64,000 nucleotides of DNA from Providencia huaxiensis (GTDB lineage: Bacteria > Pseudomonadota > Gammaproteobacteria > Enterobacterales > Enterobacteriaceae): NCBI RefSeq assembly GCF_002843235.3, contig NZ_CP031123.2, forward strand, positions 992,001 to 1,056,000, in the 5' to 3' direction. Of the stretch, positions 1-64,000 are shown piece after piece (position 1 is the first letter of the stretch; each line of letters opens with the position of its first letter). The position numbers and the translations under genes were made by a program. Below the pieces are notes generated by a model. The model made no database searches. It was not told the DNA's origin and saw only the letters and a list, made by a program, of their open reading frames with translations.

Positions 1-76
1 GAGTACTTTGAATCATCATCCTCCTGTTATATGATCTATACATGGTTTGTATACATATCATATTGTTGAGGTTATT

Positions 77-283
77 TTGGGTATCGTAAAAATTTCAGAT
101 GAACTGCATGATTATCTACGCCATGCGAGCCAGGTTATGTCCCGTTCAATTAATTCACAGGCAGAATTTTGGATTAAAATTGGTATGCAAGCTGAACTAA
201 ACCCGAGTAAGACATTTACTATGTTAATCAATGAAATGTTAGAGAAAGAGTCAATTGAATTAAAAGGAAAGGTTCATGAATAA
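77..283 (+). CDS. ParD-like small protein upstream of map
   Basis: A 68-residue protein related to the ParD-like family that sits next to methionine aminopeptidase genes in Gammaproteobacteria. The visible core is a short N-terminal strand (GIVKIS), then helices with the segment SRSINSQAEFWIKIG, as in a ribbon-helix-helix-like DNA-binding or antitoxin fold. The start is taken as TTG at 77 because GAGG at 68-71 lies five bases upstream; a TTG at 47 has no such site and would add residues foreign to the family. Its end overlaps the map start by eight bases, so the two are probably translationally coupled. No toxin of the ParE type is adjacent. Family assignment is fairly secure; DNA binding is inferred. 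Confidence 0.7.
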   Translation: MGIVKISDELHDYLRHASQVMSRSINSQAEFWIKIGMQAELNPSKTFTMLINEMLEKESIELKGKVHE

Positions 284-1046
284 TATTACAATTAAAACAG
301 CAGAAGAAATTGAACTGATGCGTGAGTCTGGACGACTTTTGGCTAGTGTTTTCAAAATGTTGGATTCATTTATCGTACCGGGTATTTCCACGATGGAAAT
401 TAATGATAAAGTTGAAAGCTATATTGTTAATGAGCTAGAAGCAAGGCCTGCGAGTAAAGGCCAATATGGCTACCAATATGTTTTGAATACATCGTTAAAT
501 GAAGTTGTTTGCCATGGTGTTCCAAAAACAGATGAAATTTTAAAAACAAAAGACATTATTAATGTAGATATTACGCTAGAAAAAAACGGTTTTATTGCTG
601 ATTCAAGTAAAATGTATGTGATGCCTGAAGCTTCACCACTGGCACGTAAATTGGTCAAAGATACTTATGCTGCTATGTGGGAAGGTATAAAGCAAGTTAA
701 ACCAGGCGCAACGCTAGGTGATATTGGTTCTGCTATTCAACATTATGCAGAATCTAAAGGTTATAGTGTTGTGCGCGAATATTGTGGGCATGGTATTGGG
801 CGTGAAATGCATGAAGATCCACAGGTTCTTCATTATGGCGTACGAGGAAAAGGGGTTGAATTAAAAGAAGGAATGACATTTACGATAGAGCCAATGATTA
901 ACCAAGGTGGAATGAAAATTAAAACAAAGAAAGATGGCTGGACGGTCGTAACTAGAGATAAAAAATTATCTGCACAATCCGAACATACGGTATTAGTCAC
1001 TAAAGATGGATACGAAGTTTTAACATTACGTGATGAAGAAAAATAG
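276..1046 (+). CDS. map: Type I methionine aminopeptidase (paralogue coupled to a ParD-like gene)
   Basis: Cytoplasmic metalloprotease that removes the initiator methionine from nascent proteins. The length, 256 residues, is close to the 264 of E. coli Map. The five metal ligands are all recognisable: Asp in NVDIT, Asp in ADSSK, His in GHGIGREMHE, Glu in IEPM and Glu in QSEHT. There is no N-terminal zinc-finger extension, so it is the bacterial type Ia form. It overlaps the ParD-like gene and is not next to rpsB, where the housekeeping map of enterobacteria lies, so it is probably a second copy; the rest of the genome would be needed to show that. A rho-independent terminator follows. Confidence 0.93.
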   Translation: MNNITIKTAEEIELMRESGRLLASVFKMLDSFIVPGISTMEINDKVESYIVNELEARPASKGQYGYQYVLNTSLNEVVCHGVPKTDEILKTKDIINVDITLEKNGFIADSSKMYVMPEASPLARKLVKDTYAAMWEGIKQVKPGATLGDIGSAIQHYAESKGYSVVREYCGHGIGREMHEDPQVLHYGVRGKGVELKEGMTFTIEPMINQGGMKIKTKKDGWTVVTRDKKLSAQSEHTVLVTKDGYEVLTLRDEEK

Positions 1047-1065
1047 CGTTAAAAATAGACTTTAT

Positions 1066-1099
1066 AAGCTTGTTACCATAAAGGTAACAGGCTTTTTTT
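1066..1099 (+). terminator. Terminator after map
   Basis: Inverted repeat with the core GTTACC-ATAAA-GGTAAC, extended by AGC/GCT pairs, followed by a run of seven T. It ends the ParD-like/map transcript. Confidence 0.85.
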
Positions 1100-1112
1100 A
1101 GATTAATTTTTA

Positions 1113-1544
1113 CTATTGTCTCAATGCTACTGCTATACGGTTAAACGCACTCATTAAACTAATAGCGATAGTTAAATCAGAAATTTGTTCATCAGAAAAA
1201 TGGTGTTTTAATTCATTAAAGAGAGCATCTGATGTATTGCTGGTAGCTATATTAACGACAGCTTCGGTCCAAGCTAATGCAGCGCGCTCTAATGAATTAA
1301 AATGATGACTAACCTGCCAGCCAGCGAGTGTGTCTATTTTTTTGTTACTGACACCATTTGAACCTAATGAGCTTGCATGCATATCTAGGCAAAATGCACA
1401 GCCATTGATTTGTGAAACTCTTAAATAAACAAGCTCTATTAGTTCTTTACCTAACCCGCTTTTATCCAATGCATTTTTGCATTAAATAAGCCCTTTATAA
1501 GCTTCAGGTGATAAATTGTTATAAGCTAATCTCAGTTCGCTCAT
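1113..1544 (-). pseudogene. AhpD-like carboxymuconolactone decarboxylase family gene, nonsense-interrupted
   Basis: An alkylhydroperoxidase-D-like protein. The family thiol motif is present (CAFCLDMH), in the usual context RVSQINGCAFCLDMH. The natural start is the ATG at 1544, preceded by AGGA, and reads MSELRLAYNNLSPEAYKGLI, a typical N-terminus for this family. An in-frame TAA at 1482-1484 then interrupts it at codon 21, and the same frame continues to 1113 with the whole catalytic domain. A TTG at 1469 could restart translation but has no good ribosome site. One point mutation explains the break, so decay is recent; a sequencing error or readthrough are the alternatives. Confidence 0.75.
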
Positions 1545-1649
1545 GGGGGTTCCTTACATATTTTGTTGTCAGATGAAATGCAATGTTTGGTGCGGTTTAG
1601 TTGGAAGGTTGCGCTACTTTATTTTATAAAGAAATCAAGCTCAATAGCA

Positions 1650-2426
1650 TTAAGTGGCATTTGTGGAAACCAATATTAGATTAGTACGACAAAAATCTAT
1701 AAATTCTTGCTGAATATCGAGTGGAAGTTGGTTATCTGTAATAATATCTGTCAATTCGTCTATTTGAGCGACACGAAATAATGACCATTTACCATATTTA
1801 CTACTATCAGCAAGCATAACAGAGCGTGTAGCATTTGTTATTAGATCACGTTTTAGACCTGCTTTTTCTTCTGTTGGTGTTGTAATTCCTTTTTCTAAAC
1901 TCCAAGAGTTACAACTAATGAATGCGATATCAGGATAAATGCTACGTAATAAAACACGCCCATGCTCACCAATACAAGATTGGCTACTATCGTCAATTCT
2001 TCCACCAACAATTGTGACTTCAATTTGTTTGAATTCAGAAAGAAAAAGGGCAATATGGAGGTCAGAGGTGATAACACGCAGGGGCATATGAGTGAGCTCT
2101 CGCGCTAGCTCAAGCATGGTTGTTCCTGCATCAAGTAGAACCGTGCTACCTGGTTCAATTAAACGGGCTGCCGCTTTCGCAATAGCCCGTTTCTCTCTTA
2201 GATTACGCTGGTTTTTTTCGGACGTAGTGGGCTGAACAGGAATGAAACGGTTTAGGGTTACACCGCCATGCGTGCGAGAGATAACCCCAGTTTCATCAAG
2301 TTTAATGAGATCACGCCGGATAGTGGCCGCTGACACGGATAATGCTTGTACTAGTTCCTCAACAGTGACGAGGTTATGTTGTTTAAGATACTCAAGTATT
2401 AAATCTAATCTATCCATTGTGCTCAT
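1650..2426 (-). CDS. DeoR/GlpR-family transcriptional regulator of the acid-sugar operon
   Basis: A 258-residue regulator with the standard DeoR layout: an N-terminal winged helix-turn-helix (residues 5-58, including [20 protein letters not shown]) and a C-terminal sugar-phosphate sensor domain of the phosphosugar isomerase-like fold (about 75-235, with [15 protein letters not shown]). It is the last gene of a four-gene operon, starting three bases after the pdxA2 stop. Such regulators usually repress their own catabolic operon and respond to a phosphorylated intermediate, here plausibly a 4-phospho-threonate or erythronate. The effector is inferred, the family is not in doubt. Confidence 0.88.
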
Positions 2427-2429
2427 TAG

Positions 2430-3413
2430 TTATACTACATTCATCGCAAGTTTAAGTGAGATGGCCATACTTTCAGGATTTGCTTTACCCGTCCAAGCAA
2501 TATCAAATGCGGTTCCGTGATCGGCTGAAGTGCGCAAGAACGGAAGACCCGCAGTGATATTAACACCATCATAAAAACCTAATAATTTCAAAGGAATATG
2601 ACCCTGGTCGTGATACATGGCAACAACCATATCATATTGCCCTTGATAGGCTTGTAAAAATACAGTATCTGGAGGACAAGGGCCATAAACATTAATACCT
2701 TCAGACCTTACCTGTTCTATAGCTGGTTGTAAATATACGATTTCTTCATCACCAAATAAACCATTTTCCCCAGCATGAGGATTAACGCCTGCGATCGCAA
2801 TACGTGGTTTTTCATAGCCAACGCGTTTTAAAAAGTCTGATGCGATACGAGACACGGTTATGATACGCTCGCTATTTAATGTATCTAAAAATTTACGCAA
2901 TGCAATATGTGTTGTGACATGGATGACTTTTAATTTTTCGGTATAAAGCACCATGGCATAATCTTTGGTATTGGTTAGCTGGGCAAGTAGTTCAGTGTGG
3001 CCTGGGTAGTTGTGCCCAGCAAGGTGCAATGCTTCTTTATTTAAAGGTGCAGTGGCAATCGCTTTCACTTCACCTGCGAGAGCTAGTTCAGTCGCACGTT
3101 TAATACAACGAAATGCTAAGTCACCAGCTTGAGCTTGGACTTTCCCCGCAATAAGTGCGCTAGGGTCGGCTAGGGGTTCATCAATAATATTGATGGTATC
3201 CGCTGAAAATTGAGCTTCTTTGATATTTTGTATCACATTGATTTTTATCTGAGGAACTACCCCTGATTTAATTAATCGCTGCATTGTTGATGCACAACCG
3301 ATAACAACGGCAGAGGCTCCTGCCAGTTCACCTTCTGCAAGGGATTTGACGATAATTTCTGGGCCAATACCTGCAGGATCTCCCATGGTAATAGCAACAA
3401 CATTATTTTTCAC
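2430..3413 (-). CDS. pdxA2: 4-phospho-D-threonate/D-erythronate dehydrogenase (PdxA2)
   Basis: A PdxA-family NAD-dependent dehydrogenase of 327 residues. In the DUF1537-linked pathways PdxA2 oxidises and decarboxylates 4-phospho-threonate or -erythronate to dihydroxyacetone phosphate. Family signatures are visible: TMGDPAGIGPE at the N-terminus, PLNKEAL, GHTELLA, the metal-binding His residues in YHDQGHIP and ADHGTAFD near the end. I place the start at the GTG at 3413, because GAGGAA lies seven bases upstream; a TTG at 3428 would overlap that site. The first 11 bases overlap the kinase gene, indicating coupling. Association with a DUF1537 kinase argues for PdxA2 rather than the vitamin B6 enzyme PdxA. 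Confidence 0.88.
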   Translation of the reverse strand: MKNNVVAITMGDPAGIGPEIIVKSLAEGELAGASAVVIGCASTMQRLIKSGVVPQIKINVIQNIKEAQFSADTINIIDEPLADPSALIAGKVQAQAGDLAFRCIKRATELALAGEVKAIATAPLNKEALHLAGHNYPGHTELLAQLTNTKDYAMVLYTEKLKVIHVTTHIALRKFLDTLNSERIITVSRIASDFLKRVGYEKPRIAIAGVNPHAGENGLFGDEEIVYLQPAIEQVRSEGINVYGPCPPDTVFLQAYQGQYDMVVAMYHDQGHIPLKLLGFYDGVNITAGLPFLRTSADHGTAFDIAWTGKANPESMAISLKLAMNVV

Positions 3414-4677
3414 AATAAATTTCCTCAATATATTTGATGGCTTCGCATAAAGTGGTTATTTGACCAAACCCTCCCGCTTTGGTGATCACGGGTAAGTCAT
3501 CAATTTCACTGTCAATAAAAGTGCCGCAAGGTATACATGGCAGCACCTCAGATTGAATTCGATAACCTTTTGCTCCCAAAGTATTGGCAACCGCAATCGC
3601 AATATCTCCACCTGTTAAAAAAAGTCCCCCGATGCTGGCAACAGACAGCGTATTTAAGGTCAGCAAACTAATAAAGTCGCTGATATTTTTCCCCAATTCA
3701 TTACGAGTCATACCGTAGGTATTGCATAGGTCATCAATATGATGCCTATCTTGCACATCTCGGCTGGTTCGTATGATGGTGTGTTTTTGTTGGTTTAATG
3801 TTTGACTAATTTCTTTGATGAGCGCAGTCATGTAGTTATCTTGTGTAGTGGCTGCAAGTACTTGTGTGACATCAACATCAATGACACTGGCATCACAATG
3901 TGTTTGTGCATAGTTTACCTGTTCAATTGTTGCGCTGCTCATTGAGCCAGCGACAATAAATAACGGTAGCCCTTGCTTTTTATCCATGAAAATATTCTCA
4001 GGCAATGCATTTGCAAAGCCCGCAGCTCCAACGAGTAGGCAAGGTTGATCTATTGAAAATACGGCTTCAGCAATTAGTGCTAAATCTTCATCATTTTCAG
4101 CGTCCATGACGATGATACTGCCTTGCGTTGGCTCTTGTGCTTGTAACCATGTTGCGAATCGCCCTGAACGTATTTGGTCTAGATTCACTTCAATAACGGG
4201 CAGGGTAGTCTGCTGATGGAGAATAGTTTGGATACGTGATGAAACTATTGGTGTTTTAGGGTCAGAAGCAAATTCAGTTTCAATAAGTGCTTTTCCATGA
4301 ACGAGACATTCACCATTTAACGTTACACGTCCTGCCGCAGGAATAGCTGCGGCAACAATAGCAAGTTTTAAGCCTGTTTCTGACATAATTGTCTCTATTT
4401 CTGCCCCGATATTACCGCGAAATGTTGAGTCAATTTTTTTATAAATGACAGGTTTATCCTTCTGAGATAAAAATGGTTTCAGGCTATTTCGTAGGTTTTC
4501 TGAAGCAACTTGTGCATTTAATGCGCGACTTTCTGTATTAAGCACAACGACATCAGCAAACCAAGAATGTTTTTGTGTATTATCAAGAAGTATCTCTGTG
4601 CGCGCATGCTTTTTAGCAAATTGAACACCGGTATCATTTGCCCCTGTAAAGTCATCCGCAATAACTAATAGTTTCAT
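3403..4677 (-). CDS. dtnK: Four-carbon acid sugar kinase (DUF1537; D-threonate/D-erythronate kinase type)
   Basis: A 424-residue member of the DUF1537 family, shown in the literature to phosphorylate four-carbon acid sugars with ATP. The N-terminal sugar-binding domain begins MKLLVIADDFTGANDTG, the characteristic family start, and the C-terminal nucleotide-binding domain carries LFLTGGDIAIAVA. The start is the ATG at 4677, placed by an almost perfect TAAGGAGGTA ribosome site at 4681-4690; a longer reading frame upstream would run into the permease. Pairing with pdxA2 follows the DtnK/PdxA2 arrangement for D-threonate, but D-erythronate or L-threonate cannot be excluded from sequence alone. 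Confidence 0.85.
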   Translation of the reverse strand: MKLLVIADDFTGANDTGVQFAKKHARTEILLDNTQKHSWFADVVVLNTESRALNAQVASENLRNSLKPFLSQKDKPVIYKKIDSTFRGNIGAEIETIMSETGLKLAIVAAAIPAAGRVTLNGECLVHGKALIETEFASDPKTPIVSSRIQTILHQQTTLPVIEVNLDQIRSGRFATWLQAQEPTQGSIIVMDAENDEDLALIAEAVFSIDQPCLLVGAAGFANALPENIFMDKKQGLPLFIVAGSMSSATIEQVNYAQTHCDASVIDVDVTQVLAATTQDNYMTALIKEISQTLNQQKHTIIRTSRDVQDRHHIDDLCNTYGMTRNELGKNISDFISLLTLNTLSVASIGGLFLTGGDIAIAVANTLGAKGYRIQSEVLPCIPCGTFIDSEIDDLPVITKAGGFGQITTLCEAIKYIEEIYCEK

Positions 4678-4687
4678 AAATACCTCC

Positions 4688-5641
4688 TTACTCTTCAGTT
4701 TGTTGGGGATGTCTTGCTTGTTGACGTTTAGCAACCCAAGAGGTCAGGATAGGGGTTAGAATAGCGGTGGTGATCACGGATGCAGCAATCAAAGGAGCCG
4801 CAGAAAGCGCAATAGCCTCTAAGGATGGGTCGGCTTGTGCGATAGCGAGTGGTGTTGCCACTGCATTTCCTGCGGTACTTGAGGCTGCAGCGCCTGCGAT
4901 ACCTGAACCTCCTACTAGACGGTCTGCTCGAATATTAAACCAGCCGCCAACAAACGTAGTCAGCACACCGAGCAAGATACCTGCGAGTCCACCTTGTAAT
5001 AGCATTTCTAAGTTGATCCCTGCGCCTAGTGCAAAAGCGAAGAAAGGAATTAATATTGGCCCACCTTTTGTTAGAAAATCGCGCATATGTGGGTCTAGAT
5101 TTCCTAAGATCATGCCAACAATTAACGGAACAAGAACCGCAACTAATGCCATTAAAGGGATATTTGCCATACCAGCTGCGCCTAGCGCAATCATGGTAAA
5201 GAAAGGCCCATCATTAAGAGATAAAATTGAGATAGCACCAACGTCTCGTTTATTACCAAACTCCCCAACTAAAGCGGCATATAAGCCACCATTTGAATTG
5301 CTCATTGCTGCAATAATTGCAACACCAGTTAAACCAAAAATCCCTTCCATTCCAAAGAGATAATCGACGCCTAGACCAAGAGCAATCGCAACGACTAGTT
5401 TTGTTAAGGTAATTGTACCTCCTTGTAATAAAGCTTGTGGCGCCGCTTTAAAACTAATTCCTGCACCCATACAAAGCAAGAATGCACCAATAAGAGCAGG
5501 GGCACCATTTTTAAACAGTGATGTTGTAAAGCCACCGATTTCGAGGGCTTGAGGAGCAAAGGTGTTGATTAGGGCACCGAGTACTAATGGCACAACCATC
5601 ATGCCACCAGGTATACGTTCAATCGATTTTTTTATTTGCAT
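4688..5641 (-). CDS. kdgT: KdgT-family permease (2-keto-3-deoxygluconate permease family)
   Basis: An inner-membrane carrier of 317 residues with about ten hydrophobic segments. The N-terminus [19 protein letters not shown] matches the start of E. coli KdgT, and further family patches such as [14 protein letters not shown] and [15 protein letters not shown] are present. The start is the second ATG (5641), with GGAG seven bases upstream; a start at 5656 lacks a site. It is the first gene of the permease-kinase-dehydrogenase-regulator operon, so its substrate is probably a four-carbon sugar acid rather than ketodeoxygluconate; the symbol marks family only. Confidence 0.85.
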
Positions 5642-5702
5642 GGTTTTCTCCGCCATGATTTATTTTAGTCACAATGATTATATTTAATCAATTAAAAACA
5701 AC

Positions 5703-5718
5703 AGTGATCAAGATCGCA
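5703..5718 (-). promoter_or_regulatory. Candidate CRP site upstream of the acid-sugar operon
   Basis: AGTGATCAAGATCGCA matches 13 of 16 positions of the CRP palindrome TGTGATCTAGATCACA. It lies about 62 bases upstream of the permease start, in the 429-bp gap shared with the divergent SPFH gene, fitting catabolite control of a sugar-acid operon. The rest of the gap is AT-rich and I see no gene in it. Confidence 0.5.
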
Positions 5719-6070
5719 ATAATTCCATTTACCATTAATTGAAATTATACTCTGATTTTCATTATTATATTGGTTTAAAATAATATAAATTTGGTTTTTT
5801 GATGAGGTTAATGTTATTTAAAATGAACGAGATAGTGATTATAAATAATCATACATGTGTTTTATGATTGAAAATAAGCATTAATAATTTAAAAGGATAA
5901 AACTAGGTTTATAACAAAATTATCTGTAATGGCTCAGCGATTCATTTTTACCAAAATAGAAACAACAGATTTAGTGCTTTCAAATTTAGGAATGTTAGAC
6001 TTGTAGTTAGAAAATAAGTGGTGACAATAAGGCGCTTTACTATAATTATTAATTTGATAGGGATTAACTC

Positions 6071-7015
6071 ATGCAATTTAAATCAATGATTAAATTGGTT
6101 GTTGGCGCTGCATTACTTCTAGTTATTGGTCTCGTAGGTATTAATTCATACACTATTGTACAAGATGGCTCGGTTAAGGTGGGAACATTTTTAGGAAAAG
6201 TTGATCCAGTTGCCTATGATGCAGGTTTACATTTTCCAATTAACCCGTTTACAACGTTTGATACATACTCGACAAAAGATATCCGTGTATCACTTAAAGA
6301 ACTTAGAGTACCTTCTCAAGATAAATTAAAATCTATTGTTGATATTACAGTGATGCTTCAGTTTGATGGTGCTAAAGCTCCGGTATTACGTATTAATGGT
6401 GGTACCGAAAGTGAAGCTTTAGATAAATATGTACGCCAAAAATTGATTTCAACTATTTTGGAATTTGGTAAAGATGTCGCTAATGCGCAAGATCTTTATA
6501 CTGCAGATACACAAAGAAAATTACAAGAATCTATTCGTGATGCTATTCAAGGTTACGCTTCCCCTTATGGCTATACAATAAAAGAAATCATGATCCAAGA
6601 TATTACTTTGCCTGAAGTTGTTCAAGAGCAAGTGGTTAATACTAAAATGCGTCAAGAGCAAATTAACCAAGCAAAAGCGGAGGCAGAAAAAGAGCGTGAA
6701 TTAGCTCAGAAGAAGGTTGTTATTGCTGAAGCGGAGAGAGAGTCTGCGGAACAACAAGCCATCGCTAGAGAGCGTAATGCACAAGCAAGCTCATTTGCTA
6801 TGCGCCAAGAAGCTGATGCAAAATTGTATGCTGCACAGAAAGAAGCTGAAGCTAATGCAATATTGCAACGTACTATTACCCGTGAAATGATTAATTGGAA
6901 ACAGTTAGAGATTGAACAAATTAAAGCACACAAATATAAAGGTGAGGTACCTAATATTGTTGTTGGTGCAGATTACGATGGTAAAATGATTATGGATATG
7001 CGTAATAGCCAGTAA
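6071..7015 (+). CDS. SPFH/prohibitin-domain membrane protein
   Basis: A 314-residue protein with one N-terminal membrane segment (about residues 7-27), then an SPFH (band 7) domain to about residue 190, then a charged helical region (about 195-265) rich in Ala, Glu, Lys and Arg that looks like the coiled coil of prohibitins. Proteins of this kind form large ring or cage assemblies on membranes. It stands alone, transcribed away from the permease operon, with TAGGGA seven bases before the ATG. It is not one of the HflK/HflC pair by context, since no partner is adjacent. The role is unknown. Confidence 0.82.
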   Translation: MQFKSMIKLVVGAALLLVIGLVGINSYTIVQDGSVKVGTFLGKVDPVAYDAGLHFPINPFTTFDTYSTKDIRVSLKELRVPSQDKLKSIVDITVMLQFDGAKAPVLRINGGTESEALDKYVRQKLISTILEFGKDVANAQDLYTADTQRKLQESIRDAIQGYASPYGYTIKEIMIQDITLPEVVQEQVVNTKMRQEQINQAKAEAEKERELAQKKVVIAEAERESAEQQAIARERNAQASSFAMRQEADAKLYAAQKEAEANAILQRTITREMINWKQLEIEQIKAHKYKGEVPNIVVGADYDGKMIMDMRNSQ

Positions 7016-7108
7016 TATTAATTAAAATAATTACTGTATTTAAAACCCGTTCTATTAAGCTTGAAGTGACACACACAAAGTTGTGTACTGTTAGTCAGCG
7101 GGTTGTAT

Positions 7109-7141
7109 GGCCTGATTTCGATATTCAACCGGAATCAGGCC
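7109..7141. terminator. Hairpin between convergent SPFH and ankyrin genes
   Basis: GGCCTGATTTC and GGAATCAGGCC pair over 11 positions with one mismatch around a 10-base loop. The T tract is weak, so it may act as a bidirectional terminator of modest strength. Confidence 0.5.
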
Positions 7142-7180
7142 ATTTAATTTATAGAATGGTACACCCAATTTTTCTATAAA

Positions 7181-7924
7181 TTAATCACAAGATGGTTTAC
7201 CTGTACGATGATTCAACGCGCCGTTATCAATAAGGAATTTTTGCATTTCTGGAAGATTATTCTTACATGCATAAGTTAATGCACTTTGGTCATAAGAAAA
7301 CATGGTCACATCATCAGTCGTTGTACTTCGGTTAATATCTGCACCTTGCGATAATAAGTATTTAACCGTTTCCATTCTATTATTACTCGCAGCTATCATG
7401 ACTAATGTTTCACCATCACTTTCAATTTGTTGATTATTCAAATCTACTTCATTTTTCATTAGCTGATGGACTTTTTTTACAACATTGACATTATTACCAA
7501 GCACCGCTGATTTTAGTACGTTATATACGTCACCTGTATCGGTAGCCCAAAGATTTGCATTTTGCGATATAAGATAATCAACCATTGCTTCATCGCCAAT
7601 AAAAGCAGCCCATCCCAGAGCTGTTTGGTCTAAGCTACCTGTGTCTTTGGCTTCTATATCTTGCCCCTCAGTAACCATTTGTTTTACTTTATCTAAATCT
7701 CCCTGCTTTACGGCATCAAACCATTCGGCATTGGCGCCTTCGCTAGGACTTTCATAGAAGACTCTCCAAGGTAAGCGTTCTTTATTCGCGAGTTCAAGCA
7801 TCGTAGCGTAATCTGTTTTGAACTGCCTATATTTTAAAGGATTATTATTATTAATAACTTGGGCTTGAGATACTGCCCCAAAAGTAATTAATGAAAAAGC
7901 AAATATAAATTTTTTAATATACAT
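7181..7924 (-). CDS. Exported ankyrin-repeat protein
   Basis: A 247-residue protein with a Sec signal peptide (Lys-rich start, hydrophobic core, likely cleavage after AVSQA near residue 21). After it come about four ankyrin repeats between residues 65 and 240, for example AALGWAAFIGDEAMVDYLI-type and LVMIAASNNRMETVKYLLS helices followed by GADIN turns. Two Cys lie near the C-terminus. AAGG eight bases upstream supports the ATG at 7924. Periplasmic ankyrin proteins usually bind a protein partner, as in catalase-linked or interbacterial systems; no partner gene is adjacent here, so the function is unknown. Confidence 0.85.
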   Translation of the reverse strand: MYIKKFIFAFSLITFGAVSQAQVINNNNPLKYRQFKTDYATMLELANKERLPWRVFYESPSEGANAEWFDAVKQGDLDKVKQMVTEGQDIEAKDTGSLDQTALGWAAFIGDEAMVDYLISQNANLWATDTGDVYNVLKSAVLGNNVNVVKKVHQLMKNEVDLNNQQIESDGETLVMIAASNNRMETVKYLLSQGADINRSTTTDDVTMFSYDQSALTYACKNNLPEMQKFLIDNGALNHRTGKPSCD

Positions 7925-8262
7925 ATTGAAGCCTTATTAATATTTGGTTATGTATTAGTATTGAAAAATAAACGACACAAAGCAATACAAATCATACTCA
8001 TTATACTTTTATGTGGTTATTCTGGTTTATTTGAATATATTAATTTTTATCTTTATCTCAAGGAACGATGACATAATCTGGAGCTGCGATAGCAAATAAC
8101 TCATTTTTCTAACTCAGGTGGATATATCTACTAGGGATTAATTTCTTGTTTTATTTATTTTACGAGCACTATTAGCGCGAAGTATTTTGTGAACTTATAG
8201 TCTAATATAATCGTGCGAAACGCCTTAAAGAGTTAGAACTACTAATAGTAATAGGATTGGTC
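7925..8262. other. Divergent intergenic region
   Basis: 338 bp without a gene. A perfect -10 box TATAAT at 8206-8211, about 52 bases before the DUF523 gene, is the only clear element; the -35 region is poor. The remainder is AT-rich and I see nothing else in it. Confidence 0.4.
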
Positions 8263-8745
8263 ATGATTGCGGTAAGCGCTTGTTTATTAGGGTATTGTGT
8301 AAGATATGATGGGAAGCATCAATTATATACCCCTTTGAAAGAACTCTATGAGGATGGTCTGGTCATCAGTATTTGCCCTGAAGTTTTTGGTGGGTTACCA
8401 ACACCAAGAGCATCGGCAGAAATAATGGGGGGAAATGGTGATGATGTACTCGCTGGTCGAGCTAGTGTGGTCGGTAGCGATAATGTCGATGTCACGCAGG
8501 AGTTTATTCGCGGTGCGCATATTGCATTAGAAAAAATCCAACTAATGAATGTGCGATTAGTTGTACTTAAAAGCAATAGCCCCTCGTGCGGTAGTCAGCA
8601 TATCTATAGTGGCCAGTTTGATGGTAATTTAAAAGTTGGCATGGGTGTTTGTGCCGCACTATTTAAACGGCATAATATTGATATATTGGATGAAAACTCA
8701 CCTGATTTAATCATGAAAATTAACGGTTATTTAGAAATATTGTAA
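8263..8745 (+). CDS. DUF523 family protein
   Basis: A 160-residue protein of the DUF523 family, which in E. coli YbgA forms the N-terminal half of a longer protein. Conserved Cys motifs are present: SACLLG at the N-terminus, SICPEVFGGLPTPR and SNSPSCG, as in the family. The start is the ATG at 8263, with AGGA six bases upstream, rather than the TTG two codons earlier. The partner domain DUF1722 is absent, so this is the stand-alone form. Biochemical function is not established; the conserved cysteines suggest metal or thiol chemistry. A weakly structured 200-bp gap follows. Confidence 0.88.
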   Translation: MIAVSACLLGYCVRYDGKHQLYTPLKELYEDGLVISICPEVFGGLPTPRASAEIMGGNGDDVLAGRASVVGSDNVDVTQEFIRGAHIALEKIQLMNVRLVVLKSNSPSCGSQHIYSGQFDGNLKVGMGVCAALFKRHNIDILDENSPDLIMKINGYLEIL

Positions 8746-8947
8746 TGAAAATATCTATAGATAATCAATTTAGGGGAGGGGAGTACTGCATTAGTGAGTT
8801 TGTGCTTTATTGTTAGCTAATTGGGTGTCGTATTATGATACCTAATTGCTGTTATTATCTGAAATTTAGTAAAAAAATAGTACTGCCTAGATAATTGTAT
8901 TGTTCTTGTGCTATATCATTAGTAAATAAACTTTATGAGCTAATGCA

Positions 8948-9754
8948 ATGTTCAATATTTCTGAGTTGATCAATGACTCTCCAATCGATTCCATTCTTTT
9001 ATTTGTGATCACATTTATCTTGTTAGTTATTTCCGCTTATGTCGGTAAATATATTTTCAAGCGTAAATCAGCCCACGAAGAAGCGACAGATGATGAAGCT
9101 AAAATTATTTTAGGGGCGATTTTATCTTTATTGGGTTTATTGATAGGGTTTGTTTTATCAATTTCGATTAATGGTTATAACAACCGCCAACAAACAGAAG
9201 AAAATGAAGCTATTGCTATTGGTACAGCATACCAGCGAGCACAGCTATTGAGTACAGATGATAGAAGTAAAGCCTTACAGCTTATTCAACAATATTTGGA
9301 AGCTCGGATTGAGTTTTTTAAGTCGGGTATCAGTGACGAAAATAACCAATGGCGGATGACTTCTTTGGAGAAGCAAAGCCAGTTGTGGGAAATAGCAGTA
9401 AAGGAAGCCAGCCAAACACCAAACCCGATTGTGGCTTCTGTATTAAGTGCATTTAGTGACCTTTATCTTTCTCAACAAAAGACGATGGCAAGTTGGCGAC
9501 ACCAAATTCCAAATGCCACTTGGTTTTTACTGATCTTTTTTGCTATCTGTTCAAATATCCTTATTGGCTACAATATACGCGGAACAAAAGGGAAAAATTG
9601 GTTGATACTCATATTGCCTTCATTAACCACGTTGGCTCTATTTATGATTGCTGAAATTGATGTTCCTGGTGAAGGTATGATCCACGTGACACCGGATGAT
9701 TTGATTTTATTACAGGAATTCTTATTTAGGGATGCTGCTTGGTTGGGAAAGTAG
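8948..9754 (+). CDS. DUF4239-type four-span membrane protein
   Basis: A 268-residue inner-membrane protein. Two hydrophobic segments lie near the N-terminus (about 15-37 and 56-78), a soluble helical region with many Gln and Glu lies between about 85 and 185, and two further segments are near 190-235. This resembles bestrophin-like DUF4239 proteins. The ribosome site is weak. It is monocistronic and ends at a strong hairpin shared with the convergent PTS operon. Function is unknown; channel activity would be a guess from distant resemblance. Confidence 0.65.
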   Translation: MFNISELINDSPIDSILLFVITFILLVISAYVGKYIFKRKSAHEEATDDEAKIILGAILSLLGLLIGFVLSISINGYNNRQQTEENEAIAIGTAYQRAQLLSTDDRSKALQLIQQYLEARIEFFKSGISDENNQWRMTSLEKQSQLWEIAVKEASQTPNPIVASVLSAFSDLYLSQQKTMASWRHQIPNATWFLLIFFAICSNILIGYNIRGTKGKNWLILILPSLTTLALFMIAEIDVPGEGMIHVTPDDLILLQEFLFRDAAWLGK

Positions 9755-9768
9755 GGTAGCTGTAAAAA

Positions 9769-9801
9769 AACTCCCCGCTAGCAAATTTGCCATGGGGAGT
9801 T
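9769..9801. terminator. Bidirectional terminator
   Basis: AACTCCCC and GGGGAGTT form a perfect 8-bp stem, with an A run on the left and a T-rich stretch on the right. It serves the convergent DUF4239 gene and the PTS operon. Confidence 0.85.
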
Positions 9802-9806
9802 CTGTT

Positions 9807-11063
9807 TTAGCGGACGATAATACCTAATAGAATTCCGATTGCGCCAAAGTCAGCGTCACTGAATGTAGTATTAGCAATACCAATATCCCCAAGAACAGGT
9901 AACAGGAATACGGGTAGGAAGGTAATCAATAGTCCTTGAGCGAATGCACCCAAGATAGCGCCACGACGACCGCCTGTTGCATTACCAAATACACCAGCAG
10001 CTGCACCTACGAAGAAATGGGGGACAACGCCTGGAATAATAACCGTCATATTTAATGCATATAGAACGAACATTCCCAAAACACCCGCAGCAAAACTACT
10101 TAAAAAGCCGACTAATACTGCGTTTGGTGCATATGGGAAGACCACTGGGCAGTCTAAAGCAGGTTTTGCGTTAGGGACTAATTTGTCAGAAATACCTTTA
10201 AATGCAGGGACGATTTCTGCAATAACCATACGCACACCTTGCAGGATAATGTATACGCCCGCAGCAAATGTAATAGATTGCATTAATGAGAACATGAACC
10301 AATTCTTACCACCACTGACTTCGCGAACGAAATCACCGCCTGCGAATAAGCATGTAATGATAAAAATAATGAACATGGTGAAAGAGATAGCGACAGGTGT
10401 ATCTCTCAAAAATAGTAAGCTTTTCGGGACATTCATATCTTCTGTTGAATGTTCTTTATTACCGAATTTGCTTCCAATGAACCCTGCTAGGACATAAGAA
10501 ATCGTTGAGAAATGGCCAATCGCAACATCATCTGAACCCGTCACTTTTTTCATGTAAGGGTGGGCAATGGCTGGGAAAAATACCATACAAAAGCCAACAA
10601 TCAGTGAGCCAACAGTGACTAATAGTGTACCTTCCATTCCCGCGGTGGCTAAGATAACCGCAATCATCATGGACATGAATAAAGTATGATGCCCTGTGAG
10701 GAAAATAAATTTCCAAGGCGTTAAGCGGGCAATCAAGATATTGATTAGCATCGCAAAGAACATGATCATGGCCATTTCACGACCGAAGCTTTTTTGTGCA
10801 ATAGAAACAATAGCTTCGTTATTTGGTACCACACCATTAATACCAAAAGCATGTTGGAAAATAGCTGAAAAATCACCTAGCGAGCTGACAACTAATCCAG
10901 CACCAGCACCTAAGATCACAAAACCCATGATGGTTTTGATGGTGCCTTTAATACATTCAGTTACTGGTTTTTTCTGCGCGATCAAACCAATAAGTGCGAT
11001 TAAACCCACAAGAATGGCTGGCTCAGATAAAACATCCTGCATCAGAAAACGAAAAAATGACAT
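9807..11063 (-). CDS. PTS EIIC component, ascorbate (UlaA/SgaT) class
   Basis: A 418-residue membrane permease of the ascorbate-type PTS superfamily (EIIC_sga). About eleven hydrophobic segments are visible, and family patches such as GFVILGAGAGLV, GHHTLFMSMM and GNATGGRRGAILGAF occur. It moves its sugar across the inner membrane while EIIB phosphorylates it. It is the last of three genes (EIIA, EIIB, EIIC) with 11- and 22-base gaps, and GGAGG precedes the start. No ula catabolic genes (ulaD, E, F, G) lie here, so the substrate is open and need not be ascorbate. Confidence 0.88.
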   Translation of the reverse strand: MSFFRFLMQDVLSEPAILVGLIALIGLIAQKKPVTECIKGTIKTIMGFVILGAGAGLVVSSLGDFSAIFQHAFGINGVVPNNEAIVSIAQKSFGREMAMIMFFAMLINILIARLTPWKFIFLTGHHTLFMSMMIAVILATAGMEGTLLVTVGSLIVGFCMVFFPAIAHPYMKKVTGSDDVAIGHFSTISYVLAGFIGSKFGNKEHSTEDMNVPKSLLFLRDTPVAISFTMFIIFIITCLFAGGDFVREVSGGKNWFMFSLMQSITFAAGVYIILQGVRMVIAEIVPAFKGISDKLVPNAKPALDCPVVFPYAPNAVLVGFLSSFAAGVLGMFVLYALNMTVIIPGVVPHFFVGAAAGVFGNATGGRRGAILGAFAQGLLITFLPVFLLPVLGDIGIANTTFSDADFGAIGILLGIIVR

Positions 11064-11074
11064 AGTGCCTCCGC

Positions 11075-11362
11075 TTACATTGCACCAAGTTTTTGTAAAG
11101 CAACAGTCAGGCGTTCTTTCATTGCTACTTTATCAATCATATTTTCGAGAGCAACGATTTCGCCACCAACTTGTTGTGCAACTAATTGTTCTGCAATATC
11201 GCTTGTCCCAACAAAGATGTCACTCACAGTGCCTTTTGCAGATCCTAAATCGACATGGTCAACATCAGCGTTAACTTGCAAGTCTTTCAAGATATTTTTG
11301 ATGCTCATTTCCATCATCAGACTGGTACCTAAACCATTCCCACAAACAACAGTAATTTTCAT
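11075..11362 (-). CDS. PTS EIIB component, ascorbate/galactitol class
   Basis: A 95-residue cytoplasmic EIIB. The phosphocysteine is Cys8 in the P-loop-like start MKITVVCGNGLGTSLMME, typical of UlaB/SgcB-type domains. Later residues (GTSDIAEQL, ALENMIDK) also fit. It receives phosphate from the EIIA encoded just upstream and hands it to the incoming sugar held by the EIIC downstream. AAGG precedes the ATG. Confidence 0.9.
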   Translation of the reverse strand: MKITVVCGNGLGTSLMMEMSIKNILKDLQVNADVDHVDLGSAKGTVSDIFVGTSDIAEQLVAQQVGGEIVALENMIDKVAMKERLTVALQKLGAM

Positions 11363-11384
11363 AATGTTTACCTTAATATTGAGT

Positions 11385-11831
11385 TTATTCGTATTTAGCG
11401 ATGATTTTTAGAATGTCATCGACGTTTTCTGATTGCATGATGTTATCTACATCTTCTTGATTATCAAATAGTTCAGCTAATTTTGCGATAGCACCAATAT
11501 GGCTATTGCTATCAGTTGCTGCCAATACAATTAATAATCTGATTGGGTCATTGCCTTCGGAACCAAACTCAACGCCTTGCTTAATAACGGTTAGTCCAAG
11601 AGATAGTTGGTTTACTCCGTCTTCTGGGCGTGCGTGAGGCATGGCAATACCAGGGCCTAATACATAGTAAGGGCCAATTTTTTCGTGTGATTGAATTATT
11701 GCATCAATATATCTCGGTTCGATGAATTTATTATTAATTAATGGGTTACAGGCGATTTTTATCGCTTCTTGCCAATTACTGGCACTGTCGACGACTTGAA
11801 TGACGTTAGGGGTCAGTAATGTCGTTAGCAT
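11385..11831 (-). CDS. PTS EIIA component (fructose/mannitol-type, UlaC-like)
   Basis: A 148-residue EIIA of the PTS_EIIA_2 fold. The phosphorylated histidine is in GIAMPHARPEDGV (His about residue 64), the family signature. It is the first gene of the operon with AGGAG before the ATG. It takes phosphate from HPr. The promoter region upstream holds two LacI-type operators, so expression is probably repressed by the divergent LacI-family protein. Confidence 0.9.
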   Translation of the reverse strand: MLTTLLTPNVIQVVDSASNWQEAIKIACNPLINNKFIEPRYIDAIIQSHEKIGPYYVLGPGIAMPHARPEDGVNQLSLGLTVIKQGVEFGSEGNDPIRLLIVLAATDSNSHIGAIAKLAELFDNQEDVDNIMQSENVDDILKIIAKYE

Positions 11832-11896
11832 CGGGTTGCTCCTGGTAGAGTGAAATTATTATCTTTGTAATGGTTGAATGAATAGTAGTGCTCTAT

Positions 11897-11942
11897 GGTA
11901 GCGCTATCTAGTTGAATATTTCATTTTCGTGATAGCGCTATC
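11897..11942. promoter_or_regulatory. Twin LacI-family operators between PTS operon and regulator
   Basis: GGTAGCGCTATC (11897-11908) and GATAGCGCTATC (11931-11942) are almost identical 12-bp palindromes whose centres are 34 bp apart, about three helical turns. The central CG-containing dyad is typical of LacI/GntR-type operators. They sit 66-111 bases before the EIIA start in a 359-bp divergent gap; the rest of the gap shows no gene. Confidence 0.8.
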
Positions 11943-12190
11943 ATTTTAAGAAAATATAGCGAACAAATATGAAATGAGTACACTTGTCGGCTGATTAACA
12001 AATTCAACCTGTGGTAAGTTAACCCGAGTTGGTGATTTTTACTGTTTCTTTAGATTTAAGACAATCATATTGGCTGTTTTTAATGTATTAGTTTGAAAAC
12101 ACGAGAAAAAGTAAAAGTACAGGGTAAATGGCCACCAAAGATCTGAATATCTTAGGGTTAATAATAGTTTAGGCTAAGTAAAAGTATTAC

Positions 12191-13225
12191 ATGCAAAAAA
12201 TACGAAAAAGAAAAAATACAGGGCGAGTCACATTGCAGGATGTCGCAAAATACGCAGGTGTTGGATCCATGACGGTATCTAGGGCTTTGCGCACACCTGA
12301 ATTAGTATCCGATAAGTTACGTGAAAAAATTAATGCTGCAGTTGAAGAGCTTGGTTATATACCTAATTCAGCGGCAGGTATTTTAGCTTCAGGCCAAAGC
12401 CGTACTGTTGCTGTTTTAATTCCGTCTTTGCGTGATCATGCTAGTTCAGTTTTTCTGCAATCTTTACAAGAAGCGCTGAACAAAAATAGTTATCAAGTCG
12501 TTATTGGTAGCCATGATTACCAGCAAAAAAAAGAGTCTGAGGTCTTATCAACACTATTACAGAGCAACCCCGCAGCTTTGATTGTTTTTGGGGCGATAAA
12601 CTCAGAAAGCGTTTCGAATTATTTGAAGAATTTAGATATCCCTGTGGTCAGTGTTGCGGGAGAATCTAATCATCCAGTCACGTTGAATATCAAAAGTAAT
12701 GTTGGAGACGCGGTTAATTTTTTAACCAACTATATGTTACAAAAAGGGTATAAGAAGATAGGTTATATTGGTGCTCAAATGGACAGCAAAATGCAAAGTC
12801 AGCAACTAAGTGGCTGGAACCGAGCAATGCTGGCGTATAACCAAAGTGCAGACCAAAGTATTACAACTCCGTATGTTGCAACGATGGACTTTGGTCGCCA
12901 AGCAATTAGTGAGATGCTGACCCGCCAACCTGAGCTTGAAGCGGTGATTTGTAGCCATGAAATGATCGCGCTTGGTGTCATTTTTGAGTGCCAAAGGCGT
13001 TTAATTCAGATACCTAAAATGTTAGCAATTGCCTGCGTCGAAGGCTCTTCAAATTGTGATCACATCCACCCATCACTGACTTCAGTACGGATTGATTATA
13101 GTAAAATGGCTAGAGAGACAGCGAAAAGATTACAAAAATGGCTTGCTGATGCCGATTGTGATTTCATTGAACGTAAAGAAGGGGTTGTTTTCCCCTATAA
13201 ATTTGAAGCAAGGCAAAGTGCTTAA
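12191..13225 (+). CDS. LacI-family repressor (GntR/IdnR-like)
   Basis: A 344-residue repressor. The N-terminal helix-turn-helix reads VTLQDVAKYAGVGSMTVSRA (about residues 13-32), with the hinge helix AAGILASGQSRTVAVLIP, then a periplasmic-binding-protein-like effector domain (about 68-335). The wording of the DNA-binding domain resembles GntR/IdnR of the gluconate systems. It is divergent from the PTS operon and is the natural candidate to bind the two palindromes at 11897-11942. Ligand is unknown. The ribosome site is weak, so the exact start is less certain than the family. Confidence 0.9.
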   Translation: MQKIRKRKNTGRVTLQDVAKYAGVGSMTVSRALRTPELVSDKLREKINAAVEELGYIPNSAAGILASGQSRTVAVLIPSLRDHASSVFLQSLQEALNKNSYQVVIGSHDYQQKKESEVLSTLLQSNPAALIVFGAINSESVSNYLKNLDIPVVSVAGESNHPVTLNIKSNVGDAVNFLTNYMLQKGYKKIGYIGAQMDSKMQSQQLSGWNRAMLAYNQSADQSITTPYVATMDFGRQAISEMLTRQPELEAVICSHEMIALGVIFECQRRLIQIPKMLAIACVEGSSNCDHIHPSLTSVRIDYSKMARETAKRLQKWLADADCDFIERKEGVVFPYKFEARQSA

Positions 13226-13482
13226 ATTTAATTTATCGTTATTGATCACGTTTTTTTGAATATCTTGCTTGTCCTTAGTAAATAATGGTGCATTTGCTCA
13301 CTATTTCGGGGGCTGAAAAGTGGTTTTTTTTTCTCTCGAAATAAGATTGTCGGCTTGGTCACTATATCTTTTTTATTCTCTGTTAATGTATGAAAACTGC
13401 AGGTAGATGAATTCGGTTCAGCTAGGATTTTATTGAATGCTTGCACTATTTTTGCCGTATTAGATATTAACAGGGGAAAATT

Positions 13483-14376
13483 ATGAAATTACTAAAAACA
13501 GCTATCTCCAGCGCAATTTTATTTTCTTGTGGTGCGATGGCTACGATGACGGGTTCTGAAATTCTGAAGGTACAGGATGGGGGAACACCGAATAAAGTTT
13601 ACACTTCAGACAAACCAACCATTAAAGTAGCCACTTATAACATTGGTAAAAATGAGTTGGCATCAGATGTCAGTGACCTTGATGGGCTGAATAAAGCGAT
13701 TGCAAAAATAGATGCGGATGTGATTGTTTTAACTGAAATTGATAACAAAACAGCTCGCAGTAAAAAAGTTCACCAGCTAGAAGAAATAGCTAAAGCCAAT
13801 AAGATGGATTTTGCTTTTGGTAAGGCTCTGGATTTTGATGGTGGAGAGTACGGTGTGGGAATTTTATCAAAATATAAAATCGATAAGTCTAAAGTGATTA
13901 ATTTACCCTCTGGTGATGCAGAACAACGTGTTGTATTAATATCCCAGATATCAAAACCAGGCTTTGATGCGCCAATCATTGTAATGGGTACACACCTTGA
14001 TTGGCAGAAAGATCCAACCATTCGCATTGGGCAAGTGCGCCATATTTTAGATGCGAGTATTGGGGACACGGATACGGGATTTGATAATATTGCGGCCTCA
14101 ATAAAAATATTAGCGGGAGATTTTAATTCAACAGCTAATGAACAGCCTATCCAAGAAATTCGTTATATGTGGAACCCAGTTGAGTTAAAAGGTGTTGATT
14201 ATCGTAGTTGGCCAGCGGTGAACCCAGCCATTGATATTGACCATATTTTTACATTTAAAGGCCAAGTTTGGGATGTGAAAAAAATGGAAATCCCAACGGA
14301 TAGTAAAGAGTTTCAATGGTCAAATGTTAGTGACCACCTACCTATAGTTGCTGAATTAGAGCTACAAGAGCAATAA
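13483..14376 (+). CDS. Exported endonuclease/exonuclease/phosphatase (EEP) family protein
   Basis: A 297-residue protein with a signal peptide (cleavage likely near CGAMA, residue 21). The catalytic elements of the EEP (DNase I-like) fold are in order: ATYNIGKNE, LTEIDNKT with the metal-binding Glu, GGEYGVGILSK, GTHLDWQKD, GDFNSTANE and SDHLPIV at the end. The enzyme should be a metal-dependent phosphodiesterase acting in the periplasm or outside; substrate could be nucleic acid, a phospholipid head group or an inositol phosphate. It is monocistronic, with AGGGGA before the ATG and a strong terminator after it. Confidence 0.88.
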   Translation: MKLLKTAISSAILFSCGAMATMTGSEILKVQDGGTPNKVYTSDKPTIKVATYNIGKNELASDVSDLDGLNKAIAKIDADVIVLTEIDNKTARSKKVHQLEEIAKANKMDFAFGKALDFDGGEYGVGILSKYKIDKSKVINLPSGDAEQRVVLISQISKPGFDAPIIVMGTHLDWQKDPTIRIGQVRHILDASIGDTDTGFDNIAASIKILAGDFNSTANEQPIQEIRYMWNPVELKGVDYRSWPAVNPAIDIDHIFTFKGQVWDVKKMEIPTDSKEFQWSNVSDHLPIVAELELQEQ

Positions 14377-14401
14377 ATACTTAACAGAAAAATTTTCGAT
14401 A

Positions 14402-14429
14402 AAAGGCCTCATTTAGTTTGTAGGCCTTT
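14402..14429. terminator. Bidirectional terminator
   Basis: AAAGGCCT and AGGCCTTT form a perfect 8-bp stem with a 12-base loop, between the convergent EEP gene and the small gene at 14447. Confidence 0.8.
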
Positions 14430-14446
14430 CCAACTGTAATGATAAG

Positions 14447-14734
14447 TTAATTGGCTAGTATTTTTTTCCTTTCAATATAGCGTTTTTCAGCTATGCCTAA
14501 ATAATACTCAACTGTTGAGTATATCTGCTGCCGCTGCTCAGTTAATTGTTGTGATGTATCTAATGTTGCACTCGTCTGCTGTTTAAATACGGTAAGGAAT
14601 TTTTGAATGCTATCGAAATGACCGACGATATTAGCATAGTAAAATTGATATACATAAGACTCTTGAGAGTGGCTTAGCTCTGTGTTGTTTTTGATGTTAT
14701 TAGTTGCAAGTAATAGTAATTGAATATTTGTCAT
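14447..14734 (-). CDS. Hypothetical 95-residue helical protein
   Basis: Not recognised. The protein is predicted mostly helical, rich in Gln, Thr and Ser, with no signal peptide, membrane span or Cys. The middle carries SQESYVYQFYYANIVGHFDS and the end is basic (KRYIERKK). AAGGG upstream of the ATG and a terminator beyond its end support a real gene. Its size and helical content would suit a small cytoplasmic regulator or adaptor, but nothing in the context says so. Confidence 0.55.
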   Translation of the reverse strand: MTNIQLLLLATNNIKNNTELSHSQESYVYQFYYANIVGHFDSIQKFLTVFKQQTSATLDTSQQLTEQRQQIYSTVEYYLGIAEKRYIERKKILAN

Positions 14735-15788
14735 GGTTTACCCTTTTCTTTGGAAAGCAATGCTACATGAGATGGAAAAAATATTTTGTCAAATTTAGCC
14801 GGATAATTTTATGTATTGGCTAAAAGAAGCAATTCTTTCTAGGAATATTCTGTAATTTGATTTGGTGGGATATATCAAAAATTGGGAAAAAGTAGGTATA
14901 TATAAGAGTCTAATGGTAAATTACTATATAGATATTGTTAGGAATTCTTATGTTTTTTGGGTTTGTCTATTATGATTAACTTTTTAATATCAAAAAATTA
15001 ACATTTTAGTAATTGATTTGTTTGTTATTTTGTTTTTATTAATCAATTGGTTAAAATCTATTGCGCTTAAGGGAAAGCGGCAATTTGGCTAATTCATTCT
15101 AAAAAAAATGCAAGATAACGAGACGTTAAGAATAAAGATGGAAGATAATTTAAATCAATGTGAATATTTTCATTTAATTGAATTTAAAGTATTTTTTTGT
15201 TTTTGGCTGCGAGAGTAGGCCAATGGGCACTTACTTGAAAATAACGAATAAATTATTAATTAATTCAAACTTACGCTTTTATTGAGTTAAAACACCCACT
15301 AAGTGAGTTAATTAATATTTCGACATAACTATTATTAAGTTGAATTGTTTTATTACATATTTTTTCTCATTTTTGTTAAATTATAATGAACACTTAAATC
15401 TTATTATTGTTTTCTGTTTTTGGTAAAATAATTTTTTTTAGTTAAAAAATTCAAATTGAAACAGTTAATGTTTTAAGTACTATTTATATTCATAGTTTAA
15501 TATTGACGTTTTTACTCTCTTGGTGCGTGAAGTAAAGTATAAATACGGATGGTTATATAAAACTAATTGTGTTTTTTACTCTGTTGGTGGCAGCTATCGA
15601 GGGTGATAATTAGAAAAAACAGGTCATCTAATAAGGTATTCTTATATAGATAGGGTTAGCCATTATTAAAAAAATTATTATTTACTTACAATTGACTCAA
15701 GGTAACTATTTAAGTCTATTCTTGGGGCAAAATTTTTAGGTCATTTTGGTCAACTGGTTTGTTATTGAATAAATGAGAGCTTAAGAAT
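14735..15788. other. Long AT-rich noncoding region
   Basis: About 1,050 bp with no convincing gene on either strand; the longest frames are under 30 codons without ribosome sites. The DNA is very A+T-rich with many short A or T runs, a composition that suits H-NS binding. A near-perfect direct repeat (15508-15589) is described separately. Confidence 0.6.
15508..15589 (+). repeat. Direct repeat of 17 bp
   Basis: TTTTTACTCTCTTGGTG (15509-15525) and TTTTTACTCTGTTGGTG (15573-15589) differ at one base and are 64 bp apart, about 200 bp before the gene at 15789. They may be regulator sites or chance in a low-complexity region. Confidence 0.5.
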
Positions 15789-16178
15789 ATGAATATCATA
15801 AAGTTGCTCACAATTTTATTGTTAGCTGGGAGCTCTTTTATATTAGGAGTGACATTGAACTACTCCCCTAAACCTGATCTTGTGAAAATGGCAAAGAGTA
15901 GTGTTGAAGACTATTTATCTTTCCCAGAGTCTGCTTCATTTAGAAATGTGAAATATAATTTTATTCGTCAAACTACGGATAAGGGGGAGTTAGGTTATGT
16001 CTGTGGTGAAGTGTTTCGAATTAAAAATGCAAGGTTAGAAGGGTATAAAAAATTCATTATGAAAGCGTATAGTGATAAACAAGGGAAAGTATCCTTGTCT
16101 ATTCCAATGGTTGAGGGAGATTACGATTTGATGCCAAAGGAAATGGTTGATTCGCTATGGACAAGATATTGCTTTTAA
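15789..16178 (+). CDS. Small membrane-anchored or exported protein
   Basis: A 129-residue protein with an N-terminal hydrophobic segment (about 4-23) that acts as anchor or signal. The soluble part has the pattern SVEDYLSFPESASFRNVKYN, then VCGEVFRIKN and GYKKFIM, and ends in a Cys. This order (pre-x-SAxFRxV, then VCGE, then a GY..F stretch) recurs in many small enterobacterial and phage-linked proteins of unknown function. The two cysteines could form a disulphide outside the cytoplasm. It is monocistronic and ends at a perfect hairpin. Confidence 0.75.
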   Translation: MNIIKLLTILLLAGSSFILGVTLNYSPKPDLVKMAKSSVEDYLSFPESASFRNVKYNFIRQTTDKGELGYVCGEVFRIKNARLEGYKKFIMKAYSDKQGKVSLSIPMVEGDYDLMPKEMVDSLWTRYCF

Positions 16179-16240
16179 AAGTGAGTTATAACGCCCATCT
16201 TCTTATTGAATTAACCTTGATAGGTCATACGCGTTTTAAT

Positions 16241-16267
16241 AAAGAAAGCCGGTTTACGGCTTTCTTT
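16241..16267. terminator. Bidirectional terminator
   Basis: AAAGAAAGCC and GGCTTTCTTT form a perfect 10-bp stem with a 7-base loop between the small protein gene and the convergent rbtK. Confidence 0.88.
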
Positions 16268-16302
16268 AGTCTAAATATGGCTTGAGAGTTGTATCTACGT
16301 GA

Positions 16303-17931
16303 TTAACCTTTTAACTCTCTAGCGCATTGTTGCAAATGCAAGAAAGAGGCGAATCTTGCATCATGACGAGTCTTATAAGCGTTATTTGCTTGGTAGGTTA
16401 AGTCAATCGCACTAAATTGATCCATAGCCTGTGCGACATCCTCACAGACTTTCCCTGCAACTGCTCCAAGGATTGCAGAGCCAAGCAATACAGGCTCACT
16501 GGCTTGTGTTGAAATCACTGGGACACCACACGCATCAGCAAGTAGCTGGCGGATCAACGGGTGTTGACCAGCACCGCCACTGACAACAATATTTTCAATC
16601 GCAGCACCAGAATTTGCTTGTGCTTCAATGATTTGTCGTAATCCATAGCCAATTCCACACACACCAGCAACATAGAAAGAAAGTAAATTTTCCATGCTGT
16701 TATCCATGGTTAATCCAGCAATGACGGCTCTGGCATGAGGGTCGGCAAAAGGTGCTCGGTTCCCTAAAAACTCAGGAACTACGTGTATTTTTTCAGCTAG
16801 CTCAACAGACTGTGATGGTGAAGATGCTTTTTCTAATACTAAATCCGCTAACATAACAGGCAAAGGTTTACCTTGCTCTTTTGCCGTGAGTTTTGCTTGT
16901 GCAAAAGCGGGATGCAAGGAAAGTAGCTGGTCAATTGCTGCGCCAGCCGCACTTTGGCCACCTTCATTTAGCCACATACCCGGTACCATTGCACTGAAAT
17001 AGGGCCCCCATACACCCGGTATAAATACAGGTTCTTTGGTGGTTGTCATTGTGCATGAAGAGGTACCAAATACATATGCCATATTGGCGGTTGCATCGCC
17101 ATTAACGCCAACAGTACCAATACCGCCTGCGTGAGCATCTATCATACCAGCGGCGACAGGAGTTCCTGCTAGCAAGCCCATTTGTTGGGCCGCGGCTTCA
17201 GTTAAGCCTTCACCACAAGGCGTTCCTGGTTCCACAATAAGCTGGCCAATACGTGCGAAATTCTCATCTGCTAGTTCAGATAAACCAATCTGTTGAAAGT
17301 AATCCTCATCCCAGCGTTTCTCATGGGCAAGATATGTCCACTTGCAGGTGACAGTACAGGTTGAGCGAGCTAAGGAGTTAGTCGATTTCCATGTTAAAAA
17401 ATCGGCTAAATCAAAAAATTGCCATGCGTTATCATAGGATTGACGTAAATTTTCTTTTAGCCATAAAATCTTAGGCGTTTCCATTTCAGGCGAAATCTTA
17501 CCGCCAACATAATTTAGAACAGGGTGTTTTAATTGATTAATGCGCTCAGCTTGCTCTGTCGCACGGTGGTCCATCCACACAATAATGTTGCGCTCAGGGT
17601 CATTCGATGGGCTAACAGTAATAGGCTGTTTATCTGAACCAATGACAACCAGTGAGCAGGTTGCATCAAAGCCAATACCTGCAACTTGTTGTGGTTTTAC
17701 TGTTGATGATGCTATTGCTTGCTTGACACAATAACAAACAGCTTCCCAAATTTCGTTACTTGATTGCTCTGCAAAATTGGCATTGTCACGAAATAGCGTA
17801 ATATCACGTTTGGCAGAGGCTAACATATTGCCTGACATGTCAAAGACACCTGCGCGAGCACTGCCTGTGCCAACATCGATACCAATAACGACTTTATCGT
17901 TATCTTTTATTTGTGTATGTAAATTATTCAT
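16303..17931 (-). CDS. rbtK: D-ribulokinase, FGGY family (ribitol catabolism)
   Basis: A 542-residue carbohydrate kinase of the FGGY pentulose (YDR109c/RbtK) subgroup. It phosphorylates D-ribulose with ATP to D-ribulose 5-phosphate. The N-terminal ATP-fold motif VVIGIDVGTGSARAGVFD, the sugar-binding segment NIIVWMDHRA and the C-terminal glycine-rich IVVSGGAGQHPLIRQ are clear. GGAGGG precedes the ATG. It lies 44 bases after ribitol dehydrogenase, as in the Klebsiella rbt operon; unlike there, no rbtT transporter follows, since the operon ends at a terminator. Confidence 0.9.
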   Translation of the reverse strand: MNNLHTQIKDNDKVVIGIDVGTGSARAGVFDMSGNMLASAKRDITLFRDNANFAEQSSNEIWEAVCYCVKQAIASSTVKPQQVAGIGFDATCSLVVIGSDKQPITVSPSNDPERNIIVWMDHRATEQAERINQLKHPVLNYVGGKISPEMETPKILWLKENLRQSYDNAWQFFDLADFLTWKSTNSLARSTCTVTCKWTYLAHEKRWDEDYFQQIGLSELADENFARIGQLIVEPGTPCGEGLTEAAAQQMGLLAGTPVAAGMIDAHAGGIGTVGVNGDATANMAYVFGTSSCTMTTTKEPVFIPGVWGPYFSAMVPGMWLNEGGQSAAGAAIDQLLSLHPAFAQAKLTAKEQGKPLPVMLADLVLEKASSPSQSVELAEKIHVVPEFLGNRAPFADPHARAVIAGLTMDNSMENLLSFYVAGVCGIGYGLRQIIEAQANSGAAIENIVVSGGAGQHPLIRQLLADACGVPVISTQASEPVLLGSAILGAVAGKVCEDVAQAMDQFSAIDLTYQANNAYKTRHDARFASFLHLQQCARELKG

Positions 17932-17975
17932 TTTCCCTCCAAGGTGCTAACTGCAATGAATTGCGAGATGACAAG

Positions 17976-18704
17976 TTAGAGATCAACACTGTTTGGCACA
18001 ATAACAAGGTCACGAATAGTGACATTGCGTGGGCGAGTTAACATAAATAATACGGCTTCAGCGACTTCAATCGGTTGCATTAAGCTACCATTTGCTAAGG
18101 CTTCTTCCATTTTTTCTTTTGGCCAATCATCGAGTAAGGCAGTGACAACAGGGCCGGGTAATACTGCACCAACACGAACACCATGTTCAGAGACTTGGCG
18201 GCGCGTTGAATGGACGAAGGCTTGAACAGCAAATTTTGATGCGGTGTAAATCGGTTCCCAGATCACGGGGACAACACCAGCAATTGAACTGGTGAATAAT
18301 ACATCACCGGATTTTTGGGCAATAAAATGAGGTAACACCGCGCGGACACAACGGAAAGCCGCATTAATGTTTAAATTTAATACCTTATCCCACACATCTG
18401 GGTCACCCTCAGCAACAGGGCCACCAATATAGGCACCGGCGTTAGCATGGAAAATATCTAAACGGCCAGCTTTTTGTAAGATGGCATCTAACATTCCATC
18501 AACTTGTTCTGGTTTCATTAGGTCGACAACTAATGGGATCGCGTTTTCACCTAATTCTTCAACAAGTTGGTTTAATCGCTCTTCTGCGCGGTCAATTAAA
18601 ACGACTTTTGCGCCTGCTTTAATTAGTGTACGTGCACATTCAAGACCGATACCTGAAGCAGCTCCGGTAATTGCTGCGACTTTGTTCTCAATAGAAATGG
18701 CCAT
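17976..18704 (-). CDS. rbtD: Ribitol 2-dehydrogenase (SDR)
   Basis: A 242-residue short-chain dehydrogenase that oxidises ribitol to D-ribulose with NAD. The Rossmann motif [16 protein letters not shown], the NAG motif in [18 protein letters not shown], the catalytic Ser in SSIAGVVP and YxxxK in [11 protein letters not shown] are all present. Long stretches match what I recall of Klebsiella RbtD, including the C-terminal PNSVDL, so the assignment is firm. GGAG lies before the ATG. It is the first gene of rbtDK and is divergent from a LacI-type regulator. Confidence 0.94.
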
Positions 18705-18863
18705 AATTTACTCCAATCGGATATTTTAGCGAAATGTAAGAATAAAAAGCGTCTGAAATTAATGAAACAGCAATGAGTCACAGGGATGGATAGGTGGCTA
18801 CATGCGATGGTTGATAGTATTTATTTTGCAGTCTATCAACTCAGGCATCATCAATTTCAATGT

Positions 18864-18881
18864 TGCTCAATCGATGTAGCA
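18864..18881. promoter_or_regulatory. Candidate operator between rbtD and its regulator
   Basis: TGCTCAATCGATGTAGCA is an 18-bp dyad, TGCT-NN-ATCGAT-NN-AGCA, with a central CG step as in LacI-family operators. It lies 57 bases before the regulator and 160 before rbtD. Confidence 0.6.
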
Positions 18882-18937
18882 GTATTGCGACTTTTCGACT
18901 TTGGTGTCAAGCTAGTAAAAAATGGAGATGAGAATCT

Positions 18938-19972
18938 GTGACAAAGATCAGACAAAATAAGAAAACAACGATCTATGACCTTGCTGAATTAGCCGGAGTT
19001 TCAGCGAGTGCAGTGAGTGCAATACTTAATGGTAATTGGCAAAAAAGGCGAATTAGTGCACAGCTTGCTGAAAAAGTGATCCGCATCGCCGAAGAACAAA
19101 ATTATGCAGTCAATAAGCAAGCTAGCTTGTTGCGCAGTAATAAATCCAAAATAATCGGTATGTTAGTCCCGAAATATGACAACCGCTACTTTGGCTCTAT
19201 TGTCGAACATTTTGAGGAAATGGCGCGTGAAAGAGGGCTGTTTCCAATCATTACCTGCACGCGACGTGACCCTGAGTTAGAAATAGAAGCCGCGCGCGCA
19301 ATGATCTCTTATCAGGTGGATTGGTTGATTTCAACGGGGGCAACGAATCCAGATAAAATTACCGAAATTTGCCAAGCTTCGGGGGTTTCAACCTTAAATT
19401 TAGACTTACCGGGCTCGTTGGCGCCTTCGGTTATTTCAGATAACTATCTTGGTGCAAAAAATTTAACTCAACGTATTTTAAGTAAAAATAAGCCTCAAAC
19501 ATCAATAAATGAAGCCTTAATTTTCATTGGTGGTCGTGAACATGACCACAATACACGTGAACGTATTCGTGGGTTTATTGATGCACATAATGAAAAAGGT
19601 ATCACGGTTCCACAAGAAAATATTTTGGCTTGTGGTTATGCCCCCGAAAAAGCAGAAAAAGCGCTTTCTCAGTTTTTTGAACAGAATAGTAATGATCCAC
19701 AGAAAATAGTGAAATGCGGTTTATTTATTAATTCAACCATTTCATTAGAAGGGGTTATTGATTGGTTAGGTAAAAAGGGGTATATCGGTTCGCACCAACC
19801 TCATTTAGGCTGTTTTGACTGGGATCCCTTTGTTGCACTTTTAGGTAATGACATCGAAATGGTCAAACAGGATGTGCCAACGATGCTAAATCATATTTTT
19901 AAGTTGATAGATAATGAAAATAGCAAAGCACAATTAATTGAAGTGCTACCTGTGGGGGTGGTCAAAGGGTGA
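18938..19972 (+). CDS. LacI-family regulator of the ribitol operon
   Basis: A 344-residue repressor with the LacI helix-turn-helix TIYDLAELAGVSASAVSAIL (about residues 11-30) and a hinge LLRSNKSKIIGMLVPKYD, followed by an effector domain. It starts at GTG 18938 with GGAG ten bases upstream. Being divergent from rbtDK, it is the likely ribitol repressor (rbtR equivalent), with D-ribulose or ribitol as inducer by analogy with Klebsiella. The effector is not visible in sequence. Its end converges on fetB. Confidence 0.82.
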   Translation: MTKIRQNKKTTIYDLAELAGVSASAVSAILNGNWQKRRISAQLAEKVIRIAEEQNYAVNKQASLLRSNKSKIIGMLVPKYDNRYFGSIVEHFEEMARERGLFPIITCTRRDPELEIEAARAMISYQVDWLISTGATNPDKITEICQASGVSTLNLDLPGSLAPSVISDNYLGAKNLTQRILSKNKPQTSINEALIFIGGREHDHNTRERIRGFIDAHNEKGITVPQENILACGYAPEKAEKALSQFFEQNSNDPQKIVKCGLFINSTISLEGVIDWLGKKGYIGSHQPHLGCFDWDPFVALLGNDIEMVKQDVPTMLNHIFKLIDNENSKAQLIEVLPVGVVKG

Positions 19973-19984
19973 TATTAAGAAAGT

Positions 19985-20014
19985 ACCGCTTATCGTTGAT
20001 GACCAATAAGCGGT
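19985..20014. terminator. Hairpin between LacI gene and fetB
   Basis: ACCGCTTAT and ATAAGCGGT form a perfect 9-bp stem with a 12-base loop. No long T tract is present, but the convergent position suits a terminator. Confidence 0.6.
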
Positions 20015-20023
20015 GGGAGGTCA

Positions 20024-20800
20024 TTATTTATTCAGTGTTGTAACCAATAATTGGTGGCGTTGGTTATAGAATTTTGTATAGGTCATATACCCAGCTAGTA
20101 TGGTCGAAAGGCTGGCTGTGCCTAACAGCATAAAAGTCACCATAATCTGGTACTTAACGGCTTGTAACGGGTCAACTCCAGCAAAAATCAGCCCTGACAT
20201 CATACCCGGTAAGCTGACAATTCCGACTGTTTTGGCTGAGTCCACCGTTGGGATCAGTGATGCACGAATACTGTCGCGAATTATAGATGCGGAAGCAATT
20301 TTTGGGGGCGCCCCCAAACTTAACATTTCTTGAATTTGTTGTTGCTGGCTTGAAAACCGTTGACCAAGGTTATTAAAGCATAGCCCTACAGCAATCATGG
20401 CGTTACCCGCAATCATTCCCGTTATAGGAATGACCTGCATAGGCGTAAATGCGATGGCATTGGTTAATATCAGAATTAACAATGTAAGAAATGTACCAGA
20501 GCTAATGGCTATTAATGCGGTAACATAAATTTTATCAATATATTTACTTCTTTTCTTAGCGTTCCACGCGGCATTGACGCAAATAAACATCACCAATGCA
20601 ATCGTGAGCAATTCGTGATCCACTCTAAATATGTATGTTAGAATATAGCCTGCGATCAACAGTTGAATAATCGCTCGGCAAGTACTCCAGATAATATCTT
20701 TTTCAAGGGACAGTTTTTCTTTATGGCTAATAAAAATAGCCACTAGGACTAACAGGATAGAAAAGGTTAGTGATTCATTGGAAATCGTTGGTTGATGCAC
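20024..20800 (-). CDS. fetB: FetB iron-export ABC permease
   Basis: A 258-residue membrane protein of the UPF0014 (YbbM/FetB) family, with about seven hydrophobic segments. The family signature near the middle is present (IPITGMIAGNAM and LGAPPKIASASIIRDSIRASLIP), as is GIVSLPGMMSGLIFAG. With FetA it forms a transporter reported to export iron and to protect against oxidative stress in E. coli. It lies nine bases after fetA. Confidence 0.93.
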   Translation of the reverse strand: MHQPTISNESLTFSILLVLVAIFISHKEKLSLEKDIIWSTCRAIIQLLIAGYILTYIFRVDHELLTIALVMFICVNAAWNAKKRSKYIDKIYVTALIAISSGTFLTLLILILTNAIAFTPMQVIPITGMIAGNAMIAVGLCFNNLGQRFSSQQQQIQEMLSLGAPPKIASASIIRDSIRASLIPTVDSAKTVGIVSLPGMMSGLIFAGVDPLQAVKYQIMVTFMLLGTASLSTILAGYMTYTKFYNQRHQLLVTTLNK

Positions 20801-20809
20801 AGTGGTATC

Positions 20810-21463
20810 CTATGATTCGGTGTGGTGAACAGGAAGCGTAATAATTTCATTGGTATGAGCGATTTCATCTTGGTCATGAGTTACCCATAGCACCCCTATT
20901 TTTTTGTCACTTGCTAAATGATGAATAAATTCGTTCACTTTAATTTTATTTTCTTCATCTAGGGCACTGGTGATTTCATCTAATAGCAAGACTTGCGGAA
21001 GAAATTGTAAGTTTCGAATAAGTGACACTCGCTGTTTTTCCCCTCCAGAGAGCTCATTGATCCCTTTCTCTAAAATAGAAGGATGCAGAGAAAACAGCTG
21101 TAAATCACTGATGACTTTGTCTTTATTAAATGGCAATTTTCGGATTTGATACGGAAAAACGAGGTTGTCATACACGGTTTGCCCAAATAAAGTAGGCGTT
21201 TGAGTACAGTATGAAACCTGCTGACGATACGTCTCTGGGAGGATGGTAGTGATATCTTTCCCTTGAAACTTGATTGTTCCTTGAGTGGGGGAAATTAACG
21301 AGGCCACTATTTTTAATAAGGTACTTTTACCACAGCCAGAAGGGCCCGTAATCAGCTTAAAGTCGCCTGCCTGTAAGTTAATCTGCACATTATCAAGAAT
21401 TGTTTTTTGCTCAATACTATAGCCAATGTTATTCAGTTGTAATAGTAAGTTACTTTCTTCCAT
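20810..21463 (-). CDS. fetA: FetA iron-export ABC ATPase
   Basis: A 217-residue ABC ATPase. Walker A is GPSGCGKST (about residue 40), the Q-loop follows in SYCTQTPTLFGQ, the signature is LSGGEKQRVSL, Walker B is QVLLLDEITSALDE and the switch His is in WVTHDQDE. Together with FetB it forms the YbbLM/FetAB exporter. AGG lies 11 bases before the ATG. A Fur-like sequence and a 20-bp palindrome occur in its upstream region, which suggests metal control, though E. coli FetAB is not known for classical Fur repression. Confidence 0.93.
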   Translation of the reverse strand: MEESNLLLQLNNIGYSIEQKTILDNVQINLQAGDFKLITGPSGCGKSTLLKIVASLISPTQGTIKFQGKDITTILPETYRQQVSYCTQTPTLFGQTVYDNLVFPYQIRKLPFNKDKVISDLQLFSLHPSILEKGINELSGGEKQRVSLIRNLQFLPQVLLLDEITSALDEENKIKVNEFIHHLASDKKIGVLWVTHDQDEIAHTNEIITLPVHHTES

Positions 21464-21502
21464 ATTATCAATAACCTATAAATTAAATGTGCAGTATTTA
21501 GT

Positions 21503-21521
21503 GTAAATGATATTCATTCCA
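21503..21521 (-). promoter_or_regulatory. Fur-box-like sequence upstream of fetA
   Basis: GTAAATGATATTCATTCCA matches 13 of 19 positions of the Fur consensus, including the dyad AATGA-TAT-TCATT, 40-58 bases before fetA. Confidence 0.4.
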
Positions 21522-21544
21522 ATATCTTACTCAATCACTCACGG

Positions 21545-21564
21545 TTGATATTGTTCAATATCAA
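21545..21564. promoter_or_regulatory. Perfect 20-bp palindrome upstream of fetA
   Basis: TTGATATTG and CAATATCAA flank a 2-base centre. The site lies about 82 bases before fetA and 367 before the SDR at 21931. The rest of this 467-bp divergent gap is AT-rich with no gene seen. Confidence 0.5.
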
Positions 21565-21930
21565 TTTAGATATAACTAATATTATGCGCCAATTAACAGG
21601 AAAATTATAGGGGAAGAAAAAATACACTTTTGACGGGGTGTTACAACGTAAATGAATTTTTCGGAGGGTTTTCACAGTCAAAAATAAAGTACAAATATTC
21701 ATTTAAATTATTATTTTGAACATATGCCCATTTAGAATTTAATGAGATATTTAATTTGAGAGATATCTCTTTTTTTTAGATGAATAATATAGAATTTAAC
21801 CAGTGATAATATTATATTAATAATACCAAGTAATTTAACCTTCGCTTAATATTTTGTTGTCTCTCTAAGGCAACCCTATATTTATTTCACCTATATATTG
21901 AATATCACATCATGATATTAAGGAATTGAA

Positions 21931-22692
21931 ATGAAAAAATTTAGTGGCTATAGCACCAACTTTTCACTCGATGGCAAAGTTGCATTAATTACAGGGGGAG
22001 CAGCAGGTATTGGTTTCGCGATTGCTCAATTGTATGTTGAAAAAGGGGCTAAAGTCACCTTAATCGACAAGTCAGATAAAGTGATAAAAACTGCGGAAAA
22101 ATTAGGGAATTCAATTGGTATTCAATGTGATATTACAAATTCTGAGGCAGTTTCTCAGATGGTAAAACAGGTTGTTGAGCATTATGGTACGTTAGATATT
22201 GTCGTCAATAGTGCAGGGATAGTCGCACTTGCTCCCGCGGAAAATTTAAGTGAATCAGACTGGGACTTAACCATGAATGTGAATTTAAAAGGGACTTTTT
22301 TGGTTTGCCAGGCTGCAGGTAATGTAATGATTAATAATGGAAAAGGGAAGATTATTAATATGGCATCTCAAGCTGGGGTGATTGCCTTAGACCAACATGC
22401 AGCCTACTGTGCCAGTAAAGCAGCGATTATTGGTTTAACCCAAGTATTAGCACTTGAGTGGAGCCCAAAAGGTATACAAACCAACGCCATTTCTCCAACG
22501 ATTGTCATGACTGAACTCGGTAAAAAAGCGTGGGAAGGTAAAAAAGGTGATGAAATGAAAGAAAAAATTCCTGCAAGGCGTTTTGCGGAGCCATCTGAAA
22601 TTGCCGCATGTGCGTTATTTTTGGCCAGTGATGCATCTGATATGATTACAGGTCATAATTTAGTAATTGATGGTGGTTATAGTATCCAATAA
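21931..22692 (+). CDS. Short-chain dehydrogenase, polyol type (GolD-like)
   Basis: A 253-residue classical SDR. Cofactor motif ALITGGAAGIGFAIA, the NAG element as NSAGIV, the catalytic Ser in MASQAGVI and YxxxK in YCASKAAI are present; Asp after the second strand (LIDKSD) favours NAD. The N-terminal extension and overall pattern resemble GolD-type or D-threitol dehydrogenases that oxidise sugar alcohols. It is a single-gene unit with AAGGA before the ATG and its own terminator. Given the neighbouring C4 and C5 polyol genes, oxidation of a tetritol or pentitol is plausible, but substrate is not decided by the sequence. Confidence 0.82.
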   Translation: MKKFSGYSTNFSLDGKVALITGGAAGIGFAIAQLYVEKGAKVTLIDKSDKVIKTAEKLGNSIGIQCDITNSEAVSQMVKQVVEHYGTLDIVVNSAGIVALAPAENLSESDWDLTMNVNLKGTFLVCQAAGNVMINNGKGKIINMASQAGVIALDQHAAYCASKAAIIGLTQVLALEWSPKGIQTNAISPTIVMTELGKKAWEGKKGDEMKEKIPARRFAEPSEIAACALFLASDASDMITGHNLVIDGGYSIQ

Positions 22693-22715
22693 GGATATTA
22701 AATTAATAATGAATA

Positions 22716-22746
22716 AAGCGAGTATGAATAGGTACTCGCTTTTTTA
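22716..22746 (+). terminator. Terminator after the SDR
   Basis: AAGCGAGTA and TACTCGCTT form a 9-bp stem followed by a T run. Confidence 0.88.
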
Positions 22747-22774
22747 TTGTTTATGATTTTATTTAGATAAAAAT

Positions 22775-22804
22775 AAGCCAAATAACATAGATATTATTTG
22801 GCTT
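22775..22804 (-). terminator. Terminator after transketolase
   Basis: AAGCCAAATAA and TTATTTGGCTT form a perfect 11-bp stem; on the minus strand it is followed by ATTTTTAT. It ends the rpiB-tkt transcript. Confidence 0.75.
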
Positions 22805-22856
22805 GTAATAGGAAATTACAAAGTAGGATAACAGATATTAATTATTCCTATATCAA

Positions 22857-24866
22857 TTAATCATTAGGTTTTAATAATGAACGTGACATAGTAATAAGCT
22901 TTTCTACGGTAAACCCAAAATATTCAAACAATTTACTTGCAGGGGCTGATTCTCCAAAACTGTTCATTCCCATAACTAATCCATCAATCCCTACATATTT
23001 ACGCCAGTAATCACTAATACTGGCTTCGATAGCAATACGATGGCGAACATGATTTGGCAAAACGCGCTGCTGGTACTCTAAGGGTTGTTGGTCAAAGGTA
23101 TCTGTTGATGGCATCGAAATAACATTTACATGAAAACCTTGTTCAGTCAGTTGCTTCCATGCTTCAACCGCTAATGTGACTTCAGAACCAGTAGCAATTA
23201 ATAGTAATTCAGGCGTCTCACTATTGCTGCGCAAAATATATCCACCACGCGCAATATTAGCGAGCTGTTCGGCTGTTCGTGAATATTGAATTAGATTTTG
23301 GCGGGATAATACAAGTGCAGTTGGCTTTTGTTGATGAATGATAGCCTGTTTCCAAGCCACAGCGGTTTCTACTTGGCAACAAGGGCGCCATACCGACAAA
23401 TTAGGCGTGGCACGCAGCGAAACAAGTTGCTCAACGGGTTGGTGTGTTGGACCATCTTCACCTAAGCCAATTGAATCGTGAGTATAAATAAGAATTTGTG
23501 GCAATTTCATTAACGCAGCCATTCTCACGGCATTTTGTGCATATTCAGAGAACATCAAGAAAGTTGCCGTGTAAGGGCGAAAACCGCCATGTAATGCAAT
23601 GCCATTGGCAATGGCGGTCATACCAAACTCTCTGACGCCATAGTGAATATAGTTGCCTGAAGGTTGTTCATTAATTGGCTGTGACCCAGACCAATAAGTC
23701 AGGTTGCTTGGGGCTAAGTCTGCGGAGCCACCGATTAATTCAGATAAAACAGGACCAATAATATTGAGTGTATTTTGTGACGCTTTACGTGTAGCTATCG
23801 TTGCCGGGTTATCATTTAATTGTTGAATGAAGTTATCAATGATATCTGTAAATTTTTCAGGGAGTTGATTGGATAATCGTTGCGTTAGTTGCTCTGCGAG
23901 TTCTGGGTATTGTTTGGCGTATTCTCGTAGTGCTTGTTCCCAACGTAATTGCTGTTCAGCACCACGTTCTAAGGCATTCCAAGGTTGGTATATTTCATCA
24001 GGGATCACAAAAGGCGGATACGCCCAACCGAGTTGTTGGCGAGTCAGTGTTATTTCATCTTGTCCGAGAGGAGCACCATGAGAATCTGCGGTACCGGCTT
24101 TATTGGGCGAACCATAACCAATCGTGGTTCTGCAGATAATGAGTGTGGGTTTCGAGGTTTGTTGGCGTGCTTGTTCGATAGCCGCTTTAATCGCAGGGCG
24201 CGAATGCCCATTAATTGATCTAATTACATGCCAGCCATAGGCTTCAAAACGCTTTGCGGTATTATCGGTAAACCAGCCTTCCACATCTCCATCAATAGAA
24301 ATGCGGTTGTCATCATAAAACGCAATGAGTTTATTGAGTTTTAATGTTCCTGCTAATGAACACACTTCATGGGAGATCCCTTCCATTAAACAGCCATCAC
24401 CTAAAAATGTATAGGTATAGTGGTCAACAACGGGGAACCCCGAGCGATTAAACGTAGCCGCTAGGGTTTTTTCTGCGATTGCCATACCAACCGCATTGGC
24501 GATACCTTGCCCCAGCGGGCCTGTCGTGGTTTCAACACCGGGGGTATAGCCTAATTCAGGGTGACCCGGTGTTTTGGAATGGAGTTGTCGGAACTGTTTT
24601 AAATCATCAATGGATAACTCATAGCCTGTTAAATGAAGCAAACTATAGAGCAGCATTGAGGCATGGCCGTTTGATAATACAAAGCGGTCACGGTTAGGCC
24701 AATGTGGGTCTGCGGGGTTGTGCTGTAAATAATCTCGCCAAAGAACTTCAGCAATATCAGCCATTCCCATTGGGGCTCCAGGGTGGCCTGAATTGGCTTG
24801 TTGTACGGCATCTATTGAAAGAAATCGAATGGCATTGGCTAATTTATTTTGTGGTTGAGTGGACAT
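22857..24866 (-). CDS. tkt: Transketolase
   Basis: A full-length 669-residue transketolase (E. coli TktA/B have about 665). The start [20 protein letters not shown], the thiamine diphosphate motif [12 protein letters not shown], and the central [12 protein letters not shown] are typical. It moves two-carbon units between sugar phosphates in the cytoplasm. It lies 36 bases after an RpiB-type gene on the same strand, and both are divergent from a tetritol catabolic operon that should yield erythrose 4-phosphate, a transketolase substrate. It is therefore probably a pathway-dedicated copy; the housekeeping tkt is expected elsewhere. Confidence 0.93.
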
Positions 24867-24902
24867 TACAAAGCTCCCAAAGTAAAAGCGCCTAAAGTAA
24901 AA

Positions 24903-25355
24903 CTAACGTTCCCCATTTTCATACTCACTGATTCGAGCCACTTTCGGCGCTGACCGTCCCCCTTCATAATGGGAAGCTAGCCATGTGTCGACAATGGTTT
25001 TAGCCAGTTCAGGGCCAATCACTCGTGCCCCAAAGGTAATAATTTGCGCGTCATTACTTTTCTGAGCTCGCTCAGCGGAGTATGTGTCATGGCACAGTGC
25101 TGCACGGATCCCTGTAACTTTATTGGCAACAATGGACATACCAATTCCGGTACCACAAATTAGAATACCGCGCTGGTGCTTACCTTGTACGATTGCAGTT
25201 GCAACCGCATGGGCAACATCAGGGTACATTTCATCTGCAACCCCTGTATTTAAACAGTAATCAGTCACTTCAATGTTTAATGCTGCTAAGTGAGCCTTAA
25301 TCAAATCTTTCATTTCAAATGCAGCGTCATCCGCGCCAATAGCAATAGATAGCAT
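24903..25355 (-). CDS. RpiB/LacAB-family sugar-phosphate isomerase (D-erythrulose 4-phosphate isomerase type)
   Basis: A 150-residue isomerase. The active-site Cys lies in GILICGTGIGMSIVANK, the family signature, with SNDAQIITFGARVIG further on and His in LCHDTYSAE. I place the start at the ATG at 25355 (MLSIAIGADDAAFEMKD), with AAGGA nine bases upstream. RpiB enzymes interconvert ribose and ribulose 5-phosphate, but members in tetritol operons are known to act on D-erythrulose 4-phosphate, giving erythrose 4-phosphate. The gene pair with transketolase beside an erythrulose kinase favours that role by inference. Confidence 0.85.
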   Translation of the reverse strand: MLSIAIGADDAAFEMKDLIKAHLAALNIEVTDYCLNTGVADEMYPDVAHAVATAIVQGKHQRGILICGTGIGMSIVANKVTGIRAALCHDTYSAERAQKSNDAQIITFGARVIGPELAKTIVDTWLASHYEGGRSAPKVARISEYENGER

Positions 25356-25373
25356 GATAGAGATCCTTATTGT

Positions 25374-25457
25374 TGAACAAAAGTTCATTAGTCAATCAAA
25401 TGTGCCACTTAGAAAATAGGATCTTATGAACAAATAATCAATAGGTGAACATATGTT
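25374..25457. promoter_or_regulatory. Cluster of TGAAC motifs in the tetritol divergent promoter
   Basis: TGAAC-AAAA-GTTCA (25374-25387) is a perfect inverted repeat; TGAACA recurs at 25427 and 25446, the latter inside the dyad AACATATGTT (25448-25457). These are candidate sites for the SorC-family regulator at 30028. The 323-bp gap between rpiB and the dehydrogenase holds no gene. Confidence 0.5.
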
Positions 25458-25678
25458 TTTATTTTTATGATGATGAATTCTGTGATCTACAGCTTCAAAT
25501 TTAATTTTTTTTGCCAAAAATGTAAAAAACAGGCGTTTTAAGACGATTTTATGAGAATTTTTGCACTGAATCACACTTTCACACTCTCACTATGGGCAAG
25601 GATGAAGAAAAGAGGGTATGGTTAATTTGTATCTTCATTGAACTTATGTTCATTTTACAAACCGCCGAGGATAGAACT

Positions 25679-26791
25679 ATGTGTGAACACTGTGATTCAA
25701 AAGCAACGATGAGCGCAGGCATTCCAGAAAAAATGAAAGCCGTGGTTGCTTATGCACCAAAAGACTACCGTTTAGAAACTGTCGATGTCCCTAAAATTAG
25801 TGAAGAAGAAATTTTGGTTCGCGTAGAAGCTTGTGGTATCTGCGCGGGTGATGTGAAGGCTTTTGAAGGTGCTCCTAGTTTTTGGGGTGATGCAGAACAG
25901 CCCGCTTATATCAAAGCGCCAATGATCCCAGGGCATGAATTTATTGGCCATGTTGTAGGCTTTGGCTCAAAAGTTGAAGGTTTTGCATTAGGTGACCGTG
26001 TTATTTCTGAGCAAATCGTACCTTGTTGGGAATGCCGCTTTTGTAAACGCGGTGAATACTGGATGTGTGAAAAACATGACTTGTATGGCTTCCAAAACAA
26101 TGTGAATGGCGGTATGGCGCAATATATGAAGTTCACCAAAGAAGCCATCAACTACCATGTGCCTGTTGAGATGCCAATCGAAGATGCCATTTTGATTGAA
26201 CCTTACGCCTGTTCTTTACATGCCGTGCAGCGCGCTAATGTCAAGTTGGGTGATGTTGTCGTGCTTTCAGGGGCTGGAACATTAGGTCTCGGTATGATTG
26301 GAGCGATTAAAAAATCGGGTGCTGGTAAGTTAGTCGTTCTGGATTTATTTGATAAACGCCTTGAATTAGCAAAAGAATTTGGTGCCGATATCGTATTAAA
26401 CCCTAAACGTGATGATGTAGACAAAATTGTCAAAGAGATGACTGAAGGTTATGGCTGTGACATTTACATTGAAGCTACTGGGGCGCCTAAATCGGTAGAG
26501 CAAGGCCTTAAGATGATCCGTAAATTAGGTACTTTTGTTGAGTTTTCTGTATTTAAAGACCCAGTGACCGTGGACTGGAGCATCATCAGTGACCGTAAAG
26601 AACTGGATTTATTAGGTTCTCACCTTGGCCCATATTGCTACCCATTAGTGATTGAAGGTATTGGTAATGGCGATTTCCCAACCAAGGGGGTTGTGACGGA
26701 TATTTTACCTTTAGATAAATTTGCGGAAGGTTTTTCGATGATGGCGAAAGGCGACCCGCACATTAAAGTGGTTCTCGACCCGAACCTGTAG
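25679..26791 (+). CDS. Erythritol/L-threitol dehydrogenase (zinc-dependent MDR)
   Basis: A 370-residue zinc alcohol dehydrogenase. The catalytic zinc ligands are in ACGICAGDVKAFEG and GHEFIG, and a structural zinc knuckle CWECRFCKRGEYWMC is complete. A Rossmann domain follows (VVVLSGAGTLGLGMIGA) with an acidic residue after it (VVLDLFDKR), favouring NAD. The segment AFEGAPSFWGD matches proteins named erythritol/L-threitol dehydrogenase. The start is the ATG at 25679 after GAGG; longer frames lack a site. It leads an operon with an MFS carrier, DhaK, DhaL and SorC, a logical route from tetritol to erythrulose to erythrulose phosphate. Confidence 0.87.
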   Translation: MCEHCDSKATMSAGIPEKMKAVVAYAPKDYRLETVDVPKISEEEILVRVEACGICAGDVKAFEGAPSFWGDAEQPAYIKAPMIPGHEFIGHVVGFGSKVEGFALGDRVISEQIVPCWECRFCKRGEYWMCEKHDLYGFQNNVNGGMAQYMKFTKEAINYHVPVEMPIEDAILIEPYACSLHAVQRANVKLGDVVVLSGAGTLGLGMIGAIKKSGAGKLVVLDLFDKRLELAKEFGADIVLNPKRDDVDKIVKEMTEGYGCDIYIEATGAPKSVEQGLKMIRKLGTFVEFSVFKDPVTVDWSIISDRKELDLLGSHLGPYCYPLVIEGIGNGDFPTKGVVTDILPLDKFAEGFSMMAKGDPHIKVVLDPNL

Positions 26792-26843
26792 AGCTGTCGT
26801 GGGTTGAAAAAAAGACGAAATTAAAAATATAACGATAAAAATT

Positions 26844-26888
26844 GGACCTGAATAAATGTCACCCTACCAAGGCTTGTTATTCAGGTCC
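26844..26888 (+). other. Intercistronic hairpin
   Basis: GGACCTGAATAA and TTATTCAGGTCC form a perfect 12-bp stem with a 21-base loop, between the dehydrogenase and the transporter. There is no T tract, so it may stabilise mRNA or give partial polarity. Confidence 0.5.
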
Positions 26889-26920
26889 TAACCCAGCGAA
26901 CAAGCACTGAGGTCAACAAT

Positions 26921-28192
26921 ATGATAATCAATAAACTGTCTAAAGTAACGGGGTTTTCACCAAAGTTACTACTTGGCTATTTTGGCGTCCTGATCTTTAT
27001 GATGGGGGAAGGCCTAGAACAAGGCTGGCTGTCACCTTTTATAATTAGCCGTGGAATGAGTATTGAAGAATCATCATTACTATTTAGTGTGTATGGTTTT
27101 TTTGCTGCTGTCGCCGCGTGGTTGTCCGGTGTGTTGGCTGAAATTTATACCGCCCGTCGTGTGATGATTTTTGGTTTTGTGATGTTTGTCATTGGCTCGA
27201 TTATTTTCTTGTCTGTTGGCTTACCGAGTAACAGCCTGTCTATCATGATCCCAACCTATGCGCTGCGTGGTTTTGGTTATCCAATGTTTGCCTATGGCTT
27301 CTTAGTTTGGGTAGCCTATGAGGCGCCAATTAAAAAACTGGGCTCTGCAGTCGGGATCTTCTGGTTTGTTTATAGTGGCGGACTCGGTGTTTTAGGCGTG
27401 ATGTATTCAAGTTATGCGTTGCCAGTTTTAGGTGAAATGGCAACGTTATGGAGTGGACTGATTTTTGTCACTATCGGGGCATTTATTGCTATCGCGCTTA
27501 ACCGCAACAAAGCGGGAGATACAACGGACTCACCGAAAGAAAAAGTATCGCTCAGCTATGTATTTAAAGGGATCACCATCGCGTTTGAAAACCCCAAAAT
27601 TGGTTTAGGTGGCATTGTTCGTACTATTAATACCTCTGCAGCGTACGGTTTTGTGATCTTCATGCCAATGTTTCTTGCTGACTTTGGTTTTTCCCGCACA
27701 GAGTGGTTACATATCTACGCAGCACTTTGGACAGTGAACATCGCTTTTAATCTGATCTTTGGTGTTGTCAGTGACCGTATTGGTTGGCGCAATATTGTGA
27801 TTTGGTTTGGTTGTGTCGGCTGTATGGTTTGTACCTTAATGTTTTACTACGTGCCTTATTATTTTGGGCACAATTATACCCTGATGATGATTGCCGCTGG
27901 GTTATTCGGCGCATGTCTTGCCGGATACGTACCGCTTTCAGCCATCATGCCGAGTTTAGCGCCTGAAAATAAAGGCGCTGCAATGTCAGTACTTAACTTA
28001 GGTGCAGGCTTAAGTACTTTTGTCGGACCTGCATTAGTTGGGCTCTTTATTAGTAGTGTTGGAGCCTTTGGCGTGATTTGGATCTTCTCAGGGCTCTATT
28101 TATTTAGTGCGATATTGATGAAATTTATTACTGTGCCGGAAGAATTACTTGAACAGACGGCAAAGATGCAGCTAACACCAGAAAATAAGTAA
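26921..28192 (+). CDS. MFS transporter, RbtT/DalT-related polyol carrier
   Basis: A 423-residue major facilitator with about twelve membrane segments. It shares many patches with the DalT at 36155 (for example VRWFGC- or IWFGCVGCMVCTLMFYYVPYYFGH-type segments and PENKGAAMSVLNLGAGLS against PHHKGAAVSIYNLSAGLS), so both belong to the RbtT/DalT sugar-alcohol group. Its place in the operon argues for uptake of erythritol or L-threitol. Because rbtDK has no transporter beside it, this protein could also bring in ribitol. Confidence 0.85.
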   Translation: MIINKLSKVTGFSPKLLLGYFGVLIFMMGEGLEQGWLSPFIISRGMSIEESSLLFSVYGFFAAVAAWLSGVLAEIYTARRVMIFGFVMFVIGSIIFLSVGLPSNSLSIMIPTYALRGFGYPMFAYGFLVWVAYEAPIKKLGSAVGIFWFVYSGGLGVLGVMYSSYALPVLGEMATLWSGLIFVTIGAFIAIALNRNKAGDTTDSPKEKVSLSYVFKGITIAFENPKIGLGGIVRTINTSAAYGFVIFMPMFLADFGFSRTEWLHIYAALWTVNIAFNLIFGVVSDRIGWRNIVIWFGCVGCMVCTLMFYYVPYYFGHNYTLMMIAAGLFGACLAGYVPLSAIMPSLAPENKGAAMSVLNLGAGLSTFVGPALVGLFISSVGAFGVIWIFSGLYLFSAILMKFITVPEELLEQTAKMQLTPENK

Positions 28193-28203
28193 ATGAGGGA
28201 ATT

Positions 28204-29205
28204 ATGAATAGAATCATTAATGAACCTGATCTCGTTGTTGAAGATGCGATTCAAGGTTATTTGAAAGCGCACCCTGAATATTTTGCACAAACTGATAACG
28301 CGCGCGTTCTAAAATACCCAAAAGCCCCAATACAAGGGAAAGTGGGCATTGTCACTGGTGGTGGTTCAGGTCATGAACCTGCGTTTTTAGGCTACGTGGG
28401 TGAAAACATGTTAGATGCGGTAGCCATTGGGGAAATTTTTTCCTCACCCACTGCGGGCGCTTTTTTAGATGCGTTTAAAGCAGCCGATAGCGGTGCGGGT
28501 GTTGCCTGTTTATATGGTAACTATGCGGGCGATAACATGAACGTCAAGATGGCGATGAAAAAGGCAGAAAAAGCGGGTATGCAAGTCAAAACCGTGGTTG
28601 CTACCGATGACGTCGCTTCAGCACCTGCGAGTGAAAAAGAAAAGCGCCGTGGCGTTGCTGGCGAAATTCTCATGTGGAAAGTGGGCTCTGCCGCAGCAAG
28701 CAAAGGCTATGATTTAGACGGTGTTATTAATGCAGCACAAAAAGCGATTAATAACTGCCACTCTATTGGTGTTGGGTTAACGTCTTGCACCATTCCAGCA
28801 GTGGGTCATCCAAATTTTCATATTGAAGACGGGATGATGGAGCTAGGCATTGGCCATCATGGAGAGCCAGGCATTGAAATCATGCCAATTCAATCGGCCG
28901 CGCAAATGGCACAAACCATGTTAGCGCCAATTTTAGATGATATGCAGGCAAAACAAGGTGATGAAGTTGTCGTCTTGGTTTCAGGGCTAGGTGCGACACC
29001 AGTTATGGAGCTGTACATCTACTATGCAGAGGTTGAAAAACAACTCAGTGAGAAAGGTGTGCGGATTGTTCGTAACTATGTTGGTAACTATTTTACCTCA
29101 CTAGAAATGATGGGGGTCACACTGACATTAATGAAAGTGGATGATGAATTAAAAACATTGATGGATGTCCCTGCATATTCATTGGGTTTAACACAGGTTA
29201 AATAA
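28204..29205 (+). CDS. dhaK: DhaK-type subunit of an erythrulose/dihydroxyacetone kinase
   Basis: A 333-residue kinase subunit of the DhaK family. The substrate-binding His that forms a covalent hemiaminal lies in MELGIGHHGEPGIEI, and the glycine-rich VGIVTGGGSGHEPAFLGYVG and YGNYAGDNMN motifs are clear. It holds the keto sugar while DhaL donates phosphate from ATP. It overlaps no neighbour but lies 11 bases after the MFS gene and 10 before dhaL. No PTS-type DhaM is here, so the complex is probably ATP-dependent. Context suggests L- or D-erythrulose as substrate. Confidence 0.9.
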   Translation: MNRIINEPDLVVEDAIQGYLKAHPEYFAQTDNARVLKYPKAPIQGKVGIVTGGGSGHEPAFLGYVGENMLDAVAIGEIFSSPTAGAFLDAFKAADSGAGVACLYGNYAGDNMNVKMAMKKAEKAGMQVKTVVATDDVASAPASEKEKRRGVAGEILMWKVGSAAASKGYDLDGVINAAQKAINNCHSIGVGLTSCTIPAVGHPNFHIEDGMMELGIGHHGEPGIEIMPIQSAAQMAQTMLAPILDDMQAKQGDEVVVLVSGLGATPVMELYIYYAEVEKQLSEKGVRIVRNYVGNYFTSLEMMGVTLTLMKVDDELKTLMDVPAYSLGLTQVK

Positions 29206-29215
29206 GGAGACAATT

Positions 29216-29869
29216 ATGCAAGTTATTTCAACGGGCAACGGCAAGGAAATTACCCTTGATTTAGTGAACATTATTGTTTCTAACCGTGAATACCTCAGTG
29301 AAATTGATGGCGCAATAGGGGATGGAGACCATGGCATTAATATGGCTAAAGGTTTTAATCTATGCGCTAAAGCAATCGCGGACCGTGAATTATCACTCAG
29401 TGAAGGCTTTGAAGAGATTTCTGATGCCTTGATGGAAGGTATTGGCGGTTCAATGGGGCCACTTTATGGCAGTTTCTTTATGGGAATGTCAGACAGCATT
29501 TCAGGGAAAAATGAGTTATCGCAACAAGATTTTCTTGCTATGTTGAAAAATGGGCTATCCGAACTGCAAGACATCAGCAGTGCAACAGTGGGTGACAAGT
29601 GCCTAATGGATACATTGATCCCTGCGGTTAATGCCTTTGAAGAGGCAACAAAAGCAGGGAAAAACTTTAAACAAGCGCTTGATGCGATGCAGGCAGCTGC
29701 TGTTGCAGGTCGTGATTCCACAGTAGATTTAGTGGCTAAAATTGGCCGTGCAAGCCGCCTTGGTGAACGTTCAAGAGGGGTATTGGATGCAGGTGCCACT
29801 TCTTGTTGTTTATTATTGTGTCAATTAGCGCAGAGTATTGAAAAACAGGATGCATTAGCTAATGCATAA
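29216..29869 (+). CDS. dhaL: DhaL-type ATP-binding subunit
   Basis: A 217-residue all-helical kinase subunit. The Mg-ADP-binding aspartates are in IDGAIGDGDHGINMAKGF, followed by GGSMGPLYGSFFMGM and a C-terminal GRASRLGERSRGVLDAGA loop, all typical of DhaL. It completes the two-subunit kinase with the preceding gene. AAGGAGA lies before the ATG. A symmetrical hairpin follows, so the downstream regulator may be read partly from its own promoter. Confidence 0.9.
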   Translation: MQVISTGNGKEITLDLVNIIVSNREYLSEIDGAIGDGDHGINMAKGFNLCAKAIADRELSLSEGFEEISDALMEGIGGSMGPLYGSFFMGMSDSISGKNELSQQDFLAMLKNGLSELQDISSATVGDKCLMDTLIPAVNAFEEATKAGKNFKQALDAMQAAAVAGRDSTVDLVAKIGRASRLGERSRGVLDAGATSCCLLLCQLAQSIEKQDALANA

Positions 29870-29889
29870 TTGTTTTATATAATTCTTTC

Positions 29890-29926
29890 GTGGATATATA
29901 GTCAAATATCATTGCTATATATCCAC
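29890..29926 (+). terminator. Hairpin after dhaL
   Basis: GTGGATATATAG and CTATATATCCAC form a perfect 12-bp stem with a 13-base loop, followed by a T-rich stretch. Confidence 0.65.
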
Positions 29927-30027
29927 TCTCTTTTATAACTCACTTATTAATTGCCACTAGAAACGCTATACTAAAACCTTATCACCCTTGTTGCGATTAA
30001 CACCAATAAAGAGGAAACCACTATCTT

Positions 30028-30990
30028 ATGGATAGATCACAAACATCTTCCGAAATCGAGCTACTGACTGAAATTGCGATAGCTTATTATCGTGATGAAA
30101 TTACTCAGGAAGAGATCGCCAATAAGTTTGGTATATCGCGAATTAAGGTAGGCCGCTTACTCAAGCGGGCAAAGGAAGAAGGTATTGTAGAGATCAATGT
30201 TCGCTATCATCCTATTTTTAGCACTCAGTTAGAACAACAGTTACTTTCTCGCTTCCCGATTTCCCGTGCATTGATTGCCCTCGATCATCCCGACGAAGAA
30301 GAGCAACGTTACCAAGTCGGCACTCTCGTCGCTAACTATTTATCAACAACGTTACGAGACAACATGATAGTCACGGTCGGCCAAGGTCGCAATGTTGCGG
30401 TAGTGGCTGATAGCGGTGGAGCCGTCCCTGAAAAAGATTGCCGTTTTATTTGTGGAATAGGCGGAACCCATCGCCCAGGTGATTCCATCAATGCGGATCA
30501 TATCAGCCGTCGTTTAGCCAAAAAGTTTGGTGGAACCAGCGAAACCTTATACGCGCCTGCTTATGTCGAAAATAACGAATTAAAGCAATCATTTATGAAA
30601 AATGGCACCATTAAGGAAACCTTAGATCGTGCCCGTAAAGCGGATATTGCCTTAATTGGTATTGGCGATATGAATGAAGATAGCTATATGGTCAAGCTAG
30701 GCTGGTTTACACCGCGTGAAATTGTTGATGCGAGTTTGAATCAAGGGGTGATTGGCGATATCGCAGGTTATGATTTTTTCAATGCGCAAGGGCAACATGT
30801 TGATACCGTGATGAATGACCGCGTGATAGGCCTAAGTATAGACGAACTCAAGAAAATTCCTTGCGTAATAGCGATTGCCTCAGAGTCATCAAAAGCGATG
30901 GCGATTATGGGGGCCCTGCGTACGGGGGCGATTGATATTATTGCAACGAGTGCGAGTAATGTGCGGACGATTTTAAAGATGTCCCAATAG
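30028..30990 (+). CDS. SorC/DeoR-type regulator of the tetritol operon (EryD-like)
   Basis: A 320-residue SorC-family regulator. The N-terminal helix-turn-helix reads EITQEEIANKFGISRIKVGR (about residues 24-43), then a large sugar-binding domain with TVGQGRNVAVVAD and ALIGIGDMNEDS. It lies at the end of the tetritol operon and probably controls it and the divergent rpiB-tkt pair, in the way EryD does in erythritol operons. Its stop codon TAG lies inside the left end of an ERIC repeat, so the repeat has inserted at, or created, the 3' boundary of the gene. Confidence 0.87.
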   Translation: MDRSQTSSEIELLTEIAIAYYRDEITQEEIANKFGISRIKVGRLLKRAKEEGIVEINVRYHPIFSTQLEQQLLSRFPISRALIALDHPDEEEQRYQVGTLVANYLSTTLRDNMIVTVGQGRNVAVVADSGGAVPEKDCRFICGIGGTHRPGDSINADHISRRLAKKFGGTSETLYAPAYVENNELKQSFMKNGTIKETLDRARKADIALIGIGDMNEDSYMVKLGWFTPREIVDASLNQGVIGDIAGYDFFNAQGQHVDTVMNDRVIGLSIDELKKIPCVIAIASESSKAMAIMGALRTGAIDIIATSASNVRTILKMSQ

Positions 30991-31113
30991 CTCGTCATAC
31001 TTCAAGCCGTCGCGTTGTTGACTACGTTCATTCGCATTAGTCACATACTTGTGTATGCTCCTAATGACTCATTCACTTGTCGCCTAGCGACAACTTGAAT
31101 TATTTAGAGCTAT
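30987..31113. repeat. ERIC-like repeat, copy 1 of tandem array
   Basis: 127-bp imperfect palindrome with terminal inverted repeats ATAGCTC and GAGCTAT and the internal CACATACTTGTGTATGCTCC core. Length, ends and core fit the ERIC family of enterobacteria. It begins within the stop codon of the SorC gene. Confidence 0.85.
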
Positions 31114-31238
31114 TATTTGTCATACTTCAAGCCGTCGCGTTGTTGACTACGTTCATTCGCATTAGTCACATACTTGTGTATACTCCTAATGACTCATTCA
31201 CTTGTCGCCTAGCGACAACTTGAATTATTTAGAGCTAT
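31112..31238. repeat. ERIC-like repeat, copy 2
   Basis: Nearly identical to copy 1 and offset from it by exactly 125 bp, so adjacent elements share two bases, as expected if each inserted at a TA dinucleotide. Confidence 0.85.
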
Positions 31239-31330
31239 TATTTGTCATACTTCAAGCCGTCGCGTTGTTGACGACGTATACTCAGTCATTGGTTCATTGT
31301 TTGACTATGACTCTAATTATTTAGAGTATC
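31237..31330. repeat. ERIC-like repeat, copy 3, internally deleted
   Basis: Keeps the left end (CATACTTCAAGCCGTCGCGT) and the right end (AATTATTTAGAGTATC) but has lost and rearranged the centre. Confidence 0.7.
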
Positions 31331-31389
31331 TATTATAAAATAGGTTTACATCACCTAATTAGTTACCTTATTATTTTTATATAAATCTT

Positions 31390-31446
31390 TGGGAGATGGC
31401 ATTCCTCCTCATGTAAAACCGCCCGTTGAGGGCTGATGATGCCTAC
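31390..31446 (+). ncRNA. Fluoride riboswitch (crcB motif)
   Basis: The conserved aptamer parts are all present in order: GGGAGATGGCATTCCTCC, then AAAACCGCCC, then GGGCTGATGATGCCTAC. This is the fluoride-binding RNA that turns on exporter genes. Candidate expression-platform hairpins follow: CCTACGT pairing with ACGTAGG (31442-31478) and TGCCCTA/TAGGGCA (31485-31501). The regulated gene is crcB, 240 bases downstream, with an ERIC element in between. Confidence 0.95.
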
Positions 31447-31484
31447 GTTAACCTTTTCATTTGATGGGGTACGTAGGTATTATG

Positions 31485-31501
31485 TGCCCTAATATAGGGC
31501 A
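31485..31501 (+). terminator. Short hairpin downstream of the riboswitch
   Basis: TGCCCTA-ATA-TAGGGCA; possible part of the expression platform, without a strong T tract. Confidence 0.4.
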
Positions 31502-31510
31502 TAAATGATC

Positions 31511-31637
31511 TATACTCGTCATACTTCAAGTTACATGGTTGTTGACTGCACAGCACTAGCCAAATCACATACTTCTGTATGTTCATTGGACTATCTTCGC
31601 TTGTCGCCTACATGTAACTCGAATTATTTAGAGTATA
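31511..31637. repeat. ERIC-like repeat between riboswitch and crcB
   Basis: Exactly 127 bp between perfect terminal inverted repeats TATACTC and GAGTATA. Its sequence is diverged from copies 1-3. It would be transcribed as a long hairpin in the crcB leader. Confidence 0.88.
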
Positions 31638-31688
31638 ACAGGGAGACTTTCCTTTCGTTTATCCCGCCAGACATTAAAGGAAGTTTCT

Positions 31689-32069
31689 ATGTACGCCTCT
31701 TTATTTGCAATCGCGATTGGTTCTGTTCTTGGTGGATGGCTAAGATGGTTTGTTAGCCTAAGACTTAATCACCTTTACCCCAACATTCCCCTTGGTACGG
31801 TTGCGGTCAACTTAATTGGCGGCTTTGTTATTGGTTTTGCCATCTCTTACTTTGCCAATGCAAATATTAGCCCTGCCTATAAATTATTCATTGTGACGGG
31901 TTTCTGTGGTGCATTTACCACCTTTTCGACCTTTTCACTCGAAGTGTTGGTGCTAATCCAAGAAGGTAAATTGGGCTTCGCCATTAGTACCATTGCCATC
32001 CATGTCATTGGCGCCTTAATATTTACCTTGCTTGGAATGTTATGCCATCACTGGCTAGCACAGGGGTGA
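31689..32069 (+). CDS. crcB: Fluoride channel CrcB/Fluc
   Basis: A 126-residue four-span membrane protein that works as a dual-topology dimer exporting fluoride. Family motifs are seen: GSVLGGWLRW, GTVAVNLIGGF with the conserved Asn, and TGFCGAFTTFSTFS lining the pore. AAAGGAAG lies before the ATG. A fluoride riboswitch lies upstream. The 3' end overlaps that of the convergent dalR by 15 bases. Confidence 0.95.
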   Translation: MYASLFAIAIGSVLGGWLRWFVSLRLNHLYPNIPLGTVAVNLIGGFVIGFAISYFANANISPAYKLFIVTGFCGAFTTFSTFSLEVLVLIQEGKLGFAISTIAIHVIGALIFTLLGMLCHHWLAQG

Positions 32070-33017
32070 TTTATTAGCTAATAAATGATGTGCAGTAGCT
32101 TCATCGGTCACTAAACCTGTTACCCAACCACCATTCATAACGGCTTGAATGGCTTTTGTTTTGTGCGCGCCACCCGCAAATGCGATCACTGGTTTATTCG
32201 GGGAAGGGAAAAGCGGAACACTGGTGTGCGTGTCATCTAGCGCGGTAGAAAGCCGCTCTCCGTTAGCTTGGATAAAATGTCCCAATAACTCTGCGGCTAC
32301 ACCCTTTTCTAACAACATTTCCAATTGTTCATCCGTGACAAAACCTTCAGAATTGAGTGGGCATCCTTTGCCGACTTCACCAATACCAATAAAGGTAATA
32401 TCTGCATTTAGGGCTTTTTCCGTGACTTCCTTATACACGCGATGTTGGCACCACATTGCTTTATCTTCAGGGCTATCGGCATAAAGCGGTGCAGGTAGAA
32501 TGTAGTGCCGGCACTGTAATTTTTCTGCAAAACGTAATGGAATATCATAGCGTGTTGCTGAGCTATCACGAGCAATCGCACCTATTAGTGAAACACACTG
32601 GTGCTGGGCGGTTTCTAGGTAAGGAAGGGCATCAATAATACTGCGTAATGTTCTACCTGAACCGATACCAATAACTTGAGGTTTATCGGGGTCGATTAAT
32701 TGCTCCATAAGCTCAGCACCGGCCACCGAAATCATATCGAGCGTCGCTTCTGTATCAAGTTGGCCTGAAGGGACAACAAAGCAATGTGTTAGGTGATACT
32801 TTTGCTGGATATCATTAGCGAGTCTTAAACACTCCGTAATCGGGTGCGTGATTTGCACCTGAACCATACCTTGTTCTTTTGCTAGTGAAATAAGGCGTTG
32901 GGCGACTTGTCTCGACAGCCCAAGTTCATGCGCAATTTCCTGTTGTGTTTTGCCTGCCACAAAATATAGCCATGCCGCACGTGCAGCTTGTTCCATTTTT
33001 TTTAATTCTTTCTGCAT
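32055..33017 (-). CDS. dalR: SorC-family regulator of the D-arabinitol operon (DalR-like)
   Basis: A 320-residue SorC-type regulator with the helix-turn-helix KTQQEIAHELGLSRQVAQRL (about residues 23-42) and a sugar-binding domain (GIGSGRTLRSIIDAL, TFIGIGEVGKG). I take the ATG at 33017, with AGGAG seven bases upstream; the frame extends to a TTG at 33059 that would cover an operator-like GGGCA motif. It is divergent from dalD-dalK-dalT as in Klebsiella, and so probably represses them with D-arabinitol as inducer. It overlaps crcB tail to tail. Confidence 0.82.
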   Translation of the reverse strand: MQKELKKMEQAARAAWLYFVAGKTQQEIAHELGLSRQVAQRLISLAKEQGMVQVQITHPITECLRLANDIQQKYHLTHCFVVPSGQLDTEATLDMISVAGAELMEQLIDPDKPQVIGIGSGRTLRSIIDALPYLETAQHQCVSLIGAIARDSSATRYDIPLRFAEKLQCRHYILPAPLYADSPEDKAMWCQHRVYKEVTEKALNADITFIGIGEVGKGCPLNSEGFVTDEQLEMLLEKGVAAELLGHFIQANGERLSTALDDTHTSVPLFPSPNKPVIAFAGGAHKTKAIQAVMNGGWVTGLVTDEATAHHLLANKSPLC

Positions 33018-33088
33018 GGACATTCTCCTGCTGGTTTCGCTTATTGTAATTCTGGGCAATTGTTTATTAAAAGGGCAAAAGTTAATAC

Positions 33089-33104
33089 TGTGAGCATTAT
33101 CGCA
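33089..33104 (+). promoter_or_regulatory. Candidate CRP site upstream of dalD
   Basis: TGTGAGCATTATCGCA matches the CRP half-sites TGTGA/TCACA at nine of ten bases. It lies about 91-106 bases before dalD. Confidence 0.6.
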
Positions 33105-33141
33105 GTAATTGTGATCGGATTGAAACTAAAATATAACAAAC

Positions 33142-33153
33142 GGGCATATGCCC
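33142..33153. promoter_or_regulatory. Candidate DalR operator
   Basis: GGGCATATGCCC is a perfect 12-bp palindrome 41 bases before dalD. GGGCA half-sites recur at 33054 and 33073 in the same gap. Its CATATG core also occurs in the tetritol promoter dyad at 25448-25457. Confidence 0.6.
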
Positions 33154-33194
33154 AAAAAAATAGCAATTATTTAATTTTAGGGTAAGGAGTCACA

Positions 33195-34583
33195 ATGCTA
33201 AAGCAGAAATCAGTGTGGATGCACATCGGTGCTGGGTCATTTCATCGTGCTCACCAAGCGTGGTATTTGCACCGCTTGATTCAACAAGGGGATGATAGTT
33301 GGTCAATTGCCTTAGGGAATATTCGCAATGATGCGAATGCATTGCTTGATAACCTAACCAAGCAAAATGGGGAATATACCCTTGAAACAGTTTCACCTGA
33401 AGGTGAGCGCCATTATGAAAAAATCACTTCAGTGCGTAAAGTATTGCATTGGGATGAGAATTTAAGCCAATTAGTGGAACAAGGCTGTGATAAAGCAACA
33501 CGTGTTATTGCTTTCACGGTCACGGAGGCGGGCTATTATTTAACCCCACAGCATGAATTAGATGCAGAACAGCCAGATGTTAAAGCAGACTTAACGGGCA
33601 AAATGAGCACCATATATGGTGCATTAACACAAATTTTACGTGCACGTTTAGCGGCTCATGGTGAACCTGTGACCTTGTTAAATTGTGATAATTTGCGCCA
33701 CAATGGCGAACGGTTTAGACACGGCTTTTTATCGTTTTTGCAATTAAAAGGCGAAACCGAGCTGTACCAATGGGTGAAAGAAAATACGCGTTCGCCGAAT
33801 ACCATGGTTGATAGGATCACGCCTCGTCCAACCCCAGATGTGGCTGAACGTGTAAAACAGCATACTGGTTGGGATGATAAAGCACCTGTTATGGGAGAGG
33901 CATTCATTCAGTGGGTGATTGAAGATGACTTTATTAATGGACGCCCTGCATTAGAAAATGTCGATGTAGAAATGGTTGAGTCCGTTTTACCGTGGGAAGA
34001 AGCGAAAATTCGTATTCTGAATGCGAGCCACAGTTGTATTGCTTGGGCAGGAACCTTAATTGGTTTGAGCTTTATTGATGAAAGCACCCGCCAATCTGCT
34101 ATCAAACAAATGGCATGGAATTATGTCACACAAGACGTGATACCGTCATTGTCACCGAGCCCTCTCGATTTAGAACAATACCGTGATGTGGTACTCGCAC
34201 GCTTTAGTAACCCTTATATTCAGGATACTAACCAACGTGTTGCCGCTGATGGTTTATCAAAAATTCCCGGTTTTATCACGCCAACACTGCAAGAATGTTA
34301 TCAGCGCCAGCAGACTCCGGCTGCGACGGCTGTGCTGCCTGCTTTATTCTTCGTGTTTTTACAGCGCTGGGCTCGTGGTGAATTACCGTATGAATATCAG
34401 GATGGTGTGTTAGATGTGCCGCTATATCAAAAAATGATGAATAGCAGTGACGCATTGTCGCAATTTGTCTCAAGTGAAATGTTGTTCGGCTCACTCGCTC
34501 ATTCTACTGAATTCCACGAATTGATGAGCAACACGGTTGAAAAAGTTGAAAATTGGCTCAAGTCACCTCAACAACCTCTGTAA
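33195..34583 (+). CDS. dalD: D-arabinitol 4-dehydrogenase
   Basis: A 462-residue long-chain polyol dehydrogenase of the mannitol dehydrogenase family. It oxidises D-arabinitol to D-xylulose with NAD. The start [20 protein letters not shown] is the family NAD-binding opening, and the catalytic segment [19 protein letters not shown] (Lys, Asn and His residues) is complete. Many stretches match Klebsiella DalD as I recall it, such as [12 protein letters not shown] and [20 protein letters not shown] precedes the ATG. It leads dalDKT. Confidence 0.93.
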
Positions 34584-34594
34584 GGAGAAAGGCG

Positions 34595-36064
34595 ATGTAC
34601 CTCGGAATTGACCTAGGCACTTCAGAACTTAAGGCTGTATTAATTAATGCTCAGGGCGAAATTGTTGCCTCAAGCCATATGGCATTAACCGTACAAAGGC
34701 CACATTCTCAGTGGGCCGAACAATCGCCAGATAGTTGGTGGGAAGCCACCAACGCGGTTGCGGCGACCTTGCGCCAAAAAGCCCCAGAAGCATGGGCTGC
34801 GGTGAAAGCAATTGGTTTATCAGGCCAAATGCACGGTGCAGTATTATTAAACAGCGAGCACCAAGTTCTTCGCGACTGTATTTTATGGAACGACACCCGC
34901 AGTGCGAAGGAGTGTGAATGGTTGATGGAAAATCACCCTGAGTTCCTAACGATTGGCGCTAATTTAGTTATGCCAGGTTTCACCGCACCCAAATTATTGT
35001 GGGTTGCACGCCATGAACCTGAAATATTCAAACAAGTTGCCAAGGTATTGCTTCCTAAAGACTATTTACGTTGGAAAATGACGGGGCAATTTACCAGTGA
35101 TATGTCTGATGCTTCGGGGACATTGTGGCTGGATGTGGCTAAGCGTGATTGGTCCGATGAATTATTGGCTGCAACTAATCTAACTCGTGAACAGATGCCT
35201 TCTTTAGTTGAGGGTGCTGAACAAAGTGGTGTGCTACGGGCGGATTTAGCATCGCAATGGGGGCTGAGTGCCAATGTGATTATCGCTGGTGGAGGCGGTG
35301 ACAATGCAGCCTCAGCAGTGGGCGTTGGCGCAATTAATGACGGTGATGCCTTGATTTCTCTGGGCACCTCTGGCGTCATTTTTGTGGTTAATAATCAACT
35401 ACAAGCAGCACCACATCAAGGTGTCCATGCATTTGCTCATGCATTGCCAAATCGCTGGCACCAAATGAGTGTGATGTTAAGTGCTGCCAACTGTTTGCGT
35501 TGGCTTTGCCAGCTTCTTTCCACAACTGAAAATCAGCTGATGGACGAAGTGGGTCAATTGAGTGATGACCAGAAGAAGCAAGCTCCAGTATTTTTGCCTT
35601 ACCTCTCAGGGGAAAGAACGCCCCATAATGACCCTTATGCAATGGGCTCATTTTTTGCGTTAAGAAATGAAACAACGCGAGCCCAGCTTGGTTATGCGGT
35701 AATTGAGGGAGTGACCTTTGCTCTGGCGGATGGCATGCAGGTTTTAACACAAACGGGAACGCAAATTAGCCGGTGTAGCTTAACAGGGGGAGGAGCGCGT
35801 AGTCCGGTTTGGGCGCAGCTGATTGCAGATGTGATCGATATACCGATTGTGACTCACCCTGCGAGTTCATCGGGGGCTTTAGGTGCAGCTCGTTTGGCAT
35901 GGTTGGCAGAAGGAGGCAATACAGAAATTGTGTGCCAGAAACCAGAAGTATTGAGTACTTATTTACCGCAAAAACAGTACCAAGTTTGGTTAAATCAACG
36001 GCTTGATGTTTTCCGTTTATTATACCAACAGCAAAAACAAACAAGGGAATTATTGCCACAGTAG
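34595..36064 (+). CDS. dalK: D-xylulokinase of the arabinitol operon
   Basis: A 489-residue FGGY kinase that converts D-xylulose to D-xylulose 5-phosphate. The opening MYLGIDLGTSELKAVLIN, the xylulokinase segment GLSGQMHGAVLL, ILWNDTRSAKEC and the ATP-site SLTGGGARSPVWAQL fit XylB/DalK. The start is the ATG at 34595, after AAGGAGA and just beyond the dalD stop. Its position after an arabinitol dehydrogenase argues for DalK; sequence alone cannot separate it from XylB. Confidence 0.92.
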   Translation: MYLGIDLGTSELKAVLINAQGEIVASSHMALTVQRPHSQWAEQSPDSWWEATNAVAATLRQKAPEAWAAVKAIGLSGQMHGAVLLNSEHQVLRDCILWNDTRSAKECEWLMENHPEFLTIGANLVMPGFTAPKLLWVARHEPEIFKQVAKVLLPKDYLRWKMTGQFTSDMSDASGTLWLDVAKRDWSDELLAATNLTREQMPSLVEGAEQSGVLRADLASQWGLSANVIIAGGGGDNAASAVGVGAINDGDALISLGTSGVIFVVNNQLQAAPHQGVHAFAHALPNRWHQMSVMLSAANCLRWLCQLLSTTENQLMDEVGQLSDDQKKQAPVFLPYLSGERTPHNDPYAMGSFFALRNETTRAQLGYAVIEGVTFALADGMQVLTQTGTQISRCSLTGGGARSPVWAQLIADVIDIPIVTHPASSSGALGAARLAWLAEGGNTEIVCQKPEVLSTYLPQKQYQVWLNQRLDVFRLLYQQQKQTRELLPQ

Positions 36065-36154
36065 GCGAGTGTGGCGGTGTTTCCCTACACATCACCGCCA
36101 CAGTTATCTCTTCGCGATTGATTAAAATAACAAAATTACAATGAGGAAACTGCA

Positions 36155-37444
36155 ATGGAACAGAAGCAGTATTGGCTTGGTCTACCTAAGCATTTGTTCT
36201 GGGGTTTTATTGCCATCGCTATTTTTATGAGTGGTGATGGTTTTGAAATGGCTTTTTTATCGAAACATATTACTGATTTAGGGTTTACACCGGCACAATC
36301 AGCGATGGTATTTACTGTCTACGGCTTAATGGCAGCTGTTGCAGCATGGGCATCTGGCGTCGTAGCTGAAATTATCACGCCCCTAAAAGCCATGATGATT
36401 GGGTTTATTCTCTGGATTGTCATGCATGCCTTATTTATGGCATTTGGCTTAGGTATGAAAAGCTACAGTATGATGCTGTTATTTTATGGTATTCGTGGAT
36501 TAGCTTATCCATTGTTTATCTATTCATTTATGATGATGTTGGTGCAAGTCATCCCTCGAGCGCATCTTGCTGCGGCTACCGGTTGGTTCTGGGCAATGTA
36601 CTCGGTAGGTATTGGTGTTATCGGCAGCTATCTGCCTAGTTTCTCAATCCCAATGATGGGGGAAACAGGAACATTATGGATGGCCATCGGTTGGGTTGCA
36701 CTTGGTGGTGCGATTGCGTACTTTAGCCTACGCAATGTTCCAGTTGACCGCTCTAAAGTCAATTTACCGATGAAAGATAAAATGGCCGAATTATCGCGGG
36801 CTGCCACCATTTTATTTACCAACAAAAACATCTTTATGGCGAGTTTAATCCGTATTATCAATACAATCTCATTGTTTGGTTTTGCGATTATCATGCCATT
36901 ACTGTTTGTTGACCGTTTAGGGTTCACCATTTCTGAATGGTTACAGATTTGGGCTGTTTTCTTCTTTGTCACTATTTTTACGAATATTTTTTGGGGAATT
37001 GTTGGTGAACACATTGGTTGGGTTCGCCAAGTTAGATGGTTTGGTTGCCTAGGTATGGCAGTATCTAGCCTGATGTTCTATTACTTACCGGTTTATTTTG
37101 GCCATAATTTTGCGATTGCGTTAATACCTGCGATTTTACTGGGGATCTTTGTGGCGGCTTTCGTACCGATGACAGCCGTTTTCCCAAGTATTGAACCTCA
37201 CCATAAAGGTGCTGCCGTCTCAATTTATAACCTTTCCGCGGGATTAAGTAATTTTGCCGCACCCGCAATAGCCAGTTTAGTATTACCTTTCTTTGATATT
37301 GTGGGCGTTGTTTGGGCATATACAGGTTTGTATATCTTTGCAGGAATACTGACATTCTTTATTAAAGTGCCACAACCTGGGTTTGAAAATAATCGCAAAA
37401 TAAAACCAGCCAAGGTAGCGACTGAGCAACAAACGAGTCATTAA
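36155..37444 (+). CDS. dalT: D-arabinitol transporter (MFS, RbtT/DalT)
   Basis: A 429-residue major facilitator with about twelve spans, close to Klebsiella RbtT and DalT over its whole length (start YWLGLPKHLFWGFIAIAIFM, then MSGDGFEMAFLSKHI, GVVAEIITP and HKGAAVSIYNLSAGLSNF). It imports D-arabinitol by proton symport. It is the third gene of dalDKT and is followed by a terminator. As RbtT and DalT are near-identical in type, ribitol uptake is also possible. Confidence 0.9.
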   Translation: MEQKQYWLGLPKHLFWGFIAIAIFMSGDGFEMAFLSKHITDLGFTPAQSAMVFTVYGLMAAVAAWASGVVAEIITPLKAMMIGFILWIVMHALFMAFGLGMKSYSMMLLFYGIRGLAYPLFIYSFMMMLVQVIPRAHLAAATGWFWAMYSVGIGVIGSYLPSFSIPMMGETGTLWMAIGWVALGGAIAYFSLRNVPVDRSKVNLPMKDKMAELSRAATILFTNKNIFMASLIRIINTISLFGFAIIMPLLFVDRLGFTISEWLQIWAVFFFVTIFTNIFWGIVGEHIGWVRQVRWFGCLGMAVSSLMFYYLPVYFGHNFAIALIPAILLGIFVAAFVPMTAVFPSIEPHHKGAAVSIYNLSAGLSNFAAPAIASLVLPFFDIVGVVWAYTGLYIFAGILTFFIKVPQPGFENNRKIKPAKVATEQQTSH

Positions 37445-37469
37445 ATTATTTTATCTATTACTCATTACG

Positions 37470-37503
37470 CCCCGTAGGTAGTTAATTATCTATGGGGTTT
37501 TTC
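37470..37503 (+). terminator. Terminator after dalT
   Basis: CCCCGTAG and CTATGGGG pair (one G-T) and are followed by TTTTTC. Confidence 0.85.
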
Positions 37504-38084
37504 TTTATTTAAATAAACTTTATTGCCAAAACAAACTAAATTGGAGAGGAAGGGGTATCATCCTTTTCAACGGCAATATAAAGAGAAACGGTTTAAAAAT
37601 AAAATAAAGTAGAATATTTTCTATAAATAGAAATATTGGTCATCTTTATAAGGCGATTTTTCGTCATATTGCGATAATTATTGAAAATACAGCCATGGAC
37701 AATAGAATATAATTTCATAGATTAAAAAATCAACTACAGTTGATTTGTTTATAAAAAATAACTTAAATGACATAAAATATTAACTTATAAACCTGCATTT
37801 AGAGAATATTAAGGGGCTTGGCCCCTTTCAATGTTATATCTGACTATTTAGTTCACTGCATAGCTTTATTCCAAGCTGTTTAAATCCGGTTTAACTCTCT
37901 ATACATCTGAATTTTCGGTGTTATGATGAATTTTGTTGCAATTTCGTGTATTTGCAGCGAAATGCTCTCTATATTGGTGTTTTGTTGTGCTAAATAAAAT
38001 TTATAATCTAATCCTAATTAAAATTAATAGTTTTCAATACCAAGAAATAATCTAATAAAAAAAGATAAGTGCGGGGAAAAAGTT
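37504..38084. other. 580-bp noncoding region before the transporter-M20 operon
   Basis: No gene seen. Two symmetrical elements stand out: a perfect palindrome of 9-bp arms AAATCAACT/AGTTGATTT (37727-37746), and a compact hairpin AAGGGGC-TTG-GCCCCTT (37811-37827) with only a short T tract. An undescribed small RNA ending at the second hairpin is possible but I see no clear promoter for it. Confidence 0.5.
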
Positions 38085-39308
38085 ATGTCACAGATGTTAG
38101 CTCTGTTTCTGATAGTGGGAATATTATATATCGGGGATGCTATAGCCGTTAGAACTAAGGCTTGGATCCCCTCCGTATTTGTATGCGCAGTGCTCTTTCT
38201 TTTAGGTTATTGGACTATTTTCCCGAAAGATATTGTAAGTATTGCCGGTATTCCTCAAGTAGTTGCGGTTACCTTGATGTATTTGTTAATTACAAATATG
38301 GGAACCTTATTATCGTTAAAAGAATTGTTGCGCCAATGGAAAACCATTCTTATCTCCTTAGCTGGGATTTTAGGCATCATTTTCTTAACCTTTATCATTG
38401 GGGTTGCCCTATTTGATTTAAATACTGTATTAGTTGCAGTTCCTCCGTTAGTTGGCGGTATTGTATCTTCGTTAATTATGTCAAAAGGTGCGGCTGAGGC
38501 TGGTTTAGTCGACCTTTCAGTTTTCGCTATTTTAATTTACGTCATGCAGGGGTTTGCGGGCTATCCATTAACAGCCATCATGTTAAAAAAAGAAGGGCGC
38601 CGAGTTTTAGAAAAATATCGCAATGGCCAATGGCAAGAAACCTTATCGGTAGACGGGGCAAAAGAGGTTGAAGTTAAAACGGTGGTATCTGAAGATGAAA
38701 TGCCACGTATGTTCAAAAAAATCCCTAATCACTATAACACCAGCTATTTTAAATTCTTACGCTTAGCTGCGGTAGGGTATTTGGCTTATTTAGCCTCATC
38801 TTTTGCTGCTCCTTATGTGAGTATTAGCCCATTTGTGTTGTGTTTATTATTTGGTGTTATTGCCTCTTCATTAGGTTTCTTAGAAAGACAGCCGCTACAA
38901 AAAGCCAATGGCTTTGGGTTCGCTATTATGGCCTTAATGTTGTTTATCTTCGATACATTAAACCACGCGACCCCAGATATGTTATTGCGCCTAGTTTATC
39001 CGATGGTGGTGTTAATTTGCGCTGCGGTTATTGGGATGTACCTTGCATCATGGGTGGTTGGTAAAATATTAGGCGTCACCAAAGAAATGGCGTTTGCTGT
39101 TGCTCTAACAGCGTTATATGGCTTTCCAGCTGACTACATTATTACGAATGAAGCGATCAACGCGTTAACAAAAGACGAAAAGGAACGCCAAGTATTAACT
39201 AGCCATATGTTAGGGCCGATGCTAGTTGGTGGCTTTATTTCTGTGACCATGGTTTCTGTTGTATTAGCAGGTATTATGGTGGCTTATATTGTTCCAATTG
39301 CAGGGTAA
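38085..39308 (+). CDS. Multispan transporter linked to M20 amidohydrolases
   Basis: A 407-residue inner-membrane protein with about ten hydrophobic segments and a central charged loop (about residues 170-225, with several Lys and Glu). Symmetric-looking halves carry PPLVGGIVSSLIMSKGAAEAGL and ALYGFPADYIITNEAIN, both suggestive of discontinuous helices in a carrier. I do not recognise the family firmly. It is the first gene of a three-gene set with two M20 hydrolases, and lies five bases before the next gene. The likely job is import of an N-substituted amino acid or ureide cleaved by those enzymes. Confidence 0.72.
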   Translation: MSQMLALFLIVGILYIGDAIAVRTKAWIPSVFVCAVLFLLGYWTIFPKDIVSIAGIPQVVAVTLMYLLITNMGTLLSLKELLRQWKTILISLAGILGIIFLTFIIGVALFDLNTVLVAVPPLVGGIVSSLIMSKGAAEAGLVDLSVFAILIYVMQGFAGYPLTAIMLKKEGRRVLEKYRNGQWQETLSVDGAKEVEVKTVVSEDEMPRMFKKIPNHYNTSYFKFLRLAAVGYLAYLASSFAAPYVSISPFVLCLLFGVIASSLGFLERQPLQKANGFGFAIMALMLFIFDTLNHATPDMLLRLVYPMVVLICAAVIGMYLASWVVGKILGVTKEMAFAVALTALYGFPADYIITNEAINALTKDEKERQVLTSHMLGPMLVGGFISVTMVSVVLAGIMVAYIVPIAG

Positions 39309-39313
39309 AAATA

Positions 39314-40549
39314 ATGGAAACAAGTACTTCAAGAATTCAGCGCCACTTAGAACAATTGGCAGAATATACCGCAACACCGGGTCAAGGTACTACGCGGATG
39401 AGCTACAGCGAACAAGATAAACAAGCGCGTGATTACCTAAAACAAGAAATGCGAGTCCTAGGTTTACAAGTCCGTGAAGATGCTATTGGTAATATTTATG
39501 GGCGCTTAGAAGGCCAGCAACCTGATTTGCCTGCGGTGATTGTGGGTTCTCATTTTGACTCTGTTCCTCATGGCGGGGCATTTGATGGCCCCGCAGGGAT
39601 TGTCACCGGTTTGGATGTTGTCGCGCGTATTCGCGAGCAAAACTTAACACCAAAGTACCCCTTAGAAGTGATAGCCTTAGTTGAAGAAGAAGGTACCAGT
39701 TTTGGCCGCGGTTTGATGGCTTCAAGTGTAATAACGGGTTTGATTGGTACTAAAGAATTATACCAACTCAAGGATAGCCAGGGCGTGAGTGCTGCAAAGC
39801 GTATGGCAGAGGCAGGGTTCAATGCAGACAATGCATCCCAAGCTGTGCTTGACCCTAAAAAGGTTAAAGCATTTTTAGAGCTACATATCGAACAAGGCCC
39901 GGTGTTAGAACAGGCCAATGAAGATGTAGGGATCGTAGAAACCATCGTCGGTATCAGCCAGTTAGAGATTAAACTGACAGGTAAAGCTGGCCATGCAGGT
40001 ACTACGCCAATGAATATGCGGGCCGATGCATTAGTGTGTGCTAGCCAAATTATCAGCCATATCCCTGAACTCGCAAAAGCGGCAGGGGATAATACAGTTG
40101 CGACCGTGGGACGTTTAGCGGTATTGCCGAATGGGGCGAATGTCATCCCAAGCGAAGTCACCTTTAGCGTTGATATCCGTTCTAAAAATGATATCGCATT
40201 ACGTAAAGTGATTGAGCAAATAGTTGAGTTAACAGAACAAATTAGTAATTCGTTAGCAATTTCAAGCGGTATTGTTCAGCCGTTATATGTTCAGCCAACG
40301 GAGCTCAATAGCGATATTCATCAACTGATGCAACAGCATGCCAGTGACCAAAACTTACGTTTTCGTTCAATGGTCAGTGGTGCAGGGCATGACACAATGA
40401 TTTTTGCAGGTATTACTCAAACAGGGCTGATATTTGTGCCAAGCCGCAATGGATTAAGCCATCATCCAGATGAATGGACGGATTATGCACAAATTGCACG
40501 AGGGGCAGATGTGATGTTTGCTACTGTTAAGTCATTAATAGAATGCTAA
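39314..40549 (+). CDS. M20 amidohydrolase, hydantoinase/carbamoylase (allantoate amidohydrolase-like) subfamily
   Basis: A 411-residue Zn-dependent amidase. Metal ligands can be placed in GSHFDSVPHGGAFDGPAG (His and Asp), LVEEEGTSFGRGLMAS (the double Glu) and ELHIEQGPVLE (His), with the late His in GAGHDTMIFA. A dimerisation insert begins near QLEIKLTGKAGHAGTTPM. Members cleave N-carbamoyl amino acids, allantoate or ureidoglycine. It follows the transporter by five bases and precedes a second M20 enzyme, but no purine or hydantoin genes are nearby, so the substrate is open. Confidence 0.88.
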   Translation: METSTSRIQRHLEQLAEYTATPGQGTTRMSYSEQDKQARDYLKQEMRVLGLQVREDAIGNIYGRLEGQQPDLPAVIVGSHFDSVPHGGAFDGPAGIVTGLDVVARIREQNLTPKYPLEVIALVEEEGTSFGRGLMASSVITGLIGTKELYQLKDSQGVSAAKRMAEAGFNADNASQAVLDPKKVKAFLELHIEQGPVLEQANEDVGIVETIVGISQLEIKLTGKAGHAGTTPMNMRADALVCASQIISHIPELAKAAGDNTVATVGRLAVLPNGANVIPSEVTFSVDIRSKNDIALRKVIEQIVELTEQISNSLAISSGIVQPLYVQPTELNSDIHQLMQQHASDQNLRFRSMVSGAGHDTMIFAGITQTGLIFVPSRNGLSHHPDEWTDYAQIARGADVMFATVKSLIEC

Positions 40550-40605
40550 TTAATAAATAAGCCAGATACAGTATCTGATTGAGCAATAGGGTAAAAGGTA
40601 GAAAA

Positions 40606-41790
40606 ATGATCAACAAAATAATTACAGCCGCAATCAAAAAACACACACCTGAAATGATTGCTTTTCGTCGTGACCTACACGCTCATCCTGAACTACCATT
40701 TGAAGAAATACGTACCACAAAACGTATTGCTGAAGAATTAGACAAAATTGGAATAGCGTATCGATTAACCGAGCCTACAGGCGTTATTGCTGAAATTAAA
40801 GGCGGTAAACCGGGCAAAACGGTAGCTTTACGAGCAGATATCGATGCATTACCCGTTTTGGAATTGAATGATTCATTAGAATATAAATCAACAATTGAAG
40901 GTAAAATGCATGCTTGTGGCCATGATGCACACACAGCGATGCTATTAACCGCAGCCAAAGCGCTGTATGAGGTGCGTGAAGAACTAGCCGGTAATGTGCG
41001 TTTAATTTTCCAACCCGCAGAAGAGATCGCCCAAGGCGCATTAGCCATGATCAAACAAGGCGCAATCGAAAATGTCGATAACGTTTTTGGCATGCACATT
41101 TGGACAACGACACCATCAGGAAAAGTGTCTTGTAATGTGGGAGGGTCTTTTGCTTCCGCTGATTTACTGAAAGTTACTTTTAAAGGTCGTGGTGGGCATG
41201 GATCAATGCCAGAAGCGACCATTGACGCTGCGGTTGTTGCTTCTGCATTTGTCATGAATTTACAAGCGATTGTGTCCCGGGAAACCTCATCTTTAGACTC
41301 AGCCGTGGTCACGATCGGTAAAATGGATGTCGGGACACGCTTCAATGTTATCGCAGAAAATGCAGTATTGGACGGTACGGTACGTTGTTTTGATATTGAA
41401 ACTCGTAACCGAATCGAAGCCGCTATTCGCCGTTATGCAGAGCATACTGCGGCTATTTATGGGGCGACTGCACATGTTGATTATATCTATGGGACATTAC
41501 CTGTTATCAATGAGGAACGTAGCGCGTTATTGGCGCAATCCGTGATTTCGCAAGCTTTTGGTGAGCAAGCTCTGATCCACGAAAGACCGACACCGGGCGG
41601 TGAAGATTTCAGCTTCTACATTGAAAATATCCCAGGGTGCTTTGCTCTGCTAGGTACAGGAAATGCCGAAAAGGACACTCAGTGGGCACATCATCATGGC
41701 TGCTTTAATATTGATGAAGACACGATGGCGACAGGCGCTGAGCTTCATGCACAATATGCATGGAGTTATTTACAGCAACAGGAGTTTTAA
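40606..41790 (+). CDS. M20D amidohydrolase (N-acyl amino acid/hippurate hydrolase-like)
   Basis: A 394-residue metallo-aminoacylase of the HipO/YtnL group. Ligands are seen in MHACGHDAHTAMLL (Cys, His and Asp), FQPAEEIAQGA (Glu), GMHIWTTTPSG (His) and the C-terminal PTPGGEDFSFY. The start is the ATG at 40606, with AAAGG eight bases before. Such enzymes remove acyl groups from amino acids. It completes the transporter-M20-M20 unit, which suggests stepwise degradation of an N-acyl or N-carbamoyl compound. Confidence 0.9.
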   Translation: MINKIITAAIKKHTPEMIAFRRDLHAHPELPFEEIRTTKRIAEELDKIGIAYRLTEPTGVIAEIKGGKPGKTVALRADIDALPVLELNDSLEYKSTIEGKMHACGHDAHTAMLLTAAKALYEVREELAGNVRLIFQPAEEIAQGALAMIKQGAIENVDNVFGMHIWTTTPSGKVSCNVGGSFASADLLKVTFKGRGGHGSMPEATIDAAVVASAFVMNLQAIVSRETSSLDSAVVTIGKMDVGTRFNVIAENAVLDGTVRCFDIETRNRIEAAIRRYAEHTAAIYGATAHVDYIYGTLPVINEERSALLAQSVISQAFGEQALIHERPTPGGEDFSFYIENIPGCFALLGTGNAEKDTQWAHHHGCFNIDEDTMATGAELHAQYAWSYLQQQEF

Positions 41791-41877
41791 TTGAGCCTGT
41801 TAATGCTATTAGGGTTAGTTGTTTTACCAATACCGGGATTACCACTAACCCTACTGCCTATTTATTTTGGTTATTAA
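41791..41877 (+). CDS. Possible 28-residue hydrophobic peptide
   Basis: A TTG-started frame that begins immediately after the M20D stop, with AGGAG six bases upstream. The peptide is almost wholly Leu, Pro, Val and Ile (core VVLPIPGLPLTLLPI), as in single-span small membrane proteins. The good ribosome site may be chance, because it lies inside the preceding gene's last codons. Reported as a candidate only. Confidence 0.2.
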   Translation: MSLLMLLGLVVLPIPGLPLTLLPIYFGY

Positions 41878-41920
41878 GATAAGTTAAGAGCGCGAATAGC
41901 GGCGAGTTGTGTGGCCGCTA

Positions 41921-42094
41921 TTAATTATGATGAATAAAAATAGCGTCTCTTAAACGCTGTTGTTGTTCAAATCGTTGCTCTTGGTTGAGCTGTGGGTCAT
42001 GGGATAGCTGCATTAGCATTTCATTCATATTATGAACTGAGTTTTCATCAATCAATTGATTCACTTTTTCAACAATTTCATCATAGTAGGACAT
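41921..42094 (-). CDS. ydcY: YdcY-like small protein (DUF2526)
   Basis: A 57-residue protein below common length cut-offs. It begins MSYYDEIVEKVNQLIDEN and continues with HNMNEMLMQLSHDPQLNQEQ and QQQRLRDAI, which follow the pattern of E. coli YdcY (77 residues) through its first three quarters; the C-terminal tail of YdcY is missing here. GGAGG lies eight bases before the ATG. It is predicted all-helical and cytoplasmic. Function is unknown. It is a single gene between the M20 operon and the XRE regulator. Confidence 0.8.
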   Translation of the reverse strand: MSYYDEIVEKVNQLIDENSVHNMNEMLMQLSHDPQLNQEQRFEQQQRLRDAIFIHHN

Positions 42095-42161
42095 CACACA
42101 GCCTCCAATTAATATTCACTAGAGCTATCATAACGCAAAATCTATTGGGCTAGATAGGCGA

Positions 42162-42722
42162 TTAATTCTGTTTATCGATCACCATAACCGCCATCGTATT
42201 CGGTTCTAAGGCTCGCATTATATGCGGCTCATCTCCAGGGTAGTGAATATAGTCCCCAACTTGTAATTCAACAGGGTTATCCAATGGGCCGACTAATGCT
42301 CTACCAGACATAATAATGATGTGCTCGCTAACGCCACGCATATGAGGCTCTGAAATACGGTCACGGCCGGGCTGGGTAATCACAGTATAAATATCCCGTC
42401 GCGAATCAGCAGGGGCAGATGAGAGCAAAAAGGCCAAATAATTTGCGTGCTCAGCACTAACAGGTATTGCCTCCCCATGGCGGATCACTGTGATAGTTTC
42501 TTGTTTCTCTTCAATTAATCGAGCGAAAGGAATATCTAACGCGACACAAAGTGCCCATAAGGTTTCAATACTTGGGTTACCACTACCAGATTCCAATTGA
42601 GAAAGTGTCGATTTAGCGATACCCGCTTTGCGAGATAGCTCTGATAGTGATAGCCCACTTTTTTGTCTTTCACGGACAAGGGCTTTCGAAATCAACTCAA
42701 TGGGAGGAGAAGGTAGATTCAA
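42162..42722 (-). CDS. XRE-cupin transcriptional regulator
   Basis: A regulator of about 186 residues with an N-terminal XRE helix-turn-helix (LSLSELSRKAGIAKSTLSQL, then SGSGNPSIETLWAL) and a C-terminal cupin (about 110-180; SEPHMRGVSEHIIIMSG and GDYIHYPGDEPHIM). I prefer a TTG start at 42722, as AGGAAA lies six bases upstream; an ATG at 42767 lies inside the promoter of the divergent azlC and has no ribosome site. Regulators of this type often sit next to amino-acid carriers and probably control azlCD here. Confidence 0.85.
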   Translation of the reverse strand: MNLPSPPIELISKALVRERQKSGLSLSELSRKAGIAKSTLSQLESGSGNPSIETLWALCVALDIPFARLIEEKQETITVIRHGEAIPVSAEHANYLAFLLSSAPADSRRDIYTVITQPGRDRISEPHMRGVSEHIIIMSGRALVGPLDNPVELQVGDYIHYPGDEPHIMRALEPNTMAVMVIDKQN

Positions 42723-42741
42723 TTTTAATTTCCTATTTAGA

Positions 42742-42770
42742 TTGCACTTTATATTGCCTATCGACATAAT
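42742..42770 (+). promoter_or_regulatory. Sigma-70 promoter for azlCD
   Basis: TTGCAC (42742-42747), a 17-base spacer and CATAAT (42765-42770). Transcription would start near 42777, leaving a leader to the ATG at 42804. Confidence 0.65.
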
Positions 42771-42803
42771 GAACGAATGTATTATATATCGAACGGTTTA
42801 GGA

Positions 42804-43469
42804 ATGCTAACGTCAATAAGCTCAACATTAAATCATAGCACAGTGAAAAACATAGCTCTTGTCTGTTTTGCTGACTTAATTGTCGGCATTTCTTATGGCG
42901 CATTGGCGCTTTCACAAGGATTTGACTGGTGGGTACCACTCACTTTATCTATTTTAGTGCTCGCAGGGGCGTCTGAGTTTTTGTTTATTGGTGTTATTTT
43001 TGCAGGGGGAAGCCCACTTTCTGCTGCACTTGCGGGGTTGTTAGTCAATTCACGGCATATCCCTTTTAGTTTTGCGACCAGTGATTTAACGGGTAAGGGA
43101 GCAAAGTCATTACTGGGCTATCACATTATGAATGATGAGAGTGTTGTATTTGGTTTAGCTCAAGAAACTGAGTCAGAAAAACGTGCGGCCTTTTGGTTAT
43201 GTGGAATAGGTATTTTACTGTGTTGGCCAATAGGTGTTGTGATAGGTGAGGTATTGGGCAGCTTTATTAGTGATACACATATATATGGGATGGATGCGAT
43301 GTTTCCTGCGATTATTTTAGCGCTTTCATTACCTGCGTTATCGGATAAACGGCTTAGATTAACCGCCATTATCGGTGCAATCATTGCGGTTGCGACCACA
43401 CCGATACTACCAGCAGGGATCCCCGTATTACTCGCACTATTGAGCTTGGTTATTTATATAAGGAAATAA
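42804..43469 (+). CDS. azlC: AzlC-type branched-chain amino acid export subunit
   Basis: A 221-residue membrane protein of the AzlC family with about six to seven spans. The early segment FADLIVGISYGALALSQGF and SEFLFIGVIFAGGSPLSAALAGLLVNSRHIPFS-type stretch (conserved Asn-Ser-Arg) mark the family. With AzlD it exports branched-chain or related amino acids. I prefer the ATG at 42804 over 42777, because 42777 coincides with the predicted transcription start. The next gene, azlD, follows after three bases. Confidence 0.88.
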   Translation: MLTSISSTLNHSTVKNIALVCFADLIVGISYGALALSQGFDWWVPLTLSILVLAGASEFLFIGVIFAGGSPLSAALAGLLVNSRHIPFSFATSDLTGKGAKSLLGYHIMNDESVVFGLAQETESEKRAAFWLCGIGILLCWPIGVVIGEVLGSFISDTHIYGMDAMFPAIILALSLPALSDKRLRLTAIIGAIIAVATTPILPAGIPVLLALLSLVIYIRK

Positions 43470-43472
43470 ATA

Positions 43473-43790
43473 ATGACAAATAACCCATGGTTAATTATTA
43501 GCGGTATCTTACTGCTGGCGATTGGTACTTATTTAATGCGAGCGTCAGGCGCTTTGCTGCGCGGTCGAGTGGTACTTTCTGAAAATAGCAAAATGTTATT
43601 TTCAGCGGCAGCTATTGTTATTTTATTCTCAGTTGCGGCAACATCTACGTTATTTTCTGGTGATGAAGTTTCTGATTGGCCTAAAATTGTAGGGGTGCTA
43701 GTGGCAGGGGTACTAACGTGGTTTAAAAAGCCATTTATTATCATTGTCTTGTCAGCTGCGATTGTGACTGCGTTACTTAGGTTAATTTAA
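43473..43790 (+). CDS. azlD: AzlD-type branched-chain amino acid export subunit
   Basis: A 105-residue membrane protein with about four spans, the usual size of AzlD. The start WLIISGILLLAIGTYLMRASG and the later WPKIVGVLVAGVLTWFKKPF fit the family. It is the obligatory small partner of AzlC. Translation is likely coupled, given the three-base gap and the AAGGAAA site within the end of azlC. Confidence 0.88.
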   Translation: MTNNPWLIISGILLLAIGTYLMRASGALLRGRVVLSENSKMLFSAAAIVILFSVAATSTLFSGDEVSDWPKIVGVLVAGVLTWFKKPFIIIVLSAAIVTALLRLI

Positions 43791-43941
43791 GGGGTTAATT
43801 TGAGCTGGTTAATCTAAAAAAAGTTAATATGAACAATGGACTGGTCTGAGCCGTAGCTAATTGAATAGTGCTGATTTATGTAAATTATATAGTCAACAGC
43901 TAAAAATAGTGAACAGATAGGAATAGCTAGCAGATAAAAAA

Positions 43942-43971
43942 GTAGCCCCGACTTGAAAGGAGTGGGGCCAC
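43942..43971 (-). terminator. Terminator after the DUF1508 gene
   Basis: GTAGCCCC and GGGGCCAC pair with one mismatch; on the minus strand a run of six T follows. Confidence 0.75.
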
Positions 43972-43977
43972 TGAAAT

Positions 43978-44166
43978 TTACTCAGTTAGATCTTTTATTG
44001 TTTCAGAAGAGCCATTTTTTTGGACAGAGGCAATCCCTTTAAGCGCAGATTGCTTAGAAGCATACATTTCACTTTTAGCAATCACTTCGTGATTCGCTGC
44101 TTTTAAAACGAAATAGTAAGGCTGAGCAACGTCTTTAGTGGATTTTTTTAATTCAAAATACCCCAT
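43978..44166 (-). CDS. DUF1508 (YegP-like) protein
   Basis: A 62-residue protein with one copy of the DUF1508 fold (MGYFELKKSTKDVAQPYYF, then LKAANHEVIAKSEMYAS and GIASVQKNG). E. coli YegP has two such repeats; this is the single-repeat form. The start is the ATG at 44166 with AGGAG upstream. It is cytoplasmic and monocistronic. Function is not established. Confidence 0.9.
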   Translation of the reverse strand: MGYFELKKSTKDVAQPYYFVLKAANHEVIAKSEMYASKQSALKGIASVQKNGSSETIKDLTE

Positions 44167-44319
44167 GATAAGCTCCTGATTTTCTATTGAAAGGGTGTCA
44201 AACAAAGTGTTAATAAGTCGCAGTTATTAACAATCTGCTTGAATTAAGATTAGTCGCTATTAGGTGTTATTACTAGGGGAAAGGGTTCAATTCAGATAAA
44301 CTTTTTTTCTAAAAAAAAA

Positions 44320-44337
44320 GCCTCTGGATACAGAGGC
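44320..44337 (-). terminator. Terminator after the small exported protein gene
   Basis: GCCTCTG-GATA-CAGAGGC, followed by nine T on the minus strand. A strong terminator about 130 bases past the gene at 44467. Confidence 0.85.
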
Positions 44338-44466
44338 AATCGTAGGATATATAGAACTCTTTATTATTTAACTAAAATATCGGTTTTTTCTCTCAACAGC
44401 TATCTGGTTGTACATATCAATATAAAAGGTTTTGCCGATAACTTAATTAATATTCATTAATATTAG

Positions 44467-44775
44467 CTATTGATTTGCTGCTGGAGTACGCATTGGTTCC
44501 GGTGTTGGCATCGTATTCATTGCTTTAAATTCAGGGGCTTCCATCACTGTGACTTTGACCACATAGCGTTTGCCATCTTCAATTTTTGGGGTGCTATTGG
44601 CCAGTTTTTTTACAGTTTCATTTGGTGTCGTCGTTTGTTCTGTAACGCTATATACCATATTGTGGTGGTTACCCATGTGCTGACGAGGCATTTTGTGGTT
44701 AACGCCATTTGCTGCCGCAGTAAAACCGACGGTTAATAATGCTAATGCTAATAAACTGGTATTTAATTTTTTCAT
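44467..44775 (-). CDS. Small periplasmic protein of unknown function
   Basis: A 102-residue protein with a clear Sec signal peptide (MKKLNTSLLALALLTVGFTAAA). The mature part is short, rich in His and Met at its start (NHKMPRQHMGNHHNM), which could bind metal, then a strand-like stretch KRYVVKVTVMEAPEF, and a Pro-rich tail. The start is the ATG at 44775 with GAGG upstream. I do not recognise it. The His/Met cluster suggests copper or another soft metal as a possible ligand, by inference only. Confidence 0.7.
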   Translation of the reverse strand: MKKLNTSLLALALLTVGFTAAANGVNHKMPRQHMGNHHNMVYSVTEQTTTPNETVKKLANSTPKIEDGKRYVVKVTVMEAPEFKAMNTMPTPEPMRTPAANQ

Positions 44776-45044
44776 TTCAATTTCCTCTGTATTGGTGATG
44801 AGCAAATCATTCACCAATTCATTTTGTCTCGCAATCGCTTTTACCTCCCCTGACGGAAGCTTCATAATTACTGCACTTTTTATTCAAGCTTGTTCCATAA
44901 TTTTTATAAAACAGTGGGTTAGTAGACGATAATTTACATTTTTAGACCACTTGTGCTAATGCAAGTTTCAGTGCTGGAGACATCAAAGAGGATAGTCTAG
45001 GATGGTAAGTTAGGTTCAATAAAACTCTTACAAAGTGAGTGTGT

Positions 45045-46049
45045 ATGTCAGATAAAAAAATCCCCCTTTCTTTACTCGATCTTGCGCCAATTATTGAGGG
45101 TTCGACAGCGAAAGAGGCCTTTGCTCATTCCCTTGACATCGCCCAACTCGCAGAAAAACTGGGTTATCACCGCTATTGGCTAGCGGAACACCATAATATG
45201 ACGGGGATCGCTAGCGCCGCTACGTCGGTATTGATTGGCTACCTTGCTGCGAATACGCAATCACTACGACTCGGTTCAGGTGGTGTTATGTTACCAAACC
45301 ATTCACCGTTGGTGATTGCAGAGCAATTTGGCACATTAAATACACTTTACCCTGAACGTATCGACTTAGGTATCGGGCGTGCGCCAGGAAGTGACCAACG
45401 AACGATGCAAGCTTTACGACGTCATATGAATACGGATATCGATAATTTTCCACAAGATGTGGCTCAAATTGTAAATTGGTTTGATGCAACTAACCCAGAG
45501 CCAGCCGTGCGCCCCGTTCCGGGTTTTGGTGAAAAAATTCCTGTTTGGTTATTGGGTTCAAGTTTATACAGTGCAAGGCTAGCCGCGCAAATGGGGCTAC
45601 CATTTGCCTTTGCTTCCCATTTTGCCCCTGATTTATTGTTGCAGGCGCTGGATGTTTATCGTGTTAATTTCCAACCATCACAGAGACTCTCTAAGCCATA
45701 TGCGATGGTGTGTATCAACATTATTGCCGCGGATACTCAACGTGAAGCGGAGTTTTTATTTACCTCGATGCAGCAAGCGTTTGTCATGTTACGTCGTGGC
45801 CAGCCTTCTCAATTGCCTGCACCGGTCGAGAGCATGGAAAATATCTGGTCGCCTGCCGAGGAGTTTGGTGTTCAACAAGCACTAGGCATGTCATTGGTAG
45901 GGGATAAAACCAAAGTACGTCATGGGTTGGAAACGATATTGCGACAAACTCAAGCAGATGAAATTATGGTTAATGGCCAAATTTTTGATCATCAAGCTCG
46001 TTTACACTCTTTTGAGTTGGCAATGCAGGCCATGAACGAAATTATGTAG
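45045..46049 (+). CDS. yhbW: Luciferase-like flavin monooxygenase (YhbW-like)
   Basis: A 334-residue bacterial luciferase-family protein. The opening [39 protein letters not shown] and [18 protein letters not shown] match the E. coli YhbW group. It should use reduced FMN and oxygen; the substrate is unknown. The ATG at 45045 is preferred to the GTG two codons before. It is monocistronic and ends at a small hairpin (46117-46134). Confidence 0.88.
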
Positions 46050-46116
46050 TGTATATAGTGGAATGCTTAACACCAATGCAAGGACGCATTTTCAGGCTGG
46101 GTTCAAAAAAGAGATA

Positions 46117-46134
46117 ACCCAGAAAAATCTGGGT
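46117..46134. terminator. Hairpin between convergent genes
   Basis: ACCCAGA-AAAA-TCTGGGT, a perfect 7-bp stem between the monooxygenase and the cysteine-cluster gene; no strong T run. Confidence 0.5.
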
Positions 46135-46143
46135 CATTGACGG

Positions 46144-46533
46144 CTAGCAAGCTATTTGTGGTTGATGAGGCTCTAAAGGGGGTAAACCATGAGCGGCACG
46201 TGCTCTATCGCAGGCCTCATTGTAAATACCATCCTGCCAAGATTGTTCGAACTCACGACACGGTGTGGGTCTTTGTGCATAAATCGAACAAGAGACACAT
46301 TCACCTATCGTGCCTTCTAAGGCCTTACAGCGAGTATTTTGTTTTTGATTAGTCCCCTGCATACAACTCATAAAGGGGGTGACCTGCTCGGTTAAATGTT
46401 GGGGCACAATACCGCCTCCGCTCTCTGCTTCAGCCCAATAAAAAGAGACACGAAAATAGGCACAACACGCACCACAGCTGACACAAGGGTTATCTGAAGG
46501 ATCAGTTTTTAGGATATGGACATTATTAGTCAT
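46144..46533 (-). CDS. YkgJ-type cysteine-cluster protein
   Basis: A 129-residue protein of the zinc/iron-chelating YkgJ family. The cluster [13 protein letters not shown] and further cysteines in [30 protein letters not shown] follow the family order. Metal binding is expected; a biochemical role is not established. It is monocistronic and cytoplasmic, without a signal peptide. About 250 bp of AT-rich DNA lies between it and the tcyP terminator. Confidence 0.87.
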
Positions 46534-46738
46534 ATTAAAAAACCATAAATAATTGTTGATAAATCCCCATAGGAAATGGGGTGACGCAACACAAGCAGGA
46601 AGCTCAAGAAAACGTTGCTCAGGTTTTATTATCTTACGAAATTCCAGTTTATTGCAATGTTAATTAGCACAAAAAACTGGTTTTTTTGATATTCTCCAAG
46701 GTAAATAAAATCAGCATGTTTATAACAACGATAAAAAA

Positions 46739-46756
46739 AACCTGCCGAAGCAGGTT
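46739..46756 (-). terminator. Terminator after tcyP
   Basis: AACCTGC-CGAA-GCAGGTT; read on the minus strand it has a TTCG tetraloop and a run of eight T. Confidence 0.92.
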
Positions 46757-46781
46757 TCTAATATAGGTGACAGTTTAATTA

Positions 46782-48173
46782 TTAAACATGTTTTAAATCT
46801 GCATCATCATTTTGATTGAATATTGCTTTATCTGTTTCACCCATCAACTGGCTGGTCACTGTACCTGCTGTCATTGAACCACTGACATTCAATGCAGTAC
46901 GGCCCATATCAATTAACGGTTCAACTGAAATTAACAGGGCAACTAATGTGACAGGTAAACCCATCGCAGGCAGTACAATTAACGCTGCGAAAGTTGCACC
47001 GCCACCGACACCAGCAACACCCGCTGAACTGATAGTAACGATACCAACGAGTGTCGCTATCCATAGTGGGTCGAATGGATTAATACCCATTGTTGGCGCG
47101 ACCATCACGGCTAACATTGCAGGATAGATACCCGCACAACCATTTTGACCAATTGTTGCACCAAAGGATGCAGAGAAACTAGCAATCGATTCAGGGATAC
47201 CAAAACGACGTGTTTGTGTTTCAATATTCAGTGGAATACTTGCAGCACTTGAACGGCTAGTGAATGCAAAGGTTAAAACTGGGCCTGCTTTCTTAAAGAA
47301 CTTAATCGGGTTCAAGCCTGTTGTCGCAACTAAAATGCCATGTACAACAAACATAATGCCTAATGCAACATAGGACGCAATAACAAAAGTTCCTAGGTTG
47401 ATGATGTCATGTAAGTTTGAACTTGCTACGACTTTAATCATCAGCGCCATTACACCATACGGCGTTAAACGCATGACTAAGCGAACTAATTTCATTGCCC
47501 AAGCTTGCATAACATCAATCGCTGCTAAGGCTTTTTCACCACGTTCTTTATCGTCTTTAAACAATTGTAGTGCGGCAACACCCAGGAAGGCGGCAAAAAT
47601 AACGACACTAATAATTGATGTTGGGTTTGCACCCGTTAAATCCGCAAATGGGTTTTTTGGAATAAACGATAAAATTAGTTGAGGTACGGTTAAGTCGGAA
47701 ACTTTCCCAATATAGTTGCTTTCTATTGCAGATAAACGTGCTGTTTCGGATTGACCTTGAACTAAGCCTTCCGCAGTTAAGCCGAATAGATTGGCAATTA
47801 AAATACCCACTAACGCTGCAATAGCGGTGGTAAATAACAAGGTGCCAATTGTTAAAAAGCTTATTTTACCTAGCGAAGATGCTTTATGTAGCCTTGCCAC
47901 CGCACTTAGTATTGAAGCAAATACCAATGGCATAATCACCATTTGTAATAGCTGCACATAACCATTTCCGACAATATTAAACCACAGAATGGAGTCTTTT
48001 ACCGTTTGGTGGCCACTACCATACACGAGGTGCAGTACTACTCCATAGGCAACACCGAAAACCAGGCCAACTAACACTTTTTTAGATAGGCTCCAGCCTT
48101 TAGCCCCTAGTTTTGCTAACAGTATTAGTAGTGCTACGAAGCCGAGCACATTAATAATTAGAGGAATATTCAT
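46782..48173 (-). CDS. tcyP: L-cystine transporter TcyP (YdjN)
   Basis: A 463-residue dicarboxylate/amino acid:cation symporter family protein with about eight to nine spans. [18 protein letters not shown] and [18 protein letters not shown] fit TcyP, the sodium/proton-driven cystine importer. [17 protein letters not shown] serine-rich and [16 protein letters not shown] motifs of the family are present. The start is the ATG at 48173 after GGAG; four residues earlier there is another ATG without a site. The order tcyP-ydjM-yniC-yniB-yniA matches the E. coli chromosome. Confidence 0.93.
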
Positions 48174-48354
48174 TCCGAACTCCAAATCATATTTTTATAA
48201 GGTATGTTACTTGCCCTTTAGTCCTTATTGGTTATAAGGATTTAGTTGCTTCAAACAACTGGTTATATGTTATCAGCTGATAAAACACATTTCTTATATC
48301 AAAAAGTAATAAGATAGTATTATTCATACTTACATTATATTACAAAACTATAAT

Positions 48355-48930
48355 TTATGTGGGGAGATATGTATCTATTTGATTATGAATATATTTTATA
48401 ATCACATCAATATGACTATAAAAATCGAATTGATAACCAGCAGGTAACAAGCAGGCACAAACAGTCAAAACAATGGCGACAAAGCGTTCTCCACGTTGGC
48501 TATTTTTACCGCGGATCATGGGAAAACAAAAACGCTGGGGGAGTGGCCATAGTAACGGTACTCCCGAAGGCGTGAGCATATCGGCGACGAGATGACTGAT
48601 ATAACCCAATAAAAAGGCTTGGATAATATCAGCTGGGATTGCCCATTCAGAAGGTAGCCATTGATAACAAGAAATCATCAAGAGAAACCATGCAACTAGG
48701 CTATGAGTAAACCCCCGGTGCCCACACAGTTTGGATATGGGTAATGAAAAAATCCGCAGTAGTCGACCAGGAATTGAAGAAGGGTGGTCAATATCGGGCA
48801 ATAATGCGCCTAATAAGGCCCCTGGAACCATGTGCAGCCAATCACCATGAGCAATCTCTGGGGTGATTTGAAGTTTATGAGCCATTATCAAAGAGGCGAC
48901 GGAAAAAAGCAGATGCCCTTCAGCTGTCAT
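48355..48930 (-). CDS. ydjM: YdjM, LexA-regulated membrane-bound metal-dependent hydrolase family
   Basis: A 191-residue protein of the YdjM/DUF457 family, with about four spans. The metal-binding His/Asp residues are in LLPDIDHPSS, CGHRGFTHSL and GYISHLVADMLTPSGVP. E. coli ydjM is a member of the SOS regulon, and here a perfect LexA box lies 18 bases upstream of the start. Enzyme activity has not been shown to my knowledge. Confidence 0.93.
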   Translation of the reverse strand: MTAEGHLLFSVASLIMAHKLQITPEIAHGDWLHMVPGALLGALLPDIDHPSSIPGRLLRIFSLPISKLCGHRGFTHSLVAWFLLMISCYQWLPSEWAIPADIIQAFLLGYISHLVADMLTPSGVPLLWPLPQRFCFPMIRGKNSQRGERFVAIVLTVCACLLPAGYQFDFYSHIDVIIKYIHNQIDTYLPT

Positions 48931-48947
48931 GGTGGATAAAATACCAT

Positions 48948-48963
48948 CTGTTTATCTATACAG
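48948..48963 (-). promoter_or_regulatory. LexA (SOS) box of ydjM
   Basis: CTGTTTATCTATACAG is a perfect CTGT-N8-ACAG LexA operator located immediately before ydjM. Confidence 0.9.
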
Positions 48964-49070
48964 TTGATTGGCAGTATAAAGTGTTTGAAAAGAATATGAT
49001 AGTAGTAGAAAGGTAAAAAAACTCTTATTTATTAGCAGATAAGGGAAGAGTTTTATAATCTGACACAATT

Positions 49071-49093
49071 CCCCTACCTAAGTTAGATAGGGG
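49071..49093 (-). terminator. Hairpin after yniC
   Basis: CCCCTACCTAA and TTAGATAGGGG pair over 11 positions with one mismatch, 30 bases past the yniC stop. Confidence 0.65.
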
Positions 49094-49122
49094 AGAACAC
49101 TTATTAGGCACACAAAGTATTT

Positions 49123-49788
49123 TTAACGTAAATGTTCAGCTTTTAAGTCATTCAATGAGGCTAATTTGATATCCGCTAAACCAAAGCGCGGGTCATTAAA
49201 ATGCTTGCTATCAGGTACCACAATTGAACGCATTCTGGCGGCTTTTGCAGAAATCATACCGTTAAATGAATCTTCTAATGAAACGCAATTGACTGGTTTA
49301 GTCGATAACTCAGCTGCTGCTTTAAGATAAACTTCAGGATGAGGTTTACTCAAAGGTAAGTCAGACGCAGAAATAACCGCAGAGAAATAGTCACGAATAT
49401 CCAGAAGGTTTAATACTTTTTCCAACATATACAAAGGAGAGGCGGAAGCCAGTGCAATTTTTAAATCCATTGAACGGCAAAGTTCCATGGCATGCTGCAC
49501 GCCAGGTAGAATAGGGCGAGTTTCTTCAACTAAGCCAACAACACGGTCAATGATACGTTGTGTGGCTTCTTCTTGGCTACATCCTTGCCAAGGGGAGGCG
49601 TGGTACCAAAGCTCCACCACATGGTCAATACGTAAACCTAAAGTATCAGGCAGGGTATCTGCAATTGAAACGTCGACACCCAATTGTGAAAAAATCTCAA
49701 GTTCAGCCTGTGCCCAAAACGGTTCCGAGTCGATCAGTAAACCATCCATATCAAAAATGACCGATTGGATGGGAAGATTATGGTACAT
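49123..49788 (-). CDS. hxpB: Hexitol phosphatase B (YniC), HAD family
   Basis: A 221-residue HAD phosphatase. The nucleophile motif is VIFDMDGLLIDSEP, the second Ser/Thr motif lies in IALASASP, and the third in SLEDSFNGMISAKAARM. YniC of E. coli dephosphorylates 2-deoxyglucose 6-phosphate and hexitol phosphates. Synteny with yniB, ydjM and tcyP supports orthology. It is monocistronic. Confidence 0.92.
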   Translation of the reverse strand: MYHNLPIQSVIFDMDGLLIDSEPFWAQAELEIFSQLGVDVSIADTLPDTLGLRIDHVVELWYHASPWQGCSQEEATQRIIDRVVGLVEETRPILPGVQHAMELCRSMDLKIALASASPLYMLEKVLNLLDIRDYFSAVISASDLPLSKPHPEVYLKAAAELSTKPVNCVSLEDSFNGMISAKAARMRSIVVPDSKHFNDPRFGLADIKLASLNDLKAEHLR

Positions 49789-50082
49789 GTCAAAACTCCA
49801 TTCATGTCGTATCTATTAACGAAGGAGCAATGATATCAGTAAACTGACCTCAAGCGTATTACTTGAGTTAGTATTAAAACAATATTGAAGGATATTCGGA
49901 CTGCATGAAGTAGAAATATCATGATAATGAATAACCACACTATTTTGATTAGTCTGAAAGTCTAAACATTGTTATCAATTATGAATTGAAATTTGGAGGC
50001 AATGAATATTTTCAGCTATGATTAGCCTTGAGAAATCATTGTAAAAACTTATCAAAAATAATAACGCTGAGGAAAAGCAGTA

Positions 50083-50622
50083 ATGAATTACCATAATGCC
50101 AATTATGTCGCAGTCGGCAAACGTATTCTGGGTTGGGTTGTTTTTCTGTTAGCATTAATTTCGACATTGGTGTCTTTAATTAAATTGGCTGGCATGAAGG
50201 GGCTCGCAGGTGAAGGGGTCAATGCGGTCGCTAATGATTTTATTAAATTAATGGCGGAAATGACTCGTCAAACTACACCATTCCTAAATTTCTTTTGGAA
50301 TAATTCACCAGTACCTCAAGTCGCTAATGGGTTTTCCGGCAGTAATATCAGTTTTATCATCATCTTTATTTTTATTTTTGTTGGGCTGGCGCTTAGTGCA
50401 TCAGGTTTGCGCATGTACCGACAAATTAAGTTTATTCGTGAAAGTTTAGAAGATCACGTGATCATAGAAAAAGCAAAAGGCGTAGATATCTCGAAAGAAG
50501 AGCTTGAAGCTAAGGTGACTATTCCACGCCATACGATATTCACTCAATTTTTTCTTCTTTATTTTTGGCCAATTGTATTGGGGGTAGGGTTGTATTTTCT
50601 TCTGCGTTTCCTTAATTGGTAA
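50083..50622 (+). CDS. yniB: YniB family membrane protein
   Basis: A 179-residue inner-membrane protein (E. coli YniB has 178). Three hydrophobic segments are apparent (about 15-35, 88-108 and 153-175), with a soluble part between the first two. Synteny with yniC and yniA matches E. coli, where yniB is also transcribed opposite to both. Function is unknown. GAGGAAA precedes the ATG. Its 3' end runs directly into an ERIC array. Confidence 0.9.
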   Translation: MNYHNANYVAVGKRILGWVVFLLALISTLVSLIKLAGMKGLAGEGVNAVANDFIKLMAEMTRQTTPFLNFFWNNSPVPQVANGFSGSNISFIIIFIFIFVGLALSASGLRMYRQIKFIRESLEDHVIIEKAKGVDISKEELEAKVTIPRHTIFTQFFLLYFWPIVLGVGLYFLLRFLNW

Positions 50623-50628
50623 TTTTCG

Positions 50629-50755
50629 AATTTTCGTCATACTTCGAGCTGTAGCTGTGTTGGCTTCTTTCGGCTACTTGGGTCACATACTTGTGTATGC
50701 TCCCCAAGCTATCCTCAATCGCCGCCTTGCCACAGTTCGAATTATTTAGAAAATT
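50629..50755. repeat. ERIC-like repeat, copy A of a tandem triplet
   Basis: 127 bp between terminal repeats AATTTTC and GAAAATT, six bases past the yniB stop. Contains GGGTCACATACTTGTGTATG, the palindromic ERIC core. Confidence 0.88.
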
Positions 50756-50756
50756 A

Positions 50757-50883
50757 AATTTTTGTCGTACTCCGAGCTGTAGCTGTGTTGGCTTTTTTCG
50801 GCTACTTGGGTCACATATTTGTGTATGCTCCCAGAGATATCTTCATTTGCCGCCTACTCATAACGCAAATTATTTAGAAAATT
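50757..50883. repeat. ERIC-like repeat, copy B
   Basis: Offset exactly 128 bp from copy A; the most diverged of the three, with changes in the right arm. Confidence 0.85.
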
Positions 50884-50884
50884 A

Positions 50885-51011
50885 AATTTTCGTCGTACTT
50901 CGAGCTGTAGCTGTGTTAGCTTCTTTCGCTATTTGGGTCACATACTTGTGTATGCTCCCCAAGCTATCCTCAATCGCCGCTTTGCCACAGTTCGAATTGT
51001 TTAGAAAATTA
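50885..51011. repeat. ERIC-like repeat, copy C
   Basis: Offset exactly 128 bp from copy B and closer to copy A than to B. It ends 35 bases before the yniA stop, filling the convergent yniB-yniA gap. Confidence 0.87.
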
Positions 51012-51046
51012 ATTATTTGTCGTGCTAAATGCTAAAAAACAGGAGC

Positions 51047-51916
51047 TTATTTTTCGTTGAGTAGATTATCAATAATCGAGCGTGCTTGGTGGTAGCTTTG
51101 TTCGTTACCAAAGATATGGGCTTGGTTGAGTAGGTAATAGAGCTGATATATTGGCTGTCTATCTAAAAAGCCATTGGGAAGCGGCCAAACGCTTTGGTAG
51201 CCATCAATAATTTGGATCGGAAGATCTCGATATAATGGCAGCATCGCAATATCACATTCCCTATCGCCCCAATAACATGCAGGGTCATATAGCACCCCTT
51301 CAAGATTTTGAGTAATAGCACAGTTAGCTGGCCATAAATCACCATGTAATAAAGAGGGTTGCGGTTGATGCCCAGCAAGTTTGTCCTTAACAATATCGAC
51401 AATTTGCTGAATATCAGCAAATACCATTCCTTTTTCAGAGGCGAGTTGTAATTGTAAGCCAATACGCTTTTCTGCAAAGAATGAATTCCAGCGCTTTTCC
51501 CAACCATTAGGCTGCACAATTGTGCTTAGCATGGTATCAAAATCAAACCCGTAACTAGGCTGTTCTTCCCATTGATGTAAACGCGCTAATTGTTGGCCAA
51601 AATGCCATGCATTGGTGTTATCGAAAGGTTTGAGAGGGAAATATTCGAGCAGAAGAAAACTGTGGTGCTTATTGCTGCCAACACCATAAACCTTAGGAAC
51701 GGTTATCGTTTGGCTTTTAGCGAGCATTTCAAGTTGTTCAGCCTCTTGTTTAAATAAAGGCAAAAACTCACGCCGATTTTGTTTAATGAACACGGTGTGT
51801 TCGCCATAGTCAATTCTTAATGTATGGTGAATATCACCACCAGACAGAATGACTTTGTTACGTAGCTCCGCCTCTCCTAAGTGTTCACTTAATAAACGAC
51901 ACATTGCTTGCCACAT
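51047..51916 (-). CDS. yniA: YniA, fructosamine kinase family
   Basis: A 289-residue kinase of the ketosamine-3-kinase fold. The catalytic loop is LLHGDLWPANC (His-Gly-Asp with a following Asn) and the metal-binding Asp is in LYDPACYWGDRECDIAM, typical of the family. The N-terminal SGGDIHHTLRIDYGEHTVFI carries the strand with the ATP-contact Lys nearby (VFIKQN). It phosphorylates ketoamines on glycated proteins or a small sugar; the physiological substrate in enterobacteria is uncertain. Synteny with E. coli is preserved. Confidence 0.92.
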   Translation of the reverse strand: MWQAMCRLLSEHLGEAELRNKVILSGGDIHHTLRIDYGEHTVFIKQNRREFLPLFKQEAEQLEMLAKSQTITVPKVYGVGSNKHHSFLLLEYFPLKPFDNTNAWHFGQQLARLHQWEEQPSYGFDFDTMLSTIVQPNGWEKRWNSFFAEKRIGLQLQLASEKGMVFADIQQIVDIVKDKLAGHQPQPSLLHGDLWPANCAITQNLEGVLYDPACYWGDRECDIAMLPLYRDLPIQIIDGYQSVWPLPNGFLDRQPIYQLYYLLNQAHIFGNEQSYHQARSIIDNLLNEK

Positions 51917-52172
51917 GACTCACCTCGCTCTGCTTTGGTCTTCATTAATACAATACTATAGCGACAGTTTAGGAATTAACAGTGATAATTGTTTAAAAAG
52001 AAGAGGCTATCACGAAATTATAGAACAATTATCAGGTGAATAAACATTAATCTAGCCTATATTCAGCCAAATGAGAATGTTCAGATAATTTAGTCGGAGT
52101 GCAAGATCTTGACGCCATCTGTGAGCAATTTCAGGTAAACTGCAAAAAATACTTTCATACTTAAGGGGTGCT

Positions 52173-54011
52173 ATGAACATGGATTTTCAAAAACCGCGTT
52201 GGTTAAGAGACTTACTGCGATTTATTCCACTGAAAAGCCAGTTTGTCCTATTTGGTAATGTTCGTGACTTACAAGCCAGCGAAATTGCGCCGACGGTAGT
52301 GACACCGCTGCCATTTAACCAAGCACTCTTTAATAACTTATTTCAGGCTGGATATGCCTATGTGATCACCTACACACCACTTATTGGCTTCCAATGCGTG
52401 GCAAACTCCAAAGAAAACCCACAAGCGACTGCCACATTGATGCAAAACTTAGGTTTGCATATGGCTGATGATAAAGCCGCTGGTGGTATTGATATGCTAA
52501 ATCATTTGCTGGAAAAATTTATTAACTACAAGCAGCAGCCAATTGCATTATGTATTGATTTCGCCTCTTGCTTGATTTCCCATCGCGATAATCTAACTCC
52601 GGCTGAGCACAGCTTATTTACTCGCGCTCTGGTGGTTTCTCATCAAGCCAAAGCGCGACCAACCGGGGAAAATAACCAGCCGTTCTACAATTCTATTTTT
52701 TGGATTGTGGAGAAAGAGACCGACCTGCCAGATTGGTTTTTAGTTAATAACCCACGAATAAGAGCCATTCCCGTGGCGAAGCCTGACAACCAAGTTCGTC
52801 GGGTCCTTACGCCAATGTTGCTTGCTTCCTTGGCGGATATTAATGGTATAGAACAGGCTGATAAAGATAGCTTATTTAATGATTTCATTGATGAAACAGA
52901 AGGTCTCTTATTATTAGACTTAACGGCAATAGTACAGCTTGCACGGATTGAAAATGTCCCTGTGACACGTATTAGTGATGCGGTACGGCGTTATAAAGTC
53001 GGCATAACGGAAGACCCATGGAAAAAAATTGATAAGCAGAAAATACATAACGCACCAGAGATTATTTCTCGCCGAGTTAAAGGCCAACAACACGCTGTCA
53101 CCCATTTATTGGATATTATTAAACGTGCAATGACGGGAGTGGGGGGGCATAAAGGTGGTCGGCCTCGAGGCGTTTTGTTTCTAGCGGGGCCAACGGGGGT
53201 TGGGAAAACAGAGCTGGCGAAAACGGTCACTCAATTGCTATTTGGTGATGAAAGTGCCTACATCCGCTTTGATATGTCTGAATTTAGCGCTGAACATGCA
53301 GACCAACGCTTAATTGGTGCTCCTCCTGGCTATGTCGCTTATGACTCTGGTGGTGAATTGACAAATGCCATTCGTGAGAAGCCATTTAGCGTGGTACTGT
53401 TTGATGAGATAGAAAAAGCGCATCCGCATTTAATGGATAAGTTTCTACAAATTATTGATGATGGCGTATTGACCTCCGGCCGTGGAGATCGCGTCTATTT
53501 CTCGGAATCTTTAATTATTTTCACGTCAAATCTCGGTATTTATCGCTTGGATGCGAATGGTGAGCGAGTGGCGAATGTGCAACCCAGTGAGCCTTTTGAA
53601 ACGGTGACACGCAATGTGAAAAGTGAGATCGAACGTCACTTTAAATTAGTACTAAATAGGCCTGAGTTACTCAATCGAATTGGGGAAAATATTATTGTTT
53701 TTGATTTTATTCGCCCCGATGTGGCACAGCAAATATTCGAACAAATGGTGGACAATATTCTTTCTGGTTTGGAAAAACAATCGCTGACGATTACCATTTC
53801 CTCACAAGCCAAAGAGACGTTAAAACAACATTGCTTAGCCGATTTATCTAATGGTGGTCGAGGTATACGTAACCAATTAGAAAGCTATTTAATTAACCCG
53901 TTATCTCGTGCTGTTTTCGACCAAGATTTGCAACCTAATTCAGCTTATCAAATTGTTGAAATTGCCACAGGCGAAACCACGCAAATCACGTTAGCTGTGA
54001 TGAGTAATTGA
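52173..54011 (+). CDS. AAA+ ATPase, ClpB-D2-like with degenerate N-terminal AAA-like domain
   Basis: A 612-residue ATPase, first gene of a four-gene operon. The C-terminal half (about 315-610) is a ClpB/ClpA D2-type module: Walker A GPTGVGKTELAK (339-), pore-loop-like DQRLIGAPPGYVAYDSGG, Walker B VVLFDEIEKAHP (Asp411, Glu412), sensor 1 IFTSNLG and a lid domain with GGRGIRNQLE. The first 300 residues look like a degraded AAA+ domain: a Walker-B-like IALCIDFASCLI, sensor/arginine-finger-like NPRIRAIPVAKPD and a helical lid, but no Walker A. There are no ClpB N-domain repeats or middle coiled coil. AAGGGG precedes the ATG. A remodelling or unfoldase role on its operon partners is inferred. Confidence 0.85.
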   Translation: MNMDFQKPRWLRDLLRFIPLKSQFVLFGNVRDLQASEIAPTVVTPLPFNQALFNNLFQAGYAYVITYTPLIGFQCVANSKENPQATATLMQNLGLHMADDKAAGGIDMLNHLLEKFINYKQQPIALCIDFASCLISHRDNLTPAEHSLFTRALVVSHQAKARPTGENNQPFYNSIFWIVEKETDLPDWFLVNNPRIRAIPVAKPDNQVRRVLTPMLLASLADINGIEQADKDSLFNDFIDETEGLLLLDLTAIVQLARIENVPVTRISDAVRRYKVGITEDPWKKIDKQKIHNAPEIISRRVKGQQHAVTHLLDIIKRAMTGVGGHKGGRPRGVLFLAGPTGVGKTELAKTVTQLLFGDESAYIRFDMSEFSAEHADQRLIGAPPGYVAYDSGGELTNAIREKPFSVVLFDEIEKAHPHLMDKFLQIIDDGVLTSGRGDRVYFSESLIIFTSNLGIYRLDANGERVANVQPSEPFETVTRNVKSEIERHFKLVLNRPELLNRIGENIIVFDFIRPDVAQQIFEQMVDNILSGLEKQSLTITISSQAKETLKQHCLADLSNGGRGIRNQLESYLINPLSRAVFDQDLQPNSAYQIVEIATGETTQITLAVMSN

Positions 54012-54012
54012 T

Positions 54013-54645
54013 GTGGTGAATATTAGTGTTTCACGGATCCATTTCCCAATTACGGCCTTAGGCCCCGGAAAACGTATTGGTATCTGGTTCCAAGGTTGTT
54101 CATTACGTTGTAAAGGCTGTCTTTCTCCTGATACATGGCAAGTGAAAGACAATAACATCACGGTAGAACAATTGTTGGAACAGATCACTGAGTGGCTACC
54201 GTTGGCAGATGGCATCACGATTTCTGGGGGAGAGCCATTTGAGCAACCTGAAGCCTTATTCGCATTAGTTAGTGGGATTAAACAGCTAACAGACGCGGAT
54301 ATTTTAGTCTATAGCGGTTATCAATGGGATGACATAGAAAAGCGTGTTTTACAAATGGCTCCCTGTATTGATGCCTTGATCAGTGAGCCATTCAAAGTGG
54401 ATCTTCTGCAAACCCAAATGCTCAAGGGTAGTGATAATCAACAATTACATATGTTGACACCATTAGGAAAAGCACGATTTATGGCATACCAGCGTTCGAC
54501 GACACCAGAAGATAAAGTACTGGATTTAGCGTTTGACGAAACCGGGCGGCTATTTTTGGCGGGTGTCCCTGAACGTAACGATATGTTGCGCCTACGTACC
54601 TTGATTGAGCAGCAAGACCAGTCTTTGCAACAACTAAAAAAATAA
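54013..54645 (+). CDS. Small radical SAM protein, NrdG/PflA activase-like
   Basis: A 210-residue radical SAM protein of the COG0602-like group. The cluster motif is FQGCSLRCKGC (Cys29, Cys33, Cys36), with no second Fe-S cluster insert, and the SAM-binding GGE motif is ITISGGEPFEQPE. It starts at GTG 54013, one base after the AAA gene stop, so it is translationally coupled. Known relatives activate glycyl-radical enzymes (NrdD, PflB), but no glycyl-radical enzyme lies in the operon. It might instead modify a partner protein or nucleotide. A small radical SAM gene fixed between an AAA+ ATPase and a helicase is unusual. Confidence 0.88.
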   Translation: MVNISVSRIHFPITALGPGKRIGIWFQGCSLRCKGCLSPDTWQVKDNNITVEQLLEQITEWLPLADGITISGGEPFEQPEALFALVSGIKQLTDADILVYSGYQWDDIEKRVLQMAPCIDALISEPFKVDLLQTQMLKGSDNQQLHMLTPLGKARFMAYQRSTTPEDKVLDLAFDETGRLFLAGVPERNDMLRLRTLIEQQDQSLQQLKK

Positions 54646-54661
54646 TTAATTGGATGAATGG

Positions 54662-57600
54662 ATGACCATGATACGTTTTTGCCCACATTGCCAAACAGAG
54701 AGACCATTAACTGAAATTTTTTGTGCGGGGCAAATTAAAACACCACAAGGAGATAATCAGTTTTGTGGTTGGGATTTAACCCTTGAAGCCATTCATGAAT
54801 CTGGCTGGCGTCCTATTGATGAGCCCAATACATCGATTGAGCGTCCACAACTCAATATTGCTGAAAATAATCAAATTATTGAACAAAGAGTTTGTGTGAA
54901 TGGGCATACCATGGATGAGGGGGATTTTATTTGCCTCGAATGTGGGGAAGATGCTGCGGTTGAGCCAAGCAATGCTGAGGAACAATCTCAACAACTGATA
55001 GGCAATTGGCGGCTTGAGCGACGTATAAATCAAAATGATAGTCTACGGGAGCGTTACTTAGTCACACATATTGAAAGTGAAAAAAGTGGCGTACTTACCT
55101 TATATCAAAAAGGTGAAGAACCTGATCCAACTATTTACCAAGTACTTCAATTGCTCCCAACAGACCACGTACCTGAATTTTATGAAACAGGCCGCTGGGA
55201 AAACCGTGCTTGGCATGTGACTGAATTACTGGAAGGTGGCTCACTCAGCCAATTTATTCAGCAAGGGGATTTTTGGCAACTTCATGAAATTCCGAAATTA
55301 GTTGAGGAAATGGGGAAAGCGATAGCGGCATTTACCGAACATGGTTTGCGCCATCGCAACCTATGTCCCGCTAATTTATTGATCCGCAGCCGTGAGCCTT
55401 TAGATATCGTTGTTATTGAATATGGCTCTGCGAGTTTGTCTGAGTTTGACCTTGATATCGTGACCCCTTTGGATATTTCCCGTTATAGCGCACCAGAAAC
55501 TTTAGCAGGCGGTGTAAGCGCTGCATCAGACTGGTGGAGTCTCGGGGTTATTCTATTAGAACAGCTAACCCGAGGACAGTGTTTCGCTCAAGTTCATGAT
55601 AATGCGTTCTTAATTCAAGTCATGACCAATGGCATTGATTTACCTGATGATTTAGACCCTAACTTACAATTATTATTACGTGGATTACTGTGTCGGGATC
55701 GTTTTTTACGTTGGCAATGGCCACAGGTGTCAGCATGGCTAGAAGGGAAAGCCGTCCAAGCCCCACAAACCGCGATAGCAGGCTCGCCAGCTCAATACCA
55801 TCAAGTCCAGTTTACAGGTCAGCAATTTTCTCAGCCAGATACTTTTGCCATGGCTGCTGGTGAACAAGCTCATTGGGATGATGCTGTGCAATTTTTGTTA
55901 CGCGGGGAGTTAACATCATGGCTCGCAAAATTTGATAATAGCCAGGAGCAGTTAAAGCAACTTCAGGGCTTTTTAGATAGTGAAAAATCGCTAGATGGAT
56001 CCGTGCAAAGTGAAATTAATCAAGATATTAAGCTAACTTTAGCCTTAAAAATCCTCAACCCGAATATGCCATTTATTTATCGTGGCGAAATCATCACACC
56101 AGCGTGGTTATTAGAACAACCTATTCTTGCTTATACCCTCATTAGTGAACCATTAACTCAACATATTCAGAATATTGACCCACAACATTGGTTAGTGCAG
56201 CTCTACCACCGCCAGTGTTTAGTACGCCAACGCGCTGAACAATTGAATATATTACTCAATGAAGAAAGCTTGAAACTGTATTTGTTGATCACGTCAATAA
56301 GCCAGCTCGCTGCGCGTTGGGAATTGCTGCATAGCCAGTTTCCTGACTCTCATAACGAAAGCCTACAAGCCTTATTAGATAGACAAAATCGACAAGAAAT
56401 TGATTATATTTTATTGCTAAGTGCCGATATTGGGCAATTTGTTTCACTGACCGCATTAGTCGAGCAATCTTTTGAATTAGCAAAACAAAATGATATCCAC
56501 AGTTTTGATAGCGAAATAGCCAAAAACCAGCTTTTGTTACCAAGAGGGGAGCTATACCAGCTCATTAACCTCCGAGTCAGTGATTTTAAACGAATTGGGC
56601 TTCCTGAACTCGATAGTTGGGTGGATAACTTTTTATTAACGCGTCGCTTGCCATTAGAAAAAATACTCGTTTTGCTCGCTATTCCATTCGAACATTGGCA
56701 AGTCCCCGAGTCACAAAAATATGTTCTTGAAGTTCTAAGGTTTTTTACACAAAAGCTCACGTCAGTGACACAACGTGGAAACCTAGTGCGCATGCGTTTA
56801 ACGCAAAATACTGGGCGAGTCGATTTAATGGAATGTGATAGCCCGGTTCGCCGTGCGAATATGCTACTCGAACACTTATTGAACCGTAAAAAAAGTGCGG
56901 TTAGCATTGATAGTGATTTATTATTGCAGCATCGGGGCGTCAATAGCCGATTACGGATCCTACAATCAGATACGCAGTTATATCAACGGGATACGGGTAT
57001 TGATGGCATGTATCTTGGTTTCCCATTCTTATTATTGCACACACAGCCGAACCAAATTAAACCGCGAATAGCGCCTTTATTTTTATGGCCGGTTTCGTTG
57101 CGTACTTCTTTAGCTCAAAATAGCCCCATTCAGCTTAGTTTTGATCAGGAGCGGGGGGCAATACGCTTAAATCCAGCACTCGCAAGCTTTGCGGGTATAC
57201 CTTCAGTGACTGAATGGCAAACAGTATTAGATAATTTATTATCTAAAGCGGGTTTAACCATTGAAGATATGATGGAAACACTTGCGCCTTTATTACCGAT
57301 ACAAGGTACGGAACTGACGCCACTTCCGTCGATCACGACCTCAATTGCAGAGAACAGTGCACAAATCTGTTGTTCAGCGGTACTCTTCCATACCTCGTTT
57401 ATTGGCCAGGCGATGAGTAGCGATCTACAGCAAATTGCTGGGCTACCTATTTCCCAAACAGCCTTAGCGACAATGCTAAAAGTCTCACCGCTCAATAGCA
57501 CGAGCGAAACGCAGCCAGATAATTTACTTAACCAGTATGCGTTGTCATTGGCCGATCCATCACAAGAACAAGTTGTTCAAGCTGCACAAGCGAACACGGG

Positions 57601-60600
57601 GCTGCTGATTGAAGGGCCGCCAGGGACAGGGAAAAGTCAAACCATCGTGAGTTTGATTGCGGATGCAATAGGATGTCAGCAAACCGTTTTAGTGGTATGT
57701 CAAAAACCTGCGGCATTAGAGGTGGTCTATAAGCGTTTGATTGCTAATGGATTAGGAGATAGAGCGCTATATATCAGCCAAGGCCAAAGAGGCCGTGACA
57801 CTATTTTGGCAGTGAGGGAGCAAATTGAGCAACTTTGGGAACAAGAAAAAAGCCAGCTCAGTGAGCGTGATTGGTCAGGAGAAAGAATTCATCTTGTTAA
57901 TCGCGTTCAGCTATTTGAACGAAAATTAGACAACTACTTTCACTCGATGAATAATATCGACGAAAAGTTTCAAGTTTCTTATAAACAAGTATTAACCCAG
58001 TTGATTGAACTTGAAAAGCTTCCTCATTTTGATATTGATGAACAGGAAATTAAGCCATTATTAGCGCAACTTGATAGCCATACGATTGAGCAACTAACGG
58101 ATGACTTGAAGTTACATGCATATACTTGGTGGCAATTGGATTATGAAAATAATGCACTAAACGCCTTAGCACAGTTTACGGTAGAAGAGCCTCAATATTT
58201 ATTGTTTAATCAATCTATTACAAGGTTGATTGATACTGAAAAACAGCGTGATGAAGCTTACCAAACACAATATCAGCAAATCACGTTGACTCAATTATCG
58301 ACTCATGAGCAATGGCTAATACAGCATGAAGTACAATTTAACCAATTAACGGCTGAACAATGGCAGGAATTCTCCCGTTGGTTACCACTATTTCGCGGTG
58401 AAACGGGAAATTCCATTATTCAGCAACTTGAGCTGTTGTATCAGCGATTATTATCGATTAATGCAGAAAATATCGACCCGTTATTATTCCCTGTGTTTAG
58501 GGGGCTTGATAATCAGCATCTTGCCCAATTATCGCGAGCATTGATGGAAACAATGCAAGGGTCATGGTTACGTTTCTTGAACCCGTATTACTACCGTCGG
58601 CAAAACCAATTGCAGTCATTTATGGCAACGAGTGGCTTAGCGTCGACGACTGAAAAACAGACGTTAGTGCTTGACACCATTGGTGTTGAGCAACAATGGC
58701 GCTTACTTGAAAAAGAATTACAACCATTATATCAACAGCTTGGTCTTGAACTTCAGCCAAACCACCAGTGGCGTAGCACATTGCAACCGCTGGTCATGCA
58801 ATTAAAACGAGTGGCAGATATGGCTGAGCTTCTCGCTCAGTATCCTGAACCTGTGCATTTTATAGACGCGATTATTCAGCAACAAAGAACGGGGTTTACT
58901 CATCAATGCTGTGAAATCAGGGCGGCAATAGCCAAATTACGCGCAAGAACGGAAAGCTTGAACCAACTGAGTGAGCTAGACAGTGTATTTTCACCAGAAA
59001 CAGTTGAACGGTTTAAAGTGGCCGTGGCAAACGGCGAGTCATATACGGCTGAACTGGTGAAAATAGAGCAACAAAAAGAAAATTTATTGCGTTACCAATC
59101 ATTTAGGTCGGATACGCAACACTTTTCACAACAGCATTGGGGGCTCCTTGTGCTATTAAAACCGGCAATCAAGCAGCTTATTGCCACTGACGGTTTCACA
59201 ACGCAATGGCGAGAACAATTAGTCCAAACTGTTAACTATTACTTCTGTCTGTTCACTAAAGCGCAGTTAGTGGCAACATTGCCTGCATTAAGTACCAACC
59301 ACGACCAGCTGATGTCGGATCTAGCCGAACTAGAGAATGCCCAAAGACAATTACAACAATTCAATAAATTGGCATTGACGGCGAATATAGATATCAAAAT
59401 GTTAGGAAACCGCCGTGAATGGGAAGAAATTACTCGTTTAGCAGGGCCAAGAGCTCGACGTTTGAGGGAGTTTATACAAGAAGGTAGAGATATTGGGTTA
59501 ATGCAACTACGGCCGGTTTGGTTAATGACACCCGATGTTGCGAGCCAAGTACTTCCACTTGAAAGCGCTATGTTTGACAGCGTAATCTACGACGAAGCCT
59601 CACAGATGCCAATTGAATTTGCATTATCGACCTTATTTAGAGCCAAGCAGGCTATTGTGAGTGGCGATGAAAAGCAAATGCCGCCATCAAAATTTTTCAC
59701 AGGTAAGCTAATTGAAGACGACATTGATGACGAAGACGATGACCAACAAGAATTGGCGGGAGAGCAATGGGATTATCGGCAAATCAGTGATTGTCCTGAT
59801 TTATTGCATTTAGCGCGAACTGTATTACCTATTCATACATTGGATATTCATTACCGTTCTGCCTATCGAGAACTAATCAATTTCTCCAATTTTGCTTTTT
59901 ATGAAAATAGGCTCAACATCCCAGCACAATTTTCTGCCAAAATGGTCAGTGAAATTAAGCCATTACAGCTTATTCCAGTTAATGGTACCTATGTTAACCA
60001 AAGCAATGAAGCTGAAGCTAACGCCATCGTGGAACATTTGGCTTCAATGTGGCAACGGCCTTTCGAGCAGCGGCCTTCTGTGGGGGTCGTCACGTTTAAC
60101 CAAAAACAAGCAACATTAATTAACCAAATAATTCAATTACGTGCAGCACAGGATGAAGGCTTTCTTCAGGCGTATACGCAGGAAAACCAACGCACTCATG
60201 ATGACGAAGATATGTCATTTTTTGTGAAAAATGTGGAAAATGTACAAGGTGATGAAAGGGATGTGATTTTATTTTCTACCACATTTGGTCGTAATGCGCA
60301 GGGGACATTCAGGCGTAACTTCGGGGTACTAGGGCAAACTGGTGGAGAACGGCGTTTAAATGTCGCGATCACTCGTGCTCGCCAGCAAGTTGTGATTATG
60401 ACATCGATGCCAATAGATGAAATTTCTGATTTATTAGCCACTTACCGCAAACCGGAAATCCCACGAGATTATTTACAAGGCTATCTGGCTTATGCATTAA
60501 ATGCATGCAACCCATTGATGAAAAAAGAAAATGAAAAACTACTCCACCGCATGTGCCATACACAGTCTGCGGTTGGTAGCGAAGCACTCCCACAAAATGC

Positions 60601-60961
60601 GTTTGTCGATTCGGTCATGGGCTTTATTCGGCAAAGTGGCTGGCAGGTGACCACCTCAAGCCAAAATGGGGTATTCCATTTTGATGGTATTGTTGAGGAG
60701 CAAACCAGCGGCCGTTTGCTCATCGGCATTGAATGCGACATGCCATCACACCCACTATTGAAAACAGCCCGTTCTAGGGAACTGTGGCGTAGCACTGTTC
60801 TGACGCGTGTGGTACCCGCACGCTATCGAGTGTCTATTATCGAATGGTATCAAAATCGCGATTTGGCACAGCAACAACTGCATGATGCCATTTCACAGGC
60901 TTTATTAACTTCATCACTCTCTCAAATAGAGAGCCAAAATCCGCAAGAAGGTGCGTTATGA
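54662..60961 (+). CDS. Giant zinc-ribbon/pseudokinase/SF1 helicase/nuclease protein
   Basis: About 2,099 residues. Start ATG 54662 (TTG at 54650 and ATG at 54668 possible). Order: Cys zinc ribbons (CPHC, FCAG, FCGW; later C-x-x-GH and CLEC, residues about 5-100); a protein-kinase-like domain (about 115-370) with APE (277) and SDWWSLG (289) but HRN (231) for HRD and EYG (253) for DFG, so probably inactive; a long helical region; an SF1 DNA2/UPF1-type helicase with Walker A GPPGTGKS (985), Walker B DEAS (1644), GDEKQMPP (1668), VQGDE (about 1861) and RRLNVAITRAR (1897); long helical insert between Walker A and B; and a C-terminal domain with Asp2008, then IGIECD (Glu2024, Asp2026) and RELWRSTVL, as in Vsr-fold REase_MTES_1575 nucleases. 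Its stop overlaps the next gene by four bases. Function unknown; nucleic-acid attack is inferred. Confidence 0.88.
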   Translation: MTMIRFCPHCQTERPLTEIFCAGQIKTPQGDNQFCGWDLTLEAIHESGWRPIDEPNTSIERPQLNIAENNQIIEQRVCVNGHTMDEGDFICLECGEDAAVEPSNAEEQSQQLIGNWRLERRINQNDSLRERYLVTHIESEKSGVLTLYQKGEEPDPTIYQVLQLLPTDHVPEFYETGRWENRAWHVTELLEGGSLSQFIQQGDFWQLHEIPKLVEEMGKAIAAFTEHGLRHRNLCPANLLIRSREPLDIVVIEYGSASLSEFDLDIVTPLDISRYSAPETLAGGVSAASDWWSLGVILLEQLTRGQCFAQVHDNAFLIQVMTNGIDLPDDLDPNLQLLLRGLLCRDRFLRWQWPQVSAWLEGKAVQAPQTAIAGSPAQYHQVQFTGQQFSQPDTFAMAAGEQAHWDDAVQFLLRGELTSWLAKFDNSQEQLKQLQGFLDSEKSLDGSVQSEINQDIKLTLALKILNPNMPFIYRGEIITPAWLLEQPILAYTLISEPLTQHIQNIDPQHWLVQLYHRQCLVRQRAEQLNILLNEESLKLYLLITSISQLAARWELLHSQFPDSHNESLQALLDRQNRQEIDYILLLSADIGQFVSLTALVEQSFELAKQNDIHSFDSEIAKNQLLLPRGELYQLINLRVSDFKRIGLPELDSWVDNFLLTRRLPLEKILVLLAIPFEHWQVPESQKYVLEVLRFFTQKLTSVTQRGNLVRMRLTQNTGRVDLMECDSPVRRANMLLEHLLNRKKSAVSIDSDLLLQHRGVNSRLRILQSDTQLYQRDTGIDGMYLGFPFLLLHTQPNQIKPRIAPLFLWPVSLRTSLAQNSPIQLSFDQERGAIRLNPALASFAGIPSVTEWQTVLDNLLSKAGLTIEDMMETLAPLLPIQGTELTPLPSITTSIAENSAQICCSAVLFHTSFIGQAMSSDLQQIAGLPISQTALATMLKVSPLNSTSETQPDNLLNQYALSLADPSQEQVVQAAQANTGLLIEGPPGTGKSQTIVSLIADAIGCQQTVLVVCQKPAALEVVYKRLIANGLGDRALYISQGQRGRDTILAVREQIEQLWEQEKSQLSERDWSGERIHLVNRVQLFERKLDNYFHSMNNIDEKFQVSYKQVLTQLIELEKLPHFDIDEQEIKPLLAQLDSHTIEQLTDDLKLHAYTWWQLDYENNALNALAQFTVEEPQYLLFNQSITRLIDTEKQRDEAYQTQYQQITLTQLSTHEQWLIQHEVQFNQLTAEQWQEFSRWLPLFRGETGNSIIQQLELLYQRLLSINAENIDPLLFPVFRGLDNQHLAQLSRALMETMQGSWLRFLNPYYYRRQNQLQSFMATSGLASTTEKQTLVLDTIGVEQQWRLLEKELQPLYQQLGLELQPNHQWRSTLQPLVMQLKRVADMAELLAQYPEPVHFIDAIIQQQRTGFTHQCCEIRAAIAKLRARTESLNQLSELDSVFSPETVERFKVAVANGESYTAELVKIEQQKENLLRYQSFRSDTQHFSQQHWGLLVLLKPAIKQLIATDGFTTQWREQLVQTVNYYFCLFTKAQLVATLPALSTNHDQLMSDLAELENAQRQLQQFNKLALTANIDIKMLGNRREWEEITRLAGPRARRLREFIQEGRDIGLMQLRPVWLMTPDVASQVLPLESAMFDSVIYDEASQMPIEFALSTLFRAKQAIVSGDEKQMPPSKFFTGKLIEDDIDDEDDDQQELAGEQWDYRQISDCPDLLHLARTVLPIHTLDIHYRSAYRELINFSNFAFYENRLNIPAQFSAKMVSEIKPLQLIPVNGTYVNQSNEAEANAIVEHLASMWQRPFEQRPSVGVVTFNQKQATLINQIIQLRAAQDEGFLQAYTQENQRTHDDEDMSFFVKNVENVQGDERDVILFSTTFGRNAQGTFRRNFGVLGQTGGERRLNVAITRARQQVVIMTSMPIDEISDLLATYRKPEIPRDYLQGYLAYALNACNPLMKKENEKLLHRMCHTQSAVGSEALPQNAFVDSVMGFIRQSGWQVTTSSQNGVFHFDGIVEEQTSGRLLIGIECDMPSHPLLKTARSRELWRSTVLTRVVPARYRVSIIEWYQNRDLAQQQLHDAISQALLTSSLSQIESQNPQEGAL

Positions 60962-62310
60962 GTTCATCGGTTCATCGTATAACTGTTAGAGAAATGAATG
61001 AAATTCAGTGCCGGCGTCAGCTTGCGGTAGCTAAACGTCGATTTAAACAGTGGCAAGTATTGGCAAATAGTAGCCAATATCATCCGCCGCGTATTGCACA
61101 AATCACGCAAGCTTATCAGCAGCTAATGGAAAATTCTGCTCAGCTTGCCACATTGTCATCACGCAATTTAAGCTTGTTGAATAACCAATTAGTTGAGTTT
61201 ACAGGGACACTGAATAACGAAGTACAGGAAGTTCGTGAGCAACAACTTGAAAAACAAGCGCTATTAGCCCGGACAAAAAAACACAGAGAACATAATTTGG
61301 CTGAGTTAATCACATTGGTTCGTGAAAAACTGCCAAATGAAGCCGAACTACTTGCACAATTAGTTTCGGCAAGTGAACAGGATGAAAGCCAATCTAATAA
61401 ACTGATTTTTAAAGCATTAGCTACATTGAGCCAGCAATCAATGGTGCTAGCGCCAACAGCAGCTGCATTATTGGAACAGCTAAAAGCACAATCTGAAGGT
61501 GTAAAACAATTTTGGCAATCAGGCTTACCTCAAACACCGTTTGCCAAACAATGTGAACAGATCCTATTGATGATTGAAAAGCTGAAATTGATGACCTCAA
61601 TTGATGATGCTCAACGTGCTGAGCAACAACTGGTTGAGCTTCGGGAGCTTAAAGAAGGCACACAGCGCCATTTACGTGCCGACTCATTGATCATGACATT
61701 GGCGGAGCAATTAAAGTTAAGCCAGCAACGCGTCGAGCTTATCGATAAAATTGAACAGCTTTGTGATGAATTGGCTATTTTTGCGAGTGACGAAAATGAA
61801 GCCATGATTTCGAGTGCGTTAGCGAGTATACCATCAAGCTCGATAGAAGCGTTAACCACATGGGTCGATAAGCTAGGCAGCGCAGTGAGTGTAGCCGAGC
61901 AACAAGTTGTTGCTGCTGCACAAAGGAAAACGGTCTTAGATGGGTTAGGGAAACTCGGTTATCAAGTTCAAGATACGGATGTTAAAGCATGGCTGGATGA
62001 TGGCAAAGTGGTTGTCACACATTCTGCCACGCCGGGATATGGGCTTGAATTAGGCGGGAAACAAGCGCGTTTTCAAGCGCGTACAGTGGCTTTTTCTACA
62101 GGGCGAGATAATTCACGAGACCAGGATGTTGATGCAATTTGGTGCAATCAGCACCAACAATTACAAGATATTATTGCCCAAACAGATGCGGAACTTGTTG
62201 TTGAGCAGGCACTACCAGCAGGAAGTGGCGAAATGAAAGTGTATGAAACTCAATCTGAAGAGCAACGTCGCAATATAGCTGTAAACCACCCCAAAACACG
62301 CAGTAAGTAA
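60958..62310 (+). CDS. Coiled-coil partner protein of the helicase operon
   Basis: A 450-residue soluble protein, not recognised. Residues about 1-320 are almost all helical, rich in Gln, Leu, Glu and Ala with heptad-like runs (for example LNNEVQEVREQQLEKQALLA and AEQQLVELRELKEG). A compact C-terminal region (about 330-435) has strand-like patterns, KLGYQVQDTDVKAW, GYGLELGGKQARFQARTVAF and DVDAIWCNQ. Its ATG lies inside the stop of the giant gene (ATGA), so the two are made together and probably bind. No enzyme motif is seen. It may be a scaffold or sensor. Confidence 0.8.
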   Translation: MSSSVHRITVREMNEIQCRRQLAVAKRRFKQWQVLANSSQYHPPRIAQITQAYQQLMENSAQLATLSSRNLSLLNNQLVEFTGTLNNEVQEVREQQLEKQALLARTKKHREHNLAELITLVREKLPNEAELLAQLVSASEQDESQSNKLIFKALATLSQQSMVLAPTAAALLEQLKAQSEGVKQFWQSGLPQTPFAKQCEQILLMIEKLKLMTSIDDAQRAEQQLVELRELKEGTQRHLRADSLIMTLAEQLKLSQQRVELIDKIEQLCDELAIFASDENEAMISSALASIPSSSIEALTTWVDKLGSAVSVAEQQVVAAAQRKTVLDGLGKLGYQVQDTDVKAWLDDGKVVVTHSATPGYGLELGGKQARFQARTVAFSTGRDNSRDQDVDAIWCNQHQQLQDIIAQTDAELVVEQALPAGSGEMKVYETQSEEQRRNIAVNHPKTRSK

Positions 62311-62357
62311 ATATGGCTAAAAAAGCTTTAGTCACATATTAGAAAATTATTTAAAAT

Positions 62358-62396
62358 AAAAAAGCTGAATTCGTTAGGCGCGAATTCAGCTTTTTT
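62358..62396. terminator. Strong bidirectional terminator
   Basis: AAAAAAGCTGAATTCG and CGAATTCAGCTTTTTT form a perfect 16-bp stem with a 7-base loop. It closes the four-gene operon and the convergent sit operon. Confidence 0.95.
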
Positions 62397-62413
62397 GTTA
62401 TGTCTGCCATTTA

Positions 62414-63280
62414 TTATGCGGTATGCATACTTTGTGGGTTTGTTTGACTTCTTTTACGTGCCAGTACTAGCTTGCTATAGAGCAGGGCTATTACGAAATA
62501 AACCGCTTGAGTAACGACTATGGTTGGCCCGGTTGTCGCATTGATGTGAAAACTCAGGATAGTCCCAATAACACTCGATGTTACCGAAGCGATGATGGCG
62601 ACGACGAGCATTTTTCCGAAGCTCCGACATAGAACAAATGCAATAATCCCCGGTGAGATCAGCATGGCAATAACTAAAATGATCCCAACCGCTTGCAGTG
62701 AAGCGACAATGGTTAATGCAAGTAAAGACAGTAAACCATAATGGATCAGCTTGACGGGTAGGCCAATCACACGGGCTTGGTTTGGGTCAAAACAATACAG
62801 CATAAAATCTTTACGTTTCAGTAAGATAATCGCAATGGTTACCCCTGCAAATAACAGGATTTGCTTAAACTCGCTATCCGTGATCCCTAAAATATCACCA
62901 AATAAAATATGCGTAAGGTGCTGTTCTGTATCTATTTTAGCAAACATCACCAAGCCAATAGCAAACATTCCTGAGAAGACGATACCCATTACGGTATCTT
63001 CTTTTATCCGACTATTTTCTTTTAAATACCCCGTTGCGACAGCGCAGAATAAGCCAGAGGCAAACGCACCAATAGCCAAGGGAATACCTAATAAAGAGGC
63101 AATGATAATCCCGGGTAACACTGCGTGGGAAATAGCATCCCCCATGAGTGACCACCCTTTTAATACTAAAAAGCACGATAAAATGGCACACACAGTCCCA
63201 CTCACAATTGCGGTGATCAATGCTTTTTGCATAAAAGGAAATGCAAACGGAGCCATCAATAAGTCAATGAAATCACTCAT
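62414..63280 (-). CDS. sitD: SitD iron/manganese ABC permease
   Basis: A 288-residue permease of the ABC-3 (metal) family with about eight to nine spans. GWSLMGDAISHAVLPGI and the later LQAVGIILVIAMLISPGIIAF are family motifs. It works with SitC, the SitB ATPase and the SitA binding protein to import Mn(II) and Fe(II). The start is the ATG at 63280 after GGAG; the frame runs further upstream only as overlap into sitC. It is the last gene of the operon. Confidence 0.94.
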   Translation of the reverse strand: MSDFIDLLMAPFAFPFMQKALITAIVSGTVCAILSCFLVLKGWSLMGDAISHAVLPGIIIASLLGIPLAIGAFASGLFCAVATGYLKENSRIKEDTVMGIVFSGMFAIGLVMFAKIDTEQHLTHILFGDILGITDSEFKQILLFAGVTIAIILLKRKDFMLYCFDPNQARVIGLPVKLIHYGLLSLLALTIVASLQAVGIILVIAMLISPGIIAFVLCRSFGKMLVVAIIASVTSSVIGTILSFHINATTGPTIVVTQAVYFVIALLYSKLVLARKRSQTNPQSMHTA

Positions 63281-64000
63281 GAGATGCTCCTTGTTGGTGT
63301 GATTGATGCAACCGAGCGACTTCCTTTTTTGCTTTACGCTTTGAGGCAAAAATACCGTGTTTAGGCGCAAAGAAAAATGCTAGCAGGAAAATAATGGTTT
63401 GTAGGGTGACAATTAACCCACCTGTAGCACCATTAAGGAAATAACTGATGTAAGCGCCAACAGCACTGGTTACGGTGCCAATCGTGACGGAGATAATAAG
63501 TAAGCGTTTAAATTGGTCAGTTAATAAATAGGCGGTTGCACCTGGCGTGACGACCATTGCGATAACAAGAATAGCGCCAACTGTTTGCAAGGCAGCAACG
63601 GTACAAGCACTTAATAATGTGAAGAAAATTATTTTTAGGCGTAATGGATTCAAGCCAATTGACCGTGCGTGACTTTCATCGAAAAAAACGGCTAATAAAT
63701 CTTTCCATAAACACAACAGAATAATAAATGAAACGCCGATAATAATTTCTACTTGTAATACGTCAGAATCCGCAATACCTAAAATATTACCAAAAATAAT
63801 ACTTTGTACATTCACAGATGTTGGGTTCAATGAAACGATCAACAAACCTGCCGCAAAAAAAGTAGAAAATATAAAGCCAATAACAGCATCTTCACGCAAA
63901 CGAGTTAGATGTTTTATTAATGTCATGGCAAGTGCTGCAAGGATCCCGGTAAAAAAGGCGCCTGCCGCATAGGGTAAACCTAAAGCATAAGCACCAGCCA
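63273..64000 (-). CDS. sitC: SitC iron/manganese ABC permease (partial, runs off the window)
   Basis: The C-terminal 242 residues or so of SitC; the reading frame is open to the last base of the window, so the N-terminus lies beyond. HLTRLREDAVIGFIFSTFFA and IIFGNILGIADSDVLQVEI are characteristic of SitC, as is LQTVGAILVIAMVVTPGATA. It overlaps sitD by eight bases. An internal ATG at 63926 is not the start, since conserved sequence (GLPYAAGAFFTGILAALA) continues upstream. Confidence 0.94.
   Translation of the reverse strand, partial: AGAYALGLPYAAGAFFTGILAALAMTLIKHLTRLREDAVIGFIFSTFFAAGLLIVSLNPTSVNVQSIIFGNILGIADSDVLQVEIIIGVSFIILLCLWKDLLAVFFDESHARSIGLNPLRLKIIFFTLLSACTVAALQTVGAILVIAMVVTPGATAYLLTDQFKRLLIISVTIGTVTSAVGAYISYFLNGATGGLIVTLQTIIFLLAFFFAPKHGIFASKRKAKKEVARLHQSHQQGASHE

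Follow-up and report, generated by a model that had tools for sequence, protein, structure and literature searches.

What do four adjoining genes for an AAA+ ATPase, a radical SAM enzyme, a giant helicase-nuclease and a coiled-coil protein do together? The question is raised by positions 52173-62310 of a 64,000-nucleotide stretch of the Providencia huaxiensis genome (the window), where an earlier note had seen a possible defence or genome-surveillance operon placed between yniA and sitD. All four co-directional ORFs are present on the + strand, and the neighbours named in the note, a fructosamine-kinase-family gene (yniA) and ABC-3 permeases (sitC/sitD-like), were likewise found. HMM searches bore out the domain calls that had been made from the letters: AAA_2/ClpB-D2, Fer4_12/radical SAM, Pkinase, AAA_11/AAA_12 helicase and MTES_1575 nuclease. 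Judged from sequence, the operon may represent an undescribed surveillance machine, probably one directed against invading DNA.

Architecture of the four proteins

The first ORF (52173..54011, 612 aa; called, like the next two, from the ORF list and HMM matches) is predicted to encode a two-tier AAA+ protein, with a D1 domain lacking a P-loop and a D2 domain bearing a pore loop of the Hsp100 kind; all features within the genes given here and below lie on the + strand. The degenerate D1-like domain (52185..53006, residues about 5-278) was recognized by structure comparison, in which the N-terminal half resembles p97 D1, Vps4 and PAN, supporting its assignment as D1. The D2 domain (53055..53972), of the ClpB-D2 type, has its motifs intact, including Walker A/B and a tyrosine pore loop. 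The protein shares with the Hsp100/Clp ATPases the presence of two AAA+ domains with a ClpB-type D2, but differs from them in having no functional Walker A in D1, the single Walker A pattern of the family lying within D2 in 10/10 sequences checked. Confidence in the AlphaFold2 model is low on the whole (pLDDT 68, with a poor D2), and comparing profiles of the protein's two halves with each other gave no significant likeness (hhalign E 0.62). The D1-like domain stands alone in a reduced variant (loci L079 and L080).

The second ORF (54013..54645, 210 aa, GTG start) encodes an NrdG-like radical SAM enzyme with the motifs CxxxCxxC and GGEP, a KGSDNQ motif where the family has RGSDNQ, and a C-terminal extension. 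Its best NCBIfam model is that of NrdG, the anaerobic RNR activase, matched at 97 bits and thus short of the TIGR02491 cut-off of 126 bits. A role as glycyl-radical activase was considered and rejected, because Pfam finds no glycyl-radical domain in the four operon proteins.

The third ORF (54650/54662..60961) encodes the giant protein of about 2,100 aa. It starts either at a TTG at 54650, giving 2103 aa, or at an alternative ATG at 54662, with which the +16 junction to gene 2 given in the earlier note holds; at its other end it overlaps the fourth ORF by 4 bases. Two Cys/His zinc ribbons identified by conservation (residues 11-39 and 82-98; 54680..54943) are followed by a pseudokinase (residues about 148-364, 55091..55741; Pkinase HMM at 164-360), an SF1 helicase of the DNA2/UPF1 type (57545..60415; Pfam AAA_11/AAA_12, with DUF4011 at 758-845) and an MTES_1575/Vsr-like nuclease (residues 1985-2081, 60602..60892; PF18741); the protein also has a helical region. 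Solved relatives of the helicase include both the UPF1/SMUBP-2 type and DNA2.

Conservation was assessed in 118 giants, namely that of the window and 117 from the best 120 of 610 relatives, the three not longer than 1990 aa being left out. In this alignment conservation sets in near residue 7; the eight Cys/His residues of the zinc ribbons persist in 114-116 of the 118, the scored helicase motif residues in 112-118, and the nuclease residues D2012, E2028, C2029, D2030 and H2034 in all. The same 118 giants lack the marks of active Ser/Thr kinases, the VAIK lysine being replaced by Tyr in every one and the DFG aspartate kept in a single one, so the label 'pseudokinase' fits the family. By sequence, then, the giant joins a helicase (SF1) and a nuclease (Vsr-like), both with intact motifs, to zinc ribbons and a catalytically degenerate kinase fold.

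The fourth ORF (60958..62310, 450 aa; from the ORF list) encodes a long coiled coil ending in a conserved alpha/beta domain (residues about 327-430, 61936..62247), which emerges from the alignment and from an AlphaFold2 model with a pLDDT of 84. Foldseek found no PDB match to this fold at E <= 0.001, a result that shows neither novelty nor want of relatives.

In the gap that separates the four genes from the convergent sit operon lies a perfect 16-bp hairpin (62358..62396), the longest of 12 terminator-like sites, the total of 12 equalling the shuffled mean. The earlier note had counted it as part of the four-gene unit. The hairpin is real, but a similar one is present at the operon-less junctions of two close relatives (G011 and G008), and it is therefore probably a shared terminator of the sit operon and no mark of the four genes.

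Linkage and distribution

The four genes behave as one co-inherited unit. Their order and strand are identical in 24/24 distinct loci (25 rows, two of which, L013 and L026, represent one genome). The count includes four rows with a broken or split gene (L032, L040, L041, L044) and one read from overlapping long ORFs (L035), and leaves out the Microvirga and Roseomonas remnants (L022, L023), which retain only the end of the giant and the coil. Across a sample of 295 genomes of the order, the giant, a strong match to the AAA D1 domain and the coil occur in the same six, the window's own genome included; the D1 search reached five further genomes, which carry the phospho-type relative described below. 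Over 20 loci, drawn from the 25 rows with both L013 and L026 among them, the divergences of the four proteins correlate at r 0.90-0.99; three pairwise comparisons put dN/dS at 0.03-0.24 for every one of the four genes. The recurrent order together with dN/dS values well below 1 indicates that the set is more than a chance arrangement.

Within Providencia the operon is accessory, being found in 12/24 genomes and absent elsewhere as a whole unit. An orthologue of the radical SAM enzyme is present in exactly the 12 genomes with the giant, while NrdG-like genes separate from the operon exist in the 24. In 10 of the 12 genomes without the operon, including G011 and G008, yniA directly adjoins sitD. 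As the note's idea of variable loci had foreseen, different Providencia clades carry the operon at different sites. Where flanks were examined, in Providencia and at loci of other Enterobacterales, they consist mostly of backbone genes, e.g. an RND pump, LysE, mutS and ppnN; a PADLOC scan of nine flanking proteins gave weak matches for one, a hybrid histidine kinase near G390.

The wider distribution is patchy and partly plasmid-borne. A class-wide sample was positive for the giant in 2/369 genomes, own included, and a scan of genome contigs with the single giant yielded one close relative. Full-length copies and relatives reside on conjugative plasmids; three of three nearby genes tested beside the Rhizobium plasmid copy (L041) gave PADLOC matches, and one plasmid relative has genes for a restriction S subunit and ArdA a few kb away at most. 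Only one of 50,697 phage records matches the giant, partially and C-terminally. Among viral contigs the single-protein query found no giant and an alignment query found two partial relatives, one with a coil gene; the PHROGs scan returned general relatives only. Giants are interrupted in G018 and G705 and broken in L041 and L044, the AAA gene is split in G441, and the Microvirga and Roseomonas remnants are truncated beside transposases. The tree of the giants mostly follows taxonomy. This tree, the near-absence from viruses and the mostly backbone flanks in Enterobacterales speak against a simple picture of mobile defence.

A DUF4011 gene is reported in every Pseudomonas aeruginosa isolate, flanking the defence hotspot cDHS1, whose right flank is listed as a small hypothetical gene, the large DUF4011 gene and a radical SAM gene; these genes are treated there as core boundary markers and not as a system (PMC10250203). 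We infer that this DUF4011 gene is an orthologue of the giant. Two genome comparisons list mutations in PA2727, presumably its PAO1 tag, and PA14_28895, a 'putative kinase' that may be its equivalent, is reported in ciprofloxacin-selected lines. If the orthology holds, PAO1 and PA14 already carry the system, and the genes that mark the edge of a well-known defence hotspot would form a candidate system of defence or genome surveillance in their own right. The housekeeping distribution that the note had named as refuting is thereby approached, though within the species P. aeruginosa only.

Related arrangements and named systems

In two further arrangements, too, the ATPase usually comes together with the radical SAM gene. 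The phospho-type combines AAA and radical SAM genes with a kinase, FHA and PP2C, the ZnR-FHA adaptor being separate; on one plasmid it also carries a separate DUF4011 helicase-nuclease, and an Aristaeella operon unites AAA, radical SAM, DUF4011 helicase-nuclease, kinase, FHA and PP2C. The pseudokinase region of the window's giant matches the separate kinase of this operon (E 3e-15). At the six phospho-type loci of the order, BLAST found no relative of the helicase-nuclease in the stretches fetched, and the radical SAM gene was matched in four. In the PIN-type, AAA and radical SAM genes stand with a different SF1 helicase and a PIN nuclease, as in five of six plasmid relatives examined, from five genera. 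A Geminocystis relative has no partners recognisable by annotation. The conserved alpha/beta end of gene 4 is the part that can be aligned to the phospho-type coil (hhalign E 9e-5, probability 59; with other alignments, E 0.0018, probability 15). The coil of the PIN arrangement gave a non-significant E of 0.21, and its likeness to gene 4 is thus limited to position and coiled-coil appearance.

These comparisons suggest a modular class of machines, in which a dead-D1/active-D2 Hsp100-like ATPase, an NrdG-like radical SAM enzyme and a coil would form a chassis that arms interchangeable SF1 helicase-nucleases (a fused Vsr-like or a separate PIN domain), with or without a kinase-FHA-PP2C set; one form would be present in every P. 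aeruginosa genome as the unnoticed 'core flank' of cDHS1. We lean slightly towards this view.

The operon corresponds to none of the named systems tested, and the literature searched, which did not extend to subscription journals, contained no account of these four genes as a system. The profile-HMM check proposed earlier showed that the best named matches of the helicase-nuclease are anti-phage or candidate anti-phage proteins. The helicase-nuclease half of the giant (best stretch, residues 967-2096), and only this half, matches ProA (NF058533) at 501 bits, far below the cut-off of 1500; the literature searched gave no source for the name ProA. PDC-S37 is matched at 486 bits over profile positions 292-1351 of 1550 and hence not at full length, whereas the separate Aristaeella giant reaches 1308 bits. 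With Hhe, a DUF4011 anti-phage protein, the giant shares the DUF4011-type SF1 helicase and nuclease region at 306 bits, against the NF042953 cut-off of 2000. The Mokosh proteins MkoA (146 bits) and MkoC (84 bits) have the SF1 helicase core in common with the giant without being its main match, while MkoA scores 341 bits with the PIN-type helicase. Mokosh type I has a kinase, and a PLD-family nuclease defines Mokosh; Pfam finds no PLD nuclease domain in the four window proteins, whose nuclease is MTES_1575. Gene 1 is matched by Dodola (DolB)/PDC-M37B over residues 229-454 or 335-454 only, not at full length. The TerY-P triad of kinase, PP2C and TerY, whose clusters are associated with DNA-processing genes, is described as occurring with helicase and nuclease genes (PMC4978471). 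The phospho-type relative likewise has kinase, PP2C and FHA beside AAA, radical SAM and DUF4011 helicase-nuclease genes, but no TerY is annotated in the Aristaeella run, and the window version has a pseudokinase only. The radical SAM gene and the ClpB-D2 ATPase, for which the earlier note knew no fitting system, prove to be the pair that recurs most widely among the relatives.

Possible functions of the operon

We propose, with a probability of roughly one half, that the four proteins form one machine that checks nucleic acid and cuts it where it is foreign or aberrant; its likeliest purpose would be to ward off phages or conjugating elements. The co-inherited unit, the anti-phage HMM matches, the plasmid relatives and the putative P. 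aeruginosa orthologue beside cDHS1 favour the single defence machine of the earlier note; the mostly taxonomic tree, the mostly backbone flanks and the DUF4011 gene reported in every P. aeruginosa isolate do not. The tree and the P. aeruginosa gene look more like a stable cellular function, and a possible, if less probable, alternative is genome maintenance, in which the helicase-nuclease would process stalled forks, R-loops or protein-DNA blocks and the unfoldase would remove the blocker, adjacency to cDHS1 being accidental. An unfoldase with a helicase-nuclease would suit the clearing of such blocks, and the PA2727 and PA14_28895 mutations are compatible with this role, as are the flanks in Enterobacterales. 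However, absence from half of Providencia and nearly all of the class sample, apparent losses, carriage on conjugative plasmids and the anti-phage nature of the best named matches are at odds with it.

Action on RNA, with helicase and nuclease attacking RNA once triggered and the cell stalling, as in a stress or abortive system, we regard as improbable: the helicase core is of the UPF1/SMUBP-2 type and the related arrangement has a PIN nuclease, a fold common in RNases, but DNA2 is also among the solved relatives, and Pfam names MTES_1575 as a restriction-endonuclease-type family, which points to DNA. The NrdG match might suggest a metabolic or maturation system, in which gene 2 activates a glycyl-radical enzyme with the other genes as accessories; this seems very improbable given the lack of a Pfam glycyl-radical domain in the four proteins, the separate NrdG-like genes of Providencia and the persistence of the radical SAM gene with the AAA+ gene in most examined relatives across all three arrangements. 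Equally hard to credit is a neutral passenger or decaying island. Broken genes and transposase-associated remnants do occur, but neutrality predicts dN/dS near 1, well above the values obtained, and random loss of the active-site residues that are kept across the 118 giants from the best 120 of 610 relatives.

Under the proposed surveillance machine, the helicase-nuclease would be the effector: it would load onto the ends of DNA (or RNA), or onto stalled intermediates, and cut while translocating. The zinc ribbons and pseudokinase may serve as scaffold and switch in place of the ZnR-FHA adaptor, the kinase and the PP2C that are separate in the phospho-type. It is conceivable that the AAA+ ring docks by way of the dead D1 and uses D2 to thread protein, which would either release a giant held inactive in a complex with the coiled coil or strip target-bound proteins. 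The radical SAM enzyme might mature or license the coiled coil or the AAA+ protein by a radical modification needing an intact Fe-S cluster. If so, radical SAM chemistry and an Hsp100-type unfoldase would constitute a new way of licensing nucleic-acid destruction by a helicase-nuclease.

The radical SAM and unfoldase steps are without testable precedent. The vWA-MoxR 'FtsH ternary' conflict systems differ in their ATPase family and in having a vWA domain, of which Pfam finds none in the window proteins, but are also AAA+-based, with a radical SAM gene predicted to modify a partner (PMC7159879).

The four genes and their linkage

Re-reading of the sequence bore out the four ORFs, their order and the tight junctions reported by the earlier note for the forward-strand operon at 52173-62310. 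By Pfam and NCBIfam searches the product of gene 1 combines AAA_2 with ClpB_D2-small, that of gene 2 is a Fer4_12/radical SAM protein (rSAM) with NrdG as its top model at a score below the NrdG cut-off, the giant encoded by gene 3 contains kinase, DUF4011, AAA_11/AAA_12 and MTES_1575 domains, and gene 4 (the coil protein) gives a sub-cut-off match only. The window is part of a Providencia genome, and the giant and the coil protein have their closest named relatives in Providencia huaxiensis and P. rettgeri. The perfect 16-bp stem that had been described as the operon's terminator is indeed present 3' of gene 4, but two operon-less genomes have a comparable hairpin at the equivalent position, and for this reason it is probably a shared part of the convergent sit operon and no mark of the four genes.

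The four-gene operon is real and conserved. The linkage on which the proposal of a single machine had leaned recurs on a single strand and in a single order in 25 rows, which come from 24 separate genomes or plasmids (those with a name belong to the Alpha-, Beta- and Gammaproteobacteria; four rows have a broken or split gene). The giant is matched at full length in 12 of 24 Providencia genomes, being interrupted in one of these (G018), and a 13th genome gives a mere 26-bit match within the helicase. An rSAM orthologue (266-469 bits) is found in exactly the 12 giant-bearing genomes, and the remaining 12 show rSAM matches of at most 62 bits and of NrdG-like length. Across the order, the giant, a strong match to D1 (the P-loop-less first AAA+ domain of gene 1) and the coil profile pick out the identical 6 of 295 genomes, the window's included. 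Pairwise divergences over 20 rows, whose correlation is descriptive as the sequences are related, agree at r 0.992 for giant and coil and least for AAA and rSAM (0.903). In three comparisons dN/dS was 0.03-0.04 for the AAA gene, 0.08-0.09 for rSAM, 0.11-0.13 for the giant and 0.16-0.24 for the coil gene. The coil gene (60958-62310) has a synonymous divergence of 0.115 from its counterpart in genome G012 (locus L024), against 0.36-0.46 for AAA and rSAM; this low value suggests recombination inside the operon.

Relatives with other partner genes

A reduced form in genomes G693 and G705 has D1 as a protein of its own (237 and 227 aa), and its giant retains one zinc ribbon and the helicase-nuclease and has lost the pseudokinase; rSAM, the ClpB-type domain D2 and the coil protein were not found in the fetched stretches nearby. 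The G693 giant has Walker A, DEAS, motif V, motif VI and ECD motifs, and lacks the exact patterns SGDEKQMPP and RExWR. The dN/dS between the two genomes is 0.18-0.20, and therefore selection acted on the reduced form; the G705 giant is interrupted. This suggests, and no more, a core of D1 and the helicase-nuclease, with D2, rSAM, pseudokinase and coil travelling together. A 582-aa ORF adjoins the reduced two-gene form in both genomes of genus g324 (L079:6845-12886, L080:1904-7927).

Six loci of a phospho-type were traced from weak matches to D1 in family f185 (5 of the 295 genomes sampled over the order); all have the AAA protein (37-40% identity over almost full length) and a coil-like protein (alignment A6), and four have rSAM (34-41%). 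A double-zinc-ribbon FHA protein was recognized by Pfam in L102 and as a BLAST relative in L103, L104, L106 and L107, and a PP2C phosphatase by Pfam in L102 and by BLAST in L103, which also has a kinase with HKD and DFG motifs. In BLAST of the fetched stretches the FHA protein went unmatched near L105 and rSAM near L106 and L107, and no helicase-nuclease relative was matched in the stretches of any of the six. In L106 two ORFs each match part of the FHA protein. With the phospho-type D1 as query, a phylum sample of 398 genomes gave one weak match. The Aristaeella lactis plasmid NZ_CP069422.1 encodes in one run a DUF4011 helicase-nuclease (2151 aa), kinase, coil, zinc-ribbon FHA protein, rSAM, AAA and PP2C; the pseudokinase region of the giant shows similarity at E 3e-15 to the kinase of this run. 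The C-terminal domains of the window-type and phospho-type coils align by hhalign at E 9e-5, probability 59 (other alignments E 0.0018, probability 15), which, backed by gene neighbourhood, is suggestive of a relationship.

A further arrangement combines an SF1 helicase, a PIN nuclease, a hypothetical coil-like protein, AAA and rSAM, and is the same in five of six plasmid relatives examined (Moellerella, Acinetobacter, Polaromonas, Photobacterium and Leisingera; domains are HMM-based in Moellerella alone and from record annotation in the other four). In the sixth, from Geminocystis, the ATPase is present and its partners are not recognisable. The Moellerella helicase is MkoA-like (341 bits), and its operon lies on a conjugative plasmid, flanked within a few kb by a restriction S subunit and, on the opposite side, by ArdA. 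On the Acinetobacter sp. WCHA55 plasmid pNDM1_010055 an annotated AAA ATPase, radical SAM and hypothetical trio directly follows the PIN-type operon (L111:11712-13694), and in Photobacterium a second gene annotated radical SAM lies ~1.2 kb upstream of it (L114:1-14).

Across the three arrangements an ATPase, mostly with a radical SAM enzyme, recurs and the cutting part varies. The window's operon looks like a compacted form: a kinase and zinc ribbons would have been joined to the helicase-nuclease, with loss of kinase catalysis; the change would have run from separate to fused parts.

Distribution and genomic settings

Giants are found in 2 of 369 genomes over the class, the window's counted, in one of eight in genus g271 (the seed genome), and as strong matches in 9 of 35 in genus g324 (six full length, two reduced, one split over contigs; three of the nine known beforehand). 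Among the 12 Providencia carriers the operon lies between yniA and sitD in eight and elsewhere in four. These two genes adjoin in 10 of the 12 genomes without it. Two of the ten, G011 and G008, carry a yniA that shares 97% and 94% identity, respectively, with the copy in the window. The absences are scattered over a two-gene tree, a pattern that would suit loss. At other Enterobacterales loci examined most neighbours are commonplace genes (RND pump, LysE, MFS, mutS, ppnN), with hardly any PADLOC match among those tested; the G441 locus has a phage-type integrase ~2.5 kb upstream. The giant tree mostly tracks taxonomy, with exceptions including Stenotrophomonas within Pseudomonas; G441 falls beside Rhizobium, its position being unsure. 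Upstream of the G690 operon, on the opposite strand, eight consecutive ORFs, each 159-161 aa long and regularly spaced by 521 bases (L081:886-5018), are probably a tandem gene array.

Of 72,556 plasmid records, eight match the giant over at least 80% of its length, and each of the eight exceeds 600 kb; three of those opened are typed conjugative. Near the copy on one of these plasmids (L041) three of three genes tested have PADLOC matches (TcmP, DUF3644, methylase). Microvirga and Roseomonas plasmids carry shortened remnant giants beside transposases. The coil gene still stands behind the shortened ends (L022:11704-17714, L023:988-3692), followed in Microvirga by genes annotated as type I restriction endonuclease and SIR2-family. 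The phage records and viral contigs searched are nearly devoid of giants; in contig IMGVR_UViG_2870897478_000005 (L077:9956-15141), which is filed as viral, a 1279-aa ORF corresponds to the terminal helicase-nuclease part of a giant and precedes a coil gene.

Putative function and probable Pseudomonas aeruginosa counterparts

The operon falls outside all named families tested, and the literature open to search contains no description of the four-gene set as a system. Its novelty lies in the AAA+/rSAM chassis; helicase-nuclease effectors of the DUF4011/SF1 kind have been linked to defence before. Conflict systems typically keep a constant control chassis and exchange the effectors, and for this reason we prefer defence as the operon's putative function; the radical enzyme would modify a partner molecule and the motor would unfold a target. 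Genome maintenance is a living rival, favoured by the taxonomic signal in the giant tree, by the backbone neighbours and by occurrence throughout the species P. aeruginosa, where a DUF4011 gene flanking defence hotspot cDHS1 is reported in every isolate (PMC10250203).

The P. aeruginosa DUF4011 proteins (2098 aa; entries with 3452 and 2367 member sequences) show 43% identity over 99% of the giant in a protein search, and we infer that their genes belong to the same operon as the window's, presumably PA2725-PA2728 in PAO1. If so, its function can be tested in laboratory strains. PA2727 appears in the mutation tables of two papers, as helicase-like in one and as a histidine kinase in the other, and a 'putative kinase', PA14_28895, is listed as mutated in ciprofloxacin-selected lines.
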